Source: Eunapius fragilis (lineage: Eukaryota > Porifera > Demospongiae > Spongillida > Spongillidae). From it: a stretch of 64,000 nt of DNA. The position numbers and the translations under genes were made by a program. Below are positions 1-64,000 of the stretch, piece by piece; position 1 is the stretch's first letter; each line of letters starts with the position of its first letter. The stretch is from positions 2,220,349-2,284,348 of the forward strand of contig OY811973.1 in the NCBI GenBank assembly GCA_963681505.1, in the 5' to 3' direction. The notes under the pieces were generated by a model. That model was not told the DNA's origin and did no database searches. It was given only the letters and a program-made list of their open reading frames with translations.

Positions 1-52
1 AAATATAGTTCAGAAAAGCACGCCCTTAATTAATTAAGGACACTAACCACGC

Positions 53-833
53 TTATACAGGGTCTTTGCAAAAGAGCGCAACACTTTTAAATGAATATAA
101 TAGGATTGTCAATCTATATGAATTTATGAACCTACAATAACCACGTTTAGTCAAATACGAACCTCATTGTTACAGTTTTATCTTTAGCAGTTCAAAAGAT
201 AAAATCAAATAGCTTGCAATTAACTACATTGACAAAAACAATATACAATTTTTAACTTGATTTATTGATTATTAAATTTGATTGGCGTTTTACTAGTTAA
301 GATTCAAAACAACAAATCAAACTTGAAAAAGCTATATGACCATTACATTATAAATTAACTTTGAGTTTTAATAACGCACCATTAAATAATCCATTACCAA
401 ATCAAATAGCACTTGTTTTGTACTTCATTTTATAATAATTTATGATGGTTATTAAAAAAATATTTACCACATAACAGCTTCAACCTTAATAACTTTAAAG
501 CAAATGGTGGTCTTAAATGTAAACAGCTCACTATTGAACCTAGTAACTTGAAATCAGTACTGTTCCACCACATATCCAGATCTTGTGTTACTTACTAGTA
601 GTTATTAAAATCAATTATCATAAACCGGAATAACTTTGTTAATAGAGGGCTTTGAATATTTTGATTTATGAGGGTTTTGATAGTTACTTAACCGCTTAAT
701 CTAATTGAATTATTTGTATTTGCCTAACTACTGCAACATGTTAAATAAATCAAGCTATTAATTAATTTCAATCCTGAGTTATAGGGATTTTAAAGCGTTG
801 TTTTTTTTTTTTTCGCAAACACCCTGTATAAGG
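53..833. mobile_element. Non-autonomous DNA transposon with terminal inverted repeats
   Basis: The two ends read as inverted copies: the left end runs CTTATACAGGGTCTTTGC and the reverse complement of the right end runs CTTATACAGGGTGTTTGC, each followed by an A-rich stretch. The 780-bp interior is AT-rich and I see no coding sequence in it. The structure fits a MITE-like element; the ACAGGGT-type terminus resembles some Tc1/mariner-like ends, but the superfamily call is a guess. The target-site duplication may be TA. Confidence 0.55.
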
Positions 834-1027
834 ACGGCAAGCTGGAGATTAACCTTTAATGTTGCACATCATTCAGTGTTGTGTATACACATGCCTGCAA
901 CCCGTGATGCTGTATTTAATCTTGAGCAAGCCTCGGACTGCAAAAAGAGAGGCCCCCGGCGCCACAATGACGTAAAGAGATGCACCAGGATATCTGGCCT
1001 CAATAGTGTTCAGTAAAAAGAGCCAGT

Positions 1028-1465
1028 AGTGCAGGAGGCTAACACCAGGGATGGCACTCCCGCCTTGATAGCAGACACCAGTATCAGCTTGATGTGTGTG
1101 TTGTGGTACCATCGCACGTGCATCACAACACAGTCGCAGCACTCTCCACAGCAGAACAGGATAAGAAAAGGAAATACAATGTCGCTGCTGAAGCACGACC
1201 GGCATCCTTCACATCCTTTGTGGTATCCACTGATGGAATGTTGGGCAGAGAAGCAAACTTCTTACTTAAACGTTTGGCCCACAGAATCAGCATGAAATGG
1301 GATAAACCTCTTGGACAAATCACAGGATGGCTGCGCACAAGGCTCTCTCTTTTGCTATCCTCAGAGCCACAAATCTTTGTCTATGTGGGTCTCGCACCAA
1401 GTGGAGGAGTGGAGTTGGTATAGATGATGGTGCAGGATTGCCAACAGAGTTATCAAGCTTTGATT
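1028..1465 (+). pseudogene. 3' end of a decayed reverse-transcriptase ORF
   Basis: Plus-strand frames around 1094-1423 carry the conserved tail seen in a class of non-LTR-type reverse transcriptases of marine invertebrates: a basic DKKRKY-like start, then ARPASFTSFVVSTDGMLG and WLRTRLS. A frameshift near 1350 moves the rest into another frame, which reads SRTKWRSGVGIDDGAGLP and ends at a stop near 1462. Only this 3' portion is recognisable; the 835-1030 stretch upstream is probably more of the same relic. Broken, no function expected. Confidence 0.55.
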
Positions 1466-1739
1466 AACACTTTCATTTGTATTTATTTATTTATGTACAT
1501 GTATTTCATAGTCATATCTTATGAATAAGTAAAAAAAATAAATGCAGTAATTTATAATTAAAAAAATTGTTTTGTACAATAAATTAAAATTATAGGAAAT
1601 GGCTTCTATTGTTGTAAAATTTCCTTTCACCATAATTATTTGATGTAATCATTAAATCATATTATATAATAACCATTAAAAAATCACAGCACTAATTTAG
1701 TAACGTACTGTATAAATGGTTTGTATTTAGAGTTTGTGG
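1466..1739. other. AT-rich spacer, nothing recognised
   Basis: No open frame of note, no RNA gene and no repeat structure that I can support. Confidence 0.5.
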
Positions 1740-2610
1740 CTCTTATGAACTGTAGTGAATGTCAACATTGTTGTCTCAACACTGCCTCAAGAACCATTTT
1801 TGCCTCTGATGTCAACACATCGGGGTCAGGCATATGTTGGTGCATGTGAATAGAACGTTGTTAGAAGGCTTGTTCGTACGTGTACAAAAGGTGTGGAGTA
1901 GGTGATTGTATGTGAGGTAGCAGTTGGAAGAACATGATGAAGCAGCTGCTTGGCCCGGGCAGCGACTAGTTCAGTCCTTCACATCTGGTGTCAGAAGTGG
2001 GATCCATCCCTGACAGTTGTGAGGTTAGACCCATGGATCCAGAAGGAGCGTCGTCACTGGGTACAGGAAGGACCAAGGTGGGCCTAGAGAGGAGAGAGGG
2101 AGACAGAAAGTTTGGCAGCCTACACAGAAATGGTAGGTAGCTGGCTAGAGAGAGAAGGCTAGCAGTACTCTAGAGATGAGAACCTGAGGTAGCCGAGCCA
2201 TCCGTGTACGGAGTGCAAAGAAAGTTTAAGTTGTACTCACGTGTGGGGATTCAGGACTGAAGATGGAAAAGCTAGCTAACAGCGTAACTGAAACGATGGT
2301 TGGAAAGAAAAGGAGTCGGGAATGTGTGTTCGACGGTAAAACTATCGACGTTAATCGCAGGTGGGAAGAAATGTGGGGGGGGGGGGGGGGGGGGGGAACT
2401 GAGGTCTCTGATGTCAACACATCGGGTCAGGCATGCGCTGTGCATGTGAACAGAAAGAAGGCTTGTGTGTACGTGTGGTGCTGAGTACGTGTATTTGGGG
2501 GGCTACGCAGGTGATTGGATGATTGGACGTCGCGAGCGTGGAACAGCACCGATGAAGCAGCTTGGCACTAGCTGCAGTTGAGGTAAGCGGTGGCCTTCAC
2601 AGCTTGTATG
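1740..2610 (+). mobile_element. LTR-like direct repeat pair, degenerate
   Basis: About 180 bp at 1808-1985 recurs in diverged form at 2408-2604. Both begin at GATGTCAACACATCGGG and end at CCTTCACA. The first copy is followed by TGGTGTCAGAAGTGGGATCC, which has the look of the primer-binding/leader junction common just after the 5' LTR of Ty3/gypsy elements. No gag or pol frame lies between them. Best read as LTR fragments; a G-run of about 20 sits at 2375-2396. Confidence 0.4.
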
Positions 2611-2872
2611 GATGTGAGCTTGGCATCAGAGTTGAGTTTCTAGCTGACATATGCTTGGTGACAACGGACGAAGCCACATCATGAATTGGAAATTGCCAGA
2701 TGTTTCCCATGGGTCAATAGGAAGCCTGGCACACACGTGTTACAAAGAAATTAGACAATGGACAAGAACCATACCTATTTGCATCTAGTGGGAGGGGAGG
2801 GGCAGGTGCTTATATTTCCTTAGTTGCAAGCAAGCTTAGATTGGCATGCAAGTACAGGACAAATGGGACCAC

Positions 2873-2873
<1 letters not shown>

Positions 2874-2924
<51 letters not shown>
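2874..2924. repeat. (TG)n microsatellite
   Basis: Uninterrupted TG dinucleotides. C-runs at 3010-3022 and 3279-3298 lie nearby. Confidence 0.95.
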
Positions 2925-2925
<1 letters not shown>

Positions 2926-3193
2926 ACACAGAAGCATGCATGTATCACTTAGAAATTGCAGTGTTCATTCTAACATGAGGCATGTCTCCGATACGTAGTA
3001 TTTTGAGGTCCCCCCCCCCCCCCGTAGATTGTTCCTCAAGATGTGGAACCATAGCCACCGTATCCACACAGACAGGTATGCAAAAGGGGCTACCTTTGAA
3101 GCAGACAGGTGTAATCTATGTAATTGCATACTTGGCAAATGCATGAAACATGGATGTAAGGGGGAAATATTCTATTGAGCTCATTGGAATGAA

Positions 3194-3328
3194 CAGTGAC
3201 ATATCCAGGGTCCATTCACATGGCTGGTGGTCCACCAATGGTTTACTACAAGTTTACTGGACAATATCCTGGGTAGACCCCCCCCCCCCCCCCCCCCAAC
3301 GTGAACGAGGACATCAGATCCGCCACTG
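3194..3328. mobile_element. Short MITE with CAGTG termini
   Basis: The left end CAGTGACATATCCAGGGTCC and the reverse complement of the right end CAGTGGCGGATCTGATGTCC are clearly related inverted termini of about 20 bp. CAGTGGCGGATC-type ends are common on small non-autonomous elements of animal genomes. A C-homopolymer sits inside. I could not find a convincing target-site duplication. It lies just 3' of the last clearly recognised PIGL exon. Confidence 0.5.
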
Positions 3329-3427
3329 ATCGTTGCAGACTGCATCCAAACCATAACGAATATCACACAGCAAAACAATTTCGGTCTATATAACATCATG
3401 CAGACATATGCAAAAGTGGACACTCAC

Positions 3428-5351
<1,924 letters not shown>

Positions 5352-6495
5352 TTCCCGCGACTCTAAATAGAGCGCGCGCGGTGCTACGCAATTATTGTGG
5401 TTTACATAACTATCGCGCTCATTTACACTAATTCGATGTCTAAGGTTACTGCTCTATGTTCCACTTGCATGAAGAAGGTTTGCTGCCGTAAGTATCAGTG
5501 AGAGAACTGATTAACGAACACCATCACAGAAACATATGAGCATGCGGGTATATTATTAGTGGACTTGAACGGAAGACTCATCCAGCTGATATCCTCATTA
5601 GACAACTGGGGGTGCATGGTAGGTCAGCAGCTCTTGTTGTAGCAGCTACATCTCTGGGAAATTATTTGTAACTGTTGGGAACTGCTGCATGGTGCTACTA
5701 CTTCATGCTGCCACTGCATGCACGAGTCAGAGCTAGGAACTGCTGCATGGCGCTACTACTTCATGCTGCCACTGCATGCACAAGTCAGAGCTAGGAACTG
5801 CTGCATGGTGCTACTACTTCATGCTGCCACTGCATGAGTCAGAGAATATAGGAAGCTATGCAGTAATGTGATTTCAGTTCGGGATGGGAGTGTCTAATCC
5901 CTTTGGTGCCTGGAGCAAAACCTTTTCTATATATGATTTAGCTTCTAGCTAGGTTGGCCCCGTGCACAACACAATTGCCTGACTGCCATGCACACGCAAG
6001 TCTGGGTACTTAGTCTAGTACAAATAGTCTGTCGTAAACAGTACATATGTTATATACGCAGTTTGTAAGCATAGCAGATTGTGGCCATCAACGTTCCTGT
6101 TGCCCTAATTGATCATGAATGTGCATGTGATGGTCCGGTGTGTTGCAATACATGGGACGGTCTACGGAATGGCATTGGACAAGATGACAATGTCATGTGT
6201 ATATATGCGCCTATTGTTTTGGTTTTGACAACGCGCCCAAAATAACTTCCCTCTTGAATAGGTCTGAGACGCTCTGCTATAATTAAACAAATACATGCAA
6301 ACTCATACAATCATTCAATTTCAGGAAGGGATCTTATATATAAAACAGATACTGCATCAGTTTAAATTTAAATGCATATGGTGCCAGAAAACTTTTGTAA
6401 AGTACACCGTGCAGCGAGTTTTTGCTATTAATGGCGGTCCCAGGGGTTATTGAGCATTTGAACAAATTAACTCCAAATTCAATATTTCAGAATTG
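5352..6495. other. Divergent intergenic region between PIGL and gene A
   Basis: PIGL starts leftward and gene A rightward. The PIGL-proximal 60 bp contain a GC-rich GAGCGCGCGCGG block. The remainder holds the 58-bp tandem repeat listed separately and no open frame I can support. Confidence 0.5.
5678..5845. repeat. 58-bp tandem repeat, about 2.8 copies
   Basis: Units start with GGAACTGCTGCATGG at 5678, 5736 and 5794, a spacing of exactly 58 bp, with only a few substitutions; the last unit is truncated. Confidence 0.9.
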
Positions 6496-6505
6496 TATAT
6501 ATAAG
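6496..6505 (+). promoter_or_regulatory. TATA box of gene A
   Basis: TATATATAAG lies 85-94 bp upstream of the gene A ATG at 6590, leaving room for a transcription start near 6530 and a short 5' UTR. Pseudogene B has a similar ATATATAT stretch about 100 bp before its ATG. Confidence 0.5.
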
Positions 6506-6589
6506 GAGACACTTAGTGCATGAAAGATTTATTGGTGACTGCATGATACAGTGTAGATACGTCACCGGCCGTACGAATATCCAGTACAA

Positions 6590-10348
<3,759 letters not shown>

Positions 10349-10417
10349 TTAGCACACAGTGTCATGATTCAGCTTTGTACTTGTGCATACATGAATATGT
10401 GTTCAGCAGTCAGTTAT

Positions 10418-10423
10418 AATAAA
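10418..10423 (+). terminator. Poly(A) signal AATAAA of gene A
   Basis: Canonical AATAAA 70 bp after the gene A stop codon. Confidence 0.6.
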
Positions 10424-10535
10424 TGTCGTGTTACTATATTATGCTTGATGATAATGCTGTCAGACAAATGTTTTCACTTGTTTCAGTATACAAAATTCAG
10501 CTGGATGGTATAAGTGCTTTAAAAAAAATAGCAGT

Positions 10536-10795
10536 AGAATGAATTACACAAAATACTTTAGCTACTCCTCCTCTGTCCTTTTGTACAGTATGAGCAATTC
10601 AGTTACCACCAGAATTGAGAATTGCCTCGGCATACAGTCGAGCACTCCCAATTTAGGGTGGAAAGGGCCGCCACAAAGTTGCGCTGTTTTTGGCCATCTC
10701 TGGGGTTTAGTGAGAGTTTGTAGTAGTCGCCCTTTGGCCCATTGTATCTCTGTAGATCACTGTGGACACTTCAAAACTGACCTACAACACCTCAG
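10536..10795 (-). pseudogene. Relic of an ITIH-C-domain terminal exon, antisense to gene A
   Basis: The minus strand matches the last exon of genes D and E nearly base for base over stretches: CGGCATACAG, the GTGGAAAGGGCCGCCACAAAG block, TTTAGTGAGAGTTTGTAGTAGTCGCC, and the acceptor side AAAACTGACCTA. The reading frame is broken, for example a stop appears immediately after the acceptor where D and E encode a Trp. Intron-like similarity continues at about 10850-10980 (GAATGAAATCA and ATATTCAAGATG). A family member once lay tail-to-tail with gene A and decayed. Confidence 0.75.
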
Positions 10796-10989
10796 AATGC
10801 GGCATGGTATTGTTTGGATGAAATACTAAGATGTAAAAATAAAATAAAAATTCCATATTCCCTCACAGGACCTTGCTACACTGTAACAGTAGGCATAGTG
10901 TTGCTGTAAAACATGCACATATGCAACATAATAAGTGCACAAAACTTACAAATGAATGAAATCAAAATACAATATTCAAGATGCGATCA

Positions 10990-12002
10990 TTTAATACTGA
11001 GCAGACATCTCATTTTTTATCATGCGTATAATTTGAACAGTTTTCACAAAAATGGCCTTTCATTTATGACAAATAGAATAGAAAATAGAAAATGGCAAAT
11101 AGAAAAATGCTGGGATATGTCTGAATATAGCTTTAAATGTACTGATCCAAAATGTGAATGTATTGTCTGACTGCCTCTTCTCATGGTACACATAGAAAAG
11201 TGTGGGCGTTCACTATTCAAATGTATGGGAGCGAACTGTTTGAACCACCATGTAAGCTGCAGCTACATTGAGGAGGGTGGCATGCATGATATAGGAACTC
11301 CCTTCTTCACGACAGAGGCTGTTCATTCACATCAAAAGCACTATATCATCAACCTCATAGTGTTTTGACAACAATGAATCATTCTAAAAGGCCAGAAGCA
11401 AGGTCAATGCCTAATTACCATTTAGACAAAATATGCACTTGTATAATTAACTTGCACCAATTGCAGAATTCACAGGGTAAATAAGAGGTGCATGAACTGA
11501 GAGTGGGGAGCCATTAATGATGCACTTCATAATAATGTCAGTGTTTGAAAGGTTCACTGGTCTACTTTAGCAAATCAGAATTTTGAATGAGAAGTACATC
11601 TCTACATAAATTTAGGAATCCCATTTGAACCAATGCTACCCAAAGTAATATAAGGAAACAAGGGGAATAGCCTCTGTAATGAAAAGGATCTCAGGCTAAT
11701 GTGTTTGGGACATGTGTTTTGGTTAACCCAAGCGTATGTCTCCTTTTAAGACTGTGTAGGATGGGCTGGGGCAATAGTTAGCATTGAATACCCTATGGAC
11801 AGACATTTGCACTGATGCAAATGTGTACCCTATGAGTGTGGAAAAAACTGCTACCTCATCAGGGTAGTAAATGGATCATCTCTCATGTACAGCATTTAAA
11901 TGTCACCTAAAACAGTGTACCTCTGAATCTAAACATTTGGTGCACAGCTGTCCTTTGATCGATCTAATGCATGTAGCCGAACAAAAAAAAAAAAAAAAAA
12001 AA
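10990..12002. other. Non-coding remnant sequence left of the PIGL relic
   Basis: No gene seen. The part from about 11760 resembles the PIGL intron around 4640-4860 (ACAGACATTT, TCATGTACAGCATT) and belongs to the duplicated block. An A-run lies at 11983-12001. Confidence 0.45.
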
Positions 12003-12096
12003 CCTATATATTGATGATAACCTGAAATGAGATCCAGAATCATAGCACTTCTCTGAAACGCTATCCTTCTTGTCTCACTGCTGCCATAATAATTAC
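12003..12096 (-). pseudogene. PIGL exon 2 relic
   Basis: Reads GNYYGSSETRRIAFQRSAMILDL after an intact acceptor (GATAG|GTAATTATTATGG), aligning with PIGL exon 2 at 4902-5001, but the KEL core is changed and the donor end is altered. No exon 1 with AHPDDE and no exon 3 or 4 lies nearby. A duplicated, decayed fragment. Confidence 0.8.
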
Positions 12097-12169
12097 CTAT
12101 CAGTGTTGGGTCACTGAAATTGGAGTATTAGCAACAAACAACAAAATAATAATCCTTTGAAAATGATTC

Positions 12170-12960
12170 TTGTTCCCAATGATGCATGGTACCGAGCACA
12201 CAGCTCAGATTAAAGTTTGGTGGACTAGGCCCTCCACTTTGTCTCACTCCATGCTGCTGCCTTCATTGCATCCCTCTCATCCTCGGGCTTTGGCAGTGCT
12301 GACAGTATCCAACTTCAGCAGGCAGTTAGCGGTATTACATTTTCAGGTCTCACTTCCCAATCCCATCTCAGATATTTCCACTCTGACCTCTCCCACATCT
12401 ATCCAAAAGGTTTTGTCTGAGACAATCGAGGACCAACTTTTCCCCACCATGTTGGAGTCTTCCTCTCCTGCCTACAGGGCTCACCTCCTGTCGGTGGCAG
12501 CCCCTCATCATTCTTCTTGCATGGTTGTCAGTGGTCCCATCCCCTGGTTTGGGCATGCACCTGGAGTCCAATGAGTACCAAATGGCTGTGGCTGAGACTG
12601 GACACTACAGGTCAATCCATTCTGCCATAATACCTGATCCAAATGCCAAATGCCAAGAGTTACATTGGTCCTGCATGCATTCCATTGGCAGTGGAGGTAT
12701 ATGGGGATTGGGGCAAGCAGGCCCACGATACCATCTCCAGGCTGGCATCTCACCTGGTCATTCACTAGTCTTCCCCCAAGTCATCAGGGGTGGCCGAAAT
12801 ATATGGCTGGTGGATTATTGGTCTGATCCACTCCAATGTTAGAGCCCTGGCCAGGGACCTCCTCCCTCCTAACTGCTAGAGCCATCCTGCCCAGGGAGGT
12901 CCCACCCTCCTAACTGCTAGAGCCATCCTGGCCAGGGAGGTCCGGCCCACTCTCCTAATT
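12170..12960 (+). pseudogene. 3' fragment of the RT element seen at 16.3-21.1 kb
   Basis: Contains decayed versions of the same C-terminal motifs as the 16.3-19.3 kb copy: HLLSVAAPHHSS, VPSPGLGMHLESNEYQ and a GDWGKQAHDTISRLASHL-like stretch near 12700, in different frames. The end (about 12840-12960) has become a roughly 50-bp tandem repeat, CTGCTAGAGCCATCCTG. Non-functional. Confidence 0.65.
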
Positions 12961-13859
12961 GCTTTTGCTTGTGTTTGGTGTAATGTTTGCTATTAGCATA
13001 GTCCAATAATTTTTAGACTGAATACATTAATAATAATAATATTATATATATGGGCAAAAAAACTGTAAGTTGAGCAAAATACATTTCGACTGATTATATT
13101 GTGAATACGTCACAGACGCGGGAGAACAAAATCTAGTAACAGATGGAGCTGGTGTTGCTTTTTGTCTGCGTTCTGGGTTTTTTTGCATCGCTAACAGTTG
13201 CCCAGCAGGCGGGGTGTAATAGTCTTCCTAACAGCGCCCAAGTGGAAAATCTGATTTCCGCAAATTTCGCGGGAACTGGACAGGGCTCATCGTCTTTCGT
13301 AATTGTGCTTCAGACGGCACCCGAGGGGTTCAAGAACCGCGTCGTGTGTGCATCGAGCTCTGGCGTACGCAACCAGTATCGCTTCGTCTCTATAGTGGCG
13401 TTCTACACCATTAATGGAGTAGGACCGGAGTATGGTCAGTTTGTGTCAACTCTGTGTGGAGCGCCACGTCAACCTTCTTGGAGGCTACTGTGTTCGACAG
13501 AACGCCTCTGACATCTACCTCTGCCGCAGTCAATGCCAATAATAGAACAGACTGTGGCTACTGCCTGAACCCTACCTTCAGTTCTCCACCTCGGAGCGCT
13601 GATGCGGTCAACCATTGCAACAGTTAGTTACAATAATGGGGGACCATGCATACATATTTGTATATATTTTTTCTTCAGGCTGCACCGGATGTTCTCAACC
13701 ACTGTGCTATGTAACGGATACCACTACCCCTCCTGTGGGGAGAAACTTCAGCACAGCTTGTTGTAATTACTACCTGTCTGATGGCACATGTACTGTTGCA
13801 TGCCCACTACCGTTATATCCTGATTCGAATAGAACATGTGGTAAGAACACTGAGGGGTG

Positions 13860-14400
13860 CCTATATAACTACATTATAAAGCTATTCTAAACTATTGTTG
13901 CATGCATGTGTTATGGTTATCCAGAATGTACTAAACCTTATTCGTTTGAATCATTGTGGCTTATACGTATTATGTGAAATGCCCCTTCGCTTTCGCTATG
14001 AGAAATAATTATGAAATAATTATTTAATTATTTCACAAAACATTCCAATAATTGATTACTAGTTACCGGTGTAATTATGGAACAGTTTCCGACGAACTGT
14101 CCCTTCGCTATTATTCGGTACTTATTACCATGCATAGATAAATCTAAACACCTTGGAACCATTATCAAACTAACGGCTAGTGACGAGTACGCATTGCATT
14201 TGCTTACACAGCATGAAGACTTGGCCATGCTTGAGGTAAATAATGTACGTACACTCAGTGCTGTAGAGAAAAACTAACTGAATTATTATTCATCCAAAGT
14301 TAATGACACAGGCAAATTGGACCAATCTGCTTAAATTAGATAACACTATAAACACTTGAAATAAATTGTTTTCATCGAAGGTGGTACTGTTCCGAGGAAG
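13860..14400 (+). other. Gene B intron 2, AT-rich, no feature
   Basis: A small palindromic TTATGAAATAATTATTTAATTATTTCA region lies near 14010-14035. Nothing else supported. Confidence 0.45.
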
Positions 14401-14407
14401 GACTGTA

Positions 14408-14567
14408 CAGTCTGACCTCGTTAAGAGCGCACTCGTTATAAGCGTATTCCCTCGTTAGATGTATTGAAATTTGTATTCATGGTTAATGCGGGTACTAACA
14501 TTATCTATGCCCTAAGTATGGTAAGAGCGCAGGGAACAAACATGGCGCTCTTAACGAGGTCAGACTG
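14408..14567. mobile_element. 160-bp pogo/Tigger-like MITE
   Basis: Perfect 23-bp terminal inverted repeats (14408-14430 and 14545-14567) begin CAGTCTGACCTCGTT. The element is flanked on both sides by TA (14406-14407, 14568-14569), the expected Tc1/pogo target duplication. No coding content. It sits in intron 2 of pseudogene B and is absent from gene A, so it inserted after the duplication. Confidence 0.85.
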
Positions 14568-14804
14568 TACAATATACAGATCTCATAACTGACTAATTTT
14601 TTGGTGTTAGCAATTAAATTTAATTAGACCGGGCTGATAAAGTACAATAATAGCTGTATCTCCTTCACCTTTCACCGTCCACCTCCATTTCATTACATGT
14701 TAAGTTCCCTGTCTCTGTCAAAATGGAGGAACACCGCAAACGAATGGGACACAGTGCTCGTGCGCCTGTCCCCCACAGTTTACTGGTCTACAGTGCGAGA
14801 GAGC

Positions 14805-15100
14805 GATATCTTCGAGTGCGATACCTCCCAGCGCGATACATCCCCCTTCCCCCAGCGCGATACTTTCCCCTTCCCCCAGCGCGATACCTTCCCCTTCCCC
14901 CAGCACGATACCTTCTAGCGCCCCTTCCTCTAGCGCGATACTTTCCCCTTCCCCCAGCGCAATACCTTCCCCTTCCTCTAGCGCGATACCTTCCCCTTCC
15001 CGTCCCCCTTCCCCCAGCTCGATACGTTCCCCTTCCCCCAGCGCGATACGTTCCCCTTTCCCTAGTGCGATACGTTCCCCTTTCCCTAGCGCCTCTTCTC
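14805..15100 (+). repeat. Expanded 24-bp coding minisatellite in pseudogene B exon 3
   Basis: About a dozen variants of a GCGATACCTTCCCCTTCCCC-type unit encode AIPSPSPS-like octapeptides in the EGF-continuing frame. Some units are shortened, but total length stays a multiple of three. Confidence 0.8.
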
Positions 15101-16340
15101 CGAGTGTGAACGCTGCTATCACTACACGCATTGCTACCACCAGCATGCAAGCAACAAGCATGGCAACATCCATGGCTACCTCACGCTCGCTTGGCCCCCA
15201 TGTGTCTTTAACAACAAAACCTTCTTCATCTTCATCACTGCCACAATCCACTTCCTCCCGACCAAGCCGTGTGGCTACTACAAGTATGATAATTTCAAGG
15301 CCTCTGCTAAAACCAACTCCGCTAAATTGCCGAGGTGAGCATGCAGCAATCAATTAACTATAGGATGGTGAAAGTATATTACTGTATAAATAATATCTCT
15401 AGAATGGGTTTGCATCCCTTGGGTCAGTGGTGCATGAGGACAAGTTGACGGAATAATAGATTGATTGTACATGCATACAGTTATTTCATTTGGATACTGC
15501 AGACCAGCGTGACCACACAAACGTAAAATGCATAAAACACAATCCTTTGCCTACATCCAGTTGCCATGCATGCATATGAGTTGTGTAGAAGTGATAGCAA
15601 GTCCAGATACCCAGGCCATTGCGTGAATGGCACTACTGAGCGGTTTTAAATAGTATTGTCAGAGATACTATATATCGATACCAGATATGAAAAATTATTT
15701 TAACTGTCTACTCTTCTTTTGCTTGTCCATGGAGATTCCTGTATAGGATGTATATATGCATGGATTTTTTTTCAAAATTTCAAATTATTTGATGTTAATA
15801 AGTCCATGCAGCATTATAGCATTGCGATGGGGCATGATTGCGTTTATGTCAGTACAATACAATTCTATACGAGGCCAGCAAAACTGACGGATTCATGCAG
15901 TATTATCCACCGGTATTAGCTCTGATAGTTGTTTGAGTCTTCTTATTTGAGCCTTGTAATAATGTTTCCTCTTTATCTCTATAGAAATAACATACCACAA
16001 ATATCCATCTAAACGAACGCACAGAAGAAGAAATAGAGACAGTATGAAGAAAACTCCGAGTAAAAAAAACGGGCATGCTCTCATGCACTAGCTGGGTGGC
16101 CTGGTCGGTTAGGCTGTGGATCCAGTCCTCACATGGTGTCATGATTTCAGTTTTGTAAGTGCATGTGCGTTCATGAATGGCAATCAGTTATATAAATGTT
16201 CTGCCATATTATATATGAGACAGTTCACGAGAAAATTGCCCTTCATTTATAATTATGTAGGATTGGCTAAGTAGGCGTGATTTTCGATCGAGCGTTAGAA
16301 AACAAAATAAATAATTATAGTAATTGAAGGGTGCCCAGAA

Positions 16341-19285
16341 TTGATCGCTCACTCCAAGTTGAAAGCCCACGTGGCGCTTCATGCGCAAGGTGTATTCCCA
16401 GGTGATGTGCCAATCACCTGGCTGGAGGAGAATGACCTCTACGTCTGTCGCTTCTGTGTTCAGCTGGTCTCCAATTCTAGGCTTTCCTCACATTCCAAAA
16501 AGTGTGTTGGAGGGGCAGCTGTTGCCCGAGGCTCAGAAGACATACTCATGCCGATTGACAATCCACCTGTGGAAGCTCCACCCTTCCATCAACCTGAACC
16601 AAGTCTCCTTACATTTGAGGAAGTGTGCTTCCTTAATCAGCCAACCTTGCGCTTCATTCCATCAAGATCCAGGCCCGCATTTGCCCAAGCTCTGTCATCA
16701 GCTTTGAGATGTGTCATTCAAGAGAACTCAGAATACCCATGGCTCAAACTTTTCATGCTCCCAAAGTGTGTTCTTCCATCACATGGGCGCCGCCAGGGAC
16801 GTCATGACAAGCCTCTCCCAGTGGATTCTTTGTGCAACATGTGGATAGACAATGACCTGGGTTCACTTTGGAACTTGGCTAAAGGCAGGGCAATCAGCCA
16901 CATCCACCAGAGCATCTCTTCCATTCGCCAGCGCATTAACAACATTGACATGGCCATCTCACTGGGCAGATCTGATATGTTTGGGAAAGCTTGTCGGATT
17001 CTGCAGTCAAGTGGTATTGCTCCAAACAATGAGAACACATGGCAACTTTTGAAAGCAAAACACCCCAGCCGCCCTGCTCCAGTAGTTCCTGTTCTCCAGT
17101 CCACGGAAACTATTACACTGCATGCAGCCGGACTTCAACATCCTCTCTGTCCTGCAGTCATTCCCTAATAACACTGCGGCTGGTCCCTCCGGCTTACGAG
17201 TCCAACACCTGCTTGATGTGGCTAACATCCCTCTTCCCACTCCCATATGCTCATCTCTTAGGTCAGTCATCAATATACTTGCAGCAGGGAAGGCCCCCAG
17301 TTCAGTGTCTCGGTTCTTGGCTGGCAGAAGCCTAATTGCTCTGAACAAGAACAAGGAGAGATGTACACCTGACATTAGGCCAATTGCTGTGGGAGAAACC
17401 TTATGGAGGCTGGTTGGAAAGTGCATGTGTGCTTACTGAAGGTGAAGGCAGCTGATTTCTTTCAGCCTCTGCAATTTGGGGTAGCATGTCGTGCAGGTGC
17501 AGAAAAAGTTACCCATGGGCTGAGGATATGGATAGAGGAGCATTGGTCTGATGATGACTTTGTAGCATTCAAGATAGACATGAAAAATGCTTTTAATGCT
17601 GTATCTAGACAGGCAGTTGTGGAGGAATTTGACACCTTCCCCCCCCCCCCCCCCCCCCCCCCCCCCCGAAATTCTGCTATGGGTGTCTTGGTGTTATGGA
17701 TCACATCCTTTGCTACTAGGACAAATTAGTTCAAGTCAGGGGTTCAACAGGGTGATCCCCTGGGTACCATCATTGAGGTACCATGCCTGGTAGAGGAGGT
17801 CTATGCTGGAAATTAGTTTTTGCAAGACCAGTGCAAAGAGTAAGGGGCCTTAGCTGGAAACCGTCCAGCTGTGTTGCGGGCCATGCATATCATTGAAGAG
17901 ATGGGACCTGCTCTGGGCCTTTACATCAACTTTGCCAAATGTGAACTCTTCAGCAGCAAAGGCAAACCCACTTTCTCACCAGCCATGAAGTGCTCCCTTC
18001 TACCAAACCTTGACATTCTTGGTGCTCCTGTTGGCGCCAACTTACACTGTTCTAGATTTATCGCTGACAAGTGTGATGAATCCAAGAAATTGCTCACAAG
18101 TCTGGTGGATGTGGCTGGAGTTGATCTTCAGGTGGCTTTCACATTACTGCGCATGTGTGGAGGTTTTTGCAAATTGGTCCACATAACCCGGGTCACTCTT
18201 CCTAGTTTGGCTTCAGATGCCCTAGTGAAGATGTAAGGCAGTGTTTTGTGCTCTGCTCAGCCATTGAAGTCTCGGATACTGCTGGAAACGAGCTCAGCTT
18301 AGTTTGAGATTCGGGGGTTTAGGCCTTCTTTCCCTCTCTTGCCATGCTGCTGCTGCCTTATTGCCTCGCTTTCCTTATTATCAGGCCTGGGCCAATTCAA
18401 CAATCACCATCTTCAGCAGGCAGTCATAGCCTATAACTCCAAGGTCTCCTCACATCATGCAATCACGGCTGAGTCTGCCCTCGCTTCTCGGACCACTCAG
18501 CGAGAGCTCTCCAGCAAGATTGATGAGGATCAATTCAAATCTTTGTTGGGAGCATCCTGCCCAGCCGACAAAGCCAGACTCCTGTCTGTTTCAGCCCCTC
18601 ATTCATCTTCATGGGTGTCAGTGGTCCCTTCCATGGGCTTAGGTCTACATATGGAGTCCAATGAGTTCCAGACTGCAGTGAGGTGGTGGCTAGGTGTGGG
18701 TGTTGGTAGGACTATGTGCCCCTTTTGCCAGGATGTGGCTCTTGATCCCCTGGGTCACCATGCTGTAACCTGCAGGCATGGGGGAGATGTGGTGTTAAGG
18801 CACAATCACTTGCGTGATGTCTTTGTGGACTTCTGTTGGCGAGCTCATCTGAGTGTGAGTGTGGAGAAGGGTCATGGTCTTACGAGAGATCACAGCCACA
18901 CCAGACCTGCATATGTGCTCATTGCTGGGTGGGACAGGGGCAGGCCTGCAGCTTTTTGATGTCACTTCTCTTTGCCCAGCCATACTAAGGGAGTCGTGCA
19001 AATCATCTGGTGCAGCTTCTACAGCAGTGGAGACCCGCAAGCTTCTCACAAATGGCTCCAAATGTGAGGAATTGGGGTGGAAGTGCATTCCCTTAGCTTG
19101 TCGAGACGTTCTGCAACTGGGGTAAGGAGGCTCATCTCACATTCTCTAGGTTGGCATCCCACCTTGCCATCAGCTTGTCCTCTCCCAAATCTTCCATCTT
19201 GGTGAACATGTACAGCAGGATGAACTTCACCTTGGTCAGGTCCATTGCCAGAGCCATCTTGGCAAGGGAGTTCCTGCCCTCGTGA
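16341..19285 (+). pseudogene. Decayed reverse-transcriptase element, near full-length ORF
   Basis: Frames 16341-17168, 17122-17439, 17403-17729, 17871-18236, 18339-18959 and 18960-19285 together carry the parts of a retroelement polyprotein: an N-terminal C-x2-C finger (YVCRFCVQL), RT fingers (AAGPSGLRVQHLLD, DIRPIAVGE), the first catalytic Asp in KIDMKNAFNAVSRQA, QGDP, the GLYINFAKCELF and LRMCGGFCKLVH blocks, a C-x2-C...H zinc knuckle (CPFCQDVALDPLGHHAVTC), then DHSHTRPA and a C-terminal block. At least five frameshifts, a C30 tract (17639-17667) and a local inversion over the catalytic box break it. The same family recurs at 12.2, 19.3 and 19.9 kb. The exact clade is not certain. Confidence 0.8.
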
Positions 19286-19339
19286 CATGACCTTTTATTT
19301 GTGGGTGTATGATTATGTAATAATAATTATAATACAGAG

Positions 19340-19690
19340 TTGGGACAGAGGCCACCCTGCTGCTTTCGATGTCACCGTCACCTCACCCTTTACCCCTGCC
19401 ATCCTAAACATATCTACTGTAGTATCTATGAGGGAGCAGCTGGTCGTGTTGATGCCATGATGTTAGGTGCCATGATGTTAGGTGCCAGGATTTGGGGTGG
19501 TTGTGCATTCCTCTAGCAGTGGAGACATATGACAATTGGGGGAAGGAGGCACATGAAGTTTTTAATCGCCCTCGCATCGTTACTTGCCTCTGGTCAGACC
19601 AGCCATAAGTCAGGCCTTCTGTTGGAGATATATAGCCATGTAAATATGTCTCTCGTCAGGTCTGTTGCCAGGGCCATCTTGGGACGAGCT
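19340..19690 (+). pseudogene. Second RT-element fragment (C-terminal end only)
   Basis: Begins at GTTGGGACAGAGGCCACCCTGC, equivalent to the WDRGRPAAFDVT segment of the first copy, and continues to a decayed SRLASHL-type end near 19690. Preceded by TAATAATAATTA sequence and followed by a (TAA)n tract at 19728-19832. Confidence 0.6.
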
Positions 19691-19849
19691 CTAGTGTAGG
19701 TATAAAACATAGGATAGAATATTTTTAGTGACAATAATAATAATAATTCTGTATGAGTATTTACTCTATTCGTGTATTGTTTGTCTTGTATATCTTGTTT
19801 TAATTCATAATAATAATAATAATAATAATAATGGAATGTGCCTATGCTC

Positions 19850-21130
19850 AATCCTCAGGGATAAGTTATCCACCTTTTCCCAGCCTTCTCAGCTTGGCGT
19901 GGCATGTAAGGCAGGCGTAGAAAGGGTGGTTCACAATTTGAGAAAATGCATTGATAGACGGCTGGATGAGTGGGGACTTCGTAGTCTGCAAGGTAGACAT
20001 GTGTAATGCATTTAACAGGGTTTCCAGGCAAGCAGTTCTTGATGAGTGTTCCTCCTTCTTCCCTGAACTGCTACCATGGGTATCATGTGCTATGGTTCTC
20101 ACACCTTCCATGGACACAATCAGCTCACAATCAGGTGTTTAACAGGGTGATTCCCATGGCCCAATGTTGTTTGCTTTGGTCCTCCATAAGCTTGTTTCTA
20201 GCATAGAGGCTGACGATGGTTGCATTAACCTTAGCTTCAATTCTGGTGGGGAAGAGGTCAGCTGTAGTACGAATTCTGCATCTAATTGAAGAGTTGGGGC
20301 CCCACTTGGGTCTGTTCATCAATTATCCCTAGTTTAAGTGTTCAGTAGGAATGGTATCTCACTTTTTCCAGCCTTGGTTAAGTCCTCAATCCTACCCAAC
20401 TTGGAGATCCTTGGGGCTCCTATTGGTGACATTGTGCATTTTTCTCGCTTCTTTGCTGAGAAACACAAACTTTTCAAGGTACTGCTGAGAGCTATCTCGG
20501 ATGTTGCCGCAGTTGATCTCCATGTTGCCATCTCTCTCCTCCGCATGTGTGGAGGCTACTGCAAGTTAGTACACCTTGCTAGACCCACCCCCACCAATCT
20601 CTGTGAAGATTCCTTGAAGTTCTTTGATGAAAAAGTGAGACTTTGCTTCTCTTCTTGTGTAGCAATATATGTGCCAGACCCACAGTGGCAGCAAGCTCAA
20701 CTTAGTCCTAAGCTGGGTGGGCTCAGCCTGCATTCTCTAACTCTTCACTCGTGTGCAGCCTTCATCTCTTCAGTGGCATGTTTAGATATGGAACCCTGAC
20801 AACACTCATTTACAGCAGGCCATTCTTCGCTTCAATGCCCGGGTCTCTCCACAGGACTCCATCACCATGGAATCAGTGCTCAATTCTCCTTCCCAGCAGA
20901 AGTCGCTGTCTCAAAAGCTGGATTCTTTCACATTCCATTCTCTGCTGTCTTCAGCTTCCCTGGTGAACAAGGCTCGCATGCTCTCAGTTACCATGGAATC
21001 AGTGCTCAATTCTCCTTCCCAGCAGAAGTCGCTGTCTCAAATGCTGGATTCTTTCACATTCCATTCTCTGCTGTCTTCAGCTTCCCTGGTGAACAAGGCT
21101 CGCATGCTCTCAGTTTCTTTTCCCCATGCC
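19850..21130 (+). pseudogene. Third RT-element copy, middle portion
   Basis: Starts mid-domain at PSQLGVACKAGVERVVHNLR, then KVDMCNAFNRVSRQAVLDE (first catalytic Asp), LFALVLHKLVSSIEAD, ILGAPIGDIVHFSRF and LLRMCGGYCKLVHLAR. The segment that should carry the YLDD-type catalytic box is deleted around 20250. Near the end, a 126-bp stretch encoding VLNSPSQQKSLSQ...ARMLS is duplicated in tandem (20865-21116), keeping the frame. Non-functional. Confidence 0.7.
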
Positions 21131-21145
21131 AGTTCTTGGATTACC

Positions 21146-21226
21146 AGGTGTTTCGGTTCACACTCGTCTGTTGAAGGTGAAATATTTTTGACATTCTAAG
21201 ATCTGCGATTTTTTGTTTCATATCGC
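21146..21226 (-). pseudogene. Kinase activation-segment fragment
   Basis: About 80 bp nearly identical to 63539-63619. On the minus strand at the 63.5-kb locus this encodes ADLRMSKIFHLQQMSVNR, the activation-loop start of a tyrosine-kinase-like kinase. Orphaned here; the matching N-lobe fragment lies 19 kb away at 40309-40530 in the same orientation. Confidence 0.65.
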
Positions 21227-21315
21227 AACATTACGTATGTGTAGCGTTATAATAAACAGGTGGGATTTCATTTGATTGCAGTTTTGTTCACCACAACGGA
21301 GTTGTTGTTTTCAAA

Positions 21316-21504
21316 ATGCCTTCACGTCAACAAAAGAGGAGAGCTAAACGACGAGAGGAATACATCCAAAATCAGGACGACGAGTTAGAGTCCTCCCGCG
21401 TTCGGTACAATGCTGATCCTGAAAAAAAGCGGGCGTCTACTCGTGACAACTACAGAGCAGATCCTGAAAAAATGACCTCTGCTCGTATATGGTTTAATAG
21501 TTAA
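21316..21504 (+). CDS. Short basic ORF with RYNADPEKKRAS-type repeats (truncated)
   Basis: The 62-residue frame has a Lys/Arg-rich start, then two copies of a motif RYNADPEKKRAS / NYRADPEKMTSA. Such tandem xxYxADPEKKRA repeats are, as I recall, typical N-termini of large transposon-associated ORFs in sponges and cnidarians, but no such downstream domain follows here. The stop at 21502 leaves a stub. Could be the left remnant of an older element or the start of a gene truncated by the foldback sequences. Confidence 0.35.
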   Translation: MPSRQQKRRAKRREEYIQNQDDELESSRVRYNADPEKKRASTRDNYRADPEKMTSARIWFNS

Positions 21505-21639
21505 AGAAATTATTGGTGTACATGTACATTATCACGATTCTTTCAATATCGATCAGGCTGACGGTCTTGGTGAGGTAGTTAATATCCTCGTCGAGGTCGA
21601 GGGGGAACGTCAACTAACAGCTGGCCCCTTCCGACGAGG

Positions 21640-21905
21640 AACTCGGCAGGTGCGTCACAGGCAGCTGCAGGAGGATGAGGAGGACCCGCAGCCGCCCCAG
21701 GACGAGGACCCGCGGCCAAGGACCCTGCCCCAGGAGGAGGACCCGCGGCCAAGGGCCCTGCTCCAGGAGGAGGACCCGCTGCCAGGGGCCCTGCCCCAGG
21801 AGGAGGACTGGAGGACAGAAGGCCTGACAGCCGCGGCAGGCGGCCCAGGCCCTTGCATAGAGGCCCAGGTCATCGAGACCGAGGCCGTGGAGCAAACATT
21901 TTAAA
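21640..21905. repeat. GC-rich Pro/Glu-coding minisatellite
   Basis: A 27-30 bp unit around GACCCGCGGCCAAGG / CCAGGAGGAGGACCCG repeats about six times and stays open in several frames. Its base composition (over 65% GC) contrasts sharply with the AT-rich palindromes that begin at 21911. No start, splice or domain evidence supports a protein. Confidence 0.6.
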
Positions 21906-21910
21906 TATAC

Positions 21911-22282
21911 ATATGTACAGTTTAGTAGTTTTAAAGTTTTTAAGGTTTTGACAAAAATCCTATATTTAGCACGGTAAATGTCACATTTACACGTGCTAAA
22001 TATAGGATTTTTGTCTCATTTACTTTAAAACCTTAAAAACTTTAAAACTACTAAACTGTACATATATGTTTATTTAAATGAGACAAAAATCCTATATTTA
22101 GCACTTCTTTTCTGTTAGTAACAGAAAAGAAGTGCTAAATATAGGATATTTGGCTCATTTACCCTTTTCTCAAAACCTTGTTCCCCTCCTTTTTACACCG
22201 CCTTTGCCTCCAATTCCTATATCCCACCAACTTTCTCGTTAGAGAATGTTTTTCTTTACTTGTTTCCTTGTTTCCTCTGTTT
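21911..22282. mobile_element. Nested palindromes / foldback repeat, left side of the 19-kb block
   Basis: A near-perfect palindrome at 21911-22068 has arms starting TGTACAGTTTAGTAGTTTTA with GACAAAAATCCTATATTTAG inside. A second hairpin follows at 22074-22160. From 22150 to 22282 a unique arm (AACCTTGTTCCC, CTATATCCCACCAACTTTCTC, TAGAGAATGTTTTTCTTTAC) is the inverted counterpart of 40030-40120. The same palindromic core CAAAAATCCTATAT recurs in both places. Confidence 0.8.
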
Positions 22283-23095
22283 TTTCATTTTTAATCGATT
22301 AATAATACTGAAAAGTGCCCCCCCCCCCCAGCTTCACGAGCAGATGCCCGCTTTTGTTTGGGATCACTGTAAGGAACGCGGGAGAATTATAACTCGTCGT
22401 CTGCTCTTCTCAGTCTTTTGTTTGCATAATTCTAAATATACGTAAATGTCGCCATGGGAACGCTTTATCTAACCTAGGTATTACGTAATGAATACGTATG
22501 TCCGTTTCATGCTTTATTCATATATATGATACCTGAAGATTTCCTTCCAAGAGATTCTAAAGCGATTGGTATAATTTGCGCTCTTTAAAACCATTCCTAT
22601 CCGGAGTTATACTCACCCGAGAAGAAGACGACGACGACGACGACGAAGGAAAGATTTGGCCTGGGGACGAGGTAAAACACGAACTTATTGTTCTTTTAAA
22701 GCAAACAGTTTGAGGACTGGAATAAAGCATTAAAATGACCGTCTTTGCCTTCTGGTTCGACTGCAGCAAAGAGCAACACTATCCGTTTCTCGGTACGCGA
22801 GACCGCTTGGAAGTTAGCACCACATTCCTCAGCTCCACATTCCAATTAATTTGTAATGTGATTAAGATGCGGCCTGACGATAATCATTAATGCGGCCAAC
22901 ATTAATCGCGGCCAGAACGTTCAGGTACATGTAGCTAGCTAGCTTGCGCAGAAGGAAAACAGCCTACTTACCAGTTCACGACACGGCCTGTAATATGAGC
23001 CGGGCTTCCACATATGGACTGGAATCACGGTACTTTTTGTGTCCAAGGCGCTTGGCTAACCCTACCAAGTTGCACAGAAATGAGACTTTTTATTG
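22283..23095. other. Inner flank of the large element, no gene called
   Basis: Contains a short (GAC)n stretch at 22625-22645. At 22780-22850 a segment, read in reverse complement, resembles 39746-39800 (GCTGAGGAATGTGG, GCTAACTTCCA), an inverted-repeat-like match. An open frame at 22944-23162 has a zinc-finger-like YFLCPRRLANPTKLH stretch but no supporting splice evidence. Confidence 0.4.
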
Positions 23096-23099
23096 TACA

Positions 23100-23940
23100 G
23101 GTGAACCCGACCATCTGATGAGGTCTGTCTCACGTATCATTAAAATGGCCCCTCCCCCTTGAGAACCATGGCCATGTCACACATGTGAGAGTGAGTTTAC
23201 CCCACTGTCTGACCAAGGTAAGGGATGTTCTGGTGATCCTGCACCACCAGAGCATCTGATGAGGCCTGTCTCACATTTCTGTGCATGTGTCATTAAAATG
23301 GCCCCTCCCCCTTGAGAACCATGGCCATGTCACACATGTGAGAGTGAGTTTACCCCACTGTCTGACCAAGGTAAGCGATGTTCTGGTGATCCTGCACCAC
23401 CAGAGCATCTGATGAGGTCTGTCTCACATTTCTGAGCATGTGTCATTAAAATGGCCCCTCCCCCTTGAGAACCATGGCCATGTCACACATGTGAAAGTGA
23501 GTTTGCCCTACTGTCTGACCAAGGTAAGCAATGTTCTGGTGATCCTGCACCACCAGAGCATCTGATGAGGTCTGTCTCACATTTCTGAACATGTGTCATT
23601 AAAATGGCCCCTCCCCCTTGAGAACCACGGCCATGTCACACATGTGAGAGAGAGTTTACCCCACTGTCTGACCAAGGTAAGCGATGTTCTGGTGATCCTG
23701 CACCACCAGAGCATCTGATGAGGTCTGTCTCACATTTCAGAACATAAGTCATTAAAATGGCCCCTCCCCCTTGAGAACCATGGCCATGTCACACATGTGA
23801 GAGTGAGTTTACCCCACTGTCTGACCAAGGTAAGCGATGTTCTGGTGATCCTGCACCACCAAGCATCTGATGAGGTCTGTCTCACATTTCAGAACATGTG
23901 CCATTAAAATGGCCCCTCCCCCTTGAGGACCATGGTTATG
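23100..23940. repeat. 153-bp tandem array, about 5.4 copies
   Basis: The landmark GATGTTCTGGTGATCC recurs at 23224, 23377, 23530, 23683 and 23836: exactly 153 bp each time. Because 153 is a multiple of three, all units share one phase. In the plus strand each unit contains a pyrimidine tract plus AG, a 54-nt open segment reading EPWPCHTCESEFTPLSDQ, and a strong donor-like CAAG|GTAAGC. The last unit is degenerate. The array starts 114 bp past the stop codon of the 40-exon gene, on the opposite strand. Confidence 0.92.
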
Positions 23941-24053
23941 TCACAAGTCTTAGAGGTTAAAGGGAGTTTTAGAGTGTCTTCACTTCAAGCAATGTTCTGC
24001 CTGTGTGCATCTTTTTTCTAAGCATTTCACTTATTCACAAAACAGTAATGCTC

Positions 24054-24888
24054 TTAAATCTGCATAGGTAGTTTTTGGTTCAAAACGCATGTTTTTGCTT
24101 CATCCCAGGTCAATCTATAAGCTTCCATAATGACACCAGTGATTATCTATTAAGTGAACAGGAAAAAATTTTTTAAGCCAAAATTGATTAGTATTACTTA
24201 CTTCAGGCCATACGATAAATTTATTGACTTCAGAAAGTGTCATGGATGCATTCTTACCCACATCATCCTGAATGCCCATAAGGTACAGCTCAATCTCATG
24301 TACCTAGTATAGTATGTGTCAGTGAGTAGTACATATATAGTATTAAACTTTAATTTAACTCACCATATCACTGCATGTTTCTAGAGGCCAATATGGATTT
24401 TCTTTTCTTAACGTTTTGATATATGGGATGTGATTTTTAAACATTGACATCTGTCTACCAGTTATAAAGCATCGTATTAGTGGCTGTAAAGTGAAAGAAA
24501 AGTATATTTACATGGATCTAAGCATGCATGCATGCATGCTCTAAGTACCTCCATCTTCTTCACCACTTGTCGTATTGATCTTCTTGTAAATGGTGATTCA
24601 CTTCATTTGTGATGAGTATTGGAGCTAAAGCTAAGAAACAATTGCACACATTTTCTCATTACCTTTCTTTCCTCTTCAGAAGATGATGTGGGAAACTTCT
24701 GATATAGTGGTCTCGTCCCCACTTCAGGGCAGTAAGGTCATCAGGGTCAGGACCAGGATTTTCGAAGTCAGGAACCAAAAAGTCATCAGAATGAATATCA
24801 GAATTCAAAGATATAGGGCTTCCAATTTCGATGTCATCATCATCGTCATCACCATCTACTTCATTCACACTATGACATTCAGTCACTC
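24054..24888 (-). CDS. Block 5 of the 40-exon gene: acidic linker and C-terminal domain
   Basis: Exons 24663-24888, 24549-24600, 24364-24483, 24202-24303, 24054-24146 (stop TAA). The first is strongly acidic (a run of Asp followed by SDDFLVPDFENPGPDPDD). The remaining four give a basic, helix-rich segment (SPFTRRSIRQVVKKME, TLRKENPYWPLETCSDM, ITGVIMEAYRLTWDEAK) of no family I can name. A BTB/BEN-like or DNA-binding role is possible but unsupported. Confidence 0.65.
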
Positions 24889-27800
24889 CTGAAAAAGTTT
24901 ACAACTATACACATGTATTTACACGACACAACTGGGTGTGTTTCACCTTGAAGTGCATCATCATCTGCTTTCTGCAGTGGATAAAGTGCACCAACGGACA
25001 ATTCAAATGCAATCTGTTTTCTGAAGCAACTCATCATTTTCTGTGGATAAGCTTCTATTATGCCTAGTGCTTAGTGTTTTATATCCTACTTGTGTGAATA
25101 CGCAGTCCTGGCTTTCCACTTGCAATCTTGCTGCCTGTATAATATTATGCATGGTTAAGAATGCTTTCATAGAGTGTTGAAATCAAAACTTACAAGACAC
25201 ACACAAACTCCACAGTCATATGAATTGGTTTGCCTTGGTGAATTGCTGGCCTACATCATTGGAAAATCCCTTATTAGAGTACATTACAACTCCATGCAAG
25301 GCACTGAATACTATTGAATCAGAATACTTCCAGTCTAAATGACTGAGGTGTAACTTCGTTCTATGTTGCATTTCATTGCAAAGGTACAGCCTATATAGCA
25401 TAGAAATGTTTTACTGACTTGTACATTAAGAATTTTGTGCCACTAGCTTACCAAATCCAGTTTACAGCATCATCATCAGAACAGTGCATTGAATCAAAGC
25501 TTTGAATGAATTGAGCTTGTGGATGGACTACCTAGTATTTTATCATCAGGTTTTATCACCTTTTGAACTCTGGTACAAACTGAAGTTTACCAGTAGACTC
25601 CAATGATTTGGTTTGTGTACAGGAAAGAACAGTTTCTGGTAGCTGCATACATCCTCACCCTAGAGTCAAAAATGCATTCTCATAAGCCATATTGTAGTTT
25701 CATGCATGTGATTCACTTTTGAGTGCCTTCTGACTGATAGGTAGCCTCGCGCTTTGAGCAGGGGAATAAATGTTGGGTCAAAGACCTTAATTCTTTTCCC
25801 ATTCTGTTGTAAGAATGATAAGATGTAACTTTAATAATATGATTAAGCAAACCTTAGTAGCAGCCTCTTGCAATAGTTCCATGTATGCAGAAATGATCTA
25901 CATGGGTTTTCATAGAATTTTTCTGATGAGGTTAATACCATACCTTTGAGTCAAGTTGATCGTCAAACAGTAGTTGTTGTAAGGCATTCTTTTCAAGTTG
26001 GAACACTTTGTTTGGTACTGGAACTTTGTTGTATAACTTTTTGAAAACAGTCGTGGTGCATGTAAATCTGAAAAGCATTTTCCTAAGTACCTCAGCTTCA
26101 ATACTTGATGGTAGGCCGCTGTAAATCTGGTTTAGGCATTCAAGGATATTCATGTTCAATGCATGTATGCATTCTAACTCACAAGTTTTCCATTTGGAGG
26201 ATGAATAGTAAACTCTCTTTGAAGAAATGTCTGCAGAAGTATTATTACTATCTTGTGTTGCTTGCACATTTCCCCCTTACCTTTGACATTGATGTGGTGT
26301 AAACTGCAAGACATACATTCTCCTAAAAATGTAAAGGCTACATTGTAAGACTGTTATGATTTTAACACTACAACCTCAACTATTCTTGAGGAATGAAAAT
26401 CAGTAGTAGTTTTTATACATATCAATGAATCATCATAGTGAATCCACTCCTTTCTGTTTTTCACGTAGCATGTATCTGTAAAATTGATTCAATGGGATGA
26501 AATTAAATGAAAGATATTCTTATTCATTTACAGTGGCCCTCTGCAATGTCTTTTCCATGGTGCACCTGTATGTGTGGATATGAAGGGGAATAACAAACTA
26601 CTTGCTGATTTTTACTAACCAGGATTGCACATAACTGATAGAAATGGCTCTCTTGGGAACTTGAGTGTGCAAGATTGCAAGCCCTGGATAGTGTATCATT
26701 TATTAAATACAGCACACATAAAACAATTATTAAACCTTGGAACTTTAATTCTGTTTTTCAGTTTTCTGGCTGGAACACTGCAACTTACCCTACTGCAGTT
26801 CAAAATCAATATGCTTGGAAATGAAACGTGTTTCTCCTGAACAGCTAATTGCTTGTGACAGACATCACAAAACCTGCACATGATATGATAAACATATCAG
26901 CATTCATAGTCATATTCCTGTAGACCTACTTTTGGGTACACAAATTATCCAACAAAGCATCAAGCCAGGTGGTCAGTATATCCATCATACTAATATCCTC
27001 TGGTTGACCTTCAGCGCTGAATGGAATCACAGTCCAACTTGAAGAATCATGCACTATCTGGTTTATAATGTATTATAAATGATATATAAAACACAGGGTT
27101 TTTCACCTGTGAACAGCATGTAGCCATTTTGTTGACTGTTGTTGTGAATTCTTTCTTAAAGTTGTTTGCTATCTGACATAATACTAATCTTAAACTAATG
27201 CTTTACAAGGATGTATTGTAATGAAATACCTCTGATCCTGATAACAGTACTTCAAGCAGTGCTGTTATTCCATCGACACAGTCATTTTGCAATCCACAGT
27301 TGAGGGAGTATGCTTTCTCCTTTTGTAGTGCACGCTATATTTGGCTACTAAAGTATCATTCACTACAAAATTCATTTTACTTACAACTAATTTTGAGGCA
27401 TTGCAAGGGTGAACTGAACTTGTTTCAAGTTCATCCATAACACTCACAAATTCCTTCTGAACAGAATTGAAGCACTGCACATCCATTGCTACATGCATGC
27501 CATGTGATTATTTGTAAGAGGGAGCAGAATCTCGTTTTAAATGGGTGGCTTACCCTTCATCATCAAATACAATGGAGTTGCAGCAAGAGCCTGTAATGCA
27601 GCATTCATCCAACACGTATATGTTGTATTATGCAGTCCCTTGTTCACTCTTCTGGAAATGTCCAATTCTATGCAAAGGGGCTAGGGGTGCAGAATAACAT
27701 ACATAATAACACTGCTAACTTTCAAATTAAACCGACCATAATCTCTTGGTCTTCAGCAAATCTGTAGGTGGAGTAATGATGAAAGAGCTGTAGTATTATT

Positions 27801-30800
27801 TCTAACTAGACACCAATTTAATTATCTACATGAATACAATTTGCCCAACGGTTTTGAAAAGAGATACATCAATTAGTATGGCATAGCATAGCATAGATAC
27901 TTTTTCAATCAAACCTTATCCTATAACATACTGTGTTTGATGAGCAGTTTTCTTTTCCATGGTGGAAGAAATTTCAACTCTGATGCATGTAATGCAAAGA
28001 TGTATGTCACTACATCAATTGTCTGTTTCAGCTTACACATGCTGAAAATCGGCATCTTCTTTGGTCTTGTTCATAACAATTTCTTTGCTGCTTATAATGA
28101 TAAAAAATGAATAGAATTTAACAATGTTCACACATACTCATTTGGTTGATCTGGAGCTGTAGTGATGTTTTCTAGTGTTGCACTTGCATTGCATAGTTCT
28201 TTAGTTGGGGGGTCGTTTTTAGCTGTCAGACTCGTGGTGTTTAACTCTGCTGTTAGGGTATCATTTTCTACAGTGTGACATCTGCAATGTAGATGTGACA
28301 AATGTCCAACAGAAACTACATTTGCTTACATATGGGTGAGTGGTTTTGACGGCTTTTGGAAATGGCCATGAATTCTTGATGTCTTCAATGGCCGTTTAGA
28401 CCACTTCTCTTTCAAAGGGCGAGAAGGTTTGGTCTTAAGAGATAACTAAAAATGTGATAAACTCATTTAACTGTCATTAATGTCAAAACACACAATACCT
28501 TTACATGCTTTCGTAGCTTATCTTGCATATCATCATAAAACTGCCTCTGTCTTGCAATGATGATGGGATAATGCTGTCTCAAAAAAACATCTGGTCTTAA
28601 ATGCTTCTGAGGATGGTCAATCTTCTTTAGAATAAAATTCCATGCTTCTATAGTCCCAGCAGTTCTGCTTAACTCTGTATGCTAAATAGGGCAATAAACA
28701 GCAGACAATGCATTCTTGTATAAAAGCTTACAATAGTTGTAATTGGCAATGGTTTCTCCACCTTGTGTCTATCAAGGTTTCCTATTTATGTGCAAAGTTA
28801 ACAAGTGGGTTACATTGTAAACTTTAAACACTTACCAAGCAACATACATGTCCAGAATGGTGCCATTGGAAGCCACTTCGTTAAAAGTTCATTAAAATAG
28901 TCAGGATTATAGTTCCTATTCTCCTTCTCTCCATTATCATCATCATCATCATGTACATGTACTTCCTCCATTTTTCTATTGAAGTACATGCTAAATGGTT
29001 GCAACTTAAGTGACATTTCATCATGAGAAAAACTATTAAACTGCTCCGAGTCTTCATTTGATTCACTGAGTGTATCATCATTCACAATATCAGGGAAAAG
29101 TGGCTTCTTATTGAGATCATTAATAATATCAACAATTCTGTTATATGCAGATTTCATATTGATGGACACCTTCTTTGAGTAGTAAAGACATTTTAGCAGA
29201 CCAAGTCGCATCACCAAATCTTTTAAGGTAGTAGAGTTAACAAGAATTGAAAAGCAAAACATGGAAAAAGAGTATTCTTCATTCTTAAACCTGAGTAAAT
29301 GATGATAGATGCAATGTGATTATTAATGACATGACATAGACACCTCTTCCATATAAGTGTGAATATTATTACGCTTTTAAACATTATTCATTAAACCTAC
29401 CATTTCTTGCAATCCTTTTTAGCCGAATTCATCACGTGACTTGTACAGGCATGAGGTAGTATCTTTTCAAAATCCTTACATTGTCCTGCACCACTAACAA
29501 TTCTAAATGTTCGTAACAGGTAATCATTAACTGTCTCCATGTTAAAAACATGTAAAAAGCTGATAAGTAGCACAATGCTGCGATCAATTATGACCCTTAT
29601 GGGTTTTATGGATGCACCAGAGCCAAACAATAAGCTTTCGGCCCGTCTAAAACTTTGTAAAAAAGAACTGACTGCCAGTACTGTTTGGTCACAAGATATA
29701 TATTCTGCAACTGGAATAGGAGGTTTGCCACTAACAGGATGCTTAACTACAAGACTGTAGTAGTAGCACACAGAAGGCTTTGTGCCCACATCCTTTGGAA
29801 CAGTAACTATTGTACCTGTGGCATCACAGAAAACTGGAGAGTATTTTGCAACTTCATGGTAGAGTCTCACACCAGTTTCATTGAAACATATAACTCCAAA
29901 TGGAGAAGCTTGTATGTACTGAATATAACCTGGAATTGGTGAGTCAGGGCGATGAAGTCCAAATTTAGAAGAGCTCACAGTATCTTCATTGATTAATTTG
30001 CGTTGTAAAATCATAAGGGATGTGATCAAGTCTCGATCATCTTGCTGCAGCAATCTGGTCTCTGATGAAATTTTTCTAATTACTGCTTTCGAACATCCCA
30101 CACCATCTCTATTTCCTGCAGCATATTGCTCAGTTTCTAGGTTCATCAATCGGCTCAGGTACTCTTTAGATGGAGCGACTTGTGTATTCTGAAACCACTG
30201 GTGAAGTTTGCTTCTATTGGTACTGCTGAAATGACGAGCATGGGTTTCACCAACCTGATGATCTACATTTCCCGAAAATTCTACACGTACTGTCACATTA
30301 TCAGGATTGATTTCCTCACTAGAGACTGAAAGTATAGCAATCACATTACAGGTAGAAAATGTGCAATATGCAGTTGCCCTGAAAATTGCAAGCGACTGTT
30401 TGCGAGAATTTGATTTCTTTCTCCAGTGCTTTTTGAAAGCAAATGAACAGCACTTGTTCAGTTGCAATAATCCATCAGCTAGGGTATGTACCCATGATGG
30501 CTTTATACTGTCTCCGACAAATGTGTCATCCCATTGCAATTTTGAAATTTTAAAGGACCCTGCTTGTAGACTGATTTTAGTAAATGAGCTACTATTAGGC
30601 AAATGTGAAGATCGAGCAAGACAGCCTGCAGTCGTTCTTGAGATAGCTGGATCAACCTGTAGTTATTAATTACCTACATTCATTTATCTTAAACAAGGAT
30701 GTGTTTCACTGCATGCATGCATGCATGCATGCATCCATGCATCCATGCATCCATGCATGCATGCATGCATACATGCATACATCCATACATACATACATAC

Positions 30801-33409
30801 ATACATACATACATACATACATACATACATACATACATACATACATACATACATACATACATACATACATACATACATACATACATACATACATACATAC
30901 ATACATACATACATACATACATACATACATACATACATACATACATACATACATACATACATACATACATACATACATACATACATACATACATACATAC
31001 ATACATACATACATACATACATACATACATACATACATACATACATACATACATACATACATACATACATACATACATACATACATACATACATACATAC
31101 ATACATACATACATACATACATACATACATACATACATACATACATACATACATACATACATACATACATACATACATACATACATACATACATACATAC
31201 ATACATACATACATACATACATACATACATACATACATACATACATACATACATACATACATACATACATACATACATACATACATACATACATACATAC
31301 ATACATACATACATACATACATACATACATACATACATACATACATACATACATACATACATACATACATACATACATACATACATACATACATACATAC
31401 ATACATACATACATACATACATACATACATACATACATACATACATACATACATACATACATACATACATACATACATACATACATACATACATACATAC
31501 ATACATACATACATACATACATACATACATACATACATACATACATACATACATACATACATACATACATACATACATACATACATACATACATACATAC
31601 ATACATACATACATACATACATACATACATACATACATACATACATACATACATACATACATACATACATACATACATACATACATACATACATACATAC
31701 ATACATACATACATACATACATACATACATACATACATACATACATACATACATACATACATACATACATACATACATACATACATACATACATACATAC
31801 ATACATACATACATACATACATACATACATACATACATACATACATACATACATACATACATACATACATACATACATACATACATACATACATACATAC
31901 ATACATACATACATACATACATACATACATACATACATACATACATACATACATACATACATACATACATACATACATACATACATACATACATACATAC
32001 ATACATACATACATACATACATACATACATACATACATACATACATACATACATACATACATACATACATACATACATACATACATACATACATACATAC
32101 ATACATACATACATACATACATACATACATACATACATACATACATACATACATACATACATACATACATACATACATACATAGATTACATTACATTACA
32201 TTACAATACATTACATATATACCGGAATGAGATCAAGATGTGTGTCTTGATTTTGTATTGCCCCTGTAAGAAACAAATTCATGTATATCTATCTATCATG
32301 CTTCATATCTGTGCTAACCATCTGTATAGAAGGGTCTCAGAACACCAGCAGCCGTACATGCAGGACATTTATAAGTCTCTATGTGAGAAGCTGTGTCTTC
32401 AGTAACTCCAACACAATCTCCGTGATACCAGCCTCCACAATAATCACAAGCAATCATAAATCTAATCATTCAGTGCAAGTGTTATGAAAACTATATAGTA
32501 TTCATTACAATAACAAAAACGAACCTTGAAGGATCATAGTGTGTTTCACACACGCAGTAGATGTTAGCAGCATTCTCTTCATGATCGTCGTTGTCCTCAA
32601 TATGGTCAGGATGAGGTTCATCATTGTCTTGGTCCTCACCATCACTAGGTCCTTGATCCACACCATCACTAGGCCCTTGGTCCACACCATCACTAGGTCC
32701 TTGGTCCACACCATCACTAGGTCCTTGGTCCACACCATCACTAGGTCCTTGGTCCACACCATCACTAGGCCCTTGGTCCACACCATCACTAGGTCCTTGG
32801 TCCATACCATTACTAGATCCTTGGTCCACACCATCACTTCGTCCTTCATCCACAGTCTCTACATCATTAGCTCCTTCCTCCTTACTCTCGTTAATCTCTT
32901 CATCCATATGACTACTGGTCTCTTCTTGTACATGATCAGCCCCTTTTCCATCTGTAACCAGAACTGGTTTTCCTGCTTGGTCTCTAGTGCAGGTCTACAT
33001 GTATATTCATTACAACATGTGTACACACCCACATTATAGCTTTGCATGTTTTTCATCAGTAATTTTGTAACATCATTAATACATTAACACTGTAAAAGTA
33101 AATTTATATACCTGACAGGGATGGCTTGTACCAATTTGTTTTTGCACACATAAATCAGATCGTTTGTGGTACCAGTATGAAGCAACTGCTGCCACAAACT
33201 TGAAGGATGGATTTGATTTTCCAGACAAAACTTGTGCAGCTAAGTACCAGTAACCACTTGGTCCATTGCATGATGCATCTTTTGGAGGTGTCTCCCCTGT
33301 GTCAGCAATGTACTTTACAAGAGCACCAGGTTCAAAATTATGCTTTCGTCTAATAGGTGGCTATGAAAGTAATAAAATAACAAAACTTAAGCTGAAGTTA
33401 ACTTACCAT
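24054..33409 (-). CDS. 40-exon gene: PHD finger + NOF/Mutator-like transposase + USP-like + Ulp1-like peptidases
   Basis: One continuous reading frame over 40 exons by my joins (5,646 nt; 1,881 aa), every junction GT..AG and phase-consistent. It starts with an ATG that is the last codon of exon 1 (33407-33409) downstream of a TATA box, and ends at TAA 24054-24056. Order: N-terminal domain, acidic octapeptide repeats, PHD finger, transposase, linker, C19-type and C48-type peptidase domains, acidic linker and a C-terminal domain. The five blocks are annotated separately. Most introns are 40-120 bp; one holds a 1.47-kb microsatellite (30715-32182). Intact catalytic boxes and absence of frameshifts argue for recent function. 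It may be an autonomous giant transposon gene or a domesticated one. The weakest joins are exons 28039-28090/27932-27977 and 26736-26873/26620-26683, where alternative sites exist. Confidence 0.75.
24947..26230 (-). CDS. Block 4 of the 40-exon gene: Ulp1-like (C48) cysteine peptidase domain
   Basis: Exons 26183-26230, 25944-26126, 25853-25897, 25717-25803, 25560-25659, 25452-25515, 25291-25390, 25194-25250, 25090-25134, 24947-25040. Hallmarks in order: KLFFPVHKPNHWSLLV (catalytic His), then QFIQSFDSM (Asp), then the 57-nt exon encoding PRQTNSYDCGVCVCL with oxyanion Gln and nucleophile Cys, followed by RKQIAFEL, the helix after the active site. The His-Asp-Gln-Cys order and spacing match SUMO/Nedd8-type peptidases. 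Ulp1-like domains are known companions of some Mutator-like plant transposases; here it follows a USP-like domain in the same protein. Confidence 0.82.
26281..27899 (-). CDS. Block 3 of the 40-exon gene: ubiquitin-specific protease-like (C19) domain
   Basis: Exons 27838-27899, 27737-27787, 27554-27680, 27385-27488, 27230-27334, 27107-27172, 26930-27057, 26736-26873, 26620-26683, 26532-26565, 26375-26475, 26281-26322. The Cys box is GLHNTTYTCWMNAALQAL (family GLxNxGNTCYMNAxLQxL). GLQNDCVDGITALLEVLL matches the QQDAxEFLxxLL box. FCDVCHKQLAVQEKHVSFPS is the second zinc-ribbon CxxC strand plus the following lP.iL segment. The His box is split over a splice: VHHGKDIAEGH then YTCYVKNRKEWIHYDDSLI, which supplies His and the final Asp. 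All three catalytic positions are present, so an active deubiquitinase-type enzyme is plausible. About 300 residues, the small end of the family. Confidence 0.82.
27932..30656 (-). CDS. Block 2 of the 40-exon gene: Mutator/NOF-like transposase core and linker
   Basis: Exons 29401-30656, 28836-29290, 28732-28781, 28499-28681, 28330-28445, 28138-28281, 28039-28090, 27932-27977. The 1,256-nt exon has an N-terminal Cys/His region (FRATAYCTFSTC, VDHQVGETHARHF), a linker (QYAAGNRDGVG), then SPVFCDATGTIV with a likely first catalytic Asp, KHPVSGKPPIPVAEYI, VIIDRSIVLL with a likely second Asp, and HACTSHVMNSAKKDCKKW, a C..H end resembling the MULE C-x2-H region. This pattern fits MULE/NOF (foldback)-related transposases as I know them; the exact subfamily is uncertain and I could not fix the catalytic Glu. 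The following exons carry an Asp/Glu-rich stretch and basic helices (IARQRQFYDDMQDKLRKH). Confidence 0.7.
30715..32182. repeat. (ATAC)n / (CATA)n tetranucleotide tract of about 1.47 kb
   Basis: More than 340 almost perfect CATA units, with a few GCATGCAT and CCATG variants at the left edge and ATTAC variants at the right edge. It fills an intron of the 40-exon gene. Apparent ORFs of nearly 500 codons in several frames are artefacts of the repeat. Confidence 0.98.
32223..33409 (-). CDS. Block 1 of the 40-exon gene: N-terminal domain, acidic repeats, PHD finger
   Basis: Exons 33407-33409 (start codon), 33112-33360, 32525-32994, 32319-32461, 32223-32263. The second exon gives an 83-residue domain (FEPGALVKYIADTGETPP, GYWYLAAQVLSG) that I do not recognise. 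The third has nine acidic octapeptides (GPSDGVDQ) and the first Cys pair of a PHD finger (IYCVCE). The fourth completes it: ACDYCGGWYHGDCVG ... YKCPAC, a full C4-H-C3 set resembling the CXXC1/TAF3 class that reads histone H3 lysine-4 methylation. The donor GATG|GTTAGC and the small exon GAIQNQDTHLDLIP carry the frame to the transposase exon in phase 0. If that donor is not used, the frame ends at a TAG nine bases further, giving a separate PHD protein. Confidence 0.72.
32628..32848 (-). repeat. 24-bp coding repeat, nine acidic octapeptides
   Basis: The minus strand encodes GRSDGVDQ, GSSNGMDQ, six copies of GPSDGVDQ and GPSDGEDQ. Units are almost identical at DNA level, indicating recent expansion or homogenisation inside a coding exon. 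Confidence 0.9.
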
Positions 33410-33465
33410 CACAAAGTAACTTGCAAAAAGCACAAACGCAATGGGACTATGTAGAAGTCTATGCA

Positions 33466-33473
33466 TTTATATA
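33466..33473 (-). promoter_or_regulatory. TATA box of the 40-exon gene
   Basis: The minus strand reads CCTATATAAATGC, with TATATAAA at these positions. It lies about 57 bp upstream of the inferred start codon at 33409, so transcription would begin near 33440 with a very short 5' UTR. Confidence 0.5.
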
Positions 33474-33479
33474 GGACCA

Positions 33480-33900
33480 AACACAGGCTCCACCCACCAT
33501 AGTTTTCATATCCTGGGATATAGCATGGAGGGAAAATGTACACAGTGGATGGGAAGACCACTCCTCAAAGCTTTGCTTACATTAACAATAGCACAGCTCA
33601 TTGTTCATGCATCCAAATAAGGTCACAAAGTAGAACTATCAGTTTAAGCCACACCTCAGATGTATGTAACATTACATATGCCATAATATAATCACGCAGT
33701 CTCACACCCATACACACTCACACACAACAACATTCATATCAGGTCACACAAACGTCCCCTGGATCAACCAACGTAACGAAAAATATTATTCACACTAAAA
33801 AAGGCAGTTTGGAAACCAGAAACATAACAAAAAAGATAAGTTGAGCAGGTCCATGACAGGAGGTCGTATTGTATGATGAGCTGTTCAACTGAGCAGTTGT
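33480..33900. other. Upstream region of the 40-exon gene
   Basis: About 420 bp between the TATA box and the 173-bp satellite. No open frame or repeat recognised. Confidence 0.45.
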
Positions 33901-33904
33901 TGTC

Positions 33905-36900
33905 ACACCCTCAACTGGTCCAGTGTTCCGGATCCGTGCGTGACGTTGGGTTCCTGGTTGGCACAGGTACACACCTACCCTGTGTGTACATGAAACACCT
34001 CAGAGTCAGATTCAGTGTGCTTTGCAACTCACAAGAATGGCACCCATCTCCACAGGTCGGCTTGAAAGAACTTATTAGTTGTGGTCACTCCCCCAGTGTT
34101 CAAAATCCGCGCGTGACGTTGGGTTCCTGGTTGGCACAGGTACACACCTACCCTGTGGGTACATGAAACACCTCAGAGTCAGATTCAGTGTGCTTTGCAA
34201 CTCTCAAGAATGGCACCCATCTCCACAGGTCAGCTTGAAAGAACTTATTAGTTGTGGTCACACCCCCAGTGTTCAAAATCCGCGCGTGACGTTGGGTTCC
34301 TGGTTGGCACAGGTACACACCTACCCTGTGTGTACATGAAACACCTCAGAGTCAGATTCAGTGTGCTTTGCAACTCACAAGAATGGCACCCATCTCCACA
34401 GGTCGGCTTGAAAGAACTTATTAGTTGTGGTCACTCCCCCAGTGTTCAAAATCCGCGCGTGACGTTGGGTTCCTGGTTGGCACAGGTACACACCTACCCT
34501 GTGGGTACATGAAACACCTCAGAGTCAGATTCAGTGTGCTTTGCAACTCACAAGAATGGCACCCATCTCTACAGGTCAGCTTGAAAGAACTTATTAGTTG
34601 TGGTCACTCCCCCAGTGTTCAAAATCCGCGCGTGACGTTGGGTTCCTGGTTGGCACAGGTACACACCTACCCTGTGTGTACATGAAACACCTCAGAGTCA
34701 GATTCAGTGTGCTTTGCAACTCACAAGAATGGCACCCATCTCCACAGGTCAGCTTGAAAGAACTTATTAGTTGTGGTCACTCCCCCAGTGTTCAAAATCC
34801 GCGCGTGACGTTGGGTTCCTGGTTGGCACAGGTACACACCTACCCTGTGGGTACATGAAACACCTCAGAGTCAGATTCAGTGTGCTTTGCAACTCACAAG
34901 AATGGCACCCATCTCCACAGGTCAGCTTGAAAGAACTTATTAGTTGTGGTCACACCCCCAGTGTTCAAAATCCGCGCGTGACGTTGGGTTCCTGGTTGGC
35001 ACAGGTACACACCTACCTTGTGGGTACATGAAACACCTCAGAGTTAGATTCAGTGTGCTTTGCAACTCACAAGAATGGCACCCATCTCTACAGGTCAGCT
35101 TGAAAGAACTTATTAGTTGTGGTCACACCCCCAGTGTTCAAAATCCGCGCGTGACGTTGGGTTCCTGGTTGGCACAGGTACACACTTACCCTGTGGGTAC
35201 ATGAAACACCTCAGAGTCAGATTCAGTGTGCTTTGCAACTCACAAGAATGGCACCCATCTCCACAGAACTTATTAGTTGTGGTCACACCCCCAGTGTTCA
35301 AAATCCGCGCGTGACGTTGGGTTCCTGGTTGGCACAGGTACACACCTACCCTGTGTGTACATGAAACACCTCAGAGTCAGATTCAGTGTGCTTTGCAACT
35401 CACAAGAATGGCACCCATCTCCACAGGTCAGCTTGAATAGACTTATTAGTTGTGGTCACACCCCCAGTGTTCAAAATCCGCGCGTGACGTTGGGTTCCTG
35501 GTTGGCACAGGTACACACCTACCCTGTGGGTACATGAAACACCTCAGAGTCAGATTCAGTGTGCTTTGCAACTCACAAGAATGGCACCCATCTCCACAGG
35601 TCAGCTTGAAAGAACTTATTAGTTGTGGTCACTCCCCCAGTGTTCAAAATCCACTCGTGACGTTGGGTCCCTGGTTGGCACAGGGACACAACTACCCTGT
35701 AGGTACATGAAACACCTCAGAGTCAGATTCAGTGTGCTTTGCAACTCACAAGAATGGCACCCATCTCCACAGGTCAGCTTGAAAGAACATATTAGTTGTG
35801 GTCACACCCCCAGTGTTCAAAATCCGCGCGTGACGTTGGGTTCCTGGTTGGCACAGGTACACACCTACCCTGTGTGTACATGAAACACCTCAGAGTCAGA
35901 TTCAGTGTGCTTTGCAACTCACAAGAATGGCACCCATCTCCACAGGTCAGCTTGAAAGAACTTATTAGTTGTGGTCACACCCCCAGTGTTCAAAATCCGC
36001 GCGTGACGTTGGGTTCCTGGTTGGCACAGGTACACAGGGTACATGAAACACCTCAGAGTCAGATTCAGTGTGCTTTGCAACTCACAAGAATGGCACCCAT
36101 CTCCACAGGTCAGCTTGAAAGAACTTATTAGTTGTGGTCACACCCCCAGTGTTCAAAATCCGCGCGTGACGTTGGGTTCCTGGTTGGCACAGGTACACAC
36201 CTACCTTGTGGGTACATGAAACACCTCAGAGTTAGATTCAGTGTGCTTTGCAACTCACAAGAATGGCACCCATCTCTACAGGTCAGCTTGAAAGAACTTA
36301 TTAGTTGTGGTCACACCCCCAGTGTTCAAAATCCGCGCGTGACGTTGGGTTCCTGGTTGGCACAGGTACACACCTACCCTGTGGGTACATGAAACACCTC
36401 AGAGTCAGATTCAGTGTGCTTTGCAACTCACAAGAATGGCACCCATCTCCACAGGTCAGCTTGAAAGAACTTATTAGTTGTGGTCACTCCCCCAGTGTTC
36501 AAAATCCACTCGTGACGTTGGGTCCCTGGTTGGCACAGGGACACAACTACCCTGTAGGTACATGAAACACCTCAGAGTCAGATTCAGTGTGCTTTGCAAC
36601 TCACAAGAATGGCACCCATCTCCACAGGTCAGCTTGAAAGAACATATTAGTTGTGGTCACACCCCCAGTGTTCAAAATCCGCGCGTGACGTTGGGTTCCT
36701 GGTTGGCACAGGTACACACCTACCCTGTGTGTACATGAAACACCTCAGAGTCAGATTCAGTGTGCTTTGCAACTCACAAGAATGGCACCCATCTCCACAG
36801 GTCAGCTTGAAAGAACTTATTAGTTGTGGTCACACCCCCAGTGTTCAAAATCCGCGCGTGACGTTGGGTTCCTGGTTGGCACAGGTACACAGGGTACATG

Positions 36901-39600
36901 AAACACCTCAGAGTCAGATTCAGTGTGCTTTGCAACTCACAAGAATGGCACCCATCTCCACAGGTCAGCTTGAAAGAACTTATTAGTTGTGGTCACACCC
37001 CCAGTGTTCAAAATCCGCGCGTGACGTTGGGTTCCTGGTTGGCACAGGTACACACCTACCCTGTGGGTACATGAAACACCTCAGAGTCAGATTCAGTGTG
37101 CTTTGCAACTCACAAGAATTGCACCCATCTCCACAGGTCAGCTTGAAAGAACGTATTAGTTGTGGTCACACCCCCAGTGTTCAAAATCCGCGCGTGACGT
37201 TGGGTTCCTGGTTGGCACAGGTACACACCTACCCTGTGTGTACATGAAACACCTCAGAGTCAGATTCAGTGTGCTTTGCAACTCACAAGAATGGCACCCA
37301 TCTCCACAGGTCAGCTTGAAAGAACTTATTAGTTGTGGTCACTCCCCCAGTGTTCAAAATCCGCGCGTGACGTTGGGTTCCTGGTTGGCACAGGTACACA
37401 CCTACCCTGTGGGTACATGAAACACCTCAGAGTCAGATTCAGTGTGCTTTGCAACTCTCAAGAATGGCACCCATCTCCACAGGTCAGCTTGAAAGAACTT
37501 ATTAGTTGTGGTCACACCCCCAGTGTTCAAAATCCGCGCGTGACGTTGGGTTCCTGGTTGGCACAGGTACACACCTACCCTGTGTGTACATGAAACACCT
37601 CAGAGTCAGATTCAGTGTGCTTTGCAACTCACAAGAATGGCACCCATCTCCACAGGTCAGCTTGAATAGACTTATTAGTTGTGGTCACACCCCCAGTGTT
37701 CAAAATCCGCGCGTGACGTTGGGTTCCTGGTTGGCACAGGTACACACCTACCCCGTGGGTACATGAAACACCTCAGAGTCAGATTCAGTGTGCTTTGCAA
37801 CTCACAAGAATGGCACCCATCTCCACAGGTCAGCTTGAAAGAACTTATTAGTTGTGGTCACACCCCCAGTGTTCAAAATCCGCGCGTGACGTTGGGTTCC
37901 TGGTTGGCACAGGTACACACCTACCCTGTGGGTACATGAAACACCTCAGAGTCAGATTCAGTGTGCTTTGCAACTCACAAGAATGGCACCCGTCTCCACA
38001 GGTCAGCTTGAAAGAACTTATTAGTTGTGGTCACTCCCCCAGTGTTCAAAATCCACTCGTGACGTTGGGTCCCTGGTTGGCACAGGGACACAACTACCCT
38101 GTAGGTACATGAAACACCTCAGAGTCAGATTCAGTGTGCTTTGCAACTCACAAGAATGGCACCCATCTCCACAGGTCAGCTTGAAAGAGCATATTAGTTG
38201 TGGTCACACCCCCAGTGTTCAAAATCCGCGCGTGACGTTGGGTTCCTGGTTGGCACAGGTACACACCTACCCTGTGTGTACATGAAACACCTCAGAGTCA
38301 GATTCAGTGTGCTTTGCAACTCACAAGAATGGCACCCATCTCCACAGGTCAGCTTGAAAGAACTTATTAGTTGTGGTCACACCCCCAGTGTTCAAAATCC
38401 GCGCGTGACGTTGGGTTCCTGGTTGGCACAGGTACACACCTACCCTGTGGGTACATGAAACACCTCAGAGTCAGATTCAGTGTGCTTTGCAACTCACAAG
38501 AATGGCACCCATCTCCACAGGTCAGCTTGAAAGAACTTATTAGTTGTGGTCACACCCCCAGTGTTCAAAATCCGCGCGTGACGTTGGGTTCCTGGTTGGC
38601 ACAGGTACACACCTACCCTGTGGGTACATGAAACACCTCAGAGTCAGATTCAGTGTGCTTTGCAACTCACAAGAATGGCACCCGTCTCCACAGGTCAGCT
38701 TGAAAGAACTTATTAGTTGTGGTCACTCCCCCAGTGTTCAAAATCCACTCGTGACGTTGGGTCCCTGGTTGGCACAGGGACACAACTACCCTGTAGGTAC
38801 ATGAAACACCTCAGAGTCAGATTCAGTGTGCTTTGCAACTCACAAGAATGGCACCCATCTCCACAGGTCAGCTTGAAAGAGCATATTAGTTGTGGTCACA
38901 CCCCCAGTGTTCAAAATCCGCGCGTGACGTTGGGTTCCTGGTTGGCACAGGTACACACCTACCCTGTGTGTACATGAAACACCTCAGAGTCAGATTCAGT
39001 GTGCTTTGCAACTCACAAGAATGGCACCCATCTCCACAGGTCAGCTTGAAAGAACTTATTAGTTGTGGTCACACCCCCAGTGTTCAAAATCCGCGCGTGA
39101 CGTTGGGTTCCTGGTTGGCACAGGTACACACCTACCCTGTGGGTACATGAAACACCTCAGAGTCAGATTCAGTGTGCTTTGCAACTCACAAGAATGGCAC
39201 CCATCTCCACAGGTCAGCTTGAAAGAACTTATTAGTTGTGGTCACACCCCCAGTGTTCAAAATCCGCGCGTGACGTTGGGTTCCTGGTTGGCACAGGTAC
39301 ACACCTACCCTGTGGGTACATGAAACACCTCAGAGTCAGATTCAGTGTGCTTTGCAACTCACAAGAATGGCACCCGTCTCCACAGGTCAGCTTGAAAGAA
39401 CTTATTAGTTGTGGTCACACACCCCAGTGTTCGGAATCTGCGCGTGACGTTGGGTCCCTGGTTGGCTTAGGTACTCACCTACCCTGTGGGTACATGGAAC
39501 AGCTTGTAACCCCAGCTGGTCCAGTGTTCAGGATCCAAGCTAGTCCAGTGTTCAGGATCGGCACGTGACCTTGAGTCCATGGTTGGCACAGGTACACATC
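33905..39600. repeat. 173-bp satellite, about 32 copies, with higher-order structure
   Basis: Repeated landmark CAAAATCCGCGCGTGACGTT with a spacing of 173 bp almost throughout. Exceptions are one unit shortened by 13 bp (about 35117-35277) and two shortened by 10 bp (near 36030 and 36890). A diagnostic variant unit (CCACTCGTGACGTTGGGTCC) occurs at about 35651, 36506, 38053 and 38745: intervals 855, 1547 and 692 bp, i.e. 5 units minus 10 bp, the sum of both, and 4 units. The edges at 33905 and 39430-39600 are the most diverged. The 86-codon frames in every unit are by-products. Confidence 0.97.
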
Positions 39601-40030
39601 TACCCTGTGGCAACAGTACTAGCTCACAGCATCTTCATATAACACGTTGCATAGTGTTTGCTTACGTTCATAACGTGATCTATATTAAGAAGCGCTCGTT
39701 TCGGACGCCCGCCGCTTGAGGAATGTTAAACTTATTCATGCTTAAATGTGGTGCTGAGGAATGTGGGGCTAACTTCCACACGGTGTACGCGAGTTATGCG
39801 CGGGTCGCGATTTTTTAAATGATATTCACGACCCGGGTCAATTCCTACTATCGTAGTTCCTGATTCTCTGCTACATATGAATTGCTTATACACGCGCGCC
39901 TGCCCGATTATACCGCTTGGCCACTATAATACAACACATGGCCACTAAAATGGCCTCACAATGGTTATTGAATAATTAATTGCGATGTTCCTTGTATAAA
40001 TACAAAAATGATATTAAAAAATTGAGGAAA
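39601..40030. other. Right inner flank of the large element
   Basis: A 50-bp segment at about 39746-39800 is the inverted match of 22780-22850. A short inverted pair, GCGGGTCGCGA / TCACGACCCGGGTC, lies at 39798-39840. No gene seen. Confidence 0.45.
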
Positions 40031-40310
40031 CAAGTAAAGAAAAACATTCTCTAAAGAGAAAGTTGGTGGGATATAGGAATTGGAGGTAAAAAGGAAGAGA
40101 ACAAGGTTTTTGGAAAAGAAAAATGAGACAAAAATCCTATATTCCGTTAGCACTTCTTTTGGTTGTTACATGTACATTTGCTAAATATAGGATTTTTGTC
40201 TCATGTTTCTTTTCCAAAAACCTTGTTCCCTTCCTTTTTACACCACCTTTTCCTCCAATTCCTATATCCCACCAACTTTCTCGTTAGAGAATGTTTTTCT
40301 TTACTTGTAA
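40031..40310. mobile_element. 280-bp palindromic foldback element, right side of the 19-kb block
   Basis: The sequence folds on itself over almost its whole length: ACAAGTAAAGAAAAACATTC at 40033 pairs with the complementary end at 40290-40309, and GAACAAGG, GAAAAGAAAAATGAGAC and CAAAAATCCTATAT pair further in, leaving a loop near 40145-40180. Its right arm is the same sequence as 22150-22282. Confidence 0.85.
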
Positions 40311-40530
40311 GATACTTACTTATTTGCCTTTATAGAATGAATTCCAACAAACAGTACAATGTTGGGGTGCATTAGTTTGCTCAATACGACACATTTCTTA
40401 ATGAACTTTTGTCATATTGCTTGTTTCTCAGTCTCAGCAACTTGGTAGTTCCGTCCTAACCCTAACAGTATTTCATGTAGTTCCTTGGTGACGCAGAAAA
40501 GCCATTCAGCTTCCTTAGTGATGCAGGAAA
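40309..40530 (-). pseudogene. Kinase N-lobe fragment
   Basis: On the minus strand reads VVLSKLMHPNIVLFVGIH, the alpha-C/beta-4 region of a tyrosine-kinase-like kinase, preceded by KELHEILLGLG. It is nearly identical to 63794-64000. A stop follows soon after, and similarity to the other copy ends abruptly at the foldback element. Confidence 0.7.
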
Positions 40531-41781
40531 GCAATTCAGCTTGACCTCATTATTAACTCCACAGGAACCACACACCCTTTCTCCAGGCTCTGATCAAGAC
40601 CTTCCAAAAAGGGGATGGCGTTAAACCTGTACATGGGTGTGACAATGATGCATTTCTCTACACTTATGAGGATTAGGAATACAGCAAATACTGTGGACCG
40701 AGAAATGATTTTTAAAATGCAGCATTGCTTTCCTGTCAACTCATTGGGTGGTAGTTGAAACAGTGTCGATCTTATCTACTTTGTCATCATCAAGAGCTTT
40801 CTATTATTATATAACTGCAGCATTTGAATAGTGGAATTTAGTGCTACATCAATATTTCTATTATCATAATTTCCAGTGTATATTTATATTTGGGGGTACA
40901 TGGCTCTTAATTGGGCCTACTGATAGAACTGTTCCAGTTGCTGTAGATGCCAAAGGTGCATGGCTTTTCAGTTTCAGTGCTAAAAATGGCTATCCTGTGC
41001 AGTATTCATAAAACAACATGCATCATTCAATATGCAAATTATGCCTAGTTAAGTATACAACTCTGATTAATAGAATACCGCTGTATGGTACAGAAAAATA
41101 CCCTGTAAATGGGTAATAATGGCACTTTGAAAAGGTATTCCCAGTTTCATATAATTGTAGAGTATGTCATACTGTGAATCATGTGATTAGACCACAAGAA
41201 ATGAGACAATACATTCAACATTTTGACAACTGCCTTTGCTAATAGAATTTAAAAAGCAAGAAGTCTAATTGTTGCATCCAGGATAGCAATTGTTGATTTT
41301 CAATTACTTTTACATTTGGCTTTTATTAACCATGATTTAACTTTTATATATATTCCTATCTGAACTGTGTCCTATACTTTCCAGTTTTGAAAGAGTTGGC
41401 AACCTTTTGCAAAGTGACAGGTACGCACAAAAGCACGTTTGTAACTGATTGTTACACATGACCATGAGTAGGAAGAGATGTCTTAGTTGTCCTGATAATC
41501 ATATGAACAAGCTGCAAACATTTTTCATAAGCTTCACAGTTCTAAAAACCAGCCTATAGGGTCACTGAATGCTAGCATACTACAGTTTACATTCTAAGCA
41601 GCAGTTCTTTTTCCAAAACTTCTCACTGGACTTTATTTGAAGTAGTAGGCTCAGATTCAACTGTTGCCAGGATATCTATGATAATACAAGAAGAGAAAAA
41701 TGATGATGGTCATTTAATGGAATACAAGCAGAATGTGCATGTGTACATGTGATCATGTTCTGTGCATTTGGTACTGCTGAC
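40531..41781. other. Region 3' of gene C, nothing supported
   Basis: AT-rich. Must contain the missing 3' exons of gene C if it is intact, but no exon could be recognised. A minus frame at 40536-40739 has a hydrophobic stretch only. Confidence 0.4.
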
Positions 41782-42669
41782 CTGGAGAACATGAGTTCAA
41801 GTAATTACCCTTGTATATCACTTTCCTCCATGTTGAATCTCCATTTAACCCCACAGTACACCCAGCACGATAGCCACCAGCATTTTGATCCAGATGGAAA
41901 CAGAGCCTGTGAGAGCAGTCAGGATTGTTGTAGTCACAACTGTTTAGGTTGACAGTTGGAGAAGATGCAAACCCAAAGCTCCATTTAGGATAGCGGTACC
42001 AGTACGCTCCTCCATCATCAATATAAGCTTTTGTTACTGATGACGTTGTTTTCAAAACATTAGATGAGACACCAAATGCTCCCATAGCAAATGAATTTGA
42101 ACCTGAAGAGCTTTTTGCCCCGACAAAGATCAAAGAGGACCCTTGGCAGTTTGCAAAGTCAGCTGATGTTGTTGAATGTGAGTAAGGCTGGTCATAGCAC
42201 TTAGTGAAGCTCTTCTGGATTAGAGTATTCTCAGGATAGTTGTATAGTACTCCACATGATGGAACAGCCACTGCAATTTAACAAGTGTGATTTCATCTAT
42301 AACTGGTTGCACAATTAGATGCAACGATGTGAAGAATAGTGACGATAGAAGCCACCTACTTGTCCTAAATCTTAACTTAATAGTCACCGATTTTTCTTAT
42401 ACTACTGATAAGAATGTTTTAAACTTTTCACATCCCAATCACTATTGACATTAAACTCTCAATCAGTCACAACAGTCAATGCGAAGACTGCCAGCTGCAA
42501 AAAACATACACTTTGTGTATGCATATGATGCATATGCATGTGCGTACGGTATGTCATTTGTGTACAGTGTATTTGTTATATCCGTATGCGTGTGTGCGTG
42601 CGCTTGTATATGTGTGCATGTGTGAGTGAATGTATGCATGTGTGTGTGTGTTTAATTTGTGTCAGTGTT

Positions 42670-42724
<55 letters not shown>

Positions 42725-44277
42725 GTGCGTGTTTGTGTGCATGGATGAGAGTTTGCCAATGTTGGTGTAAACTCAGTCAATTTCTCATCCCACAGTTCCT
42801 ACAACAAACAATTTATAGGGCAGCTAAAATTTAAAAAATCAATACATGCGTTCTCAAGCGTTTACTGTTGCGAATAGTGCATGTGTCTTGAAATTGAAAC
42901 TCTAAACATAGTGATGCGATTCGGCTTACCAGGGGAGCAGGTTGGTAGGTTTTTCCCGCTGTAAATCACTTTTGTCCAGGTCGAGTCACTGTTCAAGCCC
43001 ACAGTACACCCAGCACGATAGCCACCAACGTTTTGATCCAGATGCCAACACATCCTGCTAGCACAATCAGGATTATTATAGTCACAACTGTTCAGGTTCA
43101 CCGTTGAGGAGGATGCAAACCCAAAGCTCCATCCCGAATACCGGTACCAGTACGCACCTCCTGCATCTAGAACAGCCTTATTATGTTCGAAGGTGGTCTT
43201 AAAGACGTTTGATGTCACACCGAAGGCTCCAATGGCAAACGAGCTTGCACTTTTAGATGTCTTTGCCCCTACAAAGACGTACTCTGATCCAGAGCATGCG
43301 GCCAGGTTAGCAGAAGAAGTAACATGGGAGTAGGGCTGCTCGTAACATTTAACGTAGCCCTTTTGGAGAAGATCACTCTCCTTGTAATCGTACTGAACGC
43401 CGCAGGTAGGTAGAGAAGCTGGAAACTATACAATTATAGCAATCATGTCTAGCACGTAAATAAACAAACAGCATCAGTGTTACCACTAAATTTCGTGGTG
43501 AGTAAAGAAAAAAAAAGTCCTCTTTCATAAAATACTAATCTAACTGAAGAAGGATCTAATGTTTAGATGTCGTTACAGTCAATATATAACATTCTTATAT
43601 ATATCTACTGCTAACACACATGCACTATTTGATAACAACCCCATACTTCAGTGTTATCAGTTACCAATACAAAGTAGTAAGAAGCGTTTATATGACTACG
43701 TTAGAGAGTGTGTTCAACTGATTGCAATCAAGTAACAATAATGCACGCCCAACCCAATATAGCATGGAATAATCAAATTTGAAGGCAAAAACCTGCCCAC
43801 ATTCTAACTCACATTTGTAGATCACTTTCCTCCACGTGGAGTCACCGTTCAGCCCTACAGTGCACCCAGCACGATAGCCACCAAATTGTTGATCCAAATG
43901 AAAACACAGCCTGCTAGAGCAGTCTGGATTGTTGTAGTCACAACTGTTCAAGTTTACATTTGATGACGATGCAAACCCAAAGCTCCATCCAGGATAACGA
44001 TACCAGTAAGTGCCTCCAACCGCATCATAGTACGCTTGAGAGATGGAGTATGTATTTTTGAAGACAGTGACTGAAGCCCCAAAAGCTCCAATTGAAAAAT
44101 CATTAGCATCTGATGAGCGTTTGGCTCCAACAAAGACAAATTCAGAGCCAGCACATGCATTGAGATCCGCTGAACTTGTGTAATGGCTATAGGGCTGGTC
44201 ATAGCATTTGACAAAACCCTTTTGGATGAGAGTGCTCTCCAAATAGTTGTACACCACACCAATAGATGGAACAGAGG
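41782..44277 (-). CDS. Gene C: three tandem copies of an unrecognised extracellular domain (partial gene)
   Basis: Three exons, 43813-44277, 42930-43418 and 41782-42270, each encode one about 155-163 residue domain and are flanked by phase-1 introns, so they splice to one another in frame. Shared features: an N-terminal CxQxPYSH-type start (KCYDQPYSHYTSSADL), FVGAK, GAFG, YWYRY then WSFGFASS, NLNSCDYNNPDC, LCFHLDQ..GGYRAGCTVGLN and a W.KVIY end. The last two exons are exactly 489 nt. Six or more conserved Cys and no Lys-rich core suggest a disulphide-bonded secreted domain. I have seen GGYRxG..LN..W.K.IY patterns in aquatic invertebrate proteins but cannot name the family. Neither the signal-peptide exon upstream nor the terminal exon was found. 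Confidence 0.7.
42675..42722. repeat. (TG)n microsatellite in a gene C intron
   Basis: TG-rich tract of imperfect TGTG units from about 42580, pure at 42675-42722. Confidence 0.9.
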
Positions 44278-44955
44278 CTGTGAAAGAGACAAATGTAATT
44301 TCGTCATAAGGCTATCAAGCAAAGTTATTAGGATCAACAACGAGATAATAATGGAACAAGATCGTAATTCTCATTAAGAATATAACACTATAAAGTATTA
44401 TAAGGATGAAGAATTGAATATTCTGGTTTTGTTCAGGCATACACTAAAGCAATCAACCTAGACCGACCCTCTCTGTAGCAAGGCCTTTGCATTATACATG
44501 TATAAGCTCTGTCATGTTCATTGTTGTATAATGATACCTTTGGCTCACAGCAAGCTTGGCCAAATGTGAAAAGGTATGGTGGGCCACCTGACCACAGGCT
44601 CCATGCTCCCACAGCCATTGGGGTACATGCTCGTTTTTAAGCCCATTGTACTTCTGGTCATGGTATAATAATTAACATTATGAATTGTTCAATTAGTTAG
44701 GGATGCAGCAGGTACATATGACTCAGTATGCTTCCAGTAGAGCAGCTTACCAATCATACTTGGTGGTGGTGGTGGTGGTGGTGGTGGTGGTGGTGGTGGT
44801 GGTGGTGGTGGTGGTGGTGGTGGTGGTGGTGGTGGTGGTGGTGGTGGTGGTGGTGGTGGTGGTGGTGATGGTGGTGATAGTGGTGATGGTGATGATGGTG
44901 ATGATGGTGATGATGATGGTGATGATGATGATGATGATGATGATGGTGATGATGG

Positions 44956-44993
<38 letters not shown>

Positions 44994-45367
44994 GTGATGG
45001 TGGTGATGGTGATGATGATGATGATGATGATGACTACCACCAGTAACTTGTAACGTTAACGTTATTAAGCAACTTGATGTTCACCTATGTCACAAGGTGA
45101 GGGGGTGGGTCATCATAACAAATACTTTAGCGCAAGCGATAATATTGCCGAGCTGTATTAGTGCAAATGATATGATATGATATGTAGCTATACAAAGATA
45201 GTCTTGCCTTGTGAGGGGCCAAATTTGGTCCCTTTATTGTCATGCCTGAGTGCAGAAGCCATTGACGGCATTCCAACCTAGGTGGGAGGCAGGATGGAGT
45301 GTGTGCGATTGTGTATCTATGTGGAATGTGTGTGGGTGTGCCACGGTGTTCTTTGTACTTATCCCTT
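44278..45367. other. Upstream of gene C, mostly low complexity
   Basis: No exon found that would begin gene C. Contains the GGT/GAT tract at 44761-45032, listed separately. Confidence 0.4.
44761..45032. repeat. (GGT)n grading into (GAT)n trinucleotide repeat
   Basis: About 105 bp of pure GGT, then mixed GGT/GAT, then mostly GAT, ending GATGATGACTACC. The gradient suggests stepwise mutation from one pure repeat. Confidence 0.95.
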
Positions 45368-45632
45368 GTGACAGGGGGTCATAGTGGAGAGGGACCAGGG
45401 TGTTATAGTGGAGAGGGACCAGGGGAGTTATAGTGGGGACCAGGGGGTTATAGTGGAGAGGGACCAGGGGGGTTATAGTGGAGAGGGACCAGGGGGGTTA
45501 TAGTGGAGAGGGACCAGGGGGTTATAGTGGAGAGGGACCAGGGGGTTATAGTGGAGAGGGACCAGGGTGCTATAATGGAGAGGGACCAGGGGGTTATAGT
45601 GGAGAGGGACCAGGGAATTATGCTGGAGAGGG
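45368..45632. repeat. 24-bp minisatellite, about 10 copies
   Basis: Unit TTATAGTGGAGAGGGACCAG with a G-run of 2 to 6. In one plus frame the right-hand units read GGYSGEGP, but G-run length changes break the frame in the left half, so coding is doubtful. Confidence 0.85.
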
Positions 45633-45990
45633 AGAGATGGGGGATGGGTGGTTACAGTTAGGAGAAAAATAACAGGGGTGGGACATAGTGAGGAGAAGGG
45701 ATGGAGAGGAGTAATGTATGAGCAGCTGAAAGTGTCCTGCAATAGCCACATTTCTCATTCCCATGTCTACAACATGTAGTGTGCTTGGCACTGCCATCTC
45801 GTGTGATGTTTGCATCGTGTTAGCCATTTGTTTAAAAGCAGTTAGTTAATTGTTCTTGAATATAGTTTACGGTAGAATCTTGTTGTCGACATTGGATATT
45901 GGATATTGGTACATGAGCATAGCATGATGACTTGCATGTAGTTGTACATTTCTTCCAATCTGTGTTACTTGCTCATCTTAATTTCAACAG

Positions 45991-46115
45991 ACAAGCAACC
46001 AATGACATCTCAAGCCTCTGGAGCTAGTAGCTGTGGTGGTGCTTGTATTGGGGCCATCATTGAAGCCATCCTTGGTGCCATATTGGTAGATCAATTTATT
46101 TGCAACGCACCATGA
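45991..46115 (+). CDS. Possible terminal exon of an unidentified plus-strand gene
   Basis: A good acceptor (TTTCAACAG|AC) is followed by 40 open codons to a TGA, reading CGGACIGAIIEAILGAIL near its middle, a small hydrophobic Gly/Ala/Ile segment flanked by Cys. It could end a small membrane or lysosomal-type protein, perhaps joined to the GGYSGEGP minisatellite frame upstream. No upstream exon or start was confirmed. Confidence 0.3.
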
Positions 46116-46397
46116 GGACTCTATAACTGTATGTTCCTATTTTCTTTTTCATGCTGTTGAATTTTCAAATTGGCAGCTTGATATTAAGTGCCTTTCATAA
46201 GTAGAGCACATTTGATTCAGTATTATACTTGTAAAACTTGCTGACCACATTCTGGTTCGCAACTGCTTCATTATAATCAGTTTGCATGGGAAGTGCAGAA
46301 CATATGCCTTCATTTGTCATTATGCGCTTAAGTACTTACTTATCTGTAGCATTCTGTTTGAATATAGCAAAAAAAGTGCTCGTTCAACTGATAGAAG

Positions 46398-46403
46398 TTT
46401 AAT
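46398..46403 (-). terminator. Variant poly(A) signal ATTAAA of gene D
   Basis: ATTAAA on the minus strand 100 bp past the gene D stop codon; the commonest natural variant of AATAAA. Confidence 0.4.
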
Positions 46404-46502
46404 GAAATACACAAATTAATATACAACACTTAACTAAATCTGAGCCCGTCCCCCCACAAGCACGATCCTATCCATTGGTAAGATACTATATTGTACAGCA
46501 AC

Positions 46503-47680
46503 TCAATAATTTAGGCAGTTATCACCATACATCGAGTACTTCCATTTCGTTGAAAACTTGTTAGACACCACATAATCTTTCTGCTGACCCTCAATGACTG
46601 AATCATTTGGAGTAAGGACCTCTGCAATCCTTCCACCTTGAGAATTGCCGGCATACAGACACATCTTGCTCGAGCGCTCCCAGTTTAAGGTGGAAAGGGC
46701 CGCCACAAAGGTGCGCTGCTTCCGGCCATCTCCAGGGTTTAGTGAGAGTGTGTAGTAGTCACCACTCTGCCCATTGTATGCTCCAGTGTAGCTCTGAATG
46801 TCAGCATAGATGTTCCAGAACTGACCTAAAACACATCAGAAATGCGACATGGTATTATTTGAATAAATAGAATTAGGGGTACTATTAAAAAAACCAACGT
46901 TTTCTCCCTTTCCCATACGCTCCCCTTACCCTTGCCCTGCAATTTCTATTGTAGCCATATTAAGAACACATACATGAATGAAATCAACCCCCAGATATTC
47001 AAGATGATTGTATTTCAATAATGTATTTAAAATGGCCATTGAATTTAGTAAATCACAGTGGATGCACTGTCAAAAAGGTAAATGCTTCCGAGCAGTAGGT
47101 GAACATACCCAGTAGCCCATGTGAACTTCCTCCTGTGGTTATGAGGCTGCGTCTAACCACAATTTTCATCGTGCGTGCGATGAATGGGATCTCATCCACA
47201 TCCCACAGGGTCCCATTCTGACAGTCCACCCGCAGAGCAAGGCTCTGGCCACCACTGCAACTAGGGATGGCAACTTGTACCGAGGCACCTCCATATTTAC
47301 CCACCGTGACGCCATTGCTTGCATATTCCTGGTTAGGTCCTAAGGGTGTGCTATTCACAACAGTGGTACATTGGAAGTTAATGCTGACATCAATGCAACG
47401 GTTGGCGAGGTCGGTTGTACGGATGGAGACCTCATCAATAACATTGATGTCTGGATGACCGGGGACTGAGGCATAGTGGGCATTAATTGAGGTACAGTTG
47501 TTTGAGACGAGGCTGAAATATTTGTCTGCTATCCCACAGATCTCATAGCACAGTGAGGCTTTTGACAGGGGGTGTGCCGATGGTAAGAGGAGATGGACAT
47601 TGAGCAAGGGATCGGCGACCACTGTATCATCAACTTCATTAGCAATTACTGTTTGTGTGTGTATTATATGTGTGCGTGTG

Positions 47681-47724
<44 letters not shown>

Positions 47725-48538
47725 ATGTGTGCGTATGTGTTTTGTGCATATTTTTGGTTCGAACACAAGGAATAGAAAATTCACCGCATTAAGCATCAGT
47801 ATCATTCAACTTTCCCTTTCAGTAATCCCAAGGGTGACAGTCATTGAACATCAACTTATTGAAGACTTCCTAAAAATCCCAACTCGATGGGTTTAATGAT
47901 ATTAGCTCTGAGCTTGGAATGCGCAGCACCAATGCCAACACTACACACAAGCAAACGCACACATACACACATACATATTTACACATACATATTCACACAC
48001 ACAAACACGTGCACACACAATAACACAATGGAGACTTTGTGTTAGTTTTAGTCTGAACACATAGCTTAAAATGGTTGGTGGTGGGTTTTAACACTGGCAC
48101 ACATAAGTTATTGTGCACTTGAATCCATTAGTAAGAGAATGAAAGATATTGTAGCTCCTTGTGGGGCCAGTTAAAGTCTAACACTCTCTGGTGGATTACT
48201 TCAACCAGATTGATTATTCAAACTTTTAGGGTAACCTGAGTGATGGACCAATCCAAATGGAATAGTATTTATAGCATAGACGGAATTACATGAGCCACAC
48301 GTCAGTTTTGTGCAATGGTAGTATAATTGTCATGCAAACAGATCTAGGTGAGTAGCCAGGATATTGTACATTGTATCATGATAGTCAATAAATGAATTTC
48401 AATACCCTATCTAGCATCACCATAAACTTTTTTTTACTTTTAAGCATGCCTATTGTTTCTTCTAATGTGAGTGGTAGTATTTGCATGTAACCAAGATTAT
48501 GAGGATGGAAGTGCATTGATTTGCAAAATAAGTACAAC

Positions 48539-48584
<46 letters not shown>

Positions 48585-51516
48585 TGTGCATGTGTGTGTG
48601 TGCATGTGCATCTGTTCTTGTGGGCTATACATGATCTAAAACGTACCACAGCTGCCCCAGTTAGTATTGATGTAGCCAACTGCACAAACAGTACACCTCG
48701 TGGCGTTGAAGCATTGAAGGCAGTTTGGGATGGACACTGAGCAATTCACTGTAAAACAGGACAAGGTGAGTACATATGGCATGAATGGAGGTGGGCATTA
48801 ATAAGGTATATATATATAGGAGGAAGGCGACATGGGGAAGATTCAAAGGAGAAGACAAAAAAGTGTTTCCTCCAAACTGGTTATGTTTTGTTTGTACCCA
48901 ATTTTATATCTTCCAGAATTAAGTATTAATCAGTTGCACAATCAAAAGATAATGAACACCACAGACATTATAGCAAATTATTTACTAGTGGTATACCCTC
49001 AACTGAAATTCTGTTGTTGTTGATTCTCATTGCAGAAAGTCATCCTTCGCATTTAACAAAAACGATTGTTCAAATATCTAACTAAAAGCCGTACGATTTA
49101 ACAGCAAGCCAATGGGTCAAGGTTTTAAGTTTGGTTTGAACTGGAACTGTGTAGTTGAGACATGCATGAAACCAAATGTTGGTTTGACATATCTTATTTG
49201 TAGTCCTAGTCTTCCATCATCCAGAGGGCTAGCCAGTGTTCCATCCTCCAGTGGGCTACCATCATCCATCCAGAGGACTAGCCACTGTTCCATCATCCAG
49301 AAGGCTATCCAACTAGAGTGTTCCATCATTCAGCTAGAGGACTAGCTAGTGTTCCATCATCCCCAAAGGACTAGTCTTTGTTCCATCATCAGATACCATA
49401 AGCCAGGGATCCACATTTCTGTGTATACCTAAGTGGTGGCCCCAGCCAATAGCCTCTTGACAACCCAGTCTGATATACTGCCAACTGGCTTTATAACATC
49501 CATCTCTGTCATTCACACAATGATTTGCTAAGGACACATGATGTGGCTGACCTCTCAGGTTTATGAGCTCAACATAATATACTTCTGATTTCTTGGATGC
49601 CACATTACCCAAACCCTTTACCAATTAAGGTATTGAAGGATGTGGTTAATCTTTTAACCAATGGTAGAAGTCCATTAGAAGTTGCCATTAGTTTTGGCTG
49701 GAGTGTCAGTGGCTGCTCTTATTGCCTGCAGAAAATAGGCAGCAGAATTAATTAATACTTCAGTGCTTGTGCCCAAGCAGTGCTGGAACTATGACCACTC
49801 TTGATGCATGTGCTTGCATTTGGGAGATGACAGTTTTTGAGATGATGATTTTGTGACTTTAAAGAGCGACCTCATGCAGTAATGCCTTTTATCGTCACAC
49901 CAAACCATACTGGATCAGTCCCTAGCTTCTTCACTTCCCTGAGCTACATGTATACTACCATGCATCAGCCAACGTGCTCTGGGGCCCCTGGTATTTACGC
50001 TTGCTCTCCATCCCTATATATTATTTTAAATTGCAATGCCAGAAAGGTAGCAAAGGCAGTTTCGTATTAATCATGCATGCAAACAACGTCACAGGTGCGG
50101 ATGTATAACGTCACCTCGACGCTTTTACACAGGAAAAAATAGTTATTCTCAGGAATGATTCATCAAATATATTCATACCGCTTGTAAGTAAACGGTGAAT
50201 ACGTTTGATGGCCAAGGTTCCCGGGAGTCGCACACACATCCTGCTAGCGCTATCAACATGTGGTACGTGTAAAACCACAGATATAACATCAACGCGGTTA
50301 ACATAGAGATCCATTGTTAACAGTAAGCAGGGAGGACTGGATAATTGCATAGCTTTATGAGGTAAATTAGACAACGCGTGACTATATAAACTGCATGACA
50401 TGCAATTTACCACAGCTGCAGGAGCTTTGGTACTGATTAGGTGAACAAGACGTTAGGCAGGGCGGAACTGTGGGTACAAAGTTACCACACTGTGTTCCTG
50501 TGTAACCAGGTGGACAAATGCACACTGATCCACTGCAGGTTCCTCCATTTTGACACTGACAAGCTGATGCATGGAATAGAGGATGAATGGTAACCATGAT
50601 ATATATACAGTAGGAGATGACCTTTGCATCCTATAGCTTACCTGTACAGCTGGTCCCTCCATACACCACACTACCAGTGCAGTTACATGCACAGGCATCA
50701 CTTCTTAGTACACCACCATTCTGACAGCTCAGAGAACATTGGACTGGAGGCAATGGAGTAAGAAGTGATTACATGTGGAGAGGGATTTTGGAGTCACTCC
50801 TGTTCTTACCACATGTTCTGCTCGCATCAGGATATGATGATGGTGGACATGCATTGATACATGTGCCATCAGACTGGTAGTAATTGCAACAAGCTGTGCT
50901 GTAGCTATTCCCCGTAGTAGGGTAATTGGTATCAGTCATATAGCACAGTGGTTGAGAACATCCAGTGCAGCCTGAAGAAGGAGATACAAACTTATATTGT
51001 ATGCATGGTCCCCCATTATTGTAACTAACTGTTGCAATGGTTGACCGCATCAGTGCTCCGAGGTGGAGAACTGAAGGTGGGGTTCAGGCAGTAGCCACAG
51101 TCTGTTCTATTATTGGCACTGACTGCGGCAGAGGTAGATGTCAGAGTCGTTCTGTCGAACACAGTAGCCTCCAAGAAGATTGACGTGGCGCTCCACACAG
51201 AATTGACACACTCGAACTCAAACTGGCCGTACACCGGTCCTACTCCATTATTGGTGTAGTACGCCACTATAGAAACGAAGCGATACTGATTGCGTATGCC
51301 AGAGCTCGACGCACACACGACGCGGTACTTGAACCCCTCGGGTGCCGTCTGAAGCACAATGACGAAAGACGATGAGGCCTGTCCAGTTCCCGCAAAATTT
51401 GCGGAGATCAGATTTTCCACTTGCGTGCTGTTAGAAAGACTATTACATCCCGCCTGCTGGGCAACTGTTAGCGATGCAAGACAACCCAGAGCCAACAACA
51501 CTTCCTCCATCTTCAT
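46503..51516 (-). CDS. Gene D: secreted protein with N-terminal family module, EGF pair and ITIH-C-like domain
   Basis: Seven exons in phase: 51030-51516, 50810-50971, 50642-50743, 50411-50563, 48647-48748, 47109-47648, 46503-46825 (1,869 nt, 622 aa). Signal peptide ending near VAQQ; the gene A-type domain; Cys-rich module (TACCNYY); one variant EGF exon ([14 protein letters not shown]); one classical EGF exon ([19 protein letters not shown]); a Cys-rich 34-residue exon ([17 protein letters not shown]); then a 540-nt exon and the last exon. Those two read SLCYEICGIADKYFSLVSNN ... SSHGLLGQFWNI ... KDYVVSNKFSTKWKY. CY..G, HGLLGQF and DYxV are, as I know it, marks of the inter-alpha-trypsin inhibitor heavy-chain C-terminal domain, here without the usual VIT/VWA parts. 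A second in-frame ATG (51510) matches the start of gene A. Confidence 0.82.
48542..48604. repeat. (TG)n microsatellite in gene D
   Basis: Lies in the intron between the Cys-rich small exon and the 540-nt exon. Another tract at 47681-47722 touches the acceptor of the 540-nt exon; gene E has a comparable tract at the same place. Confidence 0.9.
48760..50400 (-). other. Large intron of gene D
   Basis: Imperfect repeats of ATCATCCAG..GGCTAGCCAGTGTTCC at 49210-49390. Otherwise no exon seen; the equivalent gene E intron also has none, so no EGF pair appears to be hidden here. Confidence 0.45.
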
Positions 51517-51559
51517 CGTTGCCGCCTAGCACCGGTTATTCTATTTAATATACACGGCC

Positions 51560-51636
51560 AAATCGGCTACCGATCTTACGTGATACGCTAATGAGGCGGA
51601 AGAATTAGTGAATCACGTAAGATCGGTAGCCGATTT
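51560..51636. promoter_or_regulatory. Perfect 25-bp inverted repeat just upstream of gene D
   Basis: 51560-51584 and 51612-51636 are exact reverse complements (core ATCGGCTACCGATCTTACGT) with a 27-bp loop; the inner half of each arm is itself palindromic (ATCGGCTACCGAT). The nearer arm is 44 bp from the ATG. Could be a hairpin/cruciform, a paired factor-binding site, or a minimal MITE. Confidence 0.75.
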
Positions 51637-51756
51637 GATTCGAATGTGTAGAAAATTGGCTGTGTATACCGTATACGTATGATGATTTATATACATATGT
51701 TATGGCTTCTTGAGCATTTGACAGCAAGCAAACATTGCAGCAAGTTTAGTAGCTGG

Positions 51757-51955
51757 AAGTGGCCTCATGCACTCCATATATGGAAGTGGCCTCATGCACC
51801 CATGAATGGAAGTGGCCTCATGCACTCCATATATGGAAGTGGCCTCATGCACTCCATATGGAAGTGGCCTCATGCACTCCATATGGAAGTGGCCTCATGC
51901 ACTCCATATGGAAGTGGCCTCACGCACTCCATATGGAAGTGGCCTCATATGGTCC
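51757..51955. repeat. Minisatellite of 21-27 bp, about 8 copies
   Basis: Unit TGGAAGTGGCCTCATGCACT plus CCATA or CCATATA. The spacer between cores varies, so frames are not conserved. Confidence 0.9.
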
Positions 51956-51959
51956 ATAT

Positions 51960-52985
51960 CTAAAACATGTCGAGAAATTTCAGACGCTAATTAGCAATCC
52001 TGGCCAATTTTCCGCGCATCCATAGAGATTCAATTCGTTAGGAGAGCCGCATGTTAAGGTATATTGAAGTTCCATACATAATGAATAGCATCATGTAATT
52101 TTCAGCTCCCTCTACTAATTGTTTCCTCATACTACTCAGTTCGTTTCAGTGACATGACTGTTTATTGTATTGAAATTGGCTTTTTATAACTGAACTGATT
52201 GGTCTTTCCATCAAAAATTGTTATTAAAGTTAAAGTTATAGGCTACTGAATTTATAAGTAGCTGTACATTTCAGTGCTTCTCCTGACTCGAATAAATATC
52301 ATGCAAGCGGTTTATTCTGGATATCGACACTGTCCCTTATAGCGATGTGCGTTTGCTTTTGTCACTGAGATACATGTATCTGGAATATGACTATGATAGT
52401 ATAAGTTTTACAGTATACCAGGATGGTATGACATATGATATGTAGATCATGCATCAGTTAAAGGCAAGGTGGGTCCAATTATCCTGATGAGATCCCTGCC
52501 ATCATCTGCTTTTGATGACATCATTTTTTACTTATAGTAACATTATTGTGTGTGTTTCGGTATACTCAATGTTATACTTCTGTTATATACTCGGTGTATT
52601 CCATTACATGTAGATATCTAATGATAATAATAACTTGATTCTTTTCCCATAATTTGTTAGCGTTGTAAACCAACTTTCGCCTTATTTGTCACTAGCTCAC
52701 TGATGGAGTCACAGTGGATTCGTACGCGTGCATTTCAATTGCACACTTTACTTCTTCCTGGTACAGTTTACAATATCGCTTTTAGTCCCTATTCATGCAT
52801 GCATGGCTTCTAAAAAGAATATTTGCACATTACTGCCATGCATGATTCAGTATTTTGAAATTGTAAATGACGTGTTTCTTCAAAAATGCATGCAATTCTC
52901 AGTGATAGTATAGTTGAATGAATTACACAAATTAATATATAAATACTATTAACTTTGTACTGTAAATTCAGCTCCCCAAAGATAA
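51960..52985. other. Intergenic region between genes E and D
   Basis: AT-rich. The 52915-52945 stretch (AATTACACAAATTAATATA) also occurs downstream of gene D (about 46406), marking the 3' flanks as paralogous. No other feature. Confidence 0.45.
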
Positions 52986-52989
52986 TTAC

Positions 52990-55562
52990 CTACCCTTTCC
53001 TAACGTACAATAATGCTCGAGCAACTCGATTATTTAGGCAGTTACCACCAAACATCGAGTACTTCCATTCCGTTGAAAACCTTGTTGATACCACGTAATC
53101 CTCCTGCTGACCCTCAATGACTGGGTCATTTGGAGCAAGGACCTCTGCAATCCTTCCGCCTCTAGAATTGCCGGCATACAGACACATCTCCCTAGAGCGC
53201 TCCCAATTTAAGGTGGAAAGGGTAGCCACAAAGGTGCGCTGTTTTCGGCCATCGCTGGGGTTTAGTGAGAGTGTGTAATAGTCGCCCTTCGGCCCATTGT
53301 ATGCTCCAGTGTAGCTCTGAATGTCAGCGTGGACGTTCCAGAACTGACCTAAAACACATCATGATAATGGCATGGCTTTATTTGAATAAATAGTGAATTA
53401 ACTTTAATTAAAAAAATCCTACATACCCTCCCACGAAATTTAATTTCTATATCACACAAGGCATATGGGGACAAAACCAGGCTTGTGCTTTTTTCAATGA
53501 AACCACTATATAATAGCACCAATTTCAAACCCACATATCTTCCGAGCGAAGCGACCCACGTCCTTTATATTTTCAGCTCTTATTGCCGCATCAAGTTGTA
53601 TTTAATTCTACTCTATAAAACCTTTTCACTCGTCCATGCCAACGTTCGGTAACCTTCAGGGTTAAAAACCCGTAAAACTGAACGAAGGAGCGTCTCTTCA
53701 GCGTCAAATTGTAACGACCTGTTGCTACCAGATTCTGCAGATCGTTCAATCAAGATATTGATGATTAATGGTCAGAGCAATTTTCCCGGTCGTTTCGTGT
53801 CATTGTATATAAGTAAACATAGAATAAAATATAGAATAAGTGCTAAAAATATGAAGGACGTGGGTAATTTAGCTCGGACAGTATGTGGGTTTGAAATTGA
53901 TGCTATTTTATAGTGGTTTTATTTTATAAAAGCACCAGCCAATTTTTGTCATAAAACGTCCAATAAATTGTAAATGCACGAATGAATGAATCTAAACCCA
54001 CATATTCAAGATGAATTGGTTGCAATCGTAGCTACCAGCTAATTATTTAAGCTCCTAAAATCACAACGGATGCACTGTCAAAAAGGTAAATGCTTCCTGA
54101 GCAGTAGGTGAATATGAACATACCCAATAGCCCATGCGAACTTCCTCCTGTGGTTACTAGGCTGCGCCTAACCACAATTTTCATCATGCGTGCGATGAAT
54201 GGGATCGCATCCACGTCCCGCAGGGTCCCACTCTGACATTCCACCCGTAGAGCAAGGCTCTGGCCACCGCTGCAACTAGGGATGGCAACTTGTACCGAGG
54301 CACCTCCATATTTACCTACTGTGACGCCATTGCTTGCATATTCCTGGTTGGGTCCTAAGGGTGTGCTATTCACAACAGTGGTACATTGGAGGTTAATGCT
54401 GACATCAATGCAACGGTTGGCGAGGTCAGTCGTACGGACGGAGACCTCATCAATAATATTGATGTCTGGATGACCGGGAACCGTGGCATAGTGGGCATTA
54501 ATTGAGGTACAGTTGTTTGAGAGAAGGTTGAAATATTTGTCTGCCATTCCTCTTAACTCATAGCACAGTGAAGCTTTTGACAGGGGGTGTGCCGATGGTA
54601 AGAGGAGATGGACATTGAGCAAGGGATCGGCGACCACTGTATCACCAACTTCATTAGCAATTACTGTTTGTGTGTGTGTGTGCATGATAGTAGTAGTGTG
54701 TGTGTGTGTGTGTGCATGTGTGTGTTTTCATATTTATGCACGTGCACATGGGAACACAAGGTATAGAAAATTCATAATTCATGTACTCTAAACCAGAGCA
54801 TTATGTATGTTCATTCGACTGTTCAATAATAACATGATATCATTGACGGCTTCTAAGAAATGAATGCTAAATCACAACACAAAGGTGAAGGGTTATTTTG
54901 TGATGACCTGGGTGAAATTAGCAGTGAACATGGAATGTGAAACAACATACTCAGACACATACACACATACTCACACACAATGGATTCTTTGTTATACTAG
55001 TCTGAATACACTGCCACACCCAACAGACCTACCCGCTACAAGCAGTTGGTGGGTTTTATCACATTTATAAGAGAAAGGTGACAAATGCATAACGTTGAAA
55101 GATATTGAAGTTCCTTGTGGGGCAAGTCAAATTAAGTTTAACACTCTGGATCACTTCAAGCTACAAGGGGTTGGTGGGCTATATCACTGGCACACATTAA
55201 TAAGAGAAAGGAGATAAATTATGACTTTGTGGAGCCAGTCAAAGTTTAGTAGTCACTTCAACCATATTGATTATGGGGTACTCTAAATGGAATACACGCT
55301 TCTAGCACATAGGGATAATCTGAGGTCTTTTTACATGGCCCAAATGTTATTGCAGAGGTCAGTTTTGTTTTTGCAATGGTGCTCTCGGTGATTAATTGAT
55401 CAGTGTTTCATCAATATATGAATTTTAATACTAAATTTTATTTAAACCTATTGTGTCTTCTATTGTGAGTGGTGACTTGGTAGTTAGATTTTGTGTGTAA
55501 ACAGGATGAGAGTATGGATTTGCATCGATATGCCAAGTGGGCAACTGCACCAGTAAGTACAG

Positions 55563-55632
<70 letters not shown>

Positions 55633-58600
55633 ATGTGTACGTGTGTGTGTGCATCTTTTCATGTGGGCTATGTGTAACTATGATTTGCCATGCATGCATG
55701 TGACCTGGTAAAACATACCACAGGTGCCCCAGTTAGTAGTGATGTAGCCGACTGCACAAACAGTACACCTCGTGGCGTTGAAGCATTGAAGGCAGTTTGG
55801 GATGGACACTGAGCAGTTCACTGGTAGGTCAAGACAATAAATGGAGAGGGCATTAATAAGAATAAGTATAGGAGGAAGGCAGATGAGGGGGGGGGGTAAC
55901 TTGGAAGGAGGAGAGGAGAAGTAGGTGCGGAAAGGAAGGAGGGGGAGAAGTTGAAGTGAACTGAAGGAGGGGAGGAAAGCAGGTGTGGAAGGGAAGAAGG
56001 GGAGAGGTAGATGTGGAAGGGAAAGATGGGGAGTAGTAAGGAGGGGAGGAGAGGTGTGAAAGGGAAGGAGGGGGAGAAGTATGTGTGGAAGCTGAGGGGA
56101 GGAGTAGTAAGTGTGGAAGGGAGGAGAGTTAGAGAGGGAAGGGAGGGGAGGGGATATCATGTGGGTCGATGGTTAGAAGGGACTGCATGATATGAATTTA
56201 CCGCAGCAGCAACAGGTACGGTACTGGTTAGATCCACAAGGGGATGTTCTGGGAGGAGGCGTGGGTGCAAAGGTATCACACAGTGTTCCCGTGTACCCAG
56301 GCGGACAGGTGCACACTGATCCACTGCAGGTGCCGCCATTTTGACACTGACAGGCTGAAGGAATAGAGGATGAATGGTAACCATGATAGATATACAGTAG
56401 GAGATGACCTTTGCATCCTATAGCTTACCTGCACAGCTGGTCCCTCCATACACCACACTACCAGTGCAGTCACATGCACAGGCATCACTTCTTAGTACAC
56501 CACCATTCTGACAGCTCAGAGAACATGGGACTGAAATACAAGATTCAAGGTTCCATCAGTTCATATGCTAACATGGTACTTCTACGGGTTGAGCTGAGGC
56601 TCTTTATCGAATCTGATGTCTGTTTCGATTAATGCAGATAAGGTTCAAATTTCGAAATTGAACGTGGGGTGTGTGTGTGTGTGCCATCAGCAATACACAA
56701 GACTAGACGGATTCCTGACAAAACAGGCACGGTGTGATACAGACAGGCGTGATTTAGGGGTAAACAGGATACTATCAGATATTTGTACTTGAAAGCAACA
56801 ATTTACATTGATATGTCCTACCACGCCTATCTTGTTTATCCATCTCTGCCTGTATGCATGACCTGAATATGAGCTGCACGACCACCACAAAACAGGAATT
56901 TATCATCATTATATTGTGACGATGCTGGGAATTAAATTTAATATATTAGAGCAATGCACAATATGATAACAGCTCATGAATATTATCCATAAATATATGA
57001 TGTGGCCTTCACAGTATCTTGGAGATTCTGTAGAACGGCTACCTTCCATGCCTTTTTCTCTTTTACTATCAACCTTTACCAGCACAAATGATCAGTGAAA
57101 CTTACCGCAGTTGCAGTTATTAAGGTAATAACCAGGTGGACAGCTGGTGGGACATGGAGTCTCACACAGTGTTCCTGTGTACCCAGGTGGACAGGTGCAC
57201 ACTGATCCACTGCAGGTGCCTCCATTTTGACACCTACATTCTATGCAGATTGAAACACGAATGAACGTTTGCTGAGGCTTTTAGTTTATTACTTTACCTG
57301 TACAGCTGGTCCCTCCATACAGCACACTGCTACCAGTGCAGTCACATGCACAGGCATCACTTCTTAGTACACCACCATTCTGACAGCTCAGAGAACATGG
57401 GACTGAAGTAGTGAAAAAAAGAGAGACATGACTAGGCTGATAGGGAAATTAGGTATGACGTGTATGCGCATGTTAGATGTAGCAAATGTTTCGAAAACAC
57501 TTACCACAGTTGCAGTTATTAAGGTAATAACCGGCTGGACAGCTGGTGGGACATGGAGTCTCACACAGTGTTCCCGTGTACCCAGGTGGACAGGTGCACA
57601 CTGATCCACTGCAGGTGCCGCCATTTTGACACTGACATGCTGTGCAGGTAATTTATACTTCATCAATCTTTTATTGGACAAACATACTGCCGCACTCTTA
57701 ACATACTTGTACATCTGGTCCCTCCATACACCACACTGCCAGTGCAGTCACATGCACAGGCATCACTTCTTAGTACACCACCATTCTGACAGTTCAAGTT
57801 GCAAAAGACTGTATGGATATGTAAGATGGTGTTGAACAGATGAAAATGTATGTAAGCTCATCATAGGGCAATGATGACATTGCTAATGAAATATTATTAC
57901 CAATCACAGCACCGGCTGTGTTTAGAGGTTTCTTAACCAACCGCAACACGTTACATCCCTATATCACAGTTGAATGATCAATGATGATGTACCTGTACTT
58001 GCACTGGACATCAATGACTTGAAAGGCTAATTAATTGATGTACTAAAATACCATTATTGCATAATTATATAGGAATGAGGAAATTTGGCAGGATAGGCAA
58101 CGTTGGATTATAGATAGTAAAACGCCTGAATATACCATCCATGGTGCATTGCACCTTGCTCAGATGGTTTGGAGGAAAGTTATCTTTTAAAAACCACCCC
58201 ATCAAAGATCCTCCATTGAGTCTAAGCAAGCTCTGGCTATGAAGAGGTCATAATAACCAGGCCAGTCATTCTTTTGATGAGCTGCGTGCACGTTTAGCTG
58301 TGCTCAGCAAACCCATAGAATGCCCCATCATGTTTGGTGTGAGACACCCTGTGCTCAGCTATCCAGAAAATGGCCATCAGTAGTTTGTTTCGTGACAGTG
58401 ATACTAGGTTAATAAGTATCTGCATCACCATAATAAGGGGCATGGGTATGCATGGCCACATCAGAACACACATGCGGCTATGAGTTTAGTTACAGACCAT
58501 ATGTTTGTACATGATGAAAGCATGCTCACAGACAAATGCATACATCTGAAGCCATGCATACTGTAGTCAGAGAGTCAGAGATAATGTATTATCTCTGCTG

Positions 58601-59567
58601 TAGTACATGGACAGAAATCCGCATTTGCTCGAAATATAAATAAATTTCTTCCCTTATATCATAATCTTTCCCTATAGAACACTCAAAGGACATTACAAAA
58701 GAGTTCAAAAGTTGTATCGCTTGTAAGCCCTCCCCCCCCCCCCCCCCTAACAACGAAAAAAAAGCTCATGATTATACCGTAACACCCGTGTCTTTGCAGT
58801 ATGAGAACTGACCTTCAGAAGAGATGGGAGCCTTAATTACAGCGGAGATGGGAATCGCAAACCCTTCCGCGTGTCTTTTTTTTTCTTAATCATGTACGTG
58901 CAATAAGTCAATGTATCCGTTCACCATATGGCAATGTTAACTATTTTGTGAATTACGGCCTATTGTCTCATTTTTTAATGTATAATGTGTACCGTATACC
59001 AGCTATACATTGTTAATAATAATAATTGCACAAATTCAATATGAGCAGTGCCTGGCATTAAGTGGAGGAGTGCATTGGAAATGGTTGATGGTATAGGACT
59101 TCCCTGTATGGTAAAATTTTAATAGTTAGTCTAAATAATCCTATTATTCTGTTTATGTTATGTACACTTCTTCTTTTTGAACACTTCATTTTAATAGAAA
59201 TATACTAAGCTTTGTCTTCGATTTACATCACATTCCTTGATTAAAACATTTTGAAAATTTTCAATTCGAATTTACACATTTAAATAATATACCTACAGCT
59301 GCAATTAACCAGTAATTAATTCATGATTGTTTGGAATAGGGATATGTGACAGGTCGTATGAACTTACTACAGTTGCAGTTATTAAGGTAATAACCAGTTG
59401 GACAGCTGGTGGGGCACAAAGTCTCACACAGTGTTCCCGTGTACCCAGGTGGACAGGTGCACACTGATCCACTGCAGGTGCCGCCATTTTGACACCTACA
59501 TTCTATGCCACAAAGACTGAATTAATATACATAGACATATACACCGCACACACACACACCCACACAC

Positions 59568-59645
<78 letters not shown>

Positions 59646-60951
59646 CTTACCACAGCTGCAGGTGCTGTTGGTGAGGATGTAACCAGTAGGGCATGTAAGG
59701 ATGCAAGTGGAGCAAAGTGTTCCTGAGTACCCAGGTGGACAGGTGCATGTGTTCCCACTACAAGTGCCTCCATTTTGACACTGACATGCTGATCGATGGA
59801 ATTAAGGATGAATGGCAACATATAGTAGGAGATGACCTCTGCATCCTATAGGTTACCTGTACAGCTGGTCCCTCCATACACCACACTACCAGTGCAGTCA
59901 CATGCACAGGCATCACTTCTTAGTACACCACCATTCTGACAGCTCAGAGAACATGGGACTGGAGGCAATGGAGTAAGAAGTGACTACATGAGGAGAGGGA
60001 TTTTGGAGTCACTCTTGTTCTTACCACATGTTCTGCTCGCATCAGGATAAAATGACTGTGGACATGCATCAGTACACGTGCCATCTGACAGGTAGTAATT
60101 GCAACAAGCTGTGCTGAAGTAACGCCCCATGGCAGGGTAAGTAGTATCCGTCATATAGCACAGTGGTTGAGAACATCCGGTGCAGACTGAAAAATAAAAA
60201 AAAGATAAATGCAGTAATGCATGGCTCACCTGCATTTATATCCCACGAAGTTAATTGATTTATAAGTTAAATAATATTTTTATTTCAATCGTAAATCACT
60301 CATTGCAAGGTAGATTTCTACTGATAATTTTAAAAGCGCAATATCAGGAATGCCACGCGGTTTTTTGTATTGAAAATATTATTTATTGATTTATTTATTT
60401 ATTTTGTCTCCCTGCGTGCATGTAATTGATTGTAACTAACTGCTGCAATGGTTGACAGTATCAGCTCTCCGAGGTGGAGAACTGAAGATGGGGTTCAGGC
60501 AGTAGCCACAGTCTGTTCTATTATTGGCACTGACTGCGGCAGAGGTAGATGTCAGAGTCGTTCTGTCGAACACGGTATTCTCCAAGAAGGATGACGTGGC
60601 GCTCCACACAGAGTTTACACACTCAAACTCGAACTGCCTGTATATGGGGACTCCAGGAGGACTCACATTCGCATCGCTGGTCGTAAAGTACGCCACTATA
60701 GAAACGAAGCGATACTGGTCGCGCACGCCAGAGCTCGCCGCACACACGACATTGTACGACAACCCTTCAGGTGACAGTTGAAGCGTAATGGTGGGGGGTA
60801 GGGAACCTTGTCCAGTCCCAGCGTAGTTACTTGCAATCAAAGCGGCCACTTGAGAAGCTGTGAAGGAAGCACTGCATCCCATCTGTTGAGCTGCGGACGG
60901 CGATAAGGCGCAGTGCGCTAATAGCGAGAGAAAGAAGGAGATTCGAATCAT
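52990..60951 (-). CDS. Gene E: paralogue of gene D with an expanded EGF array and ITIH-C-like domain
   Basis: Fourteen exons in phase: 60441-60951, 60025-60186, 59857-59958, 59651-59788, 59368-59502, 57707-57808, 57505-57639, 57298-57402, 57106-57240, 56429-56530, 56202-56354, 55719-55820, 54124-54663, 52990-53348 (2,781 nt, 926 aa). The first domain has a different signal peptide (ending near SAAQQ) and a four-residue-class insertion (SDANVSPPG). Nine EGF-type exons alternate between a variant form ([16 protein letters not shown]) and a classical form (CQCQNGGTC...[10 protein letters not shown]), against two in gene D. The Cys-rich 34-residue exon, the 540-nt exon and the last exon match gene D closely. 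Where gene D stops after CLN-Tyr, gene E runs on about 12 codons. Probably a matrix or secreted adhesion-type protein. Confidence 0.82.
55564..55632. repeat. (TG)n microsatellite in gene E
   Basis: Adjacent to the Cys-rich small exon; positionally equivalent to 48542-48604 in gene D. Purine-rich GGGGAGG sequence follows at 55880-56150. Confidence 0.9.
57830..59340 (-). other. 1.5-kb intron of gene E
   Basis: Separates the fifth and sixth exons. A C-run at 58732-58747 and AT-rich sequence; nothing else supported. Confidence 0.45.
59557..59643. repeat. (CA)n microsatellite touching a gene E donor site
   Basis: The repeat ends only 5-8 bp from the donor of the exon 59651-59788, filling most of a 148-bp intron. 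Confidence 0.95.
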
Positions 60952-61040
60952 AACGAAACAAGTGGAAATGATATTATTTATTTTTGCAACTTACATGTAG
61001 CAATAGACAATATACAATTAAGGATCAGGGTGTGGCATTT

Positions 61041-61912
61041 TTTCAGGAAGGAAGGAAGGAAGGAAGGTAGGAAGGAAGGATGGAAGGAAGGAAGGAAGGA
61101 AGGAAGGAAGGAAGGAAGGAAGGGAGGGAGGGAGGGAGGGAGGGAGGGAGGGAGGGACGGAGGGACGGAGGGACGGAGGGAAGGAGGGAAGGAGGGAAGG
61201 AGGGAAGGAGGGAAGGAAGGAAGGAAGGAAGGAAGGAAGGATGGAAGGAAGGATGGAAGGGGAGGAAGGAAGGAAGGGAGGGAGGGACGGAGGGACGGAG
61301 GGACGGGTGACCGGAAGGAAGGAGGGAAGGAAGGAAGGAAGGAAGGAAGGAAGGAAGGAAGGTAGGAAGGAAGGATGGAAGGAAGGAAGGAAGGAAGGAA
61401 GGAAGGATGGAAGGAAGGAAGGAAGGAAGGGAGGGAGGGAGGGAGGGAGGGACGGAAGGAAGGAGGGAAGGAGGGAAGGAGGGAAGGAGGGAAGGAGGGA
61501 AGGAGGGAAGGAGGGAAGGAGGGAAGGAGGGAAGGAGGGAAGGAAGGATGGAAGGAAGGAAGGAAGGAAGGAAGGAAGGAAGGAAGGAAGGAAGGAAGGA
61601 AGGAAGGAAGGAAGGAAGGAAGGAAGGAAGGAAGGAAGGAAGGAAGGAAGGAAGGAAGGAAGGAAGGAAGGAAGGAAGGAAGGAAGGAAGGAAGGAAGGA
61701 AGGAAGGAAGGAAGGAAGGAAGGAAGAAGGAAGGAAGGAAGGAAGGAAGGAAGGAAGGAAGGAAGGAAGGAAGGAAGGAAGGAAGGAAGGAAGGAAGGAA
61801 GGAAGGAAGGAAGGAAGGAAGGAAGGAAGGAAGGAAGGAAGGAAGGAAGGGTGGATGGGTGGAGGGGTGGGTGGGTGGACGGACGGACGGACAGATGGAT
61901 GGATGGATGGTC
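61041..61912. repeat. (GGAA)n tract with GGGA and GGAC variants, about 870 bp
   Basis: Purine-only on the plus strand. Blocks of GGAA, GGGA and GGAC/GGAT alternate, and some 100-bp blocks recur, suggesting segmental slippage. It lies 90 bp upstream of the gene E start codon. Long ORFs on both strands are artefacts. GGAA is the core of ETS-type binding sites. Confidence 0.97.
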
Positions 61913-62109
61913 ACCTCTTGTCGGAAGCGGTGGGGGTGAAGTGCATGCTATTGGTGTAGAGGAGTTTATTAACGAAGTTAAAATTAAAATGATGTTATTG
62001 AAGATGTTGAATTTGTAATTACCTGCGATGGTAATTAATATTTTTTGTCTTGATTTTGCATGACATTGCTTTATTGTAACGCAGTGAAAAATACAATTTG
62101 AATTCAGAC

Positions 62110-62700
62110 CAATTTTTAGTATTTTCTGAAGTCATTTTGTTCTGTTTGAAATAAAATGCAAGATGACCGCCAATGTAGGGGCGATTTCTCGATATGCTTA
62201 CAACAGCTCCACATCCCTTCAAGAGCTTGGGTATGAGCACCAGTTGCCGGGTCTAAAAAGTGGAGTGAATGGTTTACAGTGTCATGATCCATATTGGTTG
62301 CTGTGTTGAGGCTACTCCACTCATCATTGTACACAATGCTGCCAGGTCTAACATACTGCTGTATAATGGGTAGAAGTGCCAAGCATCTCTCCACCAAAAA
62401 GCATTCACCAGTTGTTCTCTCCATTCCTCCAAATACCCAATTGCCCTCAACAACCCTCCCGCGATTAAATTTTCACTTCCCGAACTTGCTCTTCATCTAT
62501 TTCAACCTCGGATCCACACCCTGGTCTCCTACATATGACAGCACGGCGTTCGACGAAGTACTGGTCACATGCGCCCAGAACAAAATTATACCAGTCCACA
62601 GCAGTATGCCAAGCAACCTACATGTAGCAATATGGCATCAGATGTCATGTACAAAGGCTACAACTTACATCCACTTCTGTCATCATTTTACCTGCAGGAA
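62110..62700 (-). pseudogene. Merlin-type (IS1595/ISXO2-like) transposase relic
   Basis: Minus-strand frames give DWYNFVLGACDQYF, then EVEIDE with the first catalytic acidic residue, then NRGRVVEGNWVFGG, then LPIIQQYVRPGSIVYNDEW with the second, and VNHSLHFLDPATGAHTQALEGMW, the DDE third region. These are the ordered motifs of the ISXO2/IS1595 DDE domain used by eukaryotic Merlin elements. A stop after KI/GK near 62465 and frame changes show it is dead. Terminal inverted repeats were not found. Confidence 0.75.
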
Positions 62701-62759
62701 TCTTTGCATGTGGACCAGAGGTAAATCATAAAGGGGATTTGGAAAAGAAGTAGGTGGCT

Positions 62760-63340
62760 GCCTTCAAAAGACGTCCTGGATCACAGGGCCACCTCTTTTC
62801 TACATCCATCTCCAACCAATATCCTCAGGGTTAGCGCTTATTCTCCAATGTTAAATCCCTAGAATAAAATCCTTACGTAATGATAACAACATTCTTAAAA
62901 CACACTGACTTGGGACCAAGAAACTTAGCAATTTCGGGCCAATTAAGTTCCAAAGGACCCGGCTGTACAATCAGCATGCACTGTCAAATGTAGAAGGGAT
63001 GTTAAACTGGCAGTACGGGAATAAATTCATTTTCTGTATACTCTACAGTACCCCGTCCGGTATATTAGGCATTAAGTGTGACGACGGCATCACGTGCTGA
63101 AGATCCCGAACATTCTTTTATTTAGTATTGGTATATAAGGTGTCATTTGATGTATGCACCTCACTTCTAATAATAGCCATTATGTTTGATATCATATCAA
63201 GGTCAAATGAGTGCTCTCTGCACATTAGTAGTCTTGTCGTCCCCAGACACAATTACATAGCAGCGGGTGGATTACATCATTCCACAAAGTTCTTTGGTTG
63301 TAGGCCTGGTCTCTCTTGAGGGCACCTGATCACCAACGGA
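62760..63340. other. No feature recognised
   Basis: Mixed composition without open frames of note. Confidence 0.4.
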
Positions 63341-63344
63341 TGAA

Positions 63345-63535
63345 GTGGATGACCCAACCCGATCTTTTCAATTGAATCCACTCGTCAATACATTTGAGCA
63401 TCCTGCTTCTCAAAAATGGCTGCAGTTATTTATGCTTATTCAGTGTGAAATTCCTGAATACCAAGCGAAAATATGTCTAATTTTAAATCATACTCGGGAT
63501 GAGGCCTCAGATTCTCTAGTGGCATGTAAGCTATT
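63345..63535 (+). pseudogene. Possible N-terminal fragment of the RT element
   Basis: The frame contains SQKWLQLFMLIQCEI, resembling YPWLKLFMLPKCVL of the RT copy at about 16740. The similarity is short; the fragment runs directly into the kinase relic. Confidence 0.35.
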
Positions 63536-63538
63536 GTA

Positions 63539-64000
63539 CCAGGTGTTTCGGTTCACACTCATCTGTTGAAGGTGAAATATTTTTGACATTCTAAGATCTG
63601 CGATTTTTTCCTTTCATATTTTGTGTAAGAAGAACGTTAGTGTCAGTAAGGTCACGATGAATGAGGGGTGGGTCCTGAGAGTGTAAATGGAGCAGTCTAT
63701 GTAACACATCATGGAGCATGGAGACCTTAATTGATGCAGTTATGTCACTGTGTTTTTTAAAGAACTGAGCCAATTCCATTTGCCTATATCACAAGATACT
63801 TATTTTCCTTTGTAAAATGAACTCCAACAAACAGTACAATGTTGGGGTGCATTAGTTTGCTCAATACGACACATTCATTAATGAACTTTTGTCATATTGC
63901 TTGTTTCTCAGTCTCAGCAACTTGGTAGTTCCCTCCTAACCCTAACAGTATTTCATGTAGTTCCTTAGTGACGCAGAAAAGCCATTTAGCTTCCTTAGTG
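63539..64000 (-). pseudogene. Intronless tyrosine-kinase-like kinase pseudogene, runs off the window
   Basis: Minus strand, 5' to 3': KELHEILLGLG, VVLSKLMHPNIVLFVGVHFT (alpha-C to beta-4), then after a stop and frame change AQFFKKHSDITASIKVSML, LHSQDPPLIHRDLTDTNVLLT (catalytic HRDL..N loop) and, after another shift, KIADLRMSKIFHLQQ, where DLR replaces the metal-binding DFG-type motif. Regions normally split by introns are contiguous, so it may be a processed copy. Similar IHRDLTANNVLLT kinases are numerous in sponges. Dead by frameshifts and motif loss. Confidence 0.75.

Follow-up and report, generated by a model that had tools for sequence, protein, structure and literature searches.

A PHD finger, a Mutator/Rehavkus-like transposase and two peptidases in the predicted single gene of a freshwater sponge DNA transposon

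The 64,000 nucleotides of Eunapius fragilis DNA analyzed here (the window) very probably carry a complete and recently mobile cut-and-paste DNA transposon of this freshwater sponge, which is Mutator/Rehavkus-like and has one multi-exon gene. The predicted protein starts with an N-terminal domain and acidic repeats, which are followed by a PHD finger, then by a WRKY-like zinc domain with an RNase H-like DDE transposase, and further on by two peptidases, the first C19 (USP) and the second C48 (SENP/Ulp1). The element ends, target-site duplication (TSD), near-identical copies, exon order, open frame and catalytic residues are directly visible in the DNA.

The whole transposon is 16,983 bp long (22802-39784) and contains the gene, which is on the minus strand. 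The left terminal inverted repeat (TIR; 22802-22841, plus strand) is on the 3' side of the gene and pairs with the 40-bp right TIR (39745-39784, minus strand) on its 5' side, with 36 of 40 positions identical after inversion. Each TIR borders immediately on a copy of the direct repeat GTACGCGAG, a perfect 9-bp TSD (22793-22801 and 39785-39793). The 9-mer is absent elsewhere in the window. TIRs, TSD and multiple copies, the last described below, agree with the mobile element that had been predicted. Just inside the left and right ends, there are minisatellites of 5.3 copies of a 153-bp unit (23137-23945) and 32.4 copies of a 173-bp unit (33932-39501), respectively. Every locus examined has such an array, with units of 153 or 163 bp at 12 left ends and of 173-178 bp at 11 right ends, the right-end locus L062, the 12th, not being included. 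In eight flanking ORFs searched, no Pfam family was found over the cut-off.

Among the exons of the gene, that of the N-terminal domain (33112-33360, minus strand) is conserved and near-identical in the Ephydatia muelleri gene model P0004, and has no Pfam match. The next exon (32525-32994, minus strand) encodes the acidic repeats, where a 24-bp tandem repeat is found, and the first part of the PHD finger. The second PHD exon (32319-32461, minus strand) gives a Pfam PHD match of 2.9e-9; for spliced pieces, in which a few joins were those of an interim model, the value is 9.8e-8. The nearest solved structures are BPTF (8e-17), PHF2 (1.3e-16) and CXXC1 (9.2e-16), and the PHD finger of the original prediction is confirmed by these matches. 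Y, Y, M and W are shared with PHF2 in the alignment to the PDB chain, and these positions are presumably the H3K4me-binding cage. BPTF and PHF2 are readers of methylated H3K4, and we infer that the present PHD finger would also read methylated H3K4.

The transposase exon (29401-30656, minus strand) encodes the WRKY-like zinc domain and the RNase H-like core, with two D residues (29825-29823 and 29585-29583) and a CxxH (29447-29436). A separate exon (28499-28681, minus strand) has the codon of an E (28648-28646) in the context TAGTIEAWNxILK, which is probably the third catalytic acid. This E is kept in 28 of the 28 loci with a match, 30 loci including the window copy having been searched. The core is of the RNase H-like DDE type, and the CxxH is located between its second D and the E. 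The CxxH and the E context are hallmarks of Mutator, and a MULE of the same genome recognized by PF10551 also has both. Pfam gave no match for the transposase, and MULE (PF10551) is missing in the window and in 35 sequences; neither a profile comparison with the PF10551 MULEs of the genome nor Foldseek alone gave a significant match. With respect to the characters of the Mutator superfamily in the broad sense, a TSD in the range of 8-11 bp and a DDE core with CxxH were found, and a Pfam MULE (PF10551) match was not. The Mutator-like transposase claimed at the outset is supported.

The USP (C19) exons (26281-27680, minus strand) and the SENP/Ulp1 (C48) exons (24947-26230, minus strand) match Pfam UCH (3.6e-20) and Peptidase_C48 (7.7e-20), respectively, as spliced pieces with interim joins. 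The nearest solved structure of the former is USP36 (6.7e-10), with Cys (27614-27612), His (26535-26533) and Asp (26434-26432) aligned, and that of the latter is SENP2 (5.7e-23), with His (25605-25603), Asp (25495-25493), Gln (25232-25230) and Cys (25214-25212) aligned. All of these catalytic codons were checked and are present in the window DNA. A USP-like and a Ulp1-like peptidase had both been predicted, and an HMM search without a match to one of the two folds, the outcome named as refuting, did not occur. The C-terminal tail that follows (24054-24888, minus strand) is conserved in the Ephydatia gene model P0002 and in three subfamilies fetched from the genome.

The catalytic residues are as expected, and both peptidases are predicted to be active. 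It is unlikely that they are inactive, either as passengers or as non-catalytic modules binding ubiquitin or SUMO, while several observations fit this reading: the third USP residue is Asn and not Asp in three subfamilies read, in one of them in the altered context YNEA; the C48 Asp in one of the three fetched subfamilies is in FDPL instead of DSL or DSM; and the P0002 model is without parts of the USP domain. Against it, the Cys/His/Asp and His/Asp/Gln/Cys sets are complete in the window, and that of C48 is also complete in the three fetched subfamilies. These subfamilies also have USP exons with His, the C12 piece starting after the USP Cys exon. Moreover, Asn at the third position is found in active USPs.

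In the present model, the gene (24054-33466, minus strand) has 39 exons with 5,580 nt (1,859 codons and a stop). A spliced-gene dynamic programme found a single open frame through all 39 exons, with continuous phase and with GT at every donor and AG at every acceptor. The original prediction of 40 exons and 1,881 codons describes nearly the same gene. It is uncertain whether the gene starts at 33466 or at 33409, and a small exon at 27761 is also uncertain; the predicted donor at 27932 was kept, with 27761 and not 27838 as its partner. When scored without anchors, using generic codon and splice models and 40 dinucleotide shuffles, the region 24060-29290 has a spliced-coding z of 14.6 on the gene strand and 0.1 on the opposite strand, and two control stretches in the flanks gave z of 1.8 and 1.2. 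Several USP and C48 joins were picked using supplied motif anchors, and many joins were later backed by Ephydatia proteins. Between PHD and transposase there is an intron composed mostly of (CATA)n satellite (30657-32222, minus strand); the predicted 30656/32223 join across it is present in the model, though it was supplied in later runs and picked from a short offered list in an earlier run. The PHD-to-transposase distance varies from 465 to 4303 bp across eight copies of the same family.

Five Ephydatia gene models (P0002-P0005 and P0018) are related to the gene. P0004 and P0018, which are among the closest homologues, are labelled E. muelleri, and the EukProt prefix Em of P0002, P0003 and P0005 is taken by us to denote E. 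muelleri gene ids. From the transposase to the C-terminus, P0002 can be aligned collinearly to the window model (46% identity), with gaps at exons missing from P0002, which include those of CxxH and E as well as part of USP. Transposase, USP and C48 are joined in this one model. P0004 combines N-terminal, transposase, USP and C48 pieces, and its stretch at the PHD is in a frame other than the window reading.

The domain order was counted for the first 50 of 108 transposase rows. Within 6 kb upstream and in the same orientation, 42 rows (33 of the 34 longest) have a PHD exon, and within 8 kb downstream, 41 (31 of the 34 longest) have a USP exon. A C48 exon was found within 16 kb in 17 rows (12 of the 34 longest), a count limited by detection because the three subfamilies missed by it all carry C48 exons on fetching. 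PHD and USP are both found in 37 of the 50 rows, and PHD, USP and C48 in 13. A search of the opposite strand to a distance of 8 kb gave no PHD and a single USP (near C7:2441725) for the rows entered, and none of them has a PHD or USP on the wrong side of the transposase. Assignment of the PHD to a neighbouring host gene was ruled out by this upstream order kept across loci, with none on the opposite strand or wrong side. The PHD/transposase/USP/C48 gene is thus a family and not a one-off fusion.

The original prediction of a single-gene fusion holds in that the PHD, transposase, C19 and C48 exons are in one open spliced frame; their presence in one protein is predicted from the splice model. 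It is unlikely that the element is a real transposon with several genes, in which the PHD/N-terminal part, the transposase and the peptidase part arise as separate transcripts or translation products. This reading is suggested by the one-protein structure being predicted from a splice model, by the long and variable satellite intron with its supplied join, by the lack of the PHD part in the P0002 and P0005 models, and by the different frame of P0004 at the PHD. The transposase exon, however, has its first ATG no earlier than residue 171, behind the zinc domain, and therefore a fresh start within this exon would drop that domain. The continuous splice phases without a stop, the fusions in P0002 and P0004, and the PHD-transposase-USP order at the 37 loci also argue against separate genes and for the one-gene model.

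In the genome (219 Mb, 24 contigs), the transposase exon has 108 matches, including eight copies with 97-100% identity, one of which is the window copy. Six of the other seven close copies have 0-8 nt differences in 1,203 from the window copy, and the seventh was aligned only with gaps. Near-identical copies are located on different contigs. The longer remaining matches are mostly about 52-64% identical, representing many subfamilies, and none of 276 sequence pairs has dS between 0.05 and 1.5. Among the matches listed in the end searches, both ends were found for at least six of the eight close copies, one end for the C9 copy, and none for the second C17 copy. Fourteen elements with both ends have a perfect 9-bp TSD in 11 cases, an 8-bp TSD in one and none in two, and the TSD sequence differs at each site. 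A domesticated host gene family spread by duplication, for which coding conservation between subfamilies with open frames and D-D-E kept at about 55-62% identity might speak, is highly improbable and was rejected because of the TIRs and the 8-9 bp TSDs at 12 of the 14 elements, different at each site, and the near-identical copies on different contigs.

Among known systems, the nearest is Rehavkus, which has been described as an outgroup or a branch of Mutator with a PHD finger, one ORF, a 9-bp TSD, TIRs of 26-400 bp and a minisatellite ahead of the 3' TIR, its range being given as insects and annelids only (PMC6446971). The present element likewise has a PHD finger in one predicted ORF, a 9-bp TSD and a minisatellite before the 3' TIR, with a 40-bp TIR; this is a comparison of described characters. 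Rehavkus-1_TC is 9.5 kb long with termini of 164-bp repeats (PMC10218199), in contrast to 17 kb and units of 153, 163 and 173 bp in the sponge family, and the excerpts of these two papers do not mention USP or C48. Mutators with Ulp1 domains are found in hydra, lancelet and plants (PMC2836005); they share Ulp1/C48 and a Mutator-type transposase with the present element, which unlike them lacks a Pfam MULE match, and no USP is mentioned in the excerpted text. Since a figure legend there describes an alignment of PHD domains from Ginger1 and Mutator transposases, a described Mutator may already combine Ulp1 and PHD (PMC2836005).

Ginger1-9_HM has Ulp1 and PHD in one transposase, as here, but Ginger1 transposases are Gypsy-integrase-like, with no USP mentioned in the excerpt, and a Trichomonas protein joins peptidase C19 to transposase_11, a different type of transposase, with no C48 or PHD mentioned there (PMC2836005). 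In RAG and RAG-like systems, a PHD reading H3K4 methylation serves a DDE recombinase (PMC7204232). This PHD is carried by RAG2, a second protein which has kelch repeats, whereas that of the sponge element is predicted to be part of the transposase protein. We know of no C19 or C48 peptidase in RAG and RAG-like transposons. PHD or Ulp1 in transposases and C19 with another transposase are already published (PMC2836005, PMC6446971). No element with C19, C48 and PHD together was found among the matches listed in open PMC papers; this is the same outcome as in the original prediction, and within these papers the combination of both peptidase clans and PHD in one transposase appears to be new.

As for the working of the element, its fold and residues suggest that the WRKY-like zinc domain and DDE core would bind the TIRs and carry out DNA cutting and joining. 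Through the PHD finger, the transpososome may be held on H3 methylated at K4, and insertion would then favour active, CpG-rich chromatin. Beside 15 insertions, the median CpG o/e is 0.92 against 0.43 in the window flanks (p 2e-5, with one locus as the background), while the difference from the insertions' own flanks 1.2 kb off (median 0.72) is not significant (p 0.14); the median is 0.51 in 16 pieces of eight other loci. The preference for CpG-rich sites is weak. Judging from their domains, USP and SENP could strip ubiquitin and SUMO; the favoured targets would be the transposase itself and break-site repair factors, nearby chromatin is another candidate, and silencing factors are a bolder option. 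Peptidases for ubiquitin-like tags are scattered among transposases, and these pathways have been suggested to serve transposition (PMC2836005). More tentatively, and in our view doubtfully, this lineage might have its own chromatin and counter-defence kit in one protein, in which promoters with methylated H3K4 are targeted for insertion by the PHD finger, and USP and SENP erase the ubiquitin and SUMO by which the host silences or degrades the element.

Rehavkus-like elements would, with this family, reach beyond insects and annelids. A diverse and recently active family keeping both peptidase clans and a PHD finger makes the idea of their role in transposition testable, since its subfamilies are natural variants and its insertion sites can be compared with maps of histone marks. 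The excerpt of PMC12221973 includes E. muelleri in its species set and H3K4 ChIP-seq in its assay set, the pairing of both not being implied. Such studies could reveal how a mobile element deals with the chromatin and protein-tagging machinery of its host.

One intron of the element's gene (30657-32222), lying between the PHD and transposase exons, is filled by the (CATA)n satellite, a nearly pure array with a unit number of about 362, and the distance that the satellite bridges varies from copy to copy. The CpG observed/expected ratio of the gene body is 0.26. For the joined insertion site (22302-22801 plus 39794-40293, 1 kb), a ratio of 1.16 was obtained, compared with a median of 0.45 for 93 windows, each 500 bp long, in the flanks. 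Beyond both element ends (21900-22270 and 40025-40310) there are mutually related AT-rich repeats, some inverted and some direct, which form a repeat family of their own close to the insertion site.

In the genome searched for further copies (G000), a second copy of the same family (C3:2292725-2311829) lies in inverted orientation 32.6 kb from the window copy. Target-site duplications were looked for at this copy and at C4:354226-366155, and none was found at either. The transposase match at C7:2441725-2443211 has a USP-like match on the other strand at a distance of 711 bp and may be a copy that was rearranged or nested. This genome also contains a separate family, the PF10551 MULEs (45 matches), and for some of these there are near-identical copies.

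The N-terminal exon (33112-33360), for which a Pfam search gave no match, is nearly identical to that of the homologous Ephydatia muelleri protein P0004, while identity between the transposase pieces reaches only about 59-75%; this contrast suggests either exchange or strong constraint. The left end of the element (22802-23114, 313 bp), on the 3' side of its gene, is 95-99% identical across many elements (loci L039-L050 in G000), and the transposases of the elements sharing it are only about 55% identical. In both of the two elements checked, this end is placed at the 5' side of the gene, not the 3' side. Transposon ends thus seem to have been swapped between elements as modules.
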